Shown: positions 1 through 48,658 of the stretch, piece by piece
Position numbering within the stretch: position 1 is the first letter of the stretch
Layout: each line of letters begins with the position of its first letter
DNA from: Bacteroides sp.
GTDB taxonomy: Bacteria; Bacteroidota; Bacteroidia; Bacteroidales; Muribaculaceae
Assembly: GCA_014801785.1 (NCBI GenBank)
Contig: JAAVDN010000006.1
Span: forward strand, 26,511 to 75,168
Direction of reading: 5' to 3'
Length of the DNA stretch: 48,658 nucleotides
Translations under genes and position numbers: made by a program
Notes under the pieces: generated by a model
What the model was told of the DNA's origin: nothing
Databases searched by the model: none
Seen by the model: only the letters and a program-made list of their open reading frames with translations

Positions 1-2522
1 CGGGAAAAGTCAGAAGCGTCGGCAACCAGATTGTCGAAGGTCAGACCGACGCCTTGGAATGCGACATGCTTCTCGGCGAGAAACGACTCCCTGACGGCCA
101 TTACTTTGTCAGAATCCTCATTGGAGGAGAAGAGCATTTCGGCCCCTTCTATGTCTCCGTTCTCGACAACAGCATCTCGCCCGATAAAGGAGCGGTCTAC
201 ACCTATTCCCAACTCCAGGGAGAAGGTTCAAAAGAGAATCCATACCGCATATCAGACAGCACTGACTTTGAATATTTCATAGCATCCCTCAATCAGGATC
301 CTAACAGCGGATATGGCCAATATTTTGAGCTGACCGAGGATATCGCGCTTCCCTCCTACACAGATAACCCCCGGCTGACAGGAGCCCGTTTTCAAGGCAC
401 CCTCAACGGCAACAATCACCGCGTCAGCGCCCTTCGCTATGACGGACTCAAAAACCCTGCGTCCGCCGTAAGCGGCTTATTCTCCAGATTATTCAACGCC
501 GAGATAACAGACCTCTTACTCAGCAACGTGGAACTCTCCGGACTCCACGCCGGCGGAGGCGCCTTAGCGGGTGAGACAAAAGGAAAGGTGACGCTCCGTA
601 ACGTCAGTATTGACGGCAATATCGAAGGAGAGCTCAACACAGGAGGACTTATCGGAGTCGTCGAAGGGGAGCTTCACCTCTTCGGAATCCGCATAGACAT
701 GAACGTCAAGGGAGGAGACAGAACCGGAGGAGTTGTCGGCGCTTTCTCCCATGAAGGAACAGGCGTCTCGGAATTTAATGATGTTGAGGTTAGGGGAGAG
801 GTCAGCGGCACCCGTTACACCGGTGGTCTCATCGGACTCCTTAAAGGCACCAAAGCACCCAAGATAGGAGGGGTGACACTCCGGACGCATATAAAAGGAA
901 CGGAGAATGTCGGCGGATTCGTAGGAATGATGGACAAATGTATGCTTGAGATGACATCGGACTGCCTCTTTGACGGCGTTGGCAACCCTGTCTACTCCAT
1001 CGAAGGCGTCTCCAATGTCGGAGGATATGTCGGAATGGTCGATCTCAACGCCAAAGAGTATCTTCTTCTGGATTCCCACGTCATGAACCTCAATGTCGCT
1101 CTCCATGCCTCACAAGGGAATGCCGGAGGAGTTGTCGGACTCGCCCGGACCGGACATATAAAGGTTCATAAAGTCAACCTCGCATACGAAAAAGCCATTG
1201 TCGAGTCAGAAGGTGATTGCGTCGGAGGAATGGTAGGGCGCATGGAGGGAGTATATCTCTCTGCCGGGAACTCCATCAACATAAAGAAACAATTACCCCA
1301 GCCCACTTCTTATAAACCTCACGCATCCCTCACCGTCCGCGGAGGCAACTATGTCGGAGGAATTGTCGGATATGGAGAAATGACAGAGTGGGGAGATCCC
1401 GTACTGGATCGGGGCAAAATCAGCGGCATTGTCAGCGGAGCAGATGTGGCGGCAACCGGTGAGATTGTCGGAGGAGTCGCCGGATGGTATATGGGAGAGA
1501 TGGCCGATTGTGTATTCATCGGAAAAGTCAAAGGACGCTCAGATGCACTTATCGGCGGTGTCATAGGAAAGGGCCAGGGTAGGGTAGATGTTTACCGATG
1601 TGTCAATTATTCCGACATAGAGGGAGGACGCTACCAGGGGGGAATCTGCGGTTACAGCAATCCCACAAAGGTCTTTGACTTTGACTGGGGCAACTATTAC
1701 ACCAACTGCTATAACATCGGAAATCTGAGTGAGGGAAAAACAGTCGGTGGCATCGTCGGGTATGGAGGTCAGCACAACGGAGGATGTGATTTCCGCATCC
1801 GGGAATGCGAGAACTATGGCACCATAATGGCGGCCGGCGACGGCGACCACTCAGTCGGCGGTATCATCGGCGACCTTGACAGCGACAAAGCAATCGTCGA
1901 ATGGAGCGCCAACTATTCGGATGTCGGAAGCCGGAATGTGCAGTTCGTCATCGGAGGCGTCGTCGGCAAGATAGGACGTGACCAGATAGCACAGAATGAT
2001 GTACATGTGACAGGATGCACCAACCTCGGCACCATCACCTGCGACAAAAGCTCGACGAAGCTCGGCGGCGTCGTCGGACACCTGATGTATGGAGGAGCCG
2101 GGATTGTCTCCGGATGTGTCAACTGGGGTTCCATACCGGGAGACCAGAAATCAGATACAGGAGGAATCCTCGGATGCGCGACCTCATTCAATTATATCCA
2201 CCGCAACTGGAACCGGGGAAAAGTGAGCCACGGAAACGCCATAGTCGGCACCCATCCCGGAGCCACCACCTTCGACCATTACGGCAACTACTATCTTAAA
2301 GGAAGCGGAGGTAACTGGCCCAGTGCGATTGAAATCACAGAATCCGAGATGACCCATACCTCCAAATTCCCCCAGCTGACATGGGGCCCGAACGCCGATT
2401 ATTTCGGATATACCGGAGAATGGTATCAGATGTCGACCGAAGGACCTATCCCAATGTCCTTCGACTTCATCCATTGGGATGTCGAACGACTGCGTCCCGC
2501 CGGTTGGCATGTAGACCGCTGA
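1..2522 (+). CDS. GLUG-repeat surface protein, 5' truncated
   Basis: The reading frame is open from base 3 of the window, so the N-terminus lies outside; the internal TTG at 54 is only the first start-like codon. The visible part (about 840 residues) has about 17 glycine-rich repeats of the type GGxxG (for example GGLIGVVEG, GGYVGMVDL, GGIVGYGGQ), spaced roughly 35-60 residues, which is the GLUG motif of bacterial surface adhesins and glycan-binding proteins. The first 50 visible residues look like the end of an Ig-like or other beta domain (GGEEHFGPFYVSVLDN), followed by a conserved entry segment to the repeats (DFEYFIASLNQD). The C-terminus (HWDVERLRPAGWHVDR) does not resemble the sorting domains of the next genes. 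Role inferred: extracellular adhesion or glycan contact; the ligand is unknown. Confidence 0.75.
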   Translation, partial: GKVRSVGNQIVEGQTDALECDMLLGEKRLPDGHYFVRILIGGEEHFGPFYVSVLDNSISPDKGAVYTYSQLQGEGSKENPYRISDSTDFEYFIASLNQDPNSGYGQYFELTEDIALPSYTDNPRLTGARFQGTLNGNNHRVSALRYDGLKNPASAVSGLFSRLFNAEITDLLLSNVELSGLHAGGGALAGETKGKVTLRNVSIDGNIEGELNTGGLIGVVEGELHLFGIRIDMNVKGGDRTGGVVGAFSHEGTGVSEFNDVEVRGEVSGTRYTGGLIGLLKGTKAPKIGGVTLRTHIKGTENVGGFVGMMDKCMLEMTSDCLFDGVGNPVYSIEGVSNVGGYVGMVDLNAKEYLLLDSHVMNLNVALHASQGNAGGVVGLARTGHIKVHKVNLAYEKAIVESEGDCVGGMVGRMEGVYLSAGNSINIKKQLPQPTSYKPHASLTVRGGNYVGGIVGYGEMTEWGDPVLDRGKISGIVSGADVAATGEIVGGVAGWYMGEMADCVFIGKVKGRSDALIGGVIGKGQGRVDVYRCVNYSDIEGGRYQGGICGYSNPTKVFDFDWGNYYTNCYNIGNLSEGKTVGGIVGYGGQHNGGCDFRIRECENYGTIMAAGDGDHSVGGIIGDLDSDKAIVEWSANYSDVGSRNVQFVIGGVVGKIGRDQIAQNDVHVTGCTNLGTITCDKSSTKLGGVVGHLMYGGAGIVSGCVNWGSIPGDQKSDTGGILGCATSFNYIHRNWNRGKVSHGNAIVGTHPGATTFDHYGNYYLKGSGGNWPSAIEITESEMTHTSKFPQLTWGPNADYFGYTGEWYQMSTEGPIPMSFDFIHWDVERLRPAGWHVDR

Positions 2523-2576
2523 AGTCCCTATATCTGTCCTATATCTTGTGCGTGATGGTATTTTTTTGAAATTGAT

Positions 2577-2607
2577 TTTCGGGATTGTAAAAAAATAATT
2601 AATTTTG
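2577..2607 (+). promoter_or_regulatory. Probable Bacteroidetes promoter of the alpha-amylase gene
   Basis: TAATTTTG at 2600-2607 fits the phylum -7 box TAnnTTTG. The -33 element is weak (TTTTC at 2576-2580, about 19 bp upstream). The predicted transcript starts near 2613, just before a perfect inverted repeat, giving a 5' leader of about 75 nt. Confidence 0.5.
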
Positions 2608-2618
2608 CCTTTATAAGT

Positions 2619-2652
2619 CCGGCAGTTGACCTGACAATTGGTCAACTGCCGG
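2619..2652 (+). promoter_or_regulatory. Perfect 13-bp inverted repeat in the amylase leader
   Basis: CCGGCAGTTGACC (2619-2631) and its exact complement GGTCAACTGCCGG (2640-2652) flank an 8-nt spacer. There is no T-run after it, and the -7 box lies upstream, so it is unlikely to be the terminator of the GLUG gene. It would form a 5'-terminal mRNA stem or, as DNA, a palindromic operator immediately downstream of the start site. Confidence 0.7.
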
Positions 2653-2687
2653 GTATTTAGAGCTTAACTAAATAAATACCTAATCGC

Positions 2688-5600
2688 ATGAAAATTCTCA
2701 ACAGGGCGCTCTGCGCCTCGGTTGTCGCCACGACCGCTTTCGCCTCTTCCGCGGCTACCTTTGTCGGCGACCGCACCGACTTCCGCGACGAGACAATCTA
2801 CTTCGCGATGACCACCCGTTTCTATGACGGCGATCCCGCGAACAACGTCTATTGCTGGGATGGAGTCAACAACATCCAGGACCCCGAATGGCGCGGCGAC
2901 TTCAAAGGACTTATCCAGAAACTTGATTACATCAAAGCCCTCGGATTCACCGCCGTCTGGATTACCCCCGTTGTCGAGAACGGCTCCGGACTCGACTATC
3001 ACGGATACCACGCTATGGACTTCTCCAAGGTAGACCACCGCTATGTCTCCAAGGATGCCGATGCCGCAGGCGCCGATGTCGCTTTTCAGGAACTCATCGA
3101 TGAAGTCCACAAACGCGGGATGAAGCTCATCCTCGACATTGTCCTCCAGCACACCGGCAACTTCGGCGAGGAGAACCTCTGCCGCATGTTCCGCAAGGAC
3201 TACACCAAGGATCTCGCCGATATCGACGCCTCGATGATAGTCGTTCCTCAATCCGAGGGAGGAATGCTTCCCTCCAACTACCCCTCGATGAAACCCGCCG
3301 ACCAGTATGGAACCCGTCTGGCCATGATGAAGAACAGCGACTTCACCAACCGCGATATCCATAACTACTGGCACCACAAAGCATGGTTCGACTGGGACGA
3401 CCCCTCCCGCTGGTGGGGACAGATCGCCGGCGACTGCGTTGACCTCAACACGGAGCATCCCGCCGTCACCAACTATCTCGTCGACTGTTACTCCCGCTTC
3501 ATCAAGATGGGTGTCGACGGATTCCGTATCGACACCGCAGGGCATATCCCCCGTCTCGCCTTCAACAAGATGTTCCTCCCCCAGTTCCTGGCCGCCGCTG
3601 AATCTCCGGAGGCTAAGGCAAAACGCGGCGACACACCTTTCTTTATGTATGGCGAGGTCTGCGCCCGCTCGATGGAGGTCATATACCGCGGCGACAACTA
3701 CAACTGCTCCCCCTGCTATTACACCTGGAAAGAGAATAAGGATTACCCCTGGGACATGAATCCCGAATCCTGGGACAGCGTCGTCGCCATCCCCACCCAG
3801 ACCGAGGGCTCGCAGGACTATTTCACCGTCTCCGGCCACACCAACTGGGAGTCAGTCCAGCAGTCGGCTCTCGATGACAAGGGGCATTCCGACGCCATCC
3901 TCCGCAAGAGCAATAACGCCAAGCTCAACGGAAACGAATACCATACCCCCGACTATACGGATTATTCCGGGCTGAGCGTCATCGACTTCGCCATGCACTG
4001 GAACTTCAATTCCGCCCAGGGCGCGTATGGAGTCCGCAATCAGGACTATCTATACAACGACGCCACCTATAACGTCGTCTATGTAGACTCCCACGACTAT
4101 GCCCCCGACTCCAACTACCGTTTCTCCGGCACTCAGGACACCTGGGCCGAGAACCTCTCGCTGATGTTCACCTTCCGCGGAATCCCCTGTATCTATTACG
4201 GCTCCGAGGTAGAGTTCCAGAAAGGAAAGGATATCGACAAGGGTGCTATTCTCGCTCTCAAGGAGACAGGTCGCGCCTATTTCGGCGGATATATCGAAGG
4301 AGACCTCAATGTCAGCGACTTCGCTGAATACAGCGGCGCCACCGGCAACCTGGCCTCCACACTCAGCTATCCTCTCGCCCTTCATATCCAGCGCCTCAAC
4401 AAGATCCGCGCCGCTGTCCCGGCTCTCAGAAAAGGGCAGTACAGCAACGACGGAATCACAGGCAAGATGGCCTTCAAGCGCCGTTACACCGATTCCAAGA
4501 CCGACAGCTACGCACTGGTAACCATCAGCGGCGACGCTACCTTCACCGGTATACTCAACGGCCGTTATGTCGATGCCATTACCGGCGATGTCCAGAATGT
4601 CACCGACGGCAAACTGACCGCCAAATGCTCCGGCAAGGGTAATCTTCGCGTCTATGTCCTCGACACCGAGAAGACGAAAGCTCCGGGGAAAGTAGGCGAG
4701 GATGGCAAATACCTCTACGCTACGACCTCAGTTGCCGGCGACTGGCAGACCTGGCCCGATGAGACTATGCCCGCCGAGACCTGGACCGTCAAGCCCCAGG
4801 GAGGCGGCGGTGGCGGCAACGTCGGCGGAGACCGCGTCGAGCCCGACCCCGTTGTCGAACCCTCGATGTCAGAAGGGGAGCAGGCAATCTTCTTCGAGCA
4901 TGAATCCTGGAACCCCGTGACAGCATGGGTATGGAGCAACAGCACCAACTACACCGGCGGATCCTGGCCCGGCGAGAACCTGACCTATCTCGGCAACAAC
5001 GTCTATAAATGGACCTATACCGGCAGCGGTAAGATTCCGGCCGACGCCAAGGTTATCTTCAGCAACAACGGCAACGATCAGGTATCCAAAGATGGCTGGG
5101 GATTTGTCAACGGCGGATACTACACCTCGGCAGGTTACCAGCGCACAATCGAAGGAGCCGGCGAAATCGAGGATGACCCCATCATTCCCGTCGAACCCAC
5201 TTCCTGGACGGCATATTTCGACAACAGCTCCACCAACTGGGGTGAGGTCAAGGTCTGGGTATGGGATGAGAACTCCAACAAGAACTACACCGGCGGAAAC
5301 TGGCCCGGACAGTCGATCAGCCTTGACGCCACAACCGGCTATTATAAATTCAGCTGCACGGTCGAGGATGCCAACCCGAAGATGATGATTATCTTCAACA
5401 ACGGCAGCGGCACTCAGACCTCTGACCTCGAATTTGTCAACGGCGGAGTCTACACGGCCTCCGGCTTCACCGGCAACGTCCTCGGTGAGGTCAACGTAAA
5501 TGAACTCCTTTCAGAGATGACGATCGAAGCCCATAAGGGACTCCTCGTCGTCACAACTCCGAAATCCACCGTTCTCCCTGTCTGTCGCGTCGACGGAACA

Positions 5601-5690
5601 GTCGTCATGCTTCCGCTCCATATCGGACGCAACGAACTGGAACTTTCACGCGGTCTCTATATCATCGCAGGAAAGAAATATATCCTTTGA
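2688..5690 (+). CDS. Secreted GH13 alpha-amylase with two starch-binding modules
   Basis: The product is a 1000-residue endo-acting alpha-glucan hydrolase. A signal peptide covers about residues 1-23. The GH13 barrel spans about 30-600 with the conserved regions LDIVLQHTGN (149-158), GFRIDTAGH with nucleophile Asp282, YGEVCARS with acid/base Glu323, and DSHD with the transition-state Asp470. A beta-domain follows, then a Gly-rich linker (705-714). Two related modules at about 733-820 and 838-930 share NYTGGxWPG and FVNGGxYT and resemble CBM26-type starch-binding modules. The last 65 residues (ending GLYIIAGKKYIL) resemble a Por/type 9-like C-terminal sorting domain, so surface attachment or release is likely. 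It stands alone between its own promoter and a strong terminator and has no SusCD partner here. The family call is strong; the exact substrate is inferred as starch or glycogen. Confidence 0.93.
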   Translation: MKILNRALCASVVATTAFASSAATFVGDRTDFRDETIYFAMTTRFYDGDPANNVYCWDGVNNIQDPEWRGDFKGLIQKLDYIKALGFTAVWITPVVENGSGLDYHGYHAMDFSKVDHRYVSKDADAAGADVAFQELIDEVHKRGMKLILDIVLQHTGNFGEENLCRMFRKDYTKDLADIDASMIVVPQSEGGMLPSNYPSMKPADQYGTRLAMMKNSDFTNRDIHNYWHHKAWFDWDDPSRWWGQIAGDCVDLNTEHPAVTNYLVDCYSRFIKMGVDGFRIDTAGHIPRLAFNKMFLPQFLAAAESPEAKAKRGDTPFFMYGEVCARSMEVIYRGDNYNCSPCYYTWKENKDYPWDMNPESWDSVVAIPTQTEGSQDYFTVSGHTNWESVQQSALDDKGHSDAILRKSNNAKLNGNEYHTPDYTDYSGLSVIDFAMHWNFNSAQGAYGVRNQDYLYNDATYNVVYVDSHDYAPDSNYRFSGTQDTWAENLSLMFTFRGIPCIYYGSEVEFQKGKDIDKGAILALKETGRAYFGGYIEGDLNVSDFAEYSGATGNLASTLSYPLALHIQRLNKIRAAVPALRKGQYSNDGITGKMAFKRRYTDSKTDSYALVTISGDATFTGILNGRYVDAITGDVQNVTDGKLTAKCSGKGNLRVYVLDTEKTKAPGKVGEDGKYLYATTSVAGDWQTWPDETMPAETWTVKPQGGGGGGNVGGDRVEPDPVVEPSMSEGEQAIFFEHESWNPVTAWVWSNSTNYTGGSWPGENLTYLGNNVYKWTYTGSGKIPADAKVIFSNNGNDQVSKDGWGFVNGGYYTSAGYQRTIEGAGEIEDDPIIPVEPTSWTAYFDNSSTNWGEVKVWVWDENSNKNYTGGNWPGQSISLDATTGYYKFSCTVEDANPKMMIIFNNGSGTQTSDLEFVNGGVYTASGFTGNVLGEVNVNELLSEMTIEAHKGLLVVTTPKSTVLPVCRVDGTVVMLPLHIGRNELELSRGLYIIAGKKYIL

Positions 5691-5730
5691 AACGGAGTAT
5701 AAGACAGTAAAAGATTGCAAATACCCACGA

Positions 5731-5763
5731 CGGGCACACCTTATTGGTGTGCCCGTTTTTTTT
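5731..5763 (+). terminator. Rho-independent terminator after the amylase gene
   Basis: CGGGCACACC and GGTGTGCCCG form a perfect 10-bp stem around a TTATT loop, followed directly by eight T. It lies 40 bp after the amylase stop. Confidence 0.93.
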
Positions 5764-5890
5764 GACAAATTGGTATTCGTAACAGGGCTAACTCTTCAGG
5801 TTATTTGTCTAATAGGGATATAAATTTAGTCAAAACAGAATGATTTTATCTCTGTTTTCAAATTTTTGTGGTCAAATTAGGATATTCGTG

Positions 5891-5920
5891 TTTGAGGTTA
5901 GAATAATTTATGTATATTTG
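5891..5920 (+). promoter_or_regulatory. Bacteroidetes promoter of the four-gene secreted-protein unit
   Basis: TTTG (5891-5894), an 18-bp spacer and TATATTTG (5913-5920) fit the phylum consensus. The first start codon is at 6110, so the leader is about 185 nt. In the rest of the 5764-6109 gap I see AT-rich sequence and no gene. Confidence 0.75.
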
Positions 5921-6109
5921 CATCCGTAAAGCTACTGAAACGCCAACGGAATAAATAATTTATGTTTTACAGCATAATTTGAATTTATAGCCACCTGTTT
6001 CAGCCAAATAGAAGCTGACAATACTCGATTTCGGGAGGCGGCGGTTTCTTTGCGAGAACAACAATCAGCAGACAAACGCGAAAATTCACTTAATAATACC
6101 CATAACAGC

Positions 6110-7699
6110 ATGAAACATCTCAACAAGATGATTGCCGCTACCGCCCTGAGCTTTCCGTTCATGGCGCAGGCCGCAATGGGCGACTACACTGTCGTTCCCG
6201 CTCCCGGAGTCGTCGAGGAGCTGACCCAGTTCCAGATCAACTTTGACGAGACAGGTCTCGATGAGGTCGAACTCGATACCTATTCCATCGAAGTCCGCAA
6301 AGATGGCGCTTTCTTCTCCGACGTCAAGAAAAAAGGATATGGCTTCTCCTACACCTGCACCCTCAACACTCCCGCTACCGAGGCCGGAGAGTATGAAGTC
6401 GTGATTGCAGCCGGAGGAATTACTTATTGGTCAGATGATTATGCGACCGACGTCACCTCCACCGAACCCGTTACCTTCTCATACACCATAGAGGGGGGAG
6501 CTGCAACCCAGGGAGGCTACACTGTCGATCCCGAACCCGGAGTAGTCGATGAGCTGACCAAATTCTCCATCAGCTTCAACCGCGAGGGATATGAGAGCAT
6601 CGAACTCGAATCCAGCTCCGTCTCCGTCATGAAGGATGGCGCTTTCTTCTCAGACATCAAGAAGAGCGGCTATGATTTCGATTTCACCTGCACCCTCAAC
6701 ACACCCGCGACCGAACCCGGAGAATATGAGGTTGTCATCGAACCCGGCGGAGTGACTTACTATGACGCCGAGTATAACGACAGCTACAACACCGAAGCCA
6801 TCAAACTCGCATACACCATCAAGGCTCCTCTCACCGGTGAGGTCATCTATGATATAGAGTTCACCAAGTTCAATCCTGCCGAAGGGGAGGTTGACCTGGA
6901 TATGTTCCAGTTCGACAACTTCAAGATGTGGACCTCCGGAGATGGTCTTAAGCTGAACAATGGCGCAAGCGTGACAATCACCGCTGACAACGGCTACGCA
7001 TCGACCGGCACCTTCCGCATGCCCTACGCAAACTACTACTACGCACCCATTGACGCAGTGACCAAGGATGGCACTTACACCGTTGTCATCCCTGCCGCCA
7101 CCATCGTCGACGCCGAGTATATCGAGACTGAGGGTAAGAGTGGCCACGCCAATGCCGAGACCACCCTTGTCTACACCTGTGTCAACGGTCTTCCCGCCGG
7201 CACTCCCGTTGTCTATGACCTGAATGTCGCCACCGTCACCCCCGCTGCCGGCACTCTCGACCTGGGGTCGAAAGCCTTCGACAGCGTGACCATCAAGCTT
7301 GAGGATGGATGCGCCTTCGCCGAGGATAAATTCACTCTCACCATGACCGCTCCTCAGGAGCAGGGTGACATAGAGCTGAATTTCACCAGCAGCTACACCG
7401 GCTACCTCGCGTTCTTCAACGAGCCGACCTACGACGGCGACTATATCCTCGTTATCCCCGAAGGTTCCTTCGGTGACGCCTCCTGGATCGCCAACCATGC
7501 CTACGGCCATGCCAATGCTGAGGTTGTCCTGAAATGGACCCTTTCCGGCGGCGTTCCGACATCGATCGAAGTTGTCAATGCCGAAACCCTTGAGGCTCCC
7601 GTCTATGACCTGAACGGCGTCCGTGTCGCCAACTCCCTCCGCGAGGCCGGAGCCGGCATATTCGTTGTCAATGGTCAGAAAGTCATCGTCAAGAAATAA
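6110..7699 (+). CDS. Secreted repeat-domain protein with C-terminal sorting-like domain
   Basis: I do not recognise a named family. ATG 6110 is chosen because it starts a clean signal peptide (MKHLNKMIAATALSFPFMAQA); a longer frame opens upstream at 6050. The mature protein has four beta-rich modules of about 110 residues in two pairs. Modules 1 and 2 both begin YTVxPxPGVVxELTxFxI and contain KDGAFFSD and CTLNTPATExGEYEVVI. Modules 3 and 4 share VxYD(I/L), GTYTVVIP-like and HANAE segments. The end, VYDLNGVRV then GIFVVNGQKVIVKK, is a Por-like C-terminal domain. It is the first gene of a unit with the next three secreted proteins. A surface or matrix protein of Ig-like modules is the best reading; ligand and function are unknown. 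Confidence 0.8.
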   Translation: MKHLNKMIAATALSFPFMAQAAMGDYTVVPAPGVVEELTQFQINFDETGLDEVELDTYSIEVRKDGAFFSDVKKKGYGFSYTCTLNTPATEAGEYEVVIAAGGITYWSDDYATDVTSTEPVTFSYTIEGGAATQGGYTVDPEPGVVDELTKFSISFNREGYESIELESSSVSVMKDGAFFSDIKKSGYDFDFTCTLNTPATEPGEYEVVIEPGGVTYYDAEYNDSYNTEAIKLAYTIKAPLTGEVIYDIEFTKFNPAEGEVDLDMFQFDNFKMWTSGDGLKLNNGASVTITADNGYASTGTFRMPYANYYYAPIDAVTKDGTYTVVIPAATIVDAEYIETEGKSGHANAETTLVYTCVNGLPAGTPVVYDLNVATVTPAAGTLDLGSKAFDSVTIKLEDGCAFAEDKFTLTMTAPQEQGDIELNFTSSYTGYLAFFNEPTYDGDYILVIPEGSFGDASWIANHAYGHANAEVVLKWTLSGGVPTSIEVVNAETLEAPVYDLNGVRVANSLREAGAGIFVVNGQKVIVKK

Positions 7700-7718
7700 A
7701 CGATAACATAAAATTAAA

Positions 7719-7771
7719 AGACAGTCCGGAACTTCTGAGGCCGGGAAATGCCGATGGATTCCGGGCTGTCT
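7719..7771 (+). other. Intercistronic hairpin between two secreted-protein genes
   Basis: AGACAGTCCGGAA (7719-7731) pairs with TTCCGGGCTGTCT (7759-7771): 13 bp with one G-U pair and a 27-nt loop. There is no T-run, so it is more likely an mRNA stability or attenuation element than a full terminator. Confidence 0.55.
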
Positions 7772-7813
7772 CAAAACTAACTCAAATAATCCCATACAGC
7801 AAATCAGTTCAAG

Positions 7814-9202
7814 ATGAAAAATCTTCTACTCCTTTCCCTCGCTTTCGGCGCCGCCCTGACTGCCGCTGCCGAGACCGCTTACTACACTATGGATAATCTG
7901 AGCGATGTCGTCAGCATCTCTCCCAACGGCCGTTATGCCGTCACCGCCGCTACCGACATGAACCTCAGCTACATCTGGAATGTAGAGAAACCTGCGGAGT
8001 TCGTACTCGTCCAGGCTCCGAACAACAATAAGATCGAGCTTTACGGAGTCACTGACGACGGCATGGCAGTCGGCGGATATTATGTCGGCGACAGCAAGTT
8101 CCAGCCCTGCATCGTCGTCAATGGCGAAATCAAGGATCTCCCCAGCACTCCTATGGCGATGAACAACAACTTCGCCCGTTGCGTGACCGCCGACGGCAAG
8201 GTCATCGGAGGATATATCGCCTATCGCGATCCCGAATCGGAAGTCGGAATGCGCTACCGCCCCTGCTTCTGGCGTCTCAACGACCAGGGTGAGTATGATC
8301 TCGAACTCGATCCCGAACTGGCTCTCCCCGAACATCAGGGATTCATCACCAACTGCATCAGCCCGGACGGAAGCGCCCTCGGCGGCCGCCTCTACTGCGC
8401 CGCAGGCTCTGAAATCCCCGCGCTGTATAAGGATGGCGAGCTCATCTACTGGAATGAACTTGAAACCAAGATCGAACCCTTTGAATACAAAGGTCAGGTC
8501 ATCGGTTATTACGAGAACTACTATATCGACGGAATGAAGGATGGCTGCAAGGGTGAATACGTCATCGGCGAGTTCACCGGCGCTGACGCCTGGGGTAACT
8601 TCTACGGCTTCCGCACAATCGTCGACTGGGCGAGCGAGGATGGCGAGGATTACCAGCTCAGCAAATATGCCTGCGTCTACAACATCATGGCCGACGAGTT
8701 CACCGACTATCCCCAGGGAGGCGGTATCTCCAGTTTCAGCACCGGTCTGGGCCAGGACAGCAAATATATCTTCTGCAACGGCGACCGTATGCTCGTTTCC
8801 GAGGGTGACACCGAAGAGGTGAAGAGCATCTCCGGAACCTTCGGCTTCACCAACGCTTCGCAAATGACCGCGGTTCTCTCCGCCTCCGCAGACGGACGTA
8901 TTATCGGAGGAAGCCGTCAGGAAGTTAATCCTGCAAACGGCGAGATGTTGTACTATCCCTTCATCGTTGTCCTTGACGAGCCCCTCGTAGAGGCTCCCGT
9001 AGGTCTCGGCGTAGAGGTCATTCCGGCTGAGGAAGGGAGTGTCATCGTTCTTTCCGCAGGTCGCGTTGACTTCGCAGGCGCCGAGGGTGAGGTCTATGAT
9101 ATGGAAGGCCGTAAGGTAGGCGCCGGTTCCTCCGTCGCTGTTCCCGCCGGTTTCTATGTCGTGAAGTGTGGTCAGGAGAGCCGCAAGGTAATGGTGAAGT
9201 AA
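7814..9202 (+). CDS. Secreted propeller-like protein with C-terminal sorting-like domain
   Basis: The product has 462 residues with a signal peptide (about 1-19, ending AAAE). The body shows repeating segments in which a phrase such as SPNGRYAVTA, TDDGMAVGGY, TADGKVIGGY, SPDGSALGGR or SADGRIIGGS recurs about every 50-90 residues. This pattern of Asp-Gly turns followed by small hydrophobic strands is typical of WD40-, HAF- or kelch-like beta-propellers. The C-terminus (EVYDMEGRKVGAG, then GFYVVKCGQESRKVMVK) is a Por-like domain. It sits 115 bp after the previous gene and 50 bp before the next, so it is probably co-transcribed. No catalytic residues are evident; a secreted binding or scaffold role is a guess. 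Confidence 0.75.
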   Translation: MKNLLLLSLAFGAALTAAAETAYYTMDNLSDVVSISPNGRYAVTAATDMNLSYIWNVEKPAEFVLVQAPNNNKIELYGVTDDGMAVGGYYVGDSKFQPCIVVNGEIKDLPSTPMAMNNNFARCVTADGKVIGGYIAYRDPESEVGMRYRPCFWRLNDQGEYDLELDPELALPEHQGFITNCISPDGSALGGRLYCAAGSEIPALYKDGELIYWNELETKIEPFEYKGQVIGYYENYYIDGMKDGCKGEYVIGEFTGADAWGNFYGFRTIVDWASEDGEDYQLSKYACVYNIMADEFTDYPQGGGISSFSTGLGQDSKYIFCNGDRMLVSEGDTEEVKSISGTFGFTNASQMTAVLSASADGRIIGGSRQEVNPANGEMLYYPFIVVLDEPLVEAPVGLGVEVIPAEEGSVIVLSAGRVDFAGAEGEVYDMEGRKVGAGSSVAVPAGFYVVKCGQESRKVMVK

Positions 9203-9251
9203 ATTCGCCTTCTTCCGACAAACTTTTGAAATACCATCATAAGAACAAGAA

Positions 9252-11162
9252 ATGAAGCAACTGACCATAGCGTCGCTGCTCATGCTATCCGCGCCGGTGT
9301 GGGCTTCCACATCGGCGTCGATAGATTTGTGGCAGACCGATTTCAATAACGGACGCTTTCCGACCGGTATGACAGCCTCAGCCCAGGGACAGACCGCAAT
9401 CAAAGACCGTTATAAAAATGGGTGGAGTGACGACGGCTGGGGCGTGAGCGCTTTAGGACGCGTCTATTGCGCCGTCTCCCCGACCTCGACTCTTTCCGAG
9501 AATCCAGTCGAGAATATACTGACTCTCCCCGCTATCTCCATCCCGGAAGAGGCCGAGGGGGTTCTTCTCCGCTGGAGCGCCCGCTCCATCCTTCCGGAAC
9601 TTCCGGAAAGCTACGAGATACGTGTCCGTCGCCCCGGACAGGAGGGATGGGTGACCATTTACAGGGTTGAGGAGGAGGAAAATCAGATGAGGACCCGCGC
9701 CATCCTGCTGGATGATTATGCCGGACAAGAAGTGGAGATAAGCTTCGCCTGCATCAGCGTCAACAGATATATGCTCGCCATAGGAGGTATATATGTCGGT
9801 ATTCCGGGAAGCCCCTTGCTGACGGCTGTCAACAGCAGCCGACGGTTTGCCGAGAATGCCTCCCCGCGTAATGTGGAGTATAGAATCACCGGAGAAATCT
9901 TCAATGCCGGAGCCCCCATGCCGGGCGGAACGGAGCTGAAAGTCATATCCGGCGAGGAACTCTACGGAAGTGTTGTCATCAGCGAAACTGTCCCTTCCGG
10001 CGGTTCACTGGAGTTCAACATCCCGGCACCTTTCCCTGATAACGAAACGACCTCTTACGATCTGGTCGCTCTCCTCCCTGACGGAACGGAGATCAAGGTG
10101 TTGAGCTCTGACGTGACCCGTTCCGGCTTCGCCCGCACACTCCTTATTGACGAGGGAACCGGAATATGGTGTAACAACTGCACGCGCGGCATCCTCGACA
10201 TAGCCTCTCTTGAACGGAGCTATCCGGGGCAGATAGCCGCTGTCTGCACTCATGTCAACGATATTCTCGCCAACGACGAATATTGGAGCCATCTCGGTTT
10301 CTATGCCGTTCCCTACATGATGCTCAATCGTCAGCGCGAGACAGCCGGAGGAGACACCTCCCGCTTCGGAGCCTATTACAACGAGCCGACGACAGCATCT
10401 ATCAGTGTTGTCGAAGCTTCCACCCATGAGGATGGCGATGAGAATGTAAAGGCTACTCTGGAAGTCATGTTCGACCATGAAGTGACTGAGTCCGGACGTT
10501 ACGGAATCGGTTATGTCCTGACCTCATCCTATCGCGACCATCGCTCCGGCAAGCAATGGATGCAGAATAATATCCTGACGACTCCCTCGTCGGAACAATA
10601 TTATTTTCTACCGACCGTTATACCTGCGACTCTGTCCTTTTATGACCATGTCTCGCTTGATTGCGAATATGCGTTCGATCCGAATCCGATAGAGATTGCT
10701 GAGGGCGCCGCTCTCGAACCTTACTCCCCTTATCGCATGACTTTTAATTTCGGAGAGATATTTATCGATCCGGGTGAAGATTTTGAAATCGATGAGGATA
10801 CTGTATTGCCGGAGGATATAAGCCTGGTAGCCTTTGTCATCGATACGGAGGATGGAACGGTGTTGAACGCCACGACATTCCCTCTTCAGAAAGAGTATTA
10901 CAACCCGACCCTTGGTGTGACCGCTCCTTCAGTCAAGGAGGGGATCCGGTTGATGGTAAGGGACCGGAATCTCCTGTTTACCCTTCCGGATGGAGTCAGC
11001 CGTTATGAAATGACGGTCTCCGATCCTGCGGGGCGTATTCTTTCGAGACGCAGCGGAGAGGGGCGTGGCGAGACAGTGGTTCCCCTTCCGGACGCTCAGG
11101 GTCTGATGATCGTTACTCTGACGACGTCCGAGGGTATAGGCTCCCTTAAGGTTATGAAATGA
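9252..11162 (+). CDS. Omp28-like secreted protein with CxxC motif
   Basis: The product has 636 residues: a signal peptide (about 1-18), then a jelly-roll-like domain of the choice-of-anchor type (WQTDFNNGRFPTGMTAS), a middle beta domain, and from about 295 a thioredoxin-like segment with LIDEGTGIWCNNCTRG. Cys307 and Cys310 form CNNC, placed as in the Omp28-related outer-membrane proteins, where EEFTGxWCGxC is typical. A beta domain and a C-terminal sorting-like segment (TVSDPAGRILSRR to GSLKVMK) follow. It is a paralogue of the next gene. Family knowledge does not establish an activity; the CxxC could be redox-active or a stable disulfide. It belongs to the unit that starts at 6110. Confidence 0.82.
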   Translation: MKQLTIASLLMLSAPVWASTSASIDLWQTDFNNGRFPTGMTASAQGQTAIKDRYKNGWSDDGWGVSALGRVYCAVSPTSTLSENPVENILTLPAISIPEEAEGVLLRWSARSILPELPESYEIRVRRPGQEGWVTIYRVEEEENQMRTRAILLDDYAGQEVEISFACISVNRYMLAIGGIYVGIPGSPLLTAVNSSRRFAENASPRNVEYRITGEIFNAGAPMPGGTELKVISGEELYGSVVISETVPSGGSLEFNIPAPFPDNETTSYDLVALLPDGTEIKVLSSDVTRSGFARTLLIDEGTGIWCNNCTRGILDIASLERSYPGQIAAVCTHVNDILANDEYWSHLGFYAVPYMMLNRQRETAGGDTSRFGAYYNEPTTASISVVEASTHEDGDENVKATLEVMFDHEVTESGRYGIGYVLTSSYRDHRSGKQWMQNNILTTPSSEQYYFLPTVIPATLSFYDHVSLDCEYAFDPNPIEIAEGAALEPYSPYRMTFNFGEIFIDPGEDFEIDEDTVLPEDISLVAFVIDTEDGTVLNATTFPLQKEYYNPTLGVTAPSVKEGIRLMVRDRNLLFTLPDGVSRYEMTVSDPAGRILSRRSGEGRGETVVPLPDAQGLMIVTLTTSEGIGSLKVMK

Positions 11163-11193
11163 ATAACTTTAAGATTATTAAATGAATAACTTT
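11157..11193 (+). repeat. Short direct repeat at a gene junction
   Basis: AAATGAATAACTTT occurs at 11157-11170 and again at 11180-11193. The first copy carries the stop codon of the upstream gene. The second supplies an upstream in-frame ATG (11182) for the next gene, probably a spurious start created by the duplication. Confidence 0.6.
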
Positions 11194-11199
11194 TTACAG

Positions 11200-13131
11200 A
11201 TGAAATACACAGTTACACTCTCTATGGCTCTGGCCGCCACTTTTGCCGCCTCTGCCCATACGGATCTCCTTAATCAGAACTTCAACGGTGATTATACCGT
11301 AGACTTTCCCATCACTCTCGAACTTGACCATCTTCCCCCGGCTTCAAGCGTCGGTCCTCTTTTCACCAACGAACAGGGGGTAGCCCAGCCGTGGTGGCCG
11401 CTCAAGGATTCCTCCAACGCTGAGGATCGTTTCCTCTGCTCCCACGCAGCCTATCAGTATGAGGGAGCATCCAACGACTGGATCGGTAGCCGCGCGATCA
11501 CTATCCCTACCGAAGGATTCGTCCTTTCGTTCGGCGCTCAGTCTTACGTTATGTTCTCCGGTGACAGACTGAGCAACCTCTGGCTCTTCATCACCGAAGA
11601 ACCCCTTTCGGCCGATAATCTGCCGACTGTCCCGACGATGCTCATCGAGAATGTGAGCGAGGGAAAATCGAAGGAAAACATCGAAGGGGATTTCACCTAT
11701 TACGACCTTAGCCTCGATCCCTGGGTCGGAAAGACTATCTATGTCAACTTCGCCAATCTAAACGAGTTTTCCGATATCCTGGCTATCGATGATGTCCTTA
11801 TCCGTCGTCTGGATGTCGCGGAGGTCAATATCTCCGGACCTGAGGGATATGTGGTGCAGGGGGAATATGAAGTCTCTGCAACAATCCGCGGCACTGAGGC
11901 TCCCGGACTTGGCGCCTGGACGCTGACTTTCGACGACGGCAACGGCAAGACTGATGTGAAGACCGGTTCGTCGCTGGGTGTCGGCGAGGAGTTCAGCTTC
12001 AATTTCACCGGCAACGCTCTGGCCGGCAAGGAGAATGGATATACGGTCACCTTGGAATCCGACGGTGTTCCTCCGATTCCCGCTTCAGGTGTCGTCACCG
12101 GTCTCTCCTTCCTTCCTGAGCATCGTGTCTTCTATGAGGAGGCGACCGGAGTATGGTGTGGCAACTGTCCGCTCGGCGCTTTTACCATCGAGTCCATGAT
12201 GTCGGATCCCGACATGAAGGAGCGTGTCATACCTGTCTCTGTCCATATCCCCGGTTCCAGCACGGACTATATGATCTGCGAGTCATACGCTGCTCAGTTA
12301 GGTCTTACTGCGGCCCCGACGACCCGCACCGAGCGTGAGAATCAGGTCCTCGGCTTCGGCAATCTTGACAAGACTTATGATCCGTCGAATCCCAACACTG
12401 CCGCAGGTCGTCTGCGTTTGATATCCGAAAAGGTCGTTCCGGCCGAGATCTCCATGACAGCGTCTTATTCCGATGCGGCTGTTGAACCTCAGAAGATGAA
12501 TTGTGAGGTCAAGGTTCGTCCGGCAATCGATATGGAGGGAGAGTATGCTGTCGGTATCGTGATGACGGAGAATAACGTCCACTATCGCGGCACTGATTGG
12601 GCTCAGGCCAATTACGCTTCCGGCGAGCAGATCGCAGGGAATATGGGAGGCTGGACGGAGCTTCCTTCAAAGGTGCGCAATGTCCGTTACCAGGATGTCG
12701 CTCGTGGCATCTGGGGCTTCAACGGTATCAACAATTCGCTCCCGACCCTGATGCCGATGGATCAGGATCAGGTCTTCACTTACGAGCTGGAGGTGCCTGA
12801 CACTTACATCGAGCTTACACCCGGCGATCCTTCGACAGCTGTTTCTCCGGCGATCAATCTTGACAACGTCGTCATGGTCGCTTTCCTTATTGACCGGAAG
12901 ACAGGCTTAGTCATCAACGCCTGCTCTTATCCCATGACCCCGCAGGCAGAGGATCGCTTCACCATCGCCGATCTTCTTGAAGAAGCAGGTGTCGAGGACA
13001 TGATGGTCGGCAGTGATGTCGCTCCGGAGTATTACACGCTTCAGGGTGTACGTATCGCGACTCCCGCAGAGGGTCAGCCCGTCATAGTCCGTCGCGGTGC
13101 TACCGTCACCAAAGAGCTCTATCGTCGCTGA
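11200..13131 (+). CDS. Omp28-like secreted protein with CxxC motif (paralogue)
   Basis: ATG 11200 starts a normal signal peptide (MKYTVTLSMALAATFAASAHT); an earlier ATG at 11182 lies inside a duplicated 14-mer and adds six unlikely residues. The product has 643 residues. An N-terminal choice-of-anchor-like domain (LLNQNFNGDY, then ILAIDDVLIRR) and a beta domain precede YEEATGVWCGNCPLG, with CGNC at about 320-323, the Omp28 signature. The C-terminus (YYTLQGVRIATP to GATVTKELYRR) is a Por-like domain. The layout matches its upstream neighbour, so the two arose by duplication and have since diverged strongly in sequence. It is the last gene of the unit before a bidirectional terminator. Function is unknown. 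Confidence 0.82.
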   Translation: MKYTVTLSMALAATFAASAHTDLLNQNFNGDYTVDFPITLELDHLPPASSVGPLFTNEQGVAQPWWPLKDSSNAEDRFLCSHAAYQYEGASNDWIGSRAITIPTEGFVLSFGAQSYVMFSGDRLSNLWLFITEEPLSADNLPTVPTMLIENVSEGKSKENIEGDFTYYDLSLDPWVGKTIYVNFANLNEFSDILAIDDVLIRRLDVAEVNISGPEGYVVQGEYEVSATIRGTEAPGLGAWTLTFDDGNGKTDVKTGSSLGVGEEFSFNFTGNALAGKENGYTVTLESDGVPPIPASGVVTGLSFLPEHRVFYEEATGVWCGNCPLGAFTIESMMSDPDMKERVIPVSVHIPGSSTDYMICESYAAQLGLTAAPTTRTERENQVLGFGNLDKTYDPSNPNTAAGRLRLISEKVVPAEISMTASYSDAAVEPQKMNCEVKVRPAIDMEGEYAVGIVMTENNVHYRGTDWAQANYASGEQIAGNMGGWTELPSKVRNVRYQDVARGIWGFNGINNSLPTLMPMDQDQVFTYELEVPDTYIELTPGDPSTAVSPAINLDNVVMVAFLIDRKTGLVINACSYPMTPQAEDRFTIADLLEEAGVEDMMVGSDVAPEYYTLQGVRIATPAEGQPVIVRRGATVTKELYRR

Positions 13132-13168
13132 TAAAGCCGGCAACAGCCGCACAATAACACACCAAAAT

Positions 13169-13212
13169 AAAAACGGCCCTGCTGACTTTCGATAGTCAGC
13201 AGGGCCGTTTTT
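13169..13212. terminator. Bidirectional terminator between convergent genes
   Basis: AAAAACGGCCCTGCTGACT (13169-13187) and its perfect complement (13194-13212) form a 19-bp stem around TTCGAT, with A and T runs at the two ends. It serves the + strand secreted-protein unit and the - strand ATPase gene. Confidence 0.93.
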
Positions 13213-13219
13213 ACTTTTA

Positions 13220-14782
13220 TCATCTGATTTTTCGGATTTCGTATCGGAGTGCGCGATCGGATCTACTGTCTGTATAATTTGCTCCAATTATAAAGATTTG
13301 GCGGGTGTCCATGGCGAAGCGTCCGCCATAATCGCGTGAAAGTAATTGGTCGATAGCTTCTCGAACGCTGTGGTTGTACTTGAATTCGAACACGTAGATG
13401 AAGCGAGAAGTCTGCACTTCAATGTCGCTGCGTCCCAAGTATCCGTGATGCTCAGCAACAGCGCGGGTACCGCTGAGGACGGTGAGCAGGTAAGTAATTG
13501 CGCGGTATGCTGATTCATTGTGGTCCTCTCCCGGGAGATCCTTGAACAGAGCCTCCAGGCGGTGCATGAAATCATCAATATTTCCTTCATACAGATCCAT
13601 CTTGAAGTCACCGAACTGAAAAGGACTGTTGACATCATAGACAAGCGGCGCGTAAACCTGCAACAGTTCTCGGTAAAAACCGCTCTCTACTTCATGATTG
13701 GGAAACCTCAGTTCGTATAAATTAGCTTCGGGACTATACTTCCAAATGGTGAGATAACCTGTCTGGAACATTAGTGGAATGGGATTCCTGTCATTAAGAC
13801 CAACAGCGGTCAGGTCTTCCGGTGTACATTTCCTGCCGTTCAGGTCAAGCGGGAAAGTGCCTGCTTTTTTGATGCGCTTCGCTAAGAAAGTCGGAGTGCC
13901 TGTCGCAAACCAGTAAGAGTTGATTTTTTGGTTATCAAGTGCGAGCAGGACGCTATACGGGTTGTAAAGGCGTGAACCCTCGGATGTGAAAAGATATCCA
14001 TCGTAGTAATTTCGCAATTCGCGGAGGGTAGTCTCGAAATCCTCTTTGCGTTTGCGGGCGAGATTCTCGATACCGGATCTGAATGTACGCAACATCTCTT
14101 CTTCAGTCCATCCGCAGATATCTGCGAACCTATCCACAAGCGATATATCCTTAAGATTATTGAGATCGCTGAAGATGCTGACACGGTTGAAGCGTGCGAC
14201 CCCCGTAAGGAACGCCAGGCGGATAAAACGGTCCATCGACTTTAAGTTACCGAAGAATCCCTTAAGTGTTGACTGATAAAGCTCGTAAAGGGGTTCCTTT
14301 TCATCCAGACTTAGAAGAGGCTTGTCGTACTCATCGATAAGGATAACCACTTTGCGCCCTGTCTTCTCGTATGCTGCCCGAATCAACTGGCGGAATCTCT
14401 GAACCGTATCCGAATACTTTGTTTCGCAACCGTACACCTCTTCCATCTCATCGAGCTGTTGACTGAGCATAGCCTCAAGACCGTCCTCTTTCCTGTAATC
14501 GGAGGAATTAAAGTCGAAATGAAGAACCGGGGCGGGTGTCCAGTCAACATCCATCGAGTCGATAGCAAGTCCTTTGAAGAGCTCGCGCTTTCCATCGAAG
14601 AAGGAGTGAAGAGTTGAAAGGAGGAGGCTTTTACCGAACCGGCGTGGACGGCTCAGGAAATAATAGCCTTCGTTGTCAACGATAGGCTTGATGTACTGAG
14701 TCTTGTCGACGTATGCGAATCCACCCTCTATAAGTTTGGAAAAGGTCTGGATTCCGACCGGATACTTAAGCTCTTCATTCAT
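13220..14782 (-). CDS. AAA-ATPase with C-terminal PD-(D/E)XK nuclease-like domain
   Basis: The product has 520 residues from ATG 14782 (ATG 14785 directly upstream is an alternative). The N-terminus (MNEELKYPVGIQTFSKLIEGGFAYVDKT as separate conserved pieces) is typical of the predicted AAA-ATPase family PF09820. Walker A is RPRRFGKSLLLSTL and Walker B is VVILIDEYDKPLL. The C-terminal 90 residues match PDDEXK_9 (PF08011), with GRSDIEV then YVFEFKYN giving the D...ExK core. These proteins occur in many copies in Bacteroidales genomes and behave like accessory genes; no physiological role is established. A decayed copy of the same family lies at 18648-18740. A promoter very close to the ATG suggests a leaderless or almost leaderless mRNA. 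Confidence 0.88.
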   Translation of the reverse strand: MNEELKYPVGIQTFSKLIEGGFAYVDKTQYIKPIVDNEGYYFLSRPRRFGKSLLLSTLHSFFDGKRELFKGLAIDSMDVDWTPAPVLHFDFNSSDYRKEDGLEAMLSQQLDEMEEVYGCETKYSDTVQRFRQLIRAAYEKTGRKVVILIDEYDKPLLSLDEKEPLYELYQSTLKGFFGNLKSMDRFIRLAFLTGVARFNRVSIFSDLNNLKDISLVDRFADICGWTEEEMLRTFRSGIENLARKRKEDFETTLRELRNYYDGYLFTSEGSRLYNPYSVLLALDNQKINSYWFATGTPTFLAKRIKKAGTFPLDLNGRKCTPEDLTAVGLNDRNPIPLMFQTGYLTIWKYSPEANLYELRFPNHEVESGFYRELLQVYAPLVYDVNSPFQFGDFKMDLYEGNIDDFMHRLEALFKDLPGEDHNESAYRAITYLLTVLSGTRAVAEHHGYLGRSDIEVQTSRFIYVFEFKYNHSVREAIDQLLSRDYGGRFAMDTRQIFIIGANYTDSRSDRALRYEIRKIR

Positions 14783-14789
14783 CATACCG

Positions 14790-14820
14790 CGAAGATAACA
14801 CAAATTCGCGTCAATTCAAA
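14790..14820 (-). promoter_or_regulatory. Probable promoter of the AAA-ATPase gene
   Basis: On the - strand TTTG (14817-14820) and TATCTTCG (14790-14797) are 19 bp apart; the -7 box has one mismatch to TAnnTTTG. ATG 14785 is only 4 nt beyond the box, so the transcript would have no or almost no leader. Confidence 0.5.
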
Positions 14821-14825
14821 ATCCT

Positions 14826-15402
14826 ATTCGCGTCAGCACTGTGATATGCCGGTGAAACCCCGGTGAGAGGATTCCTTAGGCGCGTCAGCACGGTGTCCAT
14901 CGGTGCCGATCGGGGTAATACTTCTTTCGCGACGACGTGTCGACCGCCCTCCTCTCGGCCAAGCGGACCTCACACCATGCGCCACCGATCTACACCGAAC
15001 CCTCATCAATCCGCTAAACGCAAAGCGGTGACAATCGGTGCCCATCGGAGTGATGCCCACCTTTCGCGCGAACTGAACATCACACGTATTTTTCACAGGG
15101 TTCACACGGGGCAAGACAGGCGAGCGACCACACGGAGCCCCCGCTTTCCAAGCGGGTTGCCACGGCATCCTTTCCGCAAACCATACCCCGACGAATCGAG
15201 GGAAAGGATTATCTCGCGGAACTTTTGGCTGACGCCTGGTCATCGCGTAGAATGGAACTTAACGGAACGAACGCGGAACTTTTCTATTTCCTTCTCTGTA
15301 AGGACGCCACTCAGGGAACTCTTCGGATTCTAGTTCCCGAATATTACGGAATATGGTCACTGGAAAGCCTAGTCGAGGAAACTTTTCATTTATTTCGGTA
15401 CT
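14826..15402. repeat. Non-coding stretch with degenerate repeats
   Basis: I see no convincing gene here; open frames on both strands are low-complexity and rich in Arg, Pro and Ser. Imperfect direct repeats are visible. CGCGTCAGCAC occurs near 14881-14891, with a close variant near 14829. A block of about 45 bp beginning CGGTGTCCATCGGTGCC (14891) is repeated as CGGTGACAATCGGTGCC (15026), each followed by a CTTTCGCG stretch. GGAACTT recurs near 15220-15280. Small hairpins lie at 15140-15156 (CCCGCTT/AAGCGGG) and 15314-15338 (GGGAACT/AGTTCCC). Confidence 0.45.
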
Positions 15403-15461
15403 AACCCTATAGCGTAAATTGGGAGATGCAGGTGATTCTTCTGTTAAAGACGAGTGAAGAG

Positions 15462-15492
15462 CTTGCTGGATGGAAAAATTTTATTACTTTTG
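15462..15492 (+). promoter_or_regulatory. Promoter of the structured RNA
   Basis: CTTG (15462-15465), a 19-bp spacer and TACTTTTG (15485-15492) match the Bacteroidetes consensus. No start codon with a useful frame follows; the first stem of the RNA begins 7 nt after the -7 box. Confidence 0.75.
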
Positions 15493-15497
15493 CGGGT

Positions 15498-15856
15498 GCA
15501 GACCGCCACGCAGAAGCCCCGGTCTGGGGTAGAGCGGCGCGGGATGTATCGGTCATGGCGGCGTCAATACGTCGGCAATGACCGCCATAAATACATAGAA
15601 AGCGTTTATCCGCGCTGATTCTTGACAGTCTGAAATTCTCGCAAAATTTCAAAATCGAAGTCAAGGTTCGAGCAACGGTAGATGCCCGTGGTATGTGTCA
15701 TCCTGCCTTCGGCCTATCTTTCGCGAGAAAGATAGCCGTGAGCATTGATTGCATATACGAGCGTGGGCTTCTGCGTTGCCGTCCGACTTCGATTAGGCAA
15801 TGCGAGAAGCCTCAGACTGTAGGACGGTGACAGATACAGATTCCCGCGCTTTTTTC
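15498..15856 (+). ncRNA. Candidate independently transcribed structured RNA, about 360 nt
   Basis: A promoter at 15462-15492 and a terminator-like 3' end frame this segment. The 3' arm TCCCGCGC (15842-15849) is followed by six T and pairs with GCGCGGGA (15537-15544); the same helix continues as TGTATC/GATACA (15545-15550 with 15833-15838). Enclosed helices are ATGGCGG/CCGCCAT (15555-15561, 15582-15588), CTTGAC/GTCAAG (15621-15626, 15660-15665) with inner GAAATT/AATTTC, CTATCTTTC/GAAAGATAG around GCGA (15714-15735), and a 15-bp bulged stem 15766-15780 with 15796-15811. Its loop GTCC can pair with GGAC at 15822-15825 as a pseudoknot. A 5' hairpin CAGACC/GGTCTG (15499-15526) precedes the long closing helix. 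I do not see RNase P or tmRNA signatures. The Bacteroidales-1 RNA, also defined by promoter and terminator, is one known family to test. Confidence 0.75.
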
Positions 15857-15908
15857 GTCTAACAACCTAACGCCAACGAGGGGATGACCGCGGCAACTAA
15901 ACAATTGA

Positions 15909-16571
15909 ATGCCAGTTTCAAAAGGTCGTAGCTGTACACGAGCGGAATTCGAGCAGCAAGAGTATTTATTGAAAAAGATGATAGAAGTAGTAGAAACATA
16001 CTATCACACTTCCATTGAATCTCTTCGAACTCATATCAGCCAAATTGAAGAAGAAACGAACTCCTATGACGAGTCGGTTACCCTGACTAAACAGCTTTAT
16101 GAGGAATTGGATGAAATGGTACACCAAAGATATATAGCAAGAAATAAGCTAGTAATTATAGTTTATTCCATAACCGAACAATCGCTTGCTGAAATATGCA
16201 CACAATACGTAGTGCCATTACTCTTCTCGCCACAAAATAAAGCTAAACGCTATTATTATCTGAGTGATTTCTTATTTTCACTCGGAGTTGATTATAATAC
16301 CCAAAATTCTTCGAATGCGGCCTTCATGGTACATACAGCAATTAGAGAATTGCGTAATCACTGTACCCATAGTGGAAATGATTTAGGTAGAGCGACTGCC
16401 GCTGTTGCTGCAATGGGGAAAGCAGGATTCACAGATATAGTAAGCGTAGAAGGTGTAGTACAGATTCATTCTGACACTGCATTATACAAAATTCTTCAAA
16501 TTTGTTGTTTGATGCTTGAAGAGGCAGAAGGGAAGGCGAGAAGTTTTTATGATAATTACTCTAATAAGTAG
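15909..16571 (+). CDS. HEPN-like protein with RNxxxH motif, possible ribonuclease
   Basis: The product has 220 residues, is mostly helical and has no signal peptide. Residues 146-154 read RELRNHCTH, so Arg149-Asn150 and His154 form the R-(N/H)-x3-H motif that marks the active site of HEPN ribonucleases (toxins, anti-phage nucleases, Cas accessory RNases). The surrounding helices (YYYLSDFLFSLGVDY before, ALYKILQICCLMLEEAE after) fit a HEPN fold such as the MAE_28990 or RiboL-PSP type, but the assignment rests on the motif alone. The gene is AT-rich compared with its neighbours, which suggests transfer. It begins 53 bp after the structured RNA. Its stop codon (16569-16571) lies inside the left arm of the palindromic element at 16565-16750. 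No nucleotidyltransferase partner of the usual HEPN-MNT type is adjacent. Confidence 0.6.
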   Translation: MPVSKGRSCTRAEFEQQEYLLKKMIEVVETYYHTSIESLRTHISQIEEETNSYDESVTLTKQLYEELDEMVHQRYIARNKLVIIVYSITEQSLAEICTQYVVPLLFSPQNKAKRYYYLSDFLFSLGVDYNTQNSSNAAFMVHTAIRELRNHCTHSGNDLGRATAAVAAMGKAGFTDIVSVEGVVQIHSDTALYKILQICCLMLEEAEGKARSFYDNYSNK

Positions 16572-16750
16572 CTCTCGGAAATTAAGGAGAATATAAAACG
16601 TAGTTATCGCACCGACCGTTCGGCCGCGGAGCGAAGGAGCTTATCGGGATAAGCAACTGAACGACAAGGCCGAACGGCAAGCGAGAGCAAGTTTTATAGT
16701 TCAAGATAAAGGTAATTCCATAATATCGATTAATTTTTTAGAGCTACTTA
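16565..16750. repeat. Nested palindromic element with 11-bp terminal inverted repeats
   Basis: The ends are perfect inverted repeats, TAAGTAGCTCT (16565-16575) and AGAGCTACTTA (16740-16750). Inside are TATAAAAC/GTTTTATA (16592-16599, 16691-16698), TCGC/GCGA (16607-16610, 16681-16684), CCGTTCGGCC/GGCCGAACGG (16616-16625, 16668-16677) and a central GCTTATCGGGATAAGC hairpin (16639-16654). The core is GC-rich and the arms AT-rich. I see no clear target-site duplication. It could be a MITE-like element, a REP-type sequence, or a folded RNA. Confidence 0.7.
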
Positions 16751-16851
16751 CCAAATTATGAGGATGGTTATGTTGATGCCGAGAACGAGAAATTCTTGTT
16801 CATGACCGTTTGCTAAATAATAAAGTTGTCAAATTTATAGATTTTAATAAT

Positions 16852-18465
16852 ATGTATATAAAATTTTTCACGTGTCATGCGGATTCTTTCGTAAAAGGCC
16901 CGAGGGACTTAGTTTCCGAGAAGTCTGGGCTATTAGATCCTAATGGGTCTTCGGCAGTCTATCCAGAATCAACCGAGTCCTATTGGGCTTCTGTGGCATT
17001 CCACAACAGTGGCAAGGTGTGGCAGAGTCGGGTAGTTCTCCTGATTGTTTTAATTCTGAGTTTGATCAGCTATCCGTTAACTCTCAAAGCAGAAATTCTT
17101 TACCAAGGAGAATACGCCTTTTCAATAATCTCTAATTTAGAGAGATTATGCGCACTTGAGTATAATGACAAGCAACCATATCAGGGTGATTTCATAATTC
17201 CGGAATCTATCGAATACGACGGTGAAGTCTACAGAGTGTATCAAGTGAACGCAAGAGCTTTCGAATCTTCTTATGATCCTTATGAAGGGCATGAGGTAGG
17301 CAAACTCACTTCTCTTACAATTCCTCCTACATTAAAGGTATTAAAAAATCCAGTATTTGGTGATAATATTTGGAGTCTTAAAAAATTAATTATTCAAGAT
17401 TCCCCGGATGAACTGGCATTGGGTACTCTTTCTCATCATGAGCTAGGAGTATCGATAAAAGAATTATATTTAGGACGGAATGTATCCTTTGAGATATGGC
17501 GTCGGGACAATTACAATCCCGGTTGGCCCTACGGTCCTTTCGGTTATATTGAAAAGGTTGTGATGTCAGATTATGTTACTAAAATACCCAGTTATCTTTT
17601 CCGTGGTTGTTCTCGGACAATTAAAGAATTAGTATTTAGTCCCAATATAATTGAAATTGGCGAATTCTCGTTTATAAATGCGTTATCTATAACTAGTTTA
17701 ACTATACCTGAGCATGTGGTAAAAATTGACAATTATGCCTTTAGTGATAATTCAAGTCTGCAGGATGTTATATTGCCATCATGTTTAGAAGAAATAGGCT
17801 CCTATGCCTTCGGTAGTAGTTATCGAGGTTGGGAAGAAAATATTAGCGTAGTACTCTGTCATGCTACTGTTCCTCCGCTTGCTTCCGGAACTGCATTCGG
17901 AAAACGATCTAAGAGTATAAGGCTGAGAGTTCCATCTGAAGCTGTAAGGGAATATAAAGAGGCTGAAACATGGAAGGAATTCGGAGATATACTTTCATTA
18001 GACGGTGTCTCCTCGCCTTATCCTAATGTAGTATCATTGTCATGCCTATTTGATAATGGAAGTTTAATAAGAGAGAATGTTAGGAGCGGAGAATCCAAAA
18101 CTCTCGAATTTAAGGCAGCCGATGGTTATGTTATTCATTCCGTGTCTGTAAATGGAGATGAGATGGATAGATTATCAGGTGAGTATGTCTCCCTTCAACT
18201 AGAGTCTATTAATGAGGATACTTGTATTCAGGTAATTTACGAAGAGATAGGAGACTCTTCGATCGTTCAAAAGAGAGTTTCTGATATAAGAATTGGAATT
18301 GACTGTAACATTATTAAGATATTTGGTAATTTTAATTCGGCAAAACTATTCTCTGTTGCAGGAGAGTGCTTGTATGCTGGTTCGGCAGATACAATCGAAA
18401 TTAGCCAGAAGGGATTGATGATATTAGAAGTTGATTCGCGAAGATTCAAGTTTATGATATTTTGA
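16852..18465 (+). CDS. BspA-type leucine-rich repeat surface protein
   Basis: LRR_5/BspA-like repeats are visible: LTSLTIPPTLKVLKNPVF, IKELVFSPNIIEIGEFSF, ITSLTIPEHVVKIDNYAF and LQDVILPSCLEEIGSYAF. These form a right-handed solenoid used for adhesion in Bacteroidetes. A beta domain (GYVIHSVSVNGDEM) and a short C-terminal domain (AKLFSVAGECLYAG, then LEVDSRRFKFMIF) resembling a sorting domain follow. The start is uncertain. ATG 16852 puts 55 residues before the only signal-peptide-like segment (RVVLLIVLILSLISYPLTLKA), while GTG 17017 would place that segment at the N-terminus. The gene is much AT-richer than most of the window, suggesting horizontal transfer. A partner or ligand cannot be named. 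Confidence 0.75.
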   Translation: MYIKFFTCHADSFVKGPRDLVSEKSGLLDPNGSSAVYPESTESYWASVAFHNSGKVWQSRVVLLIVLILSLISYPLTLKAEILYQGEYAFSIISNLERLCALEYNDKQPYQGDFIIPESIEYDGEVYRVYQVNARAFESSYDPYEGHEVGKLTSLTIPPTLKVLKNPVFGDNIWSLKKLIIQDSPDELALGTLSHHELGVSIKELYLGRNVSFEIWRRDNYNPGWPYGPFGYIEKVVMSDYVTKIPSYLFRGCSRTIKELVFSPNIIEIGEFSFINALSITSLTIPEHVVKIDNYAFSDNSSLQDVILPSCLEEIGSYAFGSSYRGWEENISVVLCHATVPPLASGTAFGKRSKSIRLRVPSEAVREYKEAETWKEFGDILSLDGVSSPYPNVVSLSCLFDNGSLIRENVRSGESKTLEFKAADGYVIHSVSVNGDEMDRLSGEYVSLQLESINEDTCIQVIYEEIGDSSIVQKRVSDIRIGIDCNIIKIFGNFNSAKLFSVAGECLYAGSADTIEISQKGLMILEVDSRRFKFMIF

Positions 18466-18500
18466 AAGTAAGGCTGTCCAAGAGAGGACAGCCTTACTTT
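18465..18500 (+). terminator. Terminator after the LRR gene
   Basis: AAAGTAAGGCTGTCC (18465-18479) and GGACAGCCTTACTTT (18486-18500) form a perfect 15-bp stem that begins inside the stop codon. The T-run is short (within the stem and ACTTTATAT). Confidence 0.75.
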
Positions 18501-18647
18501 ATATGAATTCTTTTGGTTCTAATAGACGATAATGGGACTCTGATTCTTAGTCCAAAATAATTTGACGGTTGCCAACCATCCGACATAACTTTCGCTTACT
18601 TTTGGTGCAGGGCTACGAGAGTGTGGTTATTTAAAACGTTGTATTTA

Positions 18648-18740
18648 CTATCGGAGGGAGAGTTCAGTGTCGTTGGCGGCGATGATGAAGAGCTGGCGTG
18701 AGTCCAATGGCGAAGCGACCGACGTAGTCGGTCAATTTAT
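18648..18740 (-). pseudogene. Remnant of a PDDEXK_9-type AAA-ATPase gene
   Basis: Read on the - strand, the frame gives KLTDYVGRFA. After correcting one extra T it continues AMDSRQLFIIAANDTE, and the stop is at 18648-18650. The intact ATPase at 13220-14782 has SRDYGGRFAMDTRQIFIIGANYTD at the same place near its C-terminus. Only the last 30 residues survive, with one frameshift, directly after the stop codon of the AAA_14 gene. Confidence 0.75.
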
Positions 18741-20111
18741 TTACCTGTCGGCGGTGCCGTAGCGGGAGATGGCGTATGCAGGAATGATGAGGATCTCGGC
18801 AGGGGAATTCCCGTTCGAGATTTCCAGTCGTCCGAAATTCTCCAGAGAGCATCGTAGGCCGGTCGTCAGATTTTTCTTTTCCATGAACAGGCGCAGGCTT
18901 TTCATCTTGCCGCTCGTTCCGGCTTTTACCTCCAAAGGCAATACCTTCCCTTGATTACCGAGAATATAATCCACTTCCGAGGATGTACCGGATGCTATGT
19001 TCTGCCAATAATACATGAAACAACGCCTTCGAGAGTCGGAATTCTTCAATAATTCCAAGCCCACGGACAATTCAGCCATTGCTCCCTTATTGACCAAGTC
19101 GGCGGCAGATCCCGTCAGGATCAGTTCGGTGAGCTCGTTCTGCCCGGCCTGGTCAAACGACATGGCCCGCATCAACAGACCGGTATCCAAATAAAGGTAC
19201 TTGAAAAATTTAGGATTGACTTCAGCTCCCAAAGGAAGACCGTTGGCGGTGGAATACTCCACAAGATGTATCAACCCTGCATCTTTAAGCATAGTCAGGG
19301 CTTGCTTCACGTCGTTTTCATGGTAGCCTCCTGCGACGTTGCTATACATGAATTTACGACCTACTTGTCGGATGACACTTTGCAAAGTGTTGTTAAGTAA
19401 CGTGATATCCACCGATTTGGCATATTTGTTGAAGTCATCGTAATATGACTCCTGGATGTCCGTCAGTTCATCGATGCATACGTTGAAATCGCGAGTCTCT
19501 ACCCACGCGTTGACGCTTGCGGGCATTCCTCCGACAATCAGGAACATGCGGTAGCTGTTTACCAATTGAGAGTGGAGCGGCTCGAAAAGCGGTGAGTCGG
19601 GGGAGGCCTCACATATAGCGGTCGTCCATGCGTCTTTCTGCTCAGCCCATAGATATTCCTCGTAATCCATAGGGTACATATACATCGAGGTGATTCTGCC
19701 GACACCGTAGGAGGGCATCTTCTTGATTGCGAATTCAAGCAATGAACCTGCGGCTATGACGTGAAGTCCGGGTAACCGCTCCTTAAAGAACCATAGCGCA
19801 TGAATGGCTGCAGGACAGACCTGCACTTCGTCCAGAAACAGCAGTGTCTTTCCCTCTACTATCGTCTGGCCGAAGAGAATACCGAGACGATTGCATATTT
19901 CCTCGATTTCCAGATTCATCTCGAACAGTCTGCGCGCTTCCGGGACCTCTTCGAAATTCACTTCCAGAAAACTGTCAAATGATTCCCCTAAATGTCTTAC
20001 GGAATAAGATTTACCGACTTGTCGCGCTCCGCGCAGGAGTAAGGGTTTCCGCCGTGGGGACTCCTTCCATTTCAGCAGTTGAGCGTCTATTTTTCGTCTT
20101 AGATACTTCAT
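18741..20111 (-). CDS. AAA_14 ATPase with C-terminal DUF4143 domain
   Basis: ATG 20111 (MKYLRRKID) is preferred over an earlier in-frame ATG at 20168 because family members start this way. The product has 456 residues. Walker A is LLRGARQVGKSYSVRHL and Walker B TLLFLDEVQ, followed by AAGSLLEFAI (sensor region) and the GMP-x3-W type segment LIVGGMPASVNAWVE typical of these proteins. The C-terminal DUF4143 part contains SEVDYILGNQGKVLPLEVKAG, a D...ExK pattern of a PD-(D/E)XK fold. These ATPases are widespread accessory genes in Bacteroidales; claims of a toxin or defence role are not established. It is monocistronic as far as can be seen, between a decayed ATPase remnant and a tandem repeat. 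Confidence 0.88.
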   Translation of the reverse strand: MKYLRRKIDAQLLKWKESPRRKPLLLRGARQVGKSYSVRHLGESFDSFLEVNFEEVPEARRLFEMNLEIEEICNRLGILFGQTIVEGKTLLFLDEVQVCPAAIHALWFFKERLPGLHVIAAGSLLEFAIKKMPSYGVGRITSMYMYPMDYEEYLWAEQKDAWTTAICEASPDSPLFEPLHSQLVNSYRMFLIVGGMPASVNAWVETRDFNVCIDELTDIQESYYDDFNKYAKSVDITLLNNTLQSVIRQVGRKFMYSNVAGGYHENDVKQALTMLKDAGLIHLVEYSTANGLPLGAEVNPKFFKYLYLDTGLLMRAMSFDQAGQNELTELILTGSAADLVNKGAMAELSVGLELLKNSDSRRRCFMYYWQNIASGTSSEVDYILGNQGKVLPLEVKAGTSGKMKSLRLFMEKKNLTTGLRCSLENFGRLEISNGNSPAEILIIPAYAISRYGTADR

Positions 20112-20185
20112 TTCTCGGTCGCATTGATGATAGGGTGCTAAGTTAATGAATAAATCCCATATAACCAAATAGTTAGGTGAATATT

Positions 20186-20280
20186 TTAGAAAATATAGAG
20201 GAATAATAGGGTGTTTTTATGACTTTTTATAGAGTAATAATCCGGGGTTTTATGACTTTTTATAGAGGAATAATCCGGGA
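20186..20280. repeat. Tandem 33-bp repeat
   Basis: Two near-identical 33-bp units starting TTTTATGACTTTTTATAGAG lie at 20215-20247 and 20248-20280 and differ at only a few positions. A degenerate third copy (ATATAGAGGAATAATAGGG) lies just upstream, from about 20186. They occupy the gap between the 5' end of the AAA_14 gene and the 3' end of the fructokinase gene. Confidence 0.8.
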
Positions 20281-20288
20281 AATATGTG

Positions 20289-20323
20289 GCCCCGCCGGAT
20301 GTCTTCACAGGCTCCGGCGGGGC
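20289..20323 (-). terminator. Hairpin at the 3' end of the fructokinase operon
   Basis: GCCCCGCCGGA (20289-20299) and TCCGGCGGGGC (20313-20323) form a perfect 11-bp GC stem right after the fructokinase stop. On the - strand it is followed by CACATATTTCCC, so the T-tract is poor. Confidence 0.6.
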
Positions 20324-20333
20324 TTATGGTTAT

Positions 20334-21215
20334 TTAGCGGGTGAGGTCGGCAGGGAGGAGAGGCATGGCGCCGTTCTGAGTGCAGACGTAGGCGGAGACA
20401 TCGACAGCCGTACGGTGGGCTTCCACAACACTCTTCCCTTTCAGCAGACAGGAAATGAAAGCGGCCGTGAAGGAATCACCCGCGCCGACAGTGTCGGCGA
20501 CCTCAACTTTCGGAGTCTCGACGAAGGAGACACTCCCCGGCTGGAAGACATAGCTGCCGTTGATGCCGCAGGTAAGAATAAGCATCTTCAGATTATACTT
20601 CCCGAGCAGAATCCAGCACTTGTCCTGGAGGTCAATCCCCGGATAGCCGAACAGACGCGAGATCGTCACAAGCTCCTCGTCATTGATCTTGAGGATATTG
20701 CAATGCTTCATCGAGTCGGTCAGAATATCCTTGGTATAGAAATTCTGACGCAGATTGATATCGAAGACCTTCAGCGCATCGTTCTCTTCCGGAATAGCAT
20801 CGAGGAACGCATTGATGGTCTCGCGCGAGACAATATTGCGTTGCGCAAGAGAGCCGAAGCAGACGGCGCGTGTATTCTTGGCAAGCTCTATCAGGTCCGG
20901 AGTCAGCGGGATATTGTCCCAAGCCACATTCTCCTTGATCTCATACTGCGGAACGCCATCGGAGTCAAGTTCAACCTGAACGGTACCGGTCGGATAGGGA
21001 ACCGACGCCAGATTGAAATTAAGTTTCTTCTCATTGAACTGCTCTACCAGCTCCTGTCCGAGCTTGTCTTCTCCGATAGCTGAGACCGCGATGGAGGGGA
21101 GACCGAACTGGCCGACATGGTATGCGAAATTGGCGGGAGCGCCTCCGATTTTCTTTCCTTCAGGCAGAACATCCCAGAGGGCTTCCCCCATACCGACTAT
21201 CATTTTCTCTTTCAT
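20334..21215 (-). CDS. Fructokinase (PfkB family)
   Basis: This cytoplasmic sugar kinase probably phosphorylates fructose taken up by the neighbouring permease to fructose 6-phosphate. The 293 residues show the PfkB signatures: GMGEALWDVLPEG and GGAPANFAYH at the N-terminus, FDINLRQNFY in the middle, and DTVGAGDSF (241-249) with catalytic Asp247 near the C-terminus. Length is normal for fructokinases of fructan loci. It is the last gene of a - strand set GH32, MFS permease, fructokinase, the order expected of a fructan utilisation locus (as with fructokinase in the Bacteroides thetaiotaomicron levan locus). A 138-bp gap with a GC hairpin separates it from the permease. Confidence is high for the family and good for the substrate, from context. 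Confidence 0.9.
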   Translation of the reverse strand: MKEKMIVGMGEALWDVLPEGKKIGGAPANFAYHVGQFGLPSIAVSAIGEDKLGQELVEQFNEKKLNFNLASVPYPTGTVQVELDSDGVPQYEIKENVAWDNIPLTPDLIELAKNTRAVCFGSLAQRNIVSRETINAFLDAIPEENDALKVFDINLRQNFYTKDILTDSMKHCNILKINDEELVTISRLFGYPGIDLQDKCWILLGKYNLKMLILTCGINGSYVFQPGSVSFVETPKVEVADTVGAGDSFTAAFISCLLKGKSVVEAHRTAVDVSAYVCTQNGAMPLLPADLTR

Positions 21216-21254
21216 AATGGTATTAACTGTTTAGTGTCATTAGGTTTTTTGAAC

Positions 21255-21287
21255 CCCCGGCGCAGGGATTTGAAGTCTGCGCCGGGG
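21255..21287. other. Intercistronic GC hairpin
   Basis: CCCCGGCGCAG (21255-21265) and CTGCGCCGGGG (21277-21287) form an 11-bp stem between the permease and fructokinase genes. On the - strand it is followed by an A-run, not a T-run, so it is probably a stability or processing element rather than a terminator. Confidence 0.55.
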
Positions 21288-21353
21288 ACCTGTTGAAAGT
21301 ATAACGTCATTTAGTTAGGAATTACCGAAAATTTTTCAGCTTTCTGAAAATGT

Positions 21354-22540
21354 TCAGGCTTTCTTCATCTTGAAATTATAGAAGAGAAGATAAAGGACGC
21401 CGACGGCCATAACCGCTACCGCGCCATTCTGCGAATTGACGGCGTCGGAGCAGAATCCCATGAGGATAGGGAAGATAGTGCCTCCGAAGAGACCCATGAT
21501 CATAAGGCCCGAAACCTCGTTCTTCTCGTTGGGGACGTGATTGAGCGCCTGGGCGAAGACCATTGAGAAGATATTGGAATTACCGAAACCTATAAGCGCT
21601 ATGGCAATGTAGATTACCGAGACATGCTGCACGTCGAGGAAGAGGCATATCATTGCCGCGAGCATACAGACAACGCTGACAGCGAAGAAGCGGCGTGCCG
21701 GGAAATGGGCAAGAATCCAGGAGCCCGCGAGACAACCGAGAGTACGGAAGATGAAGTAAAGGCTTGTTGCGAAAGCTGCATCCTCGATAGTCAGTTCGTG
21801 GCGTTCCATAAGGATACGCGGAGCGGTGGTGTTGGTACCGACATCAATGCCGACATGACACATAATTCCGAGGAAGCAGAGAAGCACGAACGGCTTTCCA
21901 AGCAAAGCGAATGAACTGCCGAAACTTGACGCCTTGTCGGGCTTATCCTCCGGAATCGGAGTCCCTCCGAGGATAGCGATAGCGAAGACGCAGATGATGG
22001 CGTAGATGGGGAAGAGCACTCTCCAACCCAGTCCGAACTCCGGAATGACCAGAGTAGCACCCCAGGTCATAATATAGGGAGCCAGGAATGAGGCAATCGC
22101 TTTGACGAACTGACCGAAGGTCAATGTCGAGGCGAGACGCTGAGGCGCGATAAGATTCGAAACAAGAGGATTGAGCGATGTCTGCATCAGAGCGTTGCCG
22201 ATTCCGAGAAAGAAAAGGCGACCAGCATGACACCATAGCTACTTCCGAAAATGGGAACGATGAGGGAGGCCAGGGTGACAACCATCGAGATGATGACTGT
22301 CTTCTTGCGTCCGATGCGGTTCATCAGCAGTCCGGTCGGAACCGAGAAAATGAGGAACCAGAAGAAAACGAGGGAGGGGAAGAGGTTCGCCTGAGAGTCG
22401 GAGAGGTTGAGGTCTTTCTGAACGAAATTGGATCCGACGCCAACCAGGTCAACAAATCCCATCACGAAGAAGCAGAGCATGACCGGAATCAACTGGGCCA
22501 GCGAACTGCTTTTGGGAGCGGAGGTGGTAGTGTTATTCAT
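21354..22540 (-). pseudogene. MFS sugar permease (FucP-like), interrupted by a frameshift
   Basis: Two adjacent frames make up one 12-helix permease of about 395 residues. The 5' part (22540-22187) has helices 1-3 with the loop MNRIGRKKTV and ends in an aberrant tail SESATL. The 3' part (from 22187) begins MQTSLNPLVSNL. If one base is restored in the run at 22206-22216, the sequence reads AFSF-LGIGNALMQTSLNP, the conserved helix-4 motif of the fucose/galactose/glucose permease family. As written, the protein is cut after about 110 residues. In this position a fructose importer of the inner membrane is expected. The gene starts 10 bp after the GH32 stop and is in one operon with it. Sequencing or assembly error cannot be excluded. 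Confidence 0.82.
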
Positions 22541-22550
22541 GGTGAAATAA

Positions 22551-24401
22551 TTATTTTACTCCTTGCGGGACACGTTTGGGGGAGATAGTCCAGACCGAAA
22601 CCGGTTGCACTTTCACCCCGGGACCTTCGGAGCGCAGGGTAAGTGTCGTATAGGGTTTACGCGGGAAAAGGAGGTTGGTCATAGCCAGATGACCACCGTC
22701 GATGAAGGCCTCGATGCTTGAGCGGTCGATGAAGAAGCGGAAGCTGAAAGAGGTCGAGTTTCCGGGCACTTCAGCGAAGGTAACGCCGGAGAAATTATCG
22801 CTGAACGAAACCTCCCCACTCTTCGAGCGGTCCATCGAGAAACGTCGGTCAGCACCGTCGAGCTTCATAACCACCTCCTCGCCGTCAGCATTGGAGAGAA
22901 CGATGCTCAGCTTCTGGTTGTCGGCCACAGTTGCCTCGAACTGAATCTCATAGCCTCCGGTTTCGGAAGAGGGGAGCTGGAAGGATTTACCTTTGGAAGA
23001 GATGGTAGCGCTCCCGAACTTCTTGAGGGAACCGCGTAAGGCGTCAACTTCAGGCGAAGGTGCCGAGGTCAGGTAATATTGTCCGTCGGGAGCCTTGAAA
23101 AGGGAGAGGTCGCGCGGCAAACTGTTGGCGGAACGATATTGCTTTGTAGGCACTTCATTAGCATACTGCCAGTTGCTCATCCAGGCGATGACCGTCTTGC
23201 GGTCGTCAGGCGCGTTGGAGAAGGAGACCGTGGCGTAGTGATCCTTGCCGTAGTCCATCCAGCGGGTGACCTCCGGGGGAGTGTCGCAAGTGAAAGTTTT
23301 CCCGTCGAAATCGCCGACGAAATATTGCGCTGCGGAGCCTCCGAAAGGACCTCCCGGGTTGATATTGATGATCAGAACCCATTTCTTTTCATCAGAACCC
23401 TCGACAGGGACCTCCATAAGGTCAGGACATTCCCAGACCCCGGCCTGCGAGCCGAAACCATGCCCGAACTTGGAGGCTAAGGTCCAGTCCTTGAGATTGG
23501 GAGAAGTATATATCAGAATCTCATGGTCAAGGGCAGAGACCAGAGTCAGTACCCACTGATTATGTCTGGCGTCCCAGAAGAAATTAGGGTCGCGGCTTTC
23601 GCGTTCGTATGCTATAACCGGATTGGCGGCATATTGCGTGAAAGTTTTTCCTCCATCTGTCGAATATGCCATAGACTGGGTCTGGGATGCGCCTGCGGTA
23701 GTGAAGATGGCGACGATGGCATCCTTGCCGAATCCGGCGGTATTATCCTTGTCAACGACAGCCGAACCGGAAAATATTGTGCCTAATGCAGTCGGACGAA
23801 TAGCGATCGGTTGAGCGTCCCAGTTGATAAGGTCCGGAGATGTAGAGTGGCCCCATGTCATATTCTCCCATTTGGACCCGTAGGGATTATACTGATAATA
23901 GAGATGCCAAAGCCCATCCTGGTAGAACATACCGTTCGGGTCATTCATCCATCCGTAGGCTGGAGTATGATGATAAGAAGGGCGCCAATATTCGGTGTTG
24001 GTTGTATCGAAATCGTCAGCGAGGGTCAGCTTATTTGCCCAAGTCGCTTCATCCCCGTCGCGGAGGGTATATCGGTCATTGGTCGTCCGCACATCGAGTA
24101 AAAGATCCTTCCCCTTGAAACGGCGTAGGTCCAGCGGCACATAATAATCTGCCTTTCCGGCGGCAAGCGCGATGTTGATATAGTCTTCCAGATTATTGTC
24201 GGCAACCACCCGGATATGGCTGACAGGTTGCGACTCTTCAACGGGAATGAGGAGGAAATTGGATTCCACATCAGGAATCTTGACCATTATATTATTCGGG
24301 GCGAGATTCAGAATCTCTATTCCCGGAGAGTTCTCTGCCATCATGGAGGCTGGCGCAAGGGAAATCAGCGCGGTTGTCAGGAGTGAATCAAATATCTTCA
24401 T
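22551..24401 (-). CDS. GH32 beta-fructosidase with N-terminal DUF4980-like domain
   Basis: The enzyme is predicted to release fructose from levan, inulin or sucrose oligosaccharides in the periplasm. The 616 residues begin with a signal peptide (about 1-22). An N-terminal beta domain follows (about 25-125; DUF4980-like, often found on Bacteroidetes GH32 enzymes). The five-bladed propeller has all three GH32 catalytic motifs: WMNDPNG (151-157, nucleophile Asp154), RDP (270-272) and WECPDL with acid/base Glu324. A C-terminal beta-sandwich (SVWTISPKRVPQG at the end) is normal for GH32. It is first in the - strand operon with permease and fructokinase and divergent from the hybrid sensor. No lipobox is visible, so a soluble periplasmic enzyme is more likely than a surface lipoprotein. 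Confidence 0.93.
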   Translation of the reverse strand: MKIFDSLLTTALISLAPASMMAENSPGIEILNLAPNNIMVKIPDVESNFLLIPVEESQPVSHIRVVADNNLEDYINIALAAGKADYYVPLDLRRFKGKDLLLDVRTTNDRYTLRDGDEATWANKLTLADDFDTTNTEYWRPSYHHTPAYGWMNDPNGMFYQDGLWHLYYQYNPYGSKWENMTWGHSTSPDLINWDAQPIAIRPTALGTIFSGSAVVDKDNTAGFGKDAIVAIFTTAGASQTQSMAYSTDGGKTFTQYAANPVIAYERESRDPNFFWDARHNQWVLTLVSALDHEILIYTSPNLKDWTLASKFGHGFGSQAGVWECPDLMEVPVEGSDEKKWVLIININPGGPFGGSAAQYFVGDFDGKTFTCDTPPEVTRWMDYGKDHYATVSFSNAPDDRKTVIAWMSNWQYANEVPTKQYRSANSLPRDLSLFKAPDGQYYLTSAPSPEVDALRGSLKKFGSATISSKGKSFQLPSSETGGYEIQFEATVADNQKLSIVLSNADGEEVVMKLDGADRRFSMDRSKSGEVSFSDNFSGVTFAEVPGNSTSFSFRFFIDRSSIEAFIDGGHLAMTNLLFPRKPYTTLTLRSEGPGVKVQPVSVWTISPKRVPQGVK

Positions 24402-24507
24402 GTACGGTTTTAATTGATTTCAAGGAGTTATTACCCTGTCCAACAAGAAATGGATTTTAAAGCTACTTTCCGGCGCCGGAGGGATTCTCTGCGCTCGGAA
24501 GGCATCG

Positions 24508-24574
24508 CAAAGATACGTTGTTGAAAGGAAACGGAGGTAGCACAGCGGTTACAGAGAATGCAACACAGGTAACA
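24508..24574 (-). promoter_or_regulatory. GH32-operon promoter with candidate regulator half-sites
   Basis: On the - strand a -7 box TATCTTTG lies at 24508-24515 (CAAAGATA on +), giving a leader of about 100 nt; no clear -33 is seen. Upstream of it two 7-mers, GGTTACA (24547-24553) and GGTAACA (24568-24574), are 21 bp apart. This is the same spacing as the GTTACA pair upstream of susC. I infer binding sites for the AraC-type output domain of the adjacent hybrid sensor. Confidence 0.45.
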
Positions 24575-24640
24575 ATAATCCCTGAATCAATGAAATAGAA
24601 ACAAAATTCGCATGGATTTGGATTAAAAATCGGGGTATGG

Positions 24641-24671
24641 TTGGCGAATAATCCAAAAACCGTTATATTTG
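24641..24671 (+). promoter_or_regulatory. Promoter of the hybrid two-component gene
   Basis: TTG (24641-24643), 20 bp and TATATTTG (24664-24671) match the phylum consensus. The predicted start is only about 10 nt before the TTG codon at 24688. Confidence 0.75.
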
Positions 24672-24687
24672 CATCCTGCAATCCGAC

Positions 24688-27609
24688 TTGACAATCGGAG
24701 TACCTCTGCAATATCCTTTTACCGATTTCCATGAAAAACTCCATAATCAACCGCTCTCTGCCTCCATCAAGCCCTTCTTCCGGCATCTCCTCCTATGTTT
24801 GATAATTTTGATGACGGTGACAGCCTGTGATGACCGAAAGGAGGTCAGCATAGGGATTTCGCAATGCAGTTCCGACGACTGGCGTTCGAAAATGAACGAT
24901 GAGTTGCTTCTCGAACTCAGTCAGCATCCGGAAGTGGAGGCGGAGATACTGTCGGCCGAAGACAGCAATGAGAAACAGATAGCGGATATACGCCATTTCA
25001 TAGATAGCGACGTCGATGTCCTGATAGTCTCTCCACGCGAGGCGGAGGCTATCACCCCGGTCATTGCGGAGGCCCGCAAGAAAGGAATCAAGGTCCTGAC
25101 ATTTGACCGGGAGACTGTCGGAGAAAGCTACGATAACTTCTACGGCGCAGACAACCATGCTATCGGAATGGGAGTTGCCCGTTATCTGAAAAAAAGGCGT
25201 CAGGAACGCGGCTCCCTCGCTCCTCTTGAAATCCTGGAGGTCCGTGGACTCGACGAATCGACTCCCACTCGTGGACGCCATTCCGGATTTATGGAGGAAT
25301 TGGGCGGAGACACGGATATACATCTCGTCGCAAGCATATCGTCGGACTGGACAGACGGACCGACTGAGCGAATGGTCGATTCAGTATTGCGACTTTATCC
25401 GGAGATTAACACGATCTATGCCCATAATGACCGAATGGGTCTGGCGGCTCGCAAAGCCGCCGACAAACTCGGGCGCCGGGATATATTCATAATAGGAATA
25501 GATGCCGCTCCCTCCATAGGTCTGGCGGGAGTGGAATCCGGACAACTGGACGCCACTTTTCTCTACCCTACCGAAGGAGGGAAGCTGTTGCGTCAGGCTA
25601 TAGGGATGGCAAGAGGGGAGAGCTATCCCCGGCGTCAGATTTCGCAGACCGTCATGCCGGTCGATTCCACTAATGTCCGTCTGATGCGCTTCTCCTCGGA
25701 GGCTCTCAGCGAGTCTGTCGAACAGGCGAAAGGGTTGTCGAGCCGAATAGCTTCATTTTCACGGTCGAAGAATCTGATGCAGACTTTGCTCTGGGTCGGT
25801 TTCGGACTTCTTGTCATAGCTGCCGGAGTCCTCTTCCTTATCCTGCGCCTTTATTGGGCCAGACAGCGCAGCCAGGCCCAGCTTGCCGCAAGCAACGAGG
25901 AGTTACGTCGTCAGAAAGATGATCTTTCGCATCTCAATGACAAGCTTAAATCGCAGACTGAGGAGCTACGGAATCTGAACAGCCAGCTGAATGAGGCGAC
26001 CACATCGAAGCTGACATTCTTCACCAATGTCTCCCATGACCTGCGGACCCCCCTGACCCTTATCTCGGCCCCTGTGGAGGCATTGAAGGAATCATCTTCA
26101 CTGACCGTCAACGAAAAGGCTCTTCTTGACATAGCTGCCAAAAATATCCGTATTCTCAAGCGGCTCATAAACCAGATACTTGATTTTCAGAAATTCGACA
26201 GCGGTAAATTACGCCTGGAACTCAGCCGCTTCGATATAATCGGGGCTGTCAGGGAATGGGCTGATTCGTTCCGCAGTCCGGCGCGCCAGAAGGATATCAG
26301 GCTTACTCTTGAAATAATCCCGCAGCAGATGGAAGGAGAGAACCTCCCGGTGACGGCCGACCGCGAGAAACTCGAACGTGTCTTCTTCAATCTGATGAGC
26401 AATGCTTTCCGGTTCACTCCCCCCAACGGAGGGATAACCATACGTCTCGATCTTACCAATCCGGACAACATCCACCTATCCATCGCCGATACAGGAAAGG
26501 GGATTCCTGCCGATATGGTTCCTCATCTGTTCGAGCGCTTTTTCCAGGGCCGGGAAGGGAAGGCCGGAGGAAGCGGCATAGGTCTTGCCGTGGTCAAATC
26601 CTTTGTTGAACTTCACGGGGGAAGCGTCGGTGTCGAATCTTCAGAGGGGAGGGGAGCGGTGTTCAGCTTTGAGATACCGCGTGTCTGTGGCGAACCGTTC
26701 AGGGAAGAGGTTGTTTCCGGCAATGAAGAACTTGAAAAGGAGGTGAAAATCGAGACCTCAAGTGTCGAACTGCCGCCGGAAGAGGAGCCTGACGCGACAA
26801 AACCGACCTTGCTTGTCGTTGATGACAATGAGGATATGCGTCTGCTGTTGCGCGGGTTGCTGTCTGACAGATGGCAGGTGCTGACCGCTCCTGACGGGGA
26901 GAGTGCCATACGCCTTGCCAACCGTTATGTCCCCGACTGCATCCTCTGCGATGTCATGATGCCCGGTATAGATGGACTGGAGGTCACGCGAAGACTCAAA
27001 TCCGACAGTATAACGAACCATATACCCATTCTTCTGCTGACGGCCTGCGCTCTTGACGAGCAACGGGCCGACGGTTATGAATCTGGCGCCGACGCCTATC
27101 TTCCGAAACCGTTCGACCGTCGTGTTCTGCTCTCCCGGGTTGAATCTCTTCTGGCGAACCGTCGTCGGATAGAGGAACGTTTCCGCGAGGTCGCCACTGC
27201 ATCCGAGAGCGGCAAAGGGAAGAAAGGCGCCGCACCGGAGAAACGGGTCAGTGCCGATCCATTCTCTGAACTTGATTCGCGGTTCTACAGGGATTTCGTC
27301 GCTATGGTGGAGAAGGATATGGGCGACCCCGAACTGAGTGTCGAGGAGATGGCCTCGCGTATGGGGATGAGCCGCGTGCAACTCTACCGGAAGATGAAAG
27401 CCTTGACAAATTATTCCCCTGCCGATCTCCTGCGCCTTTTCCGGCTCCGACGCGCAAAGGAGATACTTGCCTCCAGCGACGCCCTGACGGTTGCCGAGGT
27501 CGCTTATCAGGTCGGTTTCTCTTCTCCGAGCTATTTCTCCAAATGTTTCCGCGAGCAGTTTGGGGAACTTCCCTCCGATTGGCAGGGAAGAACCTCGCGA
27601 ATCTCCTGA
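24688..27609 (+). CDS. Hybrid two-component sensor/regulator with fructose-type periplasmic binding domain
   Basis: One 973-residue protein spans sensing to transcription. A membrane segment (about 32-46, ending TVTAC, which also looks like a lipobox) precedes a LacI/PBP-type sugar-binding domain (about 52-345). A transmembrane helix at about 365-390 and a coiled coil (400-437) lead to the histidine kinase (FFTNVSHDLRTPL, phospho-His450; ATPase box DTGKGIP and GSGIGLAVV). The receiver has VVDDNED, phospho-Asp755 in CDVMMPG, and Lys807 in LPKPF. An AraC-type HTH (about 865-970) ends the protein. The PBP-type input, rather than a Y_Y_Y propeller, is that of the fructose-sensing BT1754 regulator. 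The start appears to be TTG 24688; no in-frame ATG precedes the membrane segment. It sits between the GH32 operon and susC and probably controls both. Confidence 0.93.
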   Translation: MTIGVPLQYPFTDFHEKLHNQPLSASIKPFFRHLLLCLIILMTVTACDDRKEVSIGISQCSSDDWRSKMNDELLLELSQHPEVEAEILSAEDSNEKQIADIRHFIDSDVDVLIVSPREAEAITPVIAEARKKGIKVLTFDRETVGESYDNFYGADNHAIGMGVARYLKKRRQERGSLAPLEILEVRGLDESTPTRGRHSGFMEELGGDTDIHLVASISSDWTDGPTERMVDSVLRLYPEINTIYAHNDRMGLAARKAADKLGRRDIFIIGIDAAPSIGLAGVESGQLDATFLYPTEGGKLLRQAIGMARGESYPRRQISQTVMPVDSTNVRLMRFSSEALSESVEQAKGLSSRIASFSRSKNLMQTLLWVGFGLLVIAAGVLFLILRLYWARQRSQAQLAASNEELRRQKDDLSHLNDKLKSQTEELRNLNSQLNEATTSKLTFFTNVSHDLRTPLTLISAPVEALKESSSLTVNEKALLDIAAKNIRILKRLINQILDFQKFDSGKLRLELSRFDIIGAVREWADSFRSPARQKDIRLTLEIIPQQMEGENLPVTADREKLERVFFNLMSNAFRFTPPNGGITIRLDLTNPDNIHLSIADTGKGIPADMVPHLFERFFQGREGKAGGSGIGLAVVKSFVELHGGSVGVESSEGRGAVFSFEIPRVCGEPFREEVVSGNEELEKEVKIETSSVELPPEEEPDATKPTLLVVDDNEDMRLLLRGLLSDRWQVLTAPDGESAIRLANRYVPDCILCDVMMPGIDGLEVTRRLKSDSITNHIPILLLTACALDEQRADGYESGADAYLPKPFDRRVLLSRVESLLANRRRIEERFREVATASESGKGKKGAAPEKRVSADPFSELDSRFYRDFVAMVEKDMGDPELSVEEMASRMGMSRVQLYRKMKALTNYSPADLLRLFRLRRAKEILASSDALTVAEVAYQVGFSSPSYFSKCFREQFGELPSDWQGRTSRIS

Positions 27610-27668
27610 TAATCTCCGAAACGGGGTCGGGAAGATGATGATAAGATTGATATTCAGGAAAATAAAGA

Positions 27669-27796
27669 ACGTTAACGTATTGATGCAGTAAATGTTATTC
27701 CTGTTACAAGGTATGCTTCAGACGTTACATTGAACAGATTTTTACATCAGAAGTAAGGATTTTTTTATTAAAGGCTGTTAATGAAGACTAATTTTG
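27669..27796 (+). promoter_or_regulatory. susC promoter region with 21-bp-spaced half-sites
   Basis: TAATTTTG at 27789-27796 is a good -7 box; the -33 (TTTA, 27764-27767) is weak, as expected for an activator-dependent promoter. Upstream, GTTACA occurs at 27703-27708 and 27724-27729, exactly 21 bp apart in direct orientation. A 10-bp palindrome ACGTTAACGT lies at 27669-27678. I infer control by the upstream hybrid sensor. The leader to susC is about 100 nt. Nothing else is visible in this 293-bp gap. Confidence 0.5.
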
Positions 27797-27902
27797 CAGT
27801 CGAAAGCCGGACTCGGTATCGGAGGTGTCTTCTCCACGGAGATGATCCTTTTAGAGAGGAACGGCGCAAGGATTTGTAAAATCATTTTCAACAACCTATA
27901 AC

Positions 27903-30900
27903 ATGAAAAAATTCCTTGTGTGGCTGATGCTGCTGACCCTTGGAGTGGCAGTGCAGGCCCAGACAATCAAAGTTCAGGGAAGCGTGCTTGACGCCTCAGA
28001 CGGCGAGCCGCTGATCGGAGCGACGGTAGCAGCGCTCCACAATCCCTCCCTTGGCGTTGCCACTGACCTTGACGGCGCCTTCACCATCGAAGTTCCGGAA
28101 GGAACGACACTGAAATTCTCATATATAGGCTATCAGACCGCCGAGCTTCCCGCTGAAGCGAGCATGACGGTTCGCCTGACTTCCGACTCGCAGATTCTCG
28201 ACGATGTTGTCGTTGTCGGTTATCAGACTGTCCGCAAGGCCGACCTGACCGGTTCAGTCGCAGTCATGAACATGAAGCAACCCCTTTCGGAAAACTCCGG
28301 AAACGTCATGAGCTCCATGGCAGGTCGTATGCCCGGCGTCAATGTCGTTCCTGATGCCGCTCCCGGTGGTACGGGTTCGATACGCGTCCGTGGTATGTCA
28401 ACGGCCAATTCCTCCAATGACCCCCTCTATATTATTGATGGTGTCCCGACCGACAACATCAACATGATCAACCCCTCCGACATCGAGACGATGCAGGTAT
28501 TGAAAGATGCAGCCTCCGCCTCAATCTACGGATCGCGAGCCGCCAACGGTGTCGTCATCATCACTACCAAGCATGGCAAGGGAGACCGCCTGAGCGTAAA
28601 CGTCAACTATGCGATCTCGGCAGCCAATACCGCCAAGCGTTACGAGATGCTCAACCCGACCGAATGGGGACAGGCATACTGGACCGCCGCCGCCAATTCC
28701 CATATCACTCCACAGCATATCCTTTACGGCAACGGCGCTACTCCACAGCTGACACAGTTCGTAGACGGCAACCCCAACTTCCCGACCACCTACACCGACT
28801 GGCAGGATGAAATCTACCGTACAGCCTGGACAAACAACCTGACCGCTTCCGTTTCCAATAATACCGACAAATCCTCGACCCTCTTCTCGGTCAACTACAT
28901 CAACCAGCAGGGAGTCGTCAAGAAGACCTACTACGAGCGTTTCTCGGCCCGACTCAACAGCCGTTATGACATCGGCAACTATGTCACCGTCGGCGAGAAC
29001 CTCGCCATAGCCCGCTGGAGTGACCACGGAATGGGCGATGCCGGCGACCGCGGTCTCCCCTTCACTGCAATGGCCCAGCACCCGGCCCTCCCCGTCACCG
29101 GTCTCAACGGCGACTGGATGCGTCCCCTCTCACTCATCAAATCTGACCTTGCCAACCCTGTCCAGTCCCTCGCCCTCGCTGAGGATAACGACCACACATC
29201 CTGGCGCATTCTCGGAAACGCTTTCATCGAAGTCCGTCCCGTTCTCGAAGGGCTGACGCTCAAATCTAATATCGGTATCGAGCATTCGCAGTATTTCAAT
29301 AAGGACCTCGGTCGCTCGGTGAACCCCTCAGACCTCAATTCGGTCTTCGGAGCATACGGTCAGGGTGACACCTGGACCTGGACCAACACCGCCAATTATG
29401 CAAATACATTCAACGACCGCCATCATGTCAGCGCTCTCTTCGGAGTCGAAGCCATCGGTTACACTTTCAAGGATCTGACAGGAAAGCGTTATGACTATCC
29501 TTTCGAGGATTCCGACTTCATGCAGGTCGGTTCCGGCACGGGTGTCACTCAGGAGGCCGGCGGAGGAAAGAGCCAGTGGGCTGTCTTCTCCATCTTCGGA
29601 AAGGCTGATTATAACTATGATGACCGCTATCTCGCATCGTTCACCATCCGCCGCGACTCCAACTCCCGTTTCGCAAAGAAACATCGCGGCGGCACCTTCC
29701 CCGCATTCTCTCTCGCATGGCGTCCCACGGCTGAAAGCTTCTTCCCGCAGAACGAGGTGCTGACCGACCTGAAGGTCCGCTACTCATGGGGACAGAACGG
29801 TAACGCCAATATCCCGCCCCTCTATCCGACATATTCCACATATATCTTCAACACCGGTAACGGCGCCTACGATATCGCCGGCACCAATGCCTCCACCACA
29901 GCAGGCATAACCCTCGCCGCAACCGGCAATCCCGACCTGACATGGGAGACGACAACCCAGAACAATATCGGTCTCGATATGCAGTTCTTCGGCGGAGCAC
30001 TCAATCTGACGGCCGACTACTATATCAAGAAGACGCGTGATATGCTGACAATTCCGCCGGCGCTCGACGTAGCTGGTGAGAACGCTGCCAAATGGCTCAA
30101 CACAGGCGATATGCGCAACACCGGTTGGGAAATCAGCCTCGGATATGTCTCTCCCCGATACGGAGATTTCTCCTGGAACGGCACCTTCAATATCTCGCAG
30201 TATAAGAACAAGCTCGAACGTCTCAACAACCAGCAGGAATATATCGGAGGGGACTGGCGTCTGATTCCCGGTCAGCCGATGGGTGTCTATTATGGATATG
30301 TCTGCGACGGAATCTTCCAGAACAACGCTGAAGTGGCCAACCACGCCTATCAGCCCGGCGCGGCTCCCGGACGCCTTATCTTCCGCGACCTCAACAACGA
30401 CGGCGAGATTACCGACCTTGACCGCTGCATCATCGGCGACCCGAATCCGGATATCAGCCTCGGCCTCAACCTGGCCTTCAACTACAAGGACTTCACTCTC
30501 GACATGTTCTTTGCCGGAGACTTCGGCTTCGACATCGTCAACCACATGAAGCGCCAGCTGACCTCGATGAACTACGGTGTGCAGGACACTAACCGCGGTC
30601 GCGACATTCTCAACGCCTGGACTCCCTCAAACACAGACACCGATATCCCGGCCCTCTCGCTGACCGACGACAACAACGAAGCCCGTTTCTCCAGCTACTA
30701 TGTCGAGGATGGCTCCTACCTCAAGATGAAGTATATCAAGCTATCCTACAATCTCCCCTCCCGGATTCTCGAATCCTGGGGATGCAAAGGAGCAAGCGTC
30801 TTCGGACAGGTCGAGAATGTCTTCACCATCACCAAATACAAAGGACTTGATCCTGAACTTCTTCCCGGCGAATATGGCGTGCGCCTTGACAACGGAGCCT

Positions 30901-30947
30901 ATCCCCGTTCGCGCACCTTCACCCTGGGCGTAAATCTTCAGTTCTAA
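27903..30947 (+). CDS. SusC-like TonB-dependent outer-membrane transporter
   Basis: This is the import pore for fructan oligosaccharides, working with the SusD-like lid encoded next. The 1014 residues comprise a signal peptide (about 1-19), a carboxypeptidase-regulatory-like domain (VQGSVLDASDGEPLIGATV, about 24-100), the SusC linker LDDVVVVGYQTVRKADLTGSV, a plug domain with RVRGMSTANSSNDPLYIIDG and GSRAANGVVIITTK, and a beta-barrel ending in ...FTLGVNLQF with the C-terminal aromatic residue required for barrel assembly. Length is normal. Substrate comes from context: a GH32 on each side, a fructose-type sensor and fructokinase. SusD follows after 24 bp. Confidence 0.95.
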   Translation: MKKFLVWLMLLTLGVAVQAQTIKVQGSVLDASDGEPLIGATVAALHNPSLGVATDLDGAFTIEVPEGTTLKFSYIGYQTAELPAEASMTVRLTSDSQILDDVVVVGYQTVRKADLTGSVAVMNMKQPLSENSGNVMSSMAGRMPGVNVVPDAAPGGTGSIRVRGMSTANSSNDPLYIIDGVPTDNINMINPSDIETMQVLKDAASASIYGSRAANGVVIITTKHGKGDRLSVNVNYAISAANTAKRYEMLNPTEWGQAYWTAAANSHITPQHILYGNGATPQLTQFVDGNPNFPTTYTDWQDEIYRTAWTNNLTASVSNNTDKSSTLFSVNYINQQGVVKKTYYERFSARLNSRYDIGNYVTVGENLAIARWSDHGMGDAGDRGLPFTAMAQHPALPVTGLNGDWMRPLSLIKSDLANPVQSLALAEDNDHTSWRILGNAFIEVRPVLEGLTLKSNIGIEHSQYFNKDLGRSVNPSDLNSVFGAYGQGDTWTWTNTANYANTFNDRHHVSALFGVEAIGYTFKDLTGKRYDYPFEDSDFMQVGSGTGVTQEAGGGKSQWAVFSIFGKADYNYDDRYLASFTIRRDSNSRFAKKHRGGTFPAFSLAWRPTAESFFPQNEVLTDLKVRYSWGQNGNANIPPLYPTYSTYIFNTGNGAYDIAGTNASTTAGITLAATGNPDLTWETTTQNNIGLDMQFFGGALNLTADYYIKKTRDMLTIPPALDVAGENAAKWLNTGDMRNTGWEISLGYVSPRYGDFSWNGTFNISQYKNKLERLNNQQEYIGGDWRLIPGQPMGVYYGYVCDGIFQNNAEVANHAYQPGAAPGRLIFRDLNNDGEITDLDRCIIGDPNPDISLGLNLAFNYKDFTLDMFFAGDFGFDIVNHMKRQLTSMNYGVQDTNRGRDILNAWTPSNTDTDIPALSLTDDNNEARFSSYYVEDGSYLKMKYIKLSYNLPSRILESWGCKGASVFGQVENVFTITKYKGLDPELLPGEYGVRLDNGAYPRSRTFTLGVNLQF

Positions 30948-30971
30948 CATTCCTTACCTGAAAAATCAATA

Positions 30972-32636
30972 ATGAAACTCCAGCATAAAATCATATCCCG
31001 CGCGCTGCTCGCAGCCGCGATTCTGGGAGGGGCCTCTTCGTTGACAAGTTGCAGCGATATGCTCGACACCACCCCCCAGGGACAGTTCACCGAAAACCAG
31101 CTGACCGAGGATGAGGTCACGGATCTCATGACCGGAGCATACGCCTCTCTCCTCTGCCATTTCTTCGGCAACAACGAATCCTTCGCCGGTCCTATCAACA
31201 ACTGGGTCTTTGATGTGCGCTCCGATGACGCCTACAAAGGGGGCGGCGGTGTGACGATGGAGGGATATATCCATCAGCTTGAAGTCGGCAATGTTCAGTC
31301 GAACAATGATGTCATCAACTTCAAATGGCGCAACAACTATTATTCCATCGCCCGTTGCAACGCTGCTATCCGTGCGGTTCAGAACGCAGACAACCTGGAA
31401 GGCAAGGAGGCCTTGGTCGGAGAACTCAAAACCCTCCGCGCTTACTTCTGGTTCGATCTTTACCGCATCTTCGAGAAATTCCCCTTCTTCACGGAGGAAA
31501 CGGAGAATCCGAGTGAGGTGCGCGCCGATGCGGTCAGCCGTCCGCAGATTGTAGAGGCCATCAAGCAGGACCTCCGTGACGCTTACCGCGTGATGCCCGA
31601 GAGCCAGGGAGACCCCGGACGCTTCAACAAGTATGTCGCCGCCGCTCTGCTGGCGAAGGTAGACCTCTTCACCTCCTCCTGGGCCGAGGCTGAGGAATAT
31701 GCCGGATATGTCATCAGCTCCGGAAAATATTCTCTCTATCCCAACTTCCTGGATATGTCGAAGCCGGAATACAACAATCAGTATGAGTCAGTGCTCGCAA
31801 TCCAGTTCAGCTCCGCCAACTCCCCGGCCCAGTATAACTATTCGAACTGTCTGAACTGCACCTACTCCGAGGGAAACCTCTACGGCAACGGGGATGACTT
31901 CTATCTCGCATCTCAGAATCTGGTCAATGCTTTCCGCACCGATGCCAACGGTCTTCCCCTGTTCGATACCTTCAATGATGAGGATATCAACTCCGCAAGT
32001 TACGCAGGAAACGTTGATCCCCGCCTCGACTTCACCGTCGGACGTATCGGAATGCCCTGGCGCTCTTATGAATACAATTTGAACTGGTGTCGCGAATATG
32101 ACCTATATGGGGAATACTCCGGAAAGAAACCTTATCCTTCTCCCGACAGTCCTTATGTCGAGGTCGGTATCGTTCCCTGGGGCGCAAGCTCGCTCAACTG
32201 CCTGCTGATCCGTTATGCCGATGTCATGCTTATGAAGGCTGAGGCGCTTGTCGAACAAAACAAGAACCTTGAGGAGGCCCGAGAGCTTGTCAATCAGATC
32301 CGCCGTCGCGCTGCCCGTTCGGTCGATGCTTCCTACACTCCTGTTGACTGCAATCCGATGGTTGCCAACTATGCCGTCGGGGAATATCCCGCCGGCTGGA
32401 ATCAGGATTACGCCCGCAAGGCAGTCCGCCATGAACGTCGTGTGGAACTCGCAATGGAGGGTCACCGTTGGTTCGACCTTGTCCGCTGGGGAATCGCCGT
32501 CGAGACTGTCAACGAATATTACCGCACTGAGGTCGCCAAGCGCTCCTACTATACCGGCGCCCATCTCTCCGAGAAGGATCTCTTCTTCCCCATCCCGCTC
32601 AACCAGCTTGACAACGCGGGAGATCTTTACAAGTAA
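30972..32636 (+). CDS. SusD-like outer-membrane lipoprotein
   Basis: The 554-residue surface lipoprotein binds glycan and caps the SusC pore. The lipoprotein signal ends SSLTSCSD with Cys27 as the lipidated residue. Features of the RagB/SusD fold are visible: the N-terminal helical TPR region (TEDEVTDLMTGAYASL, YYSIARCNAAIRAV, ALVGELKTLRAYFWFDLYRIF) and the C-terminal signature RRVELAMEGHRWFDLVRWGIAVE, followed by LFFPIPLNQLDNAG. Length and order are normal. It is co-transcribed with susC. A hairpin 13 bp after the stop may reduce expression of the genes that follow. Confidence 0.95.
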   Translation: MKLQHKIISRALLAAAILGGASSLTSCSDMLDTTPQGQFTENQLTEDEVTDLMTGAYASLLCHFFGNNESFAGPINNWVFDVRSDDAYKGGGGVTMEGYIHQLEVGNVQSNNDVINFKWRNNYYSIARCNAAIRAVQNADNLEGKEALVGELKTLRAYFWFDLYRIFEKFPFFTEETENPSEVRADAVSRPQIVEAIKQDLRDAYRVMPESQGDPGRFNKYVAAALLAKVDLFTSSWAEAEEYAGYVISSGKYSLYPNFLDMSKPEYNNQYESVLAIQFSSANSPAQYNYSNCLNCTYSEGNLYGNGDDFYLASQNLVNAFRTDANGLPLFDTFNDEDINSASYAGNVDPRLDFTVGRIGMPWRSYEYNLNWCREYDLYGEYSGKKPYPSPDSPYVEVGIVPWGASSLNCLLIRYADVMLMKAEALVEQNKNLEEARELVNQIRRRAARSVDASYTPVDCNPMVANYAVGEYPAGWNQDYARKAVRHERRVELAMEGHRWFDLVRWGIAVETVNEYYRTEVAKRSYYTGAHLSEKDLFFPIPLNQLDNAGDLYK

Positions 32637-32648
32637 AACTTTATAAAC

Positions 32649-32681
32649 GGAAAGGGAAGCGACAACCGCCGCTTCCCTTCC
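32649..32681 (+). other. Hairpin between susD and the glycan-binding protein gene
   Basis: GGAAAGGGAAGCG (32649-32661) pairs with CGCTTCCCTTCC (32670-32681), with one bulged A and an 8-nt loop. No T-run follows. It probably acts as an mRNA processing or stability element or partial terminator that sets the susCD to downstream ratio. Confidence 0.6.
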
Positions 32682-32699
32682 CACCGACAACTCAGAACA

Positions 32700-33890
32700 A
32701 TGGCTAATATAAAGAATATATTCCGCCTTTCGGCCGCATCTCTTCTCTGTCTGGCGGCTGTCGCCTGCTCCGATGTCAAATATGAGGAGCCCGCGAATCT
32801 TCCGACTGCGACAGGATTGACAACCTCCGTCAGCGGGCGCAGCGTCACCCTCTCCTGGAATCTTCCCGCAGGAGAGATCGCAGGAGTGACTATCATCCGG
32901 AACGCCGACTTCAACACTGCCATCAATCTTGCGGGACGTGTCACAAATTACACTCTCCGTTCCCAACCGATGGATCAGGAGCTGACCTACACGGTCAAGG
33001 TCCGGTATGCCGACGGAACTGTTTCGGAAGGAATATCGGTAAATGCTACGGTTCCGTACATAGCTCCCAAGATGGGGTATCTGCTGACGGCCTCTTCCGC
33101 TTCCGCTCTTCCCGATGATGACGAACGCGCCGCCGCAGAATGGTTCGCAACTCAGCAGAATGCGGAGTTCGTCACTGTCTCACAATTATCTACGGTCGAT
33201 CCCGACATTATGCCCGTAATATGGATTGAGATTGACCGCGAGGGACTCCCGATGGGTTGGGAGAATCTTCCTGCCGAATTTATCTCGACTGAGACCCTCG
33301 ATGCCCTCAAAGCATACAGCGCCAATGGCGGAAATCTATATCTCTCGACTTTTGCCACTCAGCTCACCGTTCCTCTTGGATTTGTTCCCGATAATATGGC
33401 CCCAACGGTCTATGGCAACGGAGCAGGGGGAGAGGGTTCGGATGTCTGGGTCATAAATCCTCATCTCGGAGTAGACTTCAATAATAATTCCTCCGAGCAG
33501 GGATACTATGACCGCGCATATCATGAAGTCTTCAAAGGTATCACTCTGGAGGACCCCAATAATTACGGCTATTCGACCGTGCCCCTTATCGGACCGGGTC
33601 ACCGTGAGGACCACAACTGCCTTTGGGACTGCAATATCTACGGCAAAGGCTCTGAGCGTGATGTCATCCGCAACTTCGAGGTCCTGACCAACTCAATGGT
33701 GCTTGCTACCTGGGGACATGTGCGTGACCACTGTGTCGCCGGCCTGGTCGATTTCTTCGCCACTCCGAATCATGGACGTTGTGTCGCGATGGGACTCGCC
33801 GCCTACGAGTGGAACCAGAACTCAGGCAATAATATATATCAACGCAACGTTGAGATACTGACTGCCAATATTCTGGACTATCTTAAGTAA
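32700..33890 (+). CDS. Surface glycan-binding lipoprotein (DUF4960-like)
   Basis: The gene holds the SusE/F position directly after susD and most likely encodes the cell-surface fructan-binding protein. The lipoprotein signal ends AAVACSD, with Cys23. An N-terminal fibronectin-type III-like domain (ATGLTTSVSGRSVTLSWNLP, about 38-120) is followed by a larger domain (about 125-396, MGYLLTASSASALPDDDERAA, ending ILTANILDYLK). The second domain resembles DUF4960, found in the same place in fructan loci such as BT1761. Aromatic residues usable for sugar stacking are frequent, but I cannot assign a binding site. Signature-based confidence is moderate; position-based confidence is high. Confidence 0.8.
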   Translation: MANIKNIFRLSAASLLCLAAVACSDVKYEEPANLPTATGLTTSVSGRSVTLSWNLPAGEIAGVTIIRNADFNTAINLAGRVTNYTLRSQPMDQELTYTVKVRYADGTVSEGISVNATVPYIAPKMGYLLTASSASALPDDDERAAAEWFATQQNAEFVTVSQLSTVDPDIMPVIWIEIDREGLPMGWENLPAEFISTETLDALKAYSANGGNLYLSTFATQLTVPLGFVPDNMAPTVYGNGAGGEGSDVWVINPHLGVDFNNNSSEQGYYDRAYHEVFKGITLEDPNNYGYSTVPLIGPGHREDHNCLWDCNIYGKGSERDVIRNFEVLTNSMVLATWGHVRDHCVAGLVDFFATPNHGRCVAMGLAAYEWNQNSGNNIYQRNVEILTANILDYLK

Positions 33891-33897
33891 TTTCAAC

Positions 33898-33989
33898 CCT
33901 TTTTACAGACTTCATACATCCTTTTTACAGACTTAATACATAAGGCAGTCTCCGGATAGTCAGGTCAAATCCTCCTGTTGTCCGGAGAC
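33898..33989 (+). repeat. Two 22-bp tandem repeats and a hairpin before the second GH32 gene
   Basis: CCTTTTTACAGACTT(C/A)ATACAT occurs at 33898-33919 and 33920-33941 with one mismatch. It is followed by GTCTCCGGA/TCCGGAGAC (33948-33956 and 33981-33989), a perfect 9-bp stem with a 24-nt loop that ends 11 bp before the GH32 start codon. This could control translation or processing of the GH32 message. Confidence 0.65.
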
Positions 33990-34000
33990 ATTTCTAATAT

Positions 34001-36391
34001 ATGATGAAATCACTTCCCTTCATGAAACCCATAAATATTCTTCCCGTTGCTCTCCTCGCTTTATCAGCCAACGCCGGGAAAGTAGCCTCCATACCGATGG
34101 AGCTTAACGGCTCCATAATCTCCGAAACCTGTTCCGGTGCTTCTCTTTACGTTGAAGGAATCCGCCTTCCCGCCACTGTTGCGGGCGCACGCGGCGCATC
34201 GCTCCGTTTTGACGGCTATTCCAATACCGCCTCAGGTCTTCTCCCTGAACTTCTCCCCGCCGGCAACCAGTCTGCGACTTTCAGCGTCTGGGTAGCCCCC
34301 CAGACCTATCCTATGATGAGTCTTGACACCCCCTCCTCAGAGGGGGGACTGATAATCGGTAACCTCGACAAAGAGTCAAAGACCGGATTCGCGTTCCGCA
34401 TGACCCGCGAGGGCCAGGTCCTCTTCGAGACTTACGGCGGAGGATGGCCTATATCGGTGAAATCCGAGGAGAGTGTGCCTCGTTCGGAATGGACGCGCCT
34501 GACTGCTGTCATGGACGGCGAGACTCGCGAGCTCTCCCTTTGGTTCGGCGACCGCAAAGTCGCTACCGGAAAATGTATGAACAGCGTCTCTATTCCGTCG
34601 CTTACGATGAGGGTCGGGGGAGATGCCGAGGGAACAAAGACCGGTCCCTTCCGTATCGATACCTTCAACGGACTTATCGATGACTTTGAACTCTACGATC
34701 AGGCGATATTGCCCACGGCTTCCATTGCCGAGAATGTGGCCGATACCTCCGTCGCCGCTCCAGAAATCGCCGCTCACCCCTGGCGCCCGCTCTTTCATGC
34801 CATGCCCTCCTCTTCATGGATGAACGAGAGTCACGGACTGGCTTATTCCGATGGCAAATATCATCTTTTCTTCCAGAAGAACGGGAATGGACCCTATATG
34901 TCGCGTCTCCATTGGGGCCACGTCGTTTCCGAGGATCTATGCACCTGGAAAGAACTTCCTGTCGCTATTGCTCCCGAGACTCCCTATGATATCAAGGGAT
35001 GCTGGAGCGGATGCGTCTTCACTGACGAGGAACTGACGCAGGGGCGTCCTCAGATATTCTATACAGCCGTTGACTACGAGCGCGCCCGCATCGCTACCGC
35101 GAAGGCTTCCGACGATTCGCTGCTTGAATGGAGCAAGCCTGACTCCAATCCCCTTGTTGACGGACGTCCCGACGGACTGAGCGATGATTTCCGCGACTGT
35201 TTTCTCTTCCGCGATGGTAGCAACCTCTATATGATAGTCGGAACATCGAAGGATAACCGCGGCGCGGCGACACTGCATCGTTATGACGCGCGGACCGATT
35301 CCTGGTCGAATACCGGAGAACTATTCTTCCAGGCCGGCAACCCTAATGTCGCCGGACGTTTCTGGGAGATGCCTAATGTGACCAAGATAGGGGATAAGTG
35401 GCTTTTTACGGTCACTCCGCTTGATATGACGGGAGGTGTTCAGTGTCTTTACTGGATAGGAGAGATTAATGCTGACGGAACTTTCTCGCCGATAACTCCT
35501 GTTGAGCAACCGGGTCATTTCGAGCTGAACGGTTTCGCAAAGGATGGTTTCGGTCTCCTTTCCCCCTCCATCATGAAGAAGGATGGAAAGACTATAGCGA
35601 TGGGTATTGTTCCGGACAAACTTCCGTCCGAGATAAACTATGAGATGGGATGGGCCCACAATATATCCTTCCCTCGCGAGCTGACAATCTCTTCGGATAA
35701 TAAACTCATCCAGAAACCCTATTCGGGTCTTGAAAGCCTCCGCCGTCAGGAGAGTGGCGTGATGCTGAACGACCTGAGCGCCGGCGTTAAGGATATACAG
35801 GGAATAGACGGACGCCACTTCAATATTGTCATGCAGCAGGGCGCTGAGAATGGAGAGTTTGGCTTCGACTTCTTCAAGGGAGCGGGGGGTGCCGGTCATC
35901 TTCGCTTTGACTCCGGTTCGCGCAGATTGACAGTGGACCTGCGCGATCTCAACCGCGTCAGCAATGACGGATGGATTTTCAACGGTCTTTATGAGACCAC
36001 AGTTCCCGTCAATCGTGACATCAATGGAAATACGAAGGTTGAGGTGATGGTGGATGGTTCAGTAATGGAAATATTCATCGACGACAGCTTTGCCTGCTCT
36101 CTGCGTGTCTTCCCCAAAGATTCGGATGCGACGGGGATAGAGATTGTGAATGCCGTACCCCTATCATGGGGCGGTGTCTGGAGTCTCTCTGCCGCTGAGG
36201 GCGCAGGAATAGAGGATCTTCCCGGTCATAGCGCCGGGGAGTCCTCCTTTATCATCGGTGAAAGTGCGGTTGCTGTCCATGACGCACCGGCCGGAGCCGT
36301 CTCTGTGCATGGACTATTGAAGGGAGGATGCTCGGCGATATTACCGGAAAAGGTTATCTTGAACTTACCGGTCTTCCGTCGGGACTCGTAA
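34001..36391 (+). CDS. Divergent GH32 with N-terminal LamG-like domain, C-terminus frameshifted
   Basis: The 796-residue secreted enzyme starts with a signal peptide (about 1-26). A concanavalin/LamG-like domain follows (about 30-240, with NGLIDDFELYDQAIL at its end), then a GH32 propeller and beta-sandwich. The catalytic motifs are unusual: WMNESHG at 273-279 in place of WMNDPNG, so Glu276 stands where the nucleophile Asp is expected; FRDC (397-400) in place of RDP; WEMPNV with Glu456 in place of WECPDL. I recall GH32 relatives with MNEPHG-type motifs, so it may belong to an active subgroup, but activity is not assured. The last residues (about 770-796) are out of frame with a Por-like sorting domain that continues to 36450. 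As fourth gene after susC it would act at the surface or in the periplasm on fructans. Confidence 0.85.
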   Translation: MMKSLPFMKPINILPVALLALSANAGKVASIPMELNGSIISETCSGASLYVEGIRLPATVAGARGASLRFDGYSNTASGLLPELLPAGNQSATFSVWVAPQTYPMMSLDTPSSEGGLIIGNLDKESKTGFAFRMTREGQVLFETYGGGWPISVKSEESVPRSEWTRLTAVMDGETRELSLWFGDRKVATGKCMNSVSIPSLTMRVGGDAEGTKTGPFRIDTFNGLIDDFELYDQAILPTASIAENVADTSVAAPEIAAHPWRPLFHAMPSSSWMNESHGLAYSDGKYHLFFQKNGNGPYMSRLHWGHVVSEDLCTWKELPVAIAPETPYDIKGCWSGCVFTDEELTQGRPQIFYTAVDYERARIATAKASDDSLLEWSKPDSNPLVDGRPDGLSDDFRDCFLFRDGSNLYMIVGTSKDNRGAATLHRYDARTDSWSNTGELFFQAGNPNVAGRFWEMPNVTKIGDKWLFTVTPLDMTGGVQCLYWIGEINADGTFSPITPVEQPGHFELNGFAKDGFGLLSPSIMKKDGKTIAMGIVPDKLPSEINYEMGWAHNISFPRELTISSDNKLIQKPYSGLESLRRQESGVMLNDLSAGVKDIQGIDGRHFNIVMQQGAENGEFGFDFFKGAGGAGHLRFDSGSRRLTVDLRDLNRVSNDGWIFNGLYETTVPVNRDINGNTKVEVMVDGSVMEIFIDDSFACSLRVFPKDSDATGIEIVNAVPLSWGGVWSLSAAEGAGIEDLPGHSAGESSFIIGESAVAVHDAPAGAVSVHGLLKGGCSAILPEKVILNLPVFRRDS

Positions 36392-36450
36392 TAGTCACCC
36401 TCCAGCGTCCCTCGCTTCCAACTCTTACAGCCAAGACCTTTATTCGCTGA
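36319..36450 (+). pseudogene. Out-of-frame C-terminal sorting domain of the upstream GH32
   Basis: In the frame one base behind that of the GH32 gene, the sequence reads TIEGRMLGDITGKG, then YLELTGLPSGLVIVTLQ, and stops at 36448-36450. This is a typical Por-like C-terminal domain, like those at 7699, 9202 and 11162. Joining it to AVSVH of the GH32 frame needs one missing base near 36311-36318. A hairpin, CAGCCAAGACCTT (36428-36440) with AAGGCCTTGGCTG (36450-36462), overlaps the stop and is a likely weak terminator. Confidence 0.7.
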
Positions 36451-36493
36451 AGGCCTTGGCTGTAATACGGCTCTAATAGGATTGCCAGATTAA

Positions 36494-36524
36494 TTTGCAA
36501 AATCAAATGTTTTTATTAGATTTG
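36494..36524 (+). promoter_or_regulatory. Promoter of the DUF4160/DUF2442 pair
   Basis: TTTG (36494-36497), 19 bp, and TAGATTTG (36517-36524) are an exact match to the Bacteroidetes consensus. The start codon is 39 bp downstream. Confidence 0.75.
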
Positions 36525-36562
36525 TAAAAACTTTGAATATGGGATAGCTGGCATTCATAAAG

Positions 36563-36835
36563 ATGTTCATATTAGTGTCTATTCCAACAGACATTAACGA
36601 CAATAGAAGGCACGTGCACGTATTCAGAAAGGGTGGACGCCATCTGCATTCTAAGGCTAAGATTTGGATTGAAAAGAATGGGTGTCCATGTGTGGAAGTC
36701 GCTGAGTCATCCCTGTCAAAGAAGGATACACAGCTTGTAGTAGAAGCCATAATCCGCCATTGGAATTTCATTAATAATCAGATTACAAAATCTTTCAACG
36801 GCGAGAAGACGGTAATTAAGAACATAGGAGATTAA
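36563..36835 (+). CDS. DUF4160-like small protein
   Basis: The product has 90 residues. RRHVHVFRKGGRH (about 15-27) and KIWIEKNGCPCVEVAESSLSKKD match the DUF4160 pattern, in which a HVHV segment is followed by a short basic strand and the acidic-ended xFWLE strand. DUF4160 genes usually sit next to a DUF2442 gene, as here (3 bp gap), and the pair is often listed as a putative type II toxin-antitoxin module. Function has not been shown in any system I can name. The pair is AT-rich compared with the fructan locus, suggesting recent acquisition. A consensus promoter lies directly upstream. Confidence 0.7.
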   Translation: MFILVSIPTDINDNRRHVHVFRKGGRHLHSKAKIWIEKNGCPCVEVAESSLSKKDTQLVVEAIIRHWNFINNQITKSFNGEKTVIKNIGD

Positions 36836-36838
36836 ATA

Positions 36839-37078
36839 ATGTGCAAGGATCGAAACATAAAAGTTGGCATAAAAAAACTTGACTTTTCAAAAATCAAAGG
36901 AAAGTTTCTCGCATATCTGACCGATGGCAGGGAAATTACGATACCTATTTCTTTTTTTCCTGACATAAAAAAAATGTCTGTTGCCAAACGCGAGGAGTGG
37001 ATGATTTTAGACGATCAATACTTCACATTTGCCAATATGGGAAAAGTTTATTCCGTTGCTGACTTATTTAAGCTATAA
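36839..37078 (+). CDS. DUF2442 small protein, probable partner of the preceding gene
   Basis: The product has 79 residues with the DUF2442 pattern: LTDGREITIPISFFPDIKKM, then REEWMILDDQYFTFANMGKVYSVADLF. It starts 3 bp after the DUF4160 stop, so translation is probably coupled. In other genomes DUF2442 proteins are encoded beside DUF4160 or other small toxins and are proposed as antitoxins or DNA-binding partners; this remains inference. No separate HTH is visible. Confidence 0.75.
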   Translation: MCKDRNIKVGIKKLDFSKIKGKFLAYLTDGREITIPISFFPDIKKMSVAKREEWMILDDQYFTFANMGKVYSVADLFKL

Positions 37079-37079
37079 A

Positions 37080-37112
37080 GACCCCATCCGTAATTTTTTG
37101 TTGGACGGGATC
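37080..37112. terminator. Imperfect hairpin between convergent genes
   Basis: GACCCCATCC (37080-37089) and GGACGGGATC (37103-37112) pair with two mismatches around a T-rich loop. On the - strand it is followed by TTTATAG, so it may end the amidase transcript. Confidence 0.35.
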
Positions 37113-37133
37113 TAAGTATGTTCGAGGGCAAGT

Positions 37134-37724
37134 TCAGGAGCGGAGATAGGAAAGAATACCTTGGACATGAATCTCGGCCAGGCGGCGCTGTCCTTCCTCG
37201 GAAAGGAGAATGGCGAGATCTTCGCGGTTGTCCATGAAGAGATTCTCTGTAAGCACGGCCGGGCATTGAGTCTTCATGAGTATGGCGAATCTCGCTTCCC
37301 AGTCGCGGTCGCCGTCAGAGAGGTCTGTGCGTATCGGTATGCCGGGAGGGAGAAGTTCGCAGGCAGCCCCATATAGAGACTCTGCGAGCAAATCCGCTTT
37401 AGTCTTTCCCGGAGAGGTGTAAGCCGACCATCCGCGCGCTTTCATCCAGGAGCCGCATCCGGCCGCGTTGACATGGACAGAAATAAGAATCACATTCTCT
37501 TTTCCTTCGCGACGACACCACTCATTGGCTCGGGCGGCGCGGACGGAGAGAGGAATATCCGTTGTTTCCGGAACCAGCAGCGTCACTGCTATCCCGGCCT
37601 TTTTCAAACCTTCGGCAATACGGGCCGCCATCTGTCTGTTCCATGAATATTCACGCAGTTTTCCGTCAGGAGACTGTTTGCCGGGAGTATCTTCCCCATG
37701 ACCTGCGTCCAAAAGCACTCTCAT
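37134..37724 (-). CDS. N-acetylmuramoyl-L-alanine amidase (Amidase_3)
   Basis: This zinc-dependent enzyme cleaves the bond between MurNAc and the stem peptide. ATG 37724 begins MRVLLDAGHGEDTPGK, the conserved N-terminus of this family with the first zinc His. Glu at REYSWN (position 25) is the second ligand, SVHVNAA carries the third ligand His, and the catalytic Glu is in VLTENLFMDN. Length (196 residues) is that of the catalytic domain only. There is no signal peptide, so export needs a holin-like route or lysis; the gene overlaps by 4 bp with an upstream small membrane protein. This resembles a phage lysis pair, but no other phage genes surround it. Similar orphan amidases are common in Bacteroidales. 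Confidence 0.9.
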   Translation of the reverse strand: MRVLLDAGHGEDTPGKQSPDGKLREYSWNRQMAARIAEGLKKAGIAVTLLVPETTDIPLSVRAARANEWCRREGKENVILISVHVNAAGCGSWMKARGWSAYTSPGKTKADLLAESLYGAACELLPPGIPIRTDLSDGDRDWEARFAILMKTQCPAVLTENLFMDNREDLAILLSEEGQRRLAEIHVQGILSYLRS

Positions 37725-38032
37725 GCTGCCGACCCCTCCCCGGGCGCTACCGACATTCCCATACGGCAAAAAGAGAGTTCGTTCCTTAGTTCCTGATTCT
37801 CGCGCTGGAGATTGGCGACCTGAGTCTGGAGATCGATGACCTGAGCGTTCAAAGCCGCGTAAGCCTCCTGGAGTTGCCGTATCTGAAGAAGAGCGGCTTC
37901 TGAAGCCTCGACTTCCATCTTCGCCGCCTCCGCGTTGGCCTTGCGGCGCGATGCCCGCAGAAGCCAGCCGCCACCTCCGCCGGCCAGCAGACTCATGAGA
38001 GTGGTCAGCAGGGAATTGAAATCAATGTTCAT
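37721..38032 (-). CDS. Small membrane coiled-coil protein, holin-like position
   Basis: The product has 103 residues. One hydrophobic segment near the N-terminus (SLLTTLMSLLAGGGGGWLL, about 7-25) is followed by a basic turn (RASRRK) and a long coiled coil (about 35-88, with QIRQLQEAYAALNAQVIDLQ). The stop overlaps the amidase start (ATGA-type overlap at 37721-37724), so the two are translationally coupled. Position and topology suggest a holin- or spanin-like partner for amidase release, but the family is not identified. The upstream 38101-38132 sequence holds a 16-bp tandem repeat (GGCTTTCTCTGCGTCC and GGCTTTCTCTACGTCG). Confidence 0.7.
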   Translation of the reverse strand: MNIDFNSLLTTLMSLLAGGGGGWLLRASRRKANAEAAKMEVEASEAALLQIRQLQEAYAALNAQVIDLQTQVANLQRENQELRNELSFCRMGMSVAPGEGSAA

Positions 38033-38146
38033 AGCAGTGGATATTTAAGACGTTTTCCACTGCGAAATTAGAACCGAACCATTTTTCTTTCCCCTTATCG
38101 GGCTTTCTCTGCGTCCGGCTTTCTCTACGTCGGGAAAATGGAGTCT

Positions 38147-38842
38147 TTATCGTCGGTTTTCGTGGCGCAGGTTCATCAGATCCGGATTCTCCTCAATTGT
38201 GAAGTTTATGAAATCATTCAGCCGTTTAGCCTGGACAAGGGCGGGGAGCAGATTCCGAATACCTTTTGCCGATGAAAGCTGTCGGTCTGTCAGACGATGC
38301 CAGACGCTGAAATCCTTCGGTTTCAGATAATCGATATATTTCCAGTCTTTATCAAATCCGGCAGGCGCCATTTTCAGACGTTCCTCGCCGACGTATGAAA
38401 AGTATTTCTTAAATTCCGGTGATTCTACGATTCCGATATATTCATCAATATTGTCGTAGATATCCCGTCGTAAAGCCTTCAGCAACGGACCGGGAAGTCC
38501 GTAATTTCCTCCTCCGATAAAAGAGTTTCCCGGTTCGATATGAAGATAGTATCCTGACAGAAGGCTTTTCTTCCCTAAAGGAGGGCATACGAAGATACCG
38601 ATATGAGTCTTATAGGGGAGTTTATTTGTTGAGAAACGCGTATCGCGGTATATGCGGTAGGTGACATCCTTTGGAGAGAAGCGGGCTGCCCGGGGGTCAA
38701 TCGTCGCGACCAGATCTATCAGTTCCTGAGCAACGGCGTCAACCTTCTTCTTTACCTTCATATATTCCTCCTTATGTTCCGCAAACCATTCACGGTTGTT
38801 GTTTTCGCCCAAACGGCGAAGGAAATCAAAAACTTCTTTCAT
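38147..38842 (-). CDS. DUF2461 family protein
   Basis: The product has 231 residues and matches the DUF2461/TIGR02453 family: FDFLRRLGENNNREWFAEHKEEY at the N-terminus, then RIYRDTRFSTNKLPYKTHIGI and YYLHIEPGNSFIGGGNYGLP. The family is widespread in bacteria and fungi and has no established function. No signal peptide is visible, so it is cytosolic. The gene ends 19 bp before the PfkB-NAPRT gene begins on the same strand order (it lies downstream of it), so co-transcription is likely. Confidence 0.9.
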   Translation of the reverse strand: MKEVFDFLRRLGENNNREWFAEHKEEYMKVKKKVDAVAQELIDLVATIDPRAARFSPKDVTYRIYRDTRFSTNKLPYKTHIGIFVCPPLGKKSLLSGYYLHIEPGNSFIGGGNYGLPGPLLKALRRDIYDNIDEYIGIVESPEFKKYFSYVGEERLKMAPAGFDKDWKYIDYLKPKDFSVWHRLTDRQLSSAKGIRNLLPALVQAKRLNDFINFTIEENPDLMNLRHENRR

Positions 38843-38861
38843 TTTCTTGTGGAATAGGGTC

Positions 38862-40952
38862 TTAAGCTAAATGTAGCGCTTCCATGAACCGACGGACAGT
38901 CTTCGGATCGCCGGTATATTTTCCTTTGTCCTCGCTCAGCTTGCAGGTGTCGCAATAGAAAGGCCAGGATTCGGTGATTTTGACGGCCAGCAGCTTGATG
39001 ACGATATTGCGGGGTCGTACCCCGGGAAAATCGTTGGTGAAATGAGTACCTATACCGAAGGATGGGAGACACTTCCCTTCGGAATATTTAAGAATCTTCA
39101 CAACCTCGTCGATATTGAGTCCGTTGGAGAAAATGACCTGCTTGGAGGAAGGATCGATATTCAGGGAGCGGTATTTCTCAACAATGAGGTCGAGCTGCTC
39201 GAAATTGTCGCCGCTGTCAACACGCAGACCCTTGAATAGATTAGCGTAGTCTTCGGAGAAATTCAATGAGAATATACGCCAGCCGTATGTATCATAAAGA
39301 AAAGTCCCCAAGGCGCCGCGATATGTCTGTGACCAAGCCTCCATAGCCAGATGGTTTGCCATCTGAGGACCATACATACCCGCGATTGCGCATATAAATT
39401 CGTGGGCCATGGTGCCGATGGGGGTGAGGTCGTATTTCATCGCCAGATAGACGTTGCTTGTTCCTATGAAACGCCCCTTTCCGGGTGTCGTCTCTCCGGC
39501 TCGTTTAAGGGCCCGGACCGCTATGTCCTGGGATTTAAAGGAGGCTCGGCGTCGTGTCCCCATATCGCAGAAGGCTGCACCCGCCTCGATCATGCGGCGT
39601 CCTTTCGCCTCGGTTCTCTCCTCGAAGGAGGTATAATCGAGATTAAAGGCCTCCCCGGTCATTATATAGTATAATTCGGAGACAATAGCCAATACCTTGA
39701 CCTCCAGCAGTATCGTGTTGGACCAGCATCCCTCGAACCATATATCCAGATGACCTTCCTCATCCTGCTCTACCGAGACCCACTCCCGATGATACCTGAA
39801 ACCCTTCAGGAAGGAATGGAACCAGTCCGGGATGTAGTTACACCGTCGGCGCATGAACGCAATCTCCTCGTCAGTGATTCTCAGATTTTCGAGCAAGGAG
39901 ATTTGGCGTGATAGTGCTTCGGCAAATCCTTTGGGATATACCGTGTGGTCGCGGTCATTGAAACGATAGCGCACCTGCGTGCGCGGGAAATTGTCAATTA
40001 CGGCGCACGCCATAGTGAATTTATACAGGTCGTCGTCGGTGAAGTGGTTTATAATTGGAGGAATGTGCATAGCCATCAAAGCACGGATATCCGCATCGCT
40101 TCCACGGAACGGACCCTTTCCCGCCAGCTTGATGGAACACATCGCCGCGGCATATTTCCCGGCCTCCAGCGGCTCGTCCCCCTTTGAGCGGCGGTAGAGA
40201 TAGCCGGCCATATAGGTATCGCCACACCCTGTGGCGTCAACGAGAGCTTCCGGCGGATAAGCAGGTATATGAGAGAATTTGCCTTGGTATAAGATAACCG
40301 AGCCCTTGGAACCTAAGGTCAGAACCACTTCCTTGACTCCCCAGCCGGCAAGAATCCTCGCTGCTTCTTCCGGGTCAGAACTTCCTGTCAGGGATTCCAT
40401 CTCATGCTCGTTGGCTTTCAGGATATCGATATAGGGGAGGGCCTCCAGTTTGTCGGTATAGTCGACGGCCTCCACATCTTCTCCTCTGACGGCGCGCAGG
40501 TATCCCTGCACATCGACTGAGACACGCCCTCTGGCGGCGAGGGACCGGAGGGTCTCCAGGCTGAAATCATCAGCCAATAGAGTCCCGAGATGGAATATTT
40601 CCGCCTCCTGGTCGCGTAGGGATTCAGGCGTGAAAGGATCTCCCTTTGCCAGAACTTTCTGCACCCTGTGGTCCATATCATCGCCATATCGGTTCTCGAA
40701 GAAGAGAGTCTCCTGACTCGGGATGAGTTCGACATCCAACCCCTCTTTCCGCAAATCCTCGACTACGCCACTATCTTTCTCGCTGACAGAAGTCACGAGA
40801 CGGAACCCTTTATGGTCGATATTGCGGAGGGCTTTTGCGAAATAATATGCTGTTCCTCCTGGCATGAAAGCGGAGAATGAGGGAGTGACGACATGGTCGC
40901 GTGTTATATGCCCTATGCAACAGAGGGAGGGGCGGGGGGAGGTGGTTTTCAT
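38862..40952 (-). CDS. pncB: Fusion of PfkB-family kinase and nicotinate phosphoribosyltransferase
   Basis: One uninterrupted frame of 696 residues joins two enzymes. Residues 1-290 are a PfkB kinase: CCIGHITRDHVV, FMPGGTAYYFAKAL and VDATGCGDTYMAGY (238-251) with catalytic Asp245. Residues about 295-696 are nicotinate phosphoribosyltransferase: FTDDDLYKFTMACAV, GTRRRAS, TSNVYLAMKYDL and GTMAHEF with phospho-acceptor His517, then GLRVDSGDNFEQ and SNGLNID. NAPRT makes nicotinate mononucleotide from nicotinate and PRPP with ATP, the first step of the Preiss-Handler route to NAD. The kinase substrate is unknown; a nucleoside such as nicotinate riboside would feed the same product, but this is inference. 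A Met (293/295) at the junction could allow separate translation of the second half. An MFS permease starts upstream and overlaps the transcript (16 bp gap). Confidence 0.92.
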   Translation of the reverse strand: MKTTSPRPSLCCIGHITRDHVVTPSFSAFMPGGTAYYFAKALRNIDHKGFRLVTSVSEKDSGVVEDLRKEGLDVELIPSQETLFFENRYGDDMDHRVQKVLAKGDPFTPESLRDQEAEIFHLGTLLADDFSLETLRSLAARGRVSVDVQGYLRAVRGEDVEAVDYTDKLEALPYIDILKANEHEMESLTGSSDPEEAARILAGWGVKEVVLTLGSKGSVILYQGKFSHIPAYPPEALVDATGCGDTYMAGYLYRRSKGDEPLEAGKYAAAMCSIKLAGKGPFRGSDADIRALMAMHIPPIINHFTDDDLYKFTMACAVIDNFPRTQVRYRFNDRDHTVYPKGFAEALSRQISLLENLRITDEEIAFMRRRCNYIPDWFHSFLKGFRYHREWVSVEQDEEGHLDIWFEGCWSNTILLEVKVLAIVSELYYIMTGEAFNLDYTSFEERTEAKGRRMIEAGAAFCDMGTRRRASFKSQDIAVRALKRAGETTPGKGRFIGTSNVYLAMKYDLTPIGTMAHEFICAIAGMYGPQMANHLAMEAWSQTYRGALGTFLYDTYGWRIFSLNFSEDYANLFKGLRVDSGDNFEQLDLIVEKYRSLNIDPSSKQVIFSNGLNIDEVVKILKYSEGKCLPSFGIGTHFTNDFPGVRPRNIVIKLLAVKITESWPFYCDTCKLSEDKGKYTGDPKTVRRFMEALHLA

Positions 40953-40968
40953 GTTGGAATCGGTTGTG

Positions 40969-42186
40969 TTATTTGGCGGAGGATTTTCCGCGACGGGCTA
41001 ACGCCAAACTATAGAAGAGGACCGGCGTGAAGGCGATTGCGGGAACCAGAAATGATGTGGAGAGAGAGACTTTCTCTGCAATCAAACCCATCAGCAGTGT
41101 TCCTACAGCTCCTCCTATCGGAGTCATCATCAACAGTGAGGAGGCGAATTTCACTTCCCCCTGCGCCTCTATTATGGTCAGCGCGAAAATGGTCGGGAAG
41201 ATAATGGCCTCAAAAGCATAACAACCGAGCAGGGCGCCTGTTGAGACTGTTCCGATATTTAACGCTACTGTAAGGGCGCAGAGGGCGGCCGAGGCGCTGC
41301 AGAAGGTCAGCACTTTTGATGCTGCTATATATTTCATCACATAACTGCCGGCGACGCGGGCGAGCATGAATAATGCAAGTCCGCCGAAAGAGAGGAAGAT
41401 GGATGCGCCCTGGCGGGAGAATCCTCCGTCGGCGGTAGCATAGTTGATGAAAAGGGAGTTGATTGATATTTCGGCGATTTCGTAGGAGAAGAGGGCTCCC
41501 CAGCCGGCCATGAAGTGACGTGAGGATAGAAGCGCCAACAGGGTCTTTCCCGGGCTCTTTTTTTCTGATTTTGCATTGGAAGCGCCAACGTTGTCTCCAA
41601 TAGCCGGTAGGGGGGCTCGGAGGAAGAGAATGGCGATTATAATAACTCCGGCTCCCATCAGGGAATAGGGTAGGGCGATATGGGCATCTCTCGAAGAGAA
41701 AAGAAAACCTCCGACGATGACAGGGCCGAGTATACATCCAAGACCGTTGAAGGCCTGGGCGAGGTTGAGGCGACTTGGTGCGGTCTGAGGGTCTCCTAAT
41801 TCTGTGGCGAATGGATTTGCGGAGGTCTCAAGCATGGCCAGCCCGCATCCTATAAGAAAGAGGGCGCCCAGGAACATCTGAAATGAGCGTGCGCTTTCCG
41901 CCGGAATGAAAAGAAAGGCGCCGACGGCGAAGAGAGCGAGTCCTCCGACTATACCGCGGCGATACCCCCCTCTGCTGATAATCAGCCCGGCGGGTATGGC
42001 CATAAGGAAATATCCGAGATAAGTGGTGCCCTGGACGAGGGCTGACTCTGAGATTGATATTGAAAGGAATTCCTGAAAATGTTTGTTCAGCACATCCAGA
42101 ATAGACCTTGCGAATCCCCATAGGAAGAAAAGGGATGTTATAAGTGCGAAAGGGAGGGCGTATTCCTTGCTGACGAGTCGGCTCAT
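40969..42186 (-). CDS. MFS permease of the FucP (L-fucose/hexose) family
   Basis: ATG 42186 (MSRLVSKEYALPFAL) is chosen; the longer frame to 42303 would run into the tRNA gene. The product has 405 residues and about 12 membrane helices. FLWGFARSILDVLNKHFQE is the helix-1 signature of FucP/GluP-type sugar:proton symporters, and GCGLAMLETSANPFATELG carries the helix-4 NP motif. The substrate may be fucose, another hexose, or, given its operon with the PfkB-NAPRT fusion (16 bp apart), a sugar or nucleoside used by that kinase. A terminator for the tRNA lies in its upstream region. Confidence 0.88.
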   Translation of the reverse strand: MSRLVSKEYALPFALITSLFFLWGFARSILDVLNKHFQEFLSISISESALVQGTTYLGYFLMAIPAGLIISRGGYRRGIVGGLALFAVGAFLFIPAESARSFQMFLGALFLIGCGLAMLETSANPFATELGDPQTAPSRLNLAQAFNGLGCILGPVIVGGFLFSSRDAHIALPYSLMGAGVIIIAILFLRAPLPAIGDNVGASNAKSEKKSPGKTLLALLSSRHFMAGWGALFSYEIAEISINSLFINYATADGGFSRQGASIFLSFGGLALFMLARVAGSYVMKYIAASKVLTFCSASAALCALTVALNIGTVSTGALLGCYAFEAIIFPTIFALTIIEAQGEVKFASSLLMMTPIGGAVGTLLMGLIAEKVSLSTSFLVPAIAFTPVLFYSLALARRGKSSAK

Positions 42187-42220
42187 GGCAGGTTCTAAGG
42201 TGTGTAGATGTAATAAATTG

Positions 42221-42254
42221 AAAAAGGTCAGAAACTCATGTAGAATTTCTGACC
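42221..42254 (-). terminator. Terminator of the tRNA-Val gene
   Basis: On the - strand GGTCAGAAA (42246-42254) and TTTCTGACC (42226-42234) form a 9-bp stem followed by TTTTTC (42221-42225). It lies 8 bp after the tRNA 3' end. Confidence 0.85.
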
Positions 42255-42261
42255 CTGGGAG

Positions 42262-42336
42262 TGATCCATACTGGACTCGAACCAGTGACCTCCTCCCTGT
42301 CAAGGAGGCGCTCTAAACCAACTGAGCTAATGAATC
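42262..42336 (-). tRNA. tRNA-Val (anticodon GAC)
   Basis: The 75-nt cloverleaf reads: acceptor GATTCAT/ATGGATC with one G-U pair, D-stem GCTC/GAGC, anticodon stem CCTCC/GGAGG with loop TTGACAG, giving anticodon GAC (Val, codons GUC and GUU), and T-stem ACTGG/CCAGT with loop TTCGAGT. Discriminator is A. CCA is not encoded (CTC follows). A consensus promoter lies about 60 bp upstream and a terminator directly downstream, so the gene is transcribed alone. Confidence 0.95.
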
Positions 42337-42397
42337 ATTCGATATGTCTTGAAAGCTTGACTTCTTGCTGAGAGCAGGTGTCTCGCGTTTACGGGTG

Positions 42398-42428
42398 CAA
42401 AGTTAGTGAAAATTTCTGAGACTCCAAA
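42398..42428 (-). promoter_or_regulatory. Promoter of tRNA-Val
   Basis: On the - strand TTTG (42425-42428), a 19-bp spacer and TAACTTTG (42398-42405) match the Bacteroidetes consensus exactly. Confidence 0.8.
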
Positions 42429-42742
42429 TTTTTACGGATATTTTTTCAAAAAAAATGTGGGGAGGAAGGGAATGGTTTATTTTACGGAGGGGTGTTGTCT
42501 TCGGGGGCGCAATTTATTGCGCATCGGTCATCCAAGTTATTGTGTCCGAAAGATTGGTTGGCAACTGTGAGTAATACTCTGTTTAGGGTATGTTGATATG
42601 CGGCAGTGATGGAATAGATATATTGGTGAGTGAAAAAATAGCCGAACAGGGTATGGAGTGAGAAATAAAAATGTGCTATTTTTGCAGATGGTTCCTGATG
42701 GGGTTGTCGGTATCAAAGTAGGGACCAGCCAGTTCTGAAGAT
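42429..42742. other. Gene-free stretch with a palindrome and a promoter-like box
   Basis: I see no coding region here. GCGCAATTTATTGCGC (42507-42522) is a 7-bp stem with two central T. TATTTTTG (42677-42684) is a good -7 box for the + strand gene at 42743, but no convincing -33 precedes it. Confidence 0.45.
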
Positions 42743-43822
42743 ATGAAATCAAATAATTTATTCAAGAAAGAAAAGATTGTCAGTCTGATAGTGGTCTTGC
42801 TGATGATTGCGTCTGCGGCGATAACAGTCAACCACTCTTTGTTCGGACATTCGGTAGAGTCAATAAGAGAGGACAGCTCTGTCGCAGTAGCACAGGATTC
42901 CATCTCCACACTGCCTGACGGAACGACTGTCATCCACACCCGGTCTCTATCCGGAACAATCAATGGTTATGCCGGTGCCGTCCCTATCGATATTTATATA
43001 AAGGATGGAAAGGTCAGTGATATTCAGGTTCTGCCGAACAGCGAGACTCCCTCTTTTCTCAAACGGGCGCTTCCTCTTCTGGAGTCCTGGAGAGACAAGG
43101 AAGTCGGAATGGCGTTGGAGACAGAGGTCGATGCTGTTTCGGGGGCCACTTATACCTCTTCGGCAATCATCAGCAATGTTCGGGCCGGACTTGCCATGTA
43201 TGAGGGAGAAGGGAGCCGGACAGGAAAGTCTGTGCCGGTCAAGATATGGATTGCGTTGGGAGTGACGCTCTGTGGTTGCATAGTTCCTTTATTTGTTAGG
43301 TCGAGGTATTATCATAGGGCGCAGATGGTGGCTAATATACTTGTGCTCGGTTTCTGGTGCGGCCAGTTTCTCGATTATTACGTCATCCTCAAGTGTACTT
43401 CCTCCGGGTTCCTCCTCCCCGAAGGACTCATTGCCATCGCCATGCTGACCGCAGCGTTCATCTATCCTCTTTTCGGTCATCCCCAGCATTACTGCACCCA
43501 TATCTGCCCCCTCGGGTCAGCTCAGCAGCTGATTGCCGAAATATGTGGGTTCAAACTCCATTTGAGCCAGGGACTCCTTAAGGGTCTCGAATGGTTCCGC
43601 CGGATACTATGGGGAGTGCTGATGCTGTTTTTGTGGACCGATGCTCTGACAGGCTGGATGGATCTCGAGCTGTTCCAGGCATTCCAGTATAAGTCAGCGA
43701 GCTGGGGAATCATTATTGCTGCCTCAGTGTTTATCCTCCTTTCCGCAATCGTGACGCGCCCTTACTGTCGGTTCGTGTGTCCGACAGGCTCCTTGTTCAA
43801 GCGAGCTGAAAATATAGGATAA
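42743..43822 (+). CDS. Membrane protein with flavinylation-type FMN-binding domain and Fe-S (NapH-like) part
   Basis: The product has 359 residues. A membrane helix (about 12-30) anchors an extracytosolic FMN-binding domain (about 60-155) with DAVSGATYTSSAI (130-142). This is the D-x2-[ST]-G-A-[ST] motif in which Thr136 would be flavinylated by ApbE. About six membrane helices follow, with two CxxxCP motifs (Cys251/Cys255 in CTHICPLG, Cys342/Cys346 in CRFVCPTG), as in NapH/NosR-like polyferredoxin membrane proteins. The expected role is to pass electrons from the quinol pool or cytosolic Fe-S side to an extracytosolic flavin. An exported nitroreductase gene follows after 47 bp and is the obvious electron acceptor. 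No ApbE gene is in the window. Physiological substrate unknown. Confidence 0.85.
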   Translation: MKSNNLFKKEKIVSLIVVLLMIASAAITVNHSLFGHSVESIREDSSVAVAQDSISTLPDGTTVIHTRSLSGTINGYAGAVPIDIYIKDGKVSDIQVLPNSETPSFLKRALPLLESWRDKEVGMALETEVDAVSGATYTSSAIISNVRAGLAMYEGEGSRTGKSVPVKIWIALGVTLCGCIVPLFVRSRYYHRAQMVANILVLGFWCGQFLDYYVILKCTSSGFLLPEGLIAIAMLTAAFIYPLFGHPQHYCTHICPLGSAQQLIAEICGFKLHLSQGLLKGLEWFRRILWGVLMLFLWTDALTGWMDLELFQAFQYKSASWGIIIAASVFILLSAIVTRPYCRFVCPTGSLFKRAENIG

Positions 43823-43869
43823 GAGATAGTAAGAGTGTGTCCCACAATAAATATCAGAAAATATCAGAA

Positions 43870-44526
43870 ATGAAAAACAGCGTATATCTCATCATCCTTC
43901 TGGCCATCGGCCTACTGTTTACATCTTATAAATGGATCTCCGGAGCGACTGAAAAAGTCTCCGAACCGGAGGGGAACTCTACTATCGAGAATATAATGAG
44001 CCGAACGAGTGTCCGGTCATATACAGACCGCAAGGTTTCCCGCGAGCAGGTTGACACATTACTTCGTGCGGCTATGGCCGCTCCGACTGCGGGTAACAAA
44101 CAGCCCTGGCGCTTTGTGGTTATAGAAAACAGGTCAACCCTCGAATGGATAGGGGAGAACTTCAAGTCGATGGGTATGGCGCGCGAAGCAGCGGTAGCGG
44201 TCGTTGTCTGCGGAGATGTCACCGCCACTTTCCCCGGTGATGGACGCGACTACTGGATAGAAGACACATCGGCCGCGGCTGAAAATCTTCTTTTGGCTGC
44301 CCATGCTATGGGCCTTGGGGCTGTGTGGTGCGGCATATATCCGATGGGGGAGCGTGTCGAGGCATTCAGCGACAGACTTGCACTCCCTGAAGAGATCATT
44401 CCGATGGCTTGCATCTGCATCGGCTATCCGGCCGGTGAAACCGTTCCGAAGGATAAATGGAAACCGGAGTATGTCCATTACAATAAATGGCATACTACGC
44501 AGGCACCTCCTGAATTTGTGCCTTAA
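43870..44526 (+). CDS. Membrane-anchored nitroreductase-family flavoprotein
   Basis: ATG 43870 begins MKNSVYLIILLAIGLLFTSYKW, a signal anchor. An upstream GTG (43837) only adds residues from a duplicated AAATATCAGA sequence. The rest is a nitroreductase fold: MSRTSVRSYTDRKVSREQVDTLL as the N-terminal FMN-phosphate site (two Arg), AAPTAGNKQPWRFVVIE, and AAAENLLLAAHAMGLGAVWCGIYP. Nitroreductases normally are cytosolic and use NAD(P)H; this one appears to be exported and tethered, so it cannot use cytosolic NAD(P)H directly. The flavinylated Fe-S membrane protein encoded 47 bp upstream could supply electrons. The substrate (quinone, nitro compound, flavin or other acceptor) cannot be inferred. 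A strong terminator follows. Confidence 0.85.
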   Translation: MKNSVYLIILLAIGLLFTSYKWISGATEKVSEPEGNSTIENIMSRTSVRSYTDRKVSREQVDTLLRAAMAAPTAGNKQPWRFVVIENRSTLEWIGENFKSMGMAREAAVAVVVCGDVTATFPGDGRDYWIEDTSAAAENLLLAAHAMGLGAVWCGIYPMGERVEAFSDRLALPEEIIPMACICIGYPAGETVPKDKWKPEYVHYNKWHTTQAPPEFVP

Positions 44527-44527
44527 C

Positions 44528-44571
44528 ACAAAGAAGGCCTCATCCCGACGACGGAATGGGGCCTTCTTTGT
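44528..44571. terminator. Bidirectional terminator between convergent genes
   Basis: ACAAAGAAGGCC (44528-44539) and GGCCTTCTTTGT (44560-44571) are perfectly complementary, with further pairs inside the loop, and T-rich sequence follows. It lies between the nitroreductase and transporter stop codons. Confidence 0.85.
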
Positions 44572-44591
44572 ATATTTGTATTATATAGTCG

Positions 44592-46289
44592 TCAGACGAA
44601 AGCGAGGACGAGCAGGGAGGAGAAGACCAGTATCAGGTTGGCCGCGGCGTAGGTGACAGTATAACCGATGACAGGGACTGTGCTTTCCAATGCGTCCTGG
44701 ATTGCTCCGATAGAAGCGACACCGCATCTGGCGCCGGCCACACATCCGAGTGTCTCGGGGGCGGAGAACTTGAAAAGCTTTCGCGCGATGAAGATATTGA
44801 CTGTCAGAGCGAACAGGGTCGCGATAATACCGACGAAGAATAGGGAGAAACCGACCTCCTTGAGACCGGAGATGAAGGTGGCGCCAGAGGAGAGTCCGAC
44901 AACGGCGATAAACATATTCAGACCGAGATTGTCGAAAATCCATATGACGGAATCGGGAATATGTCCGAAAGTCGGACGACGGTTGCGAAGCCAGCCGAAG
45001 AATAGTCCGGAAAGTAGTGCGCCGCCACTCGTGCTCAGTGAGACGGGAACTCCGCCGATATGAATAGCCAGGGCGCCGACGAAGCAACCGAGCGCTATGC
45101 CGAGGCCGAGAAGCACCATGTCGGTAGTCACTGACTGACGGTCTTCATACCCGATTGCTTTGGCTGCGTTTGCTACATTGCGCGGAGACCCGCAGAGCGT
45201 CAGCACATCGCCACGTTCCAGAACCAGGTTGTTTTTACCGGGAAGACTCATGTTGTTGCGAGCTATCTTGCTGACCAATACCCCTTTCATGAAGGGTTGT
45301 TGGCGTAGTTTGCCGAAGGTCATGCCGTCAACATCTTTGCGGGCAACCGTCACGGGGAGGTTTTCTGCGCCGAAATTGAGGAGTTCATGGTCGGCTATCT
45401 CCTGTCCGAGCATCGGCGATTCCTCAACGATGACTTCGCTACGGCCACTCAGGACCATCAGGTCCCCTTTGCGGATCTTCACTTTGGAAGAGGGGTCGGT
45501 TATTTTGCCGCGTAACCGGAGACGTTCGACAAATATACGTTTGTTCTGCGATGCGAAATAGTCTTCGACCTCATCGATGGAGCGTGGTGTCGAGAACCAG
45601 TCATTGTCGGCGCGGTAGACACGGTATGTCACAGGCGTGTCGGCCAACACCATCCCCGGTGCGATCTTCTCTTCTCCGTCGTCGAGCGCGCGTTCTATCT
45701 CGGCAATCTCGGCCTTGACTTTTTTCATACCTCCGAGGAGCATAGGCCCGATATTTGAGAGATACCAGGCGGAGCCGATAGTACCGAAGACGTATGTCAC
45801 TGCATAACAGGTCGGGATTATGTCGAGAAGGTGCTGTTTGGCCTCTTCCGACATTGCGAGGCCGCGGATAGTCTCGCTGGTGACTCCGAGCGAGGCGGAT
45901 GCGGTCTGCGAGCCTGCAAACATTCCGACGGCTACCCCGGTGTCATAACCCATTATCTTGGCGGCAAGAATGACGGTTCCGGCGCAGACCAAGGCTCCGA
46001 CGACTGCGAAGGCAAGTTGTTTCAGACCGTCTCCCTTGAAAGCGCGGAAGAACTGTGGTCCGACACTGTAGCCTATCGAGAAGAGGAACAGCATGAAGAA
46101 GATATTCTTTACGATTGCGGGAATCTCAATGCCAATCTGCCCTATTATGACGCCGACGAGCAGGGTTGCGGCAACCGCGCCGAGGCTGAATGACTTGTAT
46201 TTCAGATGACCGAGCCAGAAGCCGATGCCGATGGTGAGGAAGATTGGAATAACAGGGTTATGCCGTAGTATTTCAAAGAAGCTTTCCAT
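44592..46289 (-). CDS. AspT/YidE-type transporter with two RCK_C domains
   Basis: The product has 565 residues with the layout of the aspartate:alanine exchanger (AAEx) family. An N-terminal membrane block (about 10-195) carries GSQTASASLGV, a central cytosolic part has two TrkA_C/RCK_C domains (about 220-385; RKGDLMVLSG and ERGDVLTLCG), and a second membrane block (about 390-565) carries GARCGVASIGAIQDAL, the inverted-repeat counterpart of the first. In aspartate-using bacteria this exchanger pairs with aspartate 4-decarboxylase, which is not seen here, so the substrate is uncertain. It is monocistronic. An 11-bp direct repeat GGTGGAATAAT lies upstream at 46319-46329 and 46333-46343. Confidence 0.88.
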   Translation of the reverse strand: MESFFEILRHNPVIPIFLTIGIGFWLGHLKYKSFSLGAVAATLLVGVIIGQIGIEIPAIVKNIFFMLFLFSIGYSVGPQFFRAFKGDGLKQLAFAVVGALVCAGTVILAAKIMGYDTGVAVGMFAGSQTASASLGVTSETIRGLAMSEEAKQHLLDIIPTCYAVTYVFGTIGSAWYLSNIGPMLLGGMKKVKAEIAEIERALDDGEEKIAPGMVLADTPVTYRVYRADNDWFSTPRSIDEVEDYFASQNKRIFVERLRLRGKITDPSSKVKIRKGDLMVLSGRSEVIVEESPMLGQEIADHELLNFGAENLPVTVARKDVDGMTFGKLRQQPFMKGVLVSKIARNNMSLPGKNNLVLERGDVLTLCGSPRNVANAAKAIGYEDRQSVTTDMVLLGLGIALGCFVGALAIHIGGVPVSLSTSGGALLSGLFFGWLRNRRPTFGHIPDSVIWIFDNLGLNMFIAVVGLSSGATFISGLKEVGFSLFFVGIIATLFALTVNIFIARKLFKFSAPETLGCVAGARCGVASIGAIQDALESTVPVIGYTVTYAAANLILVFSSLLVLAFV

Positions 46290-46466
46290 AGTTTAAGTTT
46301 AGACGGGGTGGTAGTGTCGGTGGAATAATCTTGGTGGAATAATGAAGATGTTCAGCAAAATAAATTGGTGTGAACAGCTACTTAACTTTAACAATCATCT
46401 TTTCTCATGGTTCGGTCTCTTCCATTGTCTCCATTGGCATATATGACTCTCTCTTAGTGAGGGAGT

Positions 46467-46498
46467 ATTGCGGATTGAGGGGAAATTCCTTATATTTG
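46467..46498 (+). promoter_or_regulatory. Promoter of the flavodoxin gene
   Basis: ATTG (46467-46470), 20 bp, and TATATTTG (46491-46498) fit the phylum consensus. The start codon is 29 bp downstream. Confidence 0.7.
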
Positions 46499-46526
46499 CG
46501 CATATAACCGTAAAATTATCAAAATA

Positions 46527-47105
46527 ATGAAGACAATTCTGATGACCGCTATGCTGGGTCTTGTTGGACTCGGCGCCTGTACGGCCAAATCCGAAAAAAG
46601 TGGAGAGACTGCTGAGGCTGTTTCCGAGGGAGATTCCAAAATGCTTGTATGTTATTTCTCTGCAACGGGAACCACTGAACGTGCCGCCCGTCGTCTTGCC
46701 GACATCACGGGGGGAGACCTTTATGAAATAACTCCCGTCGAGCGTTATACTGACGCTGACCTCGACTGGCGTGACACCCTGAGCCGCAGTTATGTGGAGA
46801 TGCACAATCCCTCTTCGCGCCCCGCTATCGTTGATTCCCTGCCGGATATGACGAAGTATGATGTTGTCTTTATCGGCTATCCGAACTGGTGGAACACCCA
46901 TCCGACAATCATCAATACATTCATCGAGGCTGTTGACCTGAAGGACAAGAAAGTGGCGCCTTTCATGACCTCCGGTGGAAGTACTATCGCCAACAGTGAG
47001 AAGGAGCTTCGCGAGACTTATCCGAACCTGACCTTCACCAACGGATTGCTGATGAACAGCGTCAGCGATTCCGACATCAAGGCGTGGACAGACAGCATCC
47101 GCTGA
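46527..47105 (+). CDS. Lipoprotein flavodoxin
   Basis: The product has 192 residues. The signal ends GLVGLGACTAK, a lipobox with Cys18, so the protein is exported and lipid-anchored. After a linker rich in Glu and Ser comes a flavodoxin fold: VCYFSATGTTERAARRLAD, in which SATGTT is the FMN-phosphate loop, then DVVFIGYPNWWNTHPTI and APFMTSGGS, which contact the isoalloxazine ring. This is the Flavodoxin_4 type common in Bacteroidetes. A flavodoxin outside the cytoplasm needs an extracytosolic electron donor; the flavinylated membrane protein at 42743-43822 is a candidate, though not in the same operon. It is monocistronic and convergent with the next gene (14 bp apart). Confidence 0.9.
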   Translation: MKTILMTAMLGLVGLGACTAKSEKSGETAEAVSEGDSKMLVCYFSATGTTERAARRLADITGGDLYEITPVERYTDADLDWRDTLSRSYVEMHNPSSRPAIVDSLPDMTKYDVVFIGYPNWWNTHPTIINTFIEAVDLKDKKVAPFMTSGGSTIANSEKELRETYPNLTFTNGLLMNSVSDSDIKAWTDSIR

Positions 47106-47119
47106 CCCCATACACACTC

Positions 47120-47962
47120 TTACACGCTGGAGACCAGGTTGGAAATTGCGTTGTAGCAGAACCAGCTGTTGAGGTTCTCGAAGAATAGCGGACGGTCATT
47201 GGCTCCATCCTTCTGGATTCCCAACCCGTTGGAACAAGGGTCGAGGGAGAGGATTTTGTCAAGTGGTATTTTCAGTGCTTTCATAGGGCAATGGAAATAG
47301 AGGTGTCTGTCGGTCAGGCAGACGCTCCCTGTTCCGACGCGTTCCATGTAGGTTGTCTCAACCGGATGACCGCGGAATCCTCCGGTGCGGTAATAGACAC
47401 CTTTGCAGATACGAACACTCACTCCACGGGTGCGCCCCACTGTCTGGCGGCGCACCTTTTGCATATGCAACGTAACGTTGCGGAACAGCCATATCAGATG
47501 CTCTTTCTTGGAGAGAAGAAAGGGGAAGTCTCCCGCTATTGTCAGGCGGGGAGAGGGAACCTTACCGTTCAGCAATTCATAAAGTACTTTTGACTGAACA
47601 ACCTTTTCGAGTGAGCCGTTGGCATTAAGGTCGGTTTGCGTCATACCGGAGAACTGGATGAACCGCGCTACCGTCCGCTCCTCACCCTCATCAATTACAC
47701 CGTCATCGAGATAGCGTTCCACAGCCTCGTCAAAAACCGTGCGGTAGAGCTGCCTGCAACTTTCTTCGGACACAAACGCACCCCGGCATATATTCTCCAG
47801 TTCGCCGCGTATAAGATAGAAATCCTTCTTGTTGTCAAAGCAGTCCAGCAACAACCCTCGGATGCGGCCTACCCCTGCCAGATGCTGCTGTTCGCACTCG
47901 GCATGAGAGTTATGAAACAACCCGGCGCTTTGGCCGCAATATCTACACTTTCCCATAATCAC
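47120..47962 (-). CDS. Zinc-ribbon protein with PH/GRAM-like C-terminal domain
   Basis: I do not recognise a named family. The 280 residues start with a zinc-binding motif, CRYCGQ(x8)H(x3)C (residues 6-23), then a helical region (about 35-150; repeated Leu/Glu-rich helices with DEGEERTVARFIQFSGMT, which resembles tellurite-resistance TerB-like domains). The C-terminal third contains GTGSVCLTDRHLYFHCPMKALKIPLDKILSLDP. Its order of strands (G-x-h-x-h-T-x-x-x-h-h-F, then h-P-h-x-x-h) is that of GRAM or bacterial PH domains. No signal peptide or membrane helix is present. ATG 47956 is an alternative start. A signalling or scaffold role is only a guess. Confidence 0.65.
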   Translation of the reverse strand: MIMGKCRYCGQSAGLFHNSHAECEQQHLAGVGRIRGLLLDCFDNKKDFYLIRGELENICRGAFVSEESCRQLYRTVFDEAVERYLDDGVIDEGEERTVARFIQFSGMTQTDLNANGSLEKVVQSKVLYELLNGKVPSPRLTIAGDFPFLLSKKEHLIWLFRNVTLHMQKVRRQTVGRTRGVSVRICKGVYYRTGGFRGHPVETTYMERVGTGSVCLTDRHLYFHCPMKALKIPLDKILSLDPCSNGLGIQKDGANDRPLFFENLNSWFCYNAISNLVSSV

Positions 47963-48120
47963 CTACTATTTGCTCTTCGGTCTATAAGATATTAGATCTT
48001 TACGACTTCGGATGCCATTTGACGCGAAGTTAAGAAAATATTCCTACATTACAATAAGTAGAAACTGAAAGGAGGAGATAAAAATAATATCGACAGTAGG
48101 GCTCAATCCTATAAGTGGGA

Positions 48121-48658
48121 TTATGCAATTATAAAGGAAGAAGCAAACAGGAGAAGTAGGGGTGATATAAGATTGGAGTTTTGAGAAGATGGGGGATTAA
48201 TATACTGGCTACGAATAATATTACGAATTTCTTCGCGGTAATCCGGTATTTTCAGCATTTCGAATATTGTCTCTGGAATGATAGCGCCATAGAAACTTCG
48301 TTTTAGGGCGGTTGCTGAATATTCCTTTTTCGGTTCATAGTTTGGGGTCTTCCATAATTTCCAGAAGGGAGAGGAAGAGAGATGATAGAAAGGATAATGA
48401 AGACTGCAATGAAATAGGCTTTTGTTCGGGACATACCGTCTCCAGTTGCTGATAAAAGTGCGTTCCAATTCTTTAGATAAAGGGATGAAAGGTGTACACA
48501 CACAATTCGTCTCAATCATATCTATGATTGAGAGCAGTAAAATTGCCTTATGCGGGGCTATAGCCCTTCCTCGTTTGTTGACAATCAGTTTCTGAACCTG
48601 ATTCTTGAATTCCTCCCACTCCATCTGTTTAGGAAAAGCCAAATCTCTTAGGAAGAGA
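48121..48658 (-). CDS. Protein resembling the N-terminal domain of HNH restriction endonucleases, possibly partial
   Basis: The frame is open to the window edge; ATG 48624 (MEWEEFKNQVQKL) is a sensible start, and TTG 48642 is another. RGRAIAPHKAILLLSIIDMIE, FISNWRRYVPN and YPFYHLSSSPFWKLW match the N-terminal domain found on HNH endonucleases of the phosphorothioate- or modified-DNA-targeting type, where R...xPHKxxLLL, PFxxL and FWxL are conserved. Those proteins normally carry a C-terminal HNH domain, but this one stops after about 165 residues with an odd hydrophobic tail (ISPLLLLFASSFIIA). It is therefore an isolated domain or a truncated gene. It is AT-rich, suggesting acquisition by transfer. 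Function as a modified-DNA reader is inference. Confidence 0.6.
   Translation of the reverse strand, partial: LFLRDLAFPKQMEWEEFKNQVQKLIVNKRGRAIAPHKAILLLSIIDMIETNCVCTPFIPLSKELERTFISNWRRYVPNKSLFHCSLHYPFYHLSSSPFWKLWKTPNYEPKKEYSATALKRSFYGAIIPETIFEMLKIPDYREEIRNIIRSQYINPPSSQNSNLISPLLLLFASSFIIA

Follow-up and report, generated by a model that had tools for sequence, protein, structure and literature searches.

Transcription attenuators and riboswitches lie in the 5′ leader of a gene that begins just behind them, carry a terminator and an antiterminator that exclude each other, and have a T-run. T-box riboswitches are long leaders with early hairpins and an antiterminator that competes with the terminator, and UpxY, LoaP, EAR, and put are antitermination leaders of accessory operons. 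For the order Bacteroidales, Rfam holds the structured RNA Bacteroidales-1 (RF01693), which stands with Bacteroides-1, Bacteroides-2, and Bacteroid-trp in the motif table of PMC2864571.

We analyzed a 48,658-nucleotide stretch of a Muribaculaceae genome (the window; GCA_014801785.1, contig JAAVDN010000006.1, positions 26,511 to 75,168), in which positions 15462-15856 of the forward strand hold an RNA of about 350 nt. Comparison and calculation show that this RNA belongs to a family, that the family has a characteristic position ahead of genes, and that it has two conserved folds, covarying long-range helices, and covariation in the linker to the next gene. With attenuators and riboswitches it shares the leader position, the exclusive terminator and antiterminator, the T-run, and the gene just behind, but it differs from them in its length, in occurring one to 16 times per genome ahead of genes that are mostly unrelated, and in combining a six-helix long-range rod with a covarying loop behind the terminator. 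It resembles the T-box in its long leader, early hairpins, and competing terminator, but Rfam scans of the RNA gave no T-box match. Like the UpxY, LoaP, EAR, and put leaders it lies ahead of accessory operons, and three copies precede UpxY genes, but it is absent from 19 of 20 UpxY/NusG-like loci and has a terminator of its own.

Results

An RNA family absent from Rfam

At the gathering cutoff, Rfam 15 matches only one feature in the whole window, a tRNA gene at 42262-42336 on the minus strand, and leaves the RNA unmatched. With E values up to 10, positions 15300-16000 yield mir-54, mir-208, and GlsR24 only, all far below their cutoffs, and 12 loci with other copies of the RNA yield a single tRNA at E up to 0.1. 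In these scans the RNA matches none of the RNase P, tmRNA, SRP, 6S, T-box, and Bacteroidales-1 models, which agrees with an earlier model reading made without database searches (the sequence-only reading) that had recognized none of the first four and had named Bacteroidales-1 as a family to compare. The genome's only Bacteroidales-1 match lies elsewhere (G000:C9:232783-232974), and no copy of our RNA was found there. No such RNA is named in the titles and abstract openings of the literature listings; PMC8040213 places 3161 intergenic candidates in its supplements, where this RNA may already be listed. We therefore use "undescribed" for the family strictly in the sense of absent from Rfam 15 and from the literature listings examined.

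Framing signals

The signals that frame the RNA, and the gene behind it, are as follows.

15463-15492, plus strand: Bacteroidetes-type promoter read in the sequence, TTG (15463-15465), N19, TACTTTTG (15485-15492)
15850-15855, plus strand: T-run TTTTTT behind the terminator hairpin
15872-15894, plus strand: conserved post-terminator element GCC-AACGAGGGGATGACC-GCGGC, ahead of the next gene
15909-16571, plus strand: downstream gene, hypothetical protein of 220 aa, start 54 nt behind the profile match

The sequence-only reading had described an independently transcribed structured RNA, framed by a consensus promoter and a T-run and devoid of a good coding frame. Both framing signals are present. 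No sigma-70 site was found at the start of the RNA; the promoter TTG-N19-TACTTTTG is of the Bacteroidetes type, from which transcription would be expected to start near 15496-15500, at about 15498. TAnnTTTG lies near the 5′ end in 73 of 75 copies and TTG at the expected distance in 51, counts that are partly selected because the 75 copies were chosen by a profile match reaching the promoter columns. At the match end, 85 of 100 copies have a TTTT somewhere from 8 nt before to 4 nt behind it, and the other 15 lack one there. The RNA is also structured: 15462-15856 is predicted to fold at −171 kcal/mol, while dinucleotide shuffles average −125 (z −7.5; 0 of 100 as low). No plus-strand ORF of at least 60 aa crosses the stretch, and copies differ by indels, on which grounds we rejected a protein-coding explanation; a minus-strand ORF of 85 aa overlaps its start. 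Two parts of the earlier description did not hold. Stand-alone transcription is unsupported, because the RNA's position and its linker point to a 5′ leader of the gene that follows. The feature also continues past 15856, with a second conserved element at 15872-15894.

Copies and distribution

The RNA at 15462-15856 is one copy of a conserved multicopy family. A DNA search of its own genome gives seven matches at six places, and a covariance model of the 3′ domain (R1; 103 positions, 17 pairs) also gives six. Among relatives, DNA search finds the RNA in 32 of 61 genomes: within the genus 31 of 37 match, counting the window's own genome, and from the rest of the order 1 of 24. A conserved 15-mer occurs in at least 117 stretches of public genomes, with Duncaniella muris DSM 103720, Heminiphilus faecis AM35, and Barnesiella sp. 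WM24 among the named strains that carry the RNA. Within the taxonomic family R1 matches 107 of 119 genomes, covering 28 of 30 genera with up to 16 matches in a genome, and within the order it matches 41 of 294 genomes, 36 of these 41 coming from 17 other families; in a phylum sample it matches 1 of 296 genomes, the window's own, and 0 of the 295 others. These R1 counts are lower bounds because filtering was stricter in the family, order, and phylum searches and no more than 13 to 33 candidates were scored in each genome. Profile copies, among the matches listed, come from Duncaniella, Paramuribaculum, Muribaculum, Heminiphilus, Amulumruptor, Barnesiella, Bacteroides, Prevotella, and Xylanibacter records. 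Two further copies, L071 (Pseudoflavonifractor) and L084 (Pseudobutyrivibrio), sit in metagenome bins labeled Firmicutes, outside Bacteroidales by label; these bins may be misbinned.

For counts across the family we used 100 distinct copies with a profile E value below 1e-12 and a 3′ end past position 300, counting identical copies once and retaining near-identical ones; weaker matches (L111, L118, L152, L159), 5′ fragments, and antisense self-matches were dropped.

Position ahead of mostly unrelated genes

Where 400 nt or more follow the copy, the next ORF runs in the same direction in 87 of 91 and in the opposite one in 4; upstream, the nearest ORF shares the copy's direction in 52 of 83. 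With ORFs called mechanically (at least 60 aa, longest first), the first one starts 40 to 90 nt behind the RNA in 61 of 87 copies, closer than 40 nt in 14, and beyond 90 nt in 12 (median, 56); in the cargo set, where 20 starts (below 42 nt or not ATG) were shifted to a later ATG, the median of 57 nt is partly imposed. An exact TAnnTTTG was found in none of 81 linkers, and the cargo genes therefore lack an evident promoter of their own there, the motif standing at the 5′ end of the RNA instead. An attenuator is expected to occupy the 5′ leader of a gene that runs in its own direction, and by position this is what the 87 copies display; the RNA is probably the 5′ leader of whichever gene comes next.

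In the window that gene, presumed to be controlled by the RNA, encodes the 220-aa protein at 15909-16571, for which neither Pfam (at E 0.001) nor PADLOC has a matching family. By eye we noticed RNHCTH in it, which we liken to the RxxxxH motif of HEPN nucleases; a HEPN or defense reading of the protein was rejected, as Pfam, PADLOC, and PDB gave no significant match.

The 86 first cargo genes are mostly unrelated between copies: 13 groups have two or more members, the largest has 15, and the remainder are singletons. By a simple rule, 46 of the 86 look secreted. Pfam searches of 80 first-gene proteins (set A3; 79 of the 86 listed plus the window's) found 14 LRR_5 (BspA-type) proteins, 6 with Big_2 domains, and one or two each of C10 peptidase, TerB, VWA, FHA, and others, and NCBIfam found a radical-SAM CXXX-repeat peptide maturase; these results rest on 25 of 38 Pfam and 25 of 61 NCBIfam families. 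Within those families the cargo is mixed, with no common metabolic theme, no amino-acid or tRNA-synthetase family, and no hint of a ligand. A distant ORF downstream of copy L102 (436 nt away) has a weak pheT match far below the cutoff. UpxY-family antiterminator genes lie directly behind the RNA in three genomes (L058, L078, L216), two of which are labeled Prevotella or Prevotellaceae. The RNA accompanies one cargo family at 7 of 10 loci, an eighth locus showing a very weak match at the corresponding position, and another at 3 of 21; homologues without it at E 0.01 number 3 of 10 and 18 of 21, respectively. The link between RNA and cargo is therefore frequent yet can be lost or gained.

Several features of the neighborhoods were noted in passing. 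In the KKVAVYVEGD cargo family (L240-L259), neighboring pairs of related genes lie behind the RNA. The window's RNA is flanked by AAA-ATPase_like/PDDEXK_9 (13220-14803) and AAA_14/DUF4143 (18741-20168) genes, and ORFs similar by eye to AAA-ATPase types flank copies L038, L044, L050, and L052; such genes may just be abundant. No reverse transcriptase, the neighbor that a retron or similar RNA would have, occurs among four flanking proteins or the 25 of 38 Pfam families listed for the 80 first genes. Positions 16000-18500, which hold the unknown protein and an LRR_5 protein, have a GC content of 0.35 to 0.42 against about 0.50 on both sides, as if this AT-rich cargo stretch had been acquired.

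Two conserved, mutually exclusive folds

Pairing was scored mainly in 57 full copies (set A4), hand-picked from 72 references plus the window; within it L187 repeats the window, and L055 and L191 are one locus. A further set, A2, comprises 52 of 68 sequences (67 plus the window's). The elements, all on the plus strand, are listed with the share of cells paired and the pairs that change on both sides.

15501-15505 with 15520-15524, plus strand: 5′ hairpin S1; 86.2% paired, 4 of 5 pairs change both sides
S1 loop with 15765-15774, plus strand: S15; 85.6% paired, weak covariation
15599-15616, plus strand: AAAGCGT arm, with the S4 hairpin and the rod closing helix as alternatives
15601-15605 with 15612-15616, plus strand: local hairpin S4; 95-97% paired
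15599-15605 with 15846-15852, plus strand: rod closing helix, in the predicted minimum fold
15618-15626 with 15660-15668, plus strand: hairpin S5; 93.4% paired, 8 of 9 counted pairs change both sides
15626-15631 with 15814-15819, plus strand: S6; five pairs beyond the tree-based null
15636-15643 with 15801-15808, plus strand: S8; 99.3% paired, 3 of 8 pairs changed both sides
15653-15660 with 15787-15794, plus strand: S9; one pair beyond the tree-based null
15672-15677 with 15774-15779, plus strand: S10; 97.7% paired, 2 of 6 pairs change both sides
15684-15687 with 15765-15768, plus strand: S11; 95.2% paired, 0 of 4 pairs change both sides
15692-15697 with 15750-15755, plus strand: S12; 84.2% paired, 2 of 6 pairs change both sides
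15761-15767 with 15843-15849, plus strand: terminator S14; 98.7% paired, 3 of 7 pairs change both sides
15770-15773 with 15837-15840, plus strand: terminator S14b; 88.3% paired, 1 of 4 pairs changes both sides
15775-15784 with 15822-15831, plus strand: terminator S13; 91.5% paired, 6 of 10 pairs change both sides

These helices make up two folds. Fold T (S1, S4, S5, S7, S13, S14, and S14b), whose terminator hairpin looks like a stop signal for the gene's message, has 92.5% of cells paired in the 57 copies and both-side changes in 26 of 46 pairs; 0 of 500 shuffles were as good. Fold AT, the rod (S4, S6, S8, S9, S10, S11, and S12), has 92.0% paired and both-side changes in 21 of 42 pairs, with a covariation of 0.331 against 0.138 in shuffles and 288 cells against 97; 9 of 500 shuffles reached its number of further pair types, and none reached the other measures. 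When the 3′ partners are slid by one to three columns, both folds fall to 31-47% paired. Within 15765-15779 the same bases serve S10 and S11 in one fold and S13 and S14 in the other, and the 5′ arms of S6, S8, and S9 lie within S5; as plain helices the two folds are thus incompatible. What distinguishes an attenuator, a conserved terminator and a conserved antiterminator that exclude each other, is therefore present.

The strongest covariation, in 95 aligned copies, joins 15627-15631 with 15814-15818 and 15653-15659 with 15788-15794. Against a tree-aware null (60 simulations replaying substitutions on the tree, by our own script modeled on R-scape's idea), no null value reaches those of five S6 pairs and one S9 pair, and another two S9 pairs stand at E 0.08 and 0.12; apart from S6 and S9 no pair reaches E 0.5, so the terminator helices and S10 to S12 are not significant pair by pair. 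S10 and S11, through which the rod conflicts with the terminator, hardly vary (both sides change in 2 of 10 pairs), and conservation and simpler counts argue for their pairs and those of the terminator. In distant copies the S8 block changes from CUCGCA/UGCGAG to CUUCGCA/UGCGAAG, UCUGGUA/UACCAGA, or UCUAGCA/UGCUAGA. The S6 and S9 arms pair at 0.91 within a copy against 0.49 between copies, which favors pairing within the molecule; trans pairing between copies of the RNA was rejected on the same figures.

The sequence-only reading had proposed two exclusive folds and named covariation among homologues as the check; exclusive folds are borne out, albeit through partly different helices. Its bulged stem appears to be S10/S11 (15672-15687 with 15765-15779), kept in 95-98% of cells, and the clearly covarying helices (15627-15659 with 15788-15818) are ones it did not name. 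Its 14-bp closing helix is present in the window but is rejected as a conserved element: in its own register it pairs in 59.3% of cells against 59.9% after shuffling (57 copies), and 456 of 500 shuffles are as high. A GGGA/UCCC core of it is partly kept (31-48 of 55-57 copies), and the arm CCCGCGC pairs instead with GCGTGGG (15761-15767) in 98.7% of cells. The rod closing pairing of 15599-15605 with 15846-15852 is paired in 51-57 of 56-57 copies and, being nearly invariant, admits no covariation test. The 12-bp switch that it saw between ACGCAGAAGCCC (15508-15519) and GGGCTTCTGCGT (15765-15776) is exact, and its 10-bp core, our S15, is kept in 85.6%, but with little covariation (0.137 against 0.126 shuffled; 7 of 500 shuffles as high); that this helix is the main switch is possible.

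Folding energies, which take no account of pseudoknots, proteins, or kinetics, favor the rod: more than half of the pairs of S6, S8, S10, and S11 are in the minimum fold of 55 of 57 copies, and a forced terminator fold is higher by a median of 13 kcal/mol and is the lower one in 2 of 57. In growing prefixes S5 is present until 15779 and the rod replaces it from 15793 on; S5 is lost once 15787-15793 has been made, before the 3′ arm of the terminator exists, and terminator helices were not seen in these prefixes. Read literally, the model would make read-through the default and have termination need something that holds S5, a hairpin with a U-U at 15619/15667 in the window and our proposed sensor.

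A covarying element behind the terminator

The window's linker carries the hairpin GCC-AACGAGGGGAUGACC-GCGGC (15872-15894), which alone is not stable (z −0.11). Of 127 linkers, 63 carry a hairpin with a GG(G)A(A/G)UC-like loop on very different stems, whereas 20 rounds of shuffling gave 23 on average and at most 32. In the window, pairing is conceivable between GGGAU (15881-15885) and AUUCC (15840-15844) in the 3′ arm of the terminator, and across copies a base of the linker loop covaries with the arm base at 15841. Of 131 linkers, 68 could be classed: with U in the arm the loop is of A type in 50 and of G type in 5, and with C it is of A type in 2 and of G type in 11 (phi 0.70; reached by 0 of 3000 tree simulations of the loop trait). 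Removing copies at least 90% identical leaves 43, 5, 2, and 11 in the same order (61 linkers; phi 0.69; 0 of 3000); the loop classes were set after a first look at the data, which makes the association provisional. If it holds, such pairing would be confined to read-through RNA in which the terminator is open.

Discussion

We think it rather probable that the RNA is a cis-acting transcription attenuator in the 5′ leader of the gene at 15909. On this reading RNA polymerase would start at about 15498, and the early hairpin S5 would form first. Once 15750-15820 had been made, the RNA would rearrange into the long rod (S6, S8, S9, S10, S11, and S12), and read-through would be the default because the rod would hold the 5′ arm of the terminator. 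A factor on the 5′ half (a small molecule, a protein, or an RNA) might keep S5 closed and so prevent the rod, in which case 15761-15784 would pair with 15822-15849 and transcription would stop at the T-run. In the read-through message the linker loop would pair with the freed GAUUCC arm and lock the open state ahead of the start codon. That termination happens, which way control runs, and that a ligand exists are steps we infer; for the direction, a default of read-through with an off signal, our confidence falls somewhat short of even.

The rod might instead bind RNA polymerase or a NusG-type factor and carry transcription past terminators in accessory operons, in the manner of the put and EAR RNAs and the UpxY leaders. 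The UpxY-family genes directly behind the RNA in three genomes, the surface-protein genes among the cargo, and the stability of the rod all speak for such processive antitermination, but ten genomes yielded 20 UpxY/NusG-like loci, 8 of which pass the family cutoff, and the RNA lies upstream of only 1 of these 20, a count on which we also rejected a general UpxY leader, and its own genome has six copies and no UpxY above the cutoff. The window carries CGGTAG at 15676-15681, which resembles the consensus of the ops element, but it is missing from several distant copies, and an ops element was rejected. The built-in terminator suffices to account for two folds, and we regard processive antitermination as unlikely.

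The promoter, the strong self-contained fold, the T-run, and the very conserved sequence motifs would also fit a structured RNA that acts in trans, has a promoter and a terminator to itself, and merely happens to precede genes, these being read by leaky termination or from unseen promoters. It would need neither the spacing to genes nor promoter-less linkers nor an element behind the terminator, whereas the RNA stands co-directional with, and usually 40 to 90 nt ahead of, mostly unrelated genes, the linkers hold no exact promoter motif, and the conserved element behind the terminator covaries with the terminator. We consider a trans-acting RNA quite unlikely.

Multiple copies before mostly unrelated cargo, the AT-rich cargo of the window, and the AAA-ATPase-type ORFs, alike by eye, that flank several copies could also indicate a mobile or cassette unit, in which the DNA repeat is a recombination or insertion site with cargo exchanged behind it. 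Such a unit is improbable in view of the compensatory changes, which show selection on RNA pairing, and of the nearly fixed orientation to the cargo. Moreover, 50,697 phage and 72,556 plasmid records gave no match to the RNA at blastn sensitivity, and six IMG/VR contigs sharing an 18-mer held the short motif only and no copy in the stretches fetched; these searches lend no support to a phage or plasmid origin. Finally, an RNA antitoxin or guide paired with the downstream protein, perhaps HEPN-like here, is hardly credible despite the RNHCTH of the window's next gene and the few cargo genes that resemble stress or conflict proteins (TerB, VWA, FHA), given mostly unrelated next genes of which over half look secreted (46 of 86), a 220-aa protein without a PADLOC match, and no direct repeat of at least 12 nt in 15400-15920, where type III antitoxins carry direct repeats.

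Returning to the attenuator, we tentatively suggest, at less than even confidence, that the family is a Bacteroidales class of bistable leader RNA that serves as a global switch whatever gene it controls, in up to 16 copies per genome. If this is true, accessory genes as diverse as adhesins, secreted proteins, radical-SAM peptides, VWA/kinase modules, and antiterminators would be under one signal, a docking loop behind the terminator would secure the read-through state, and the RNA would represent a new large class of riboswitch or RNA-protein switch spanning a whole order of gut bacteria. For RNA biology the family would be instructive in two respects: its terminator/antiterminator pair involves copy-specific, clearly covarying long-range helices, and its conserved loop past the terminator would be able to act only after polymerase has passed. 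Muribaculaceae are abundant gut bacteria whose gene control is little known, and if the attenuator reading holds, a single signal would, through one RNA class, set the expression of many accessory and surface genes throughout the order.
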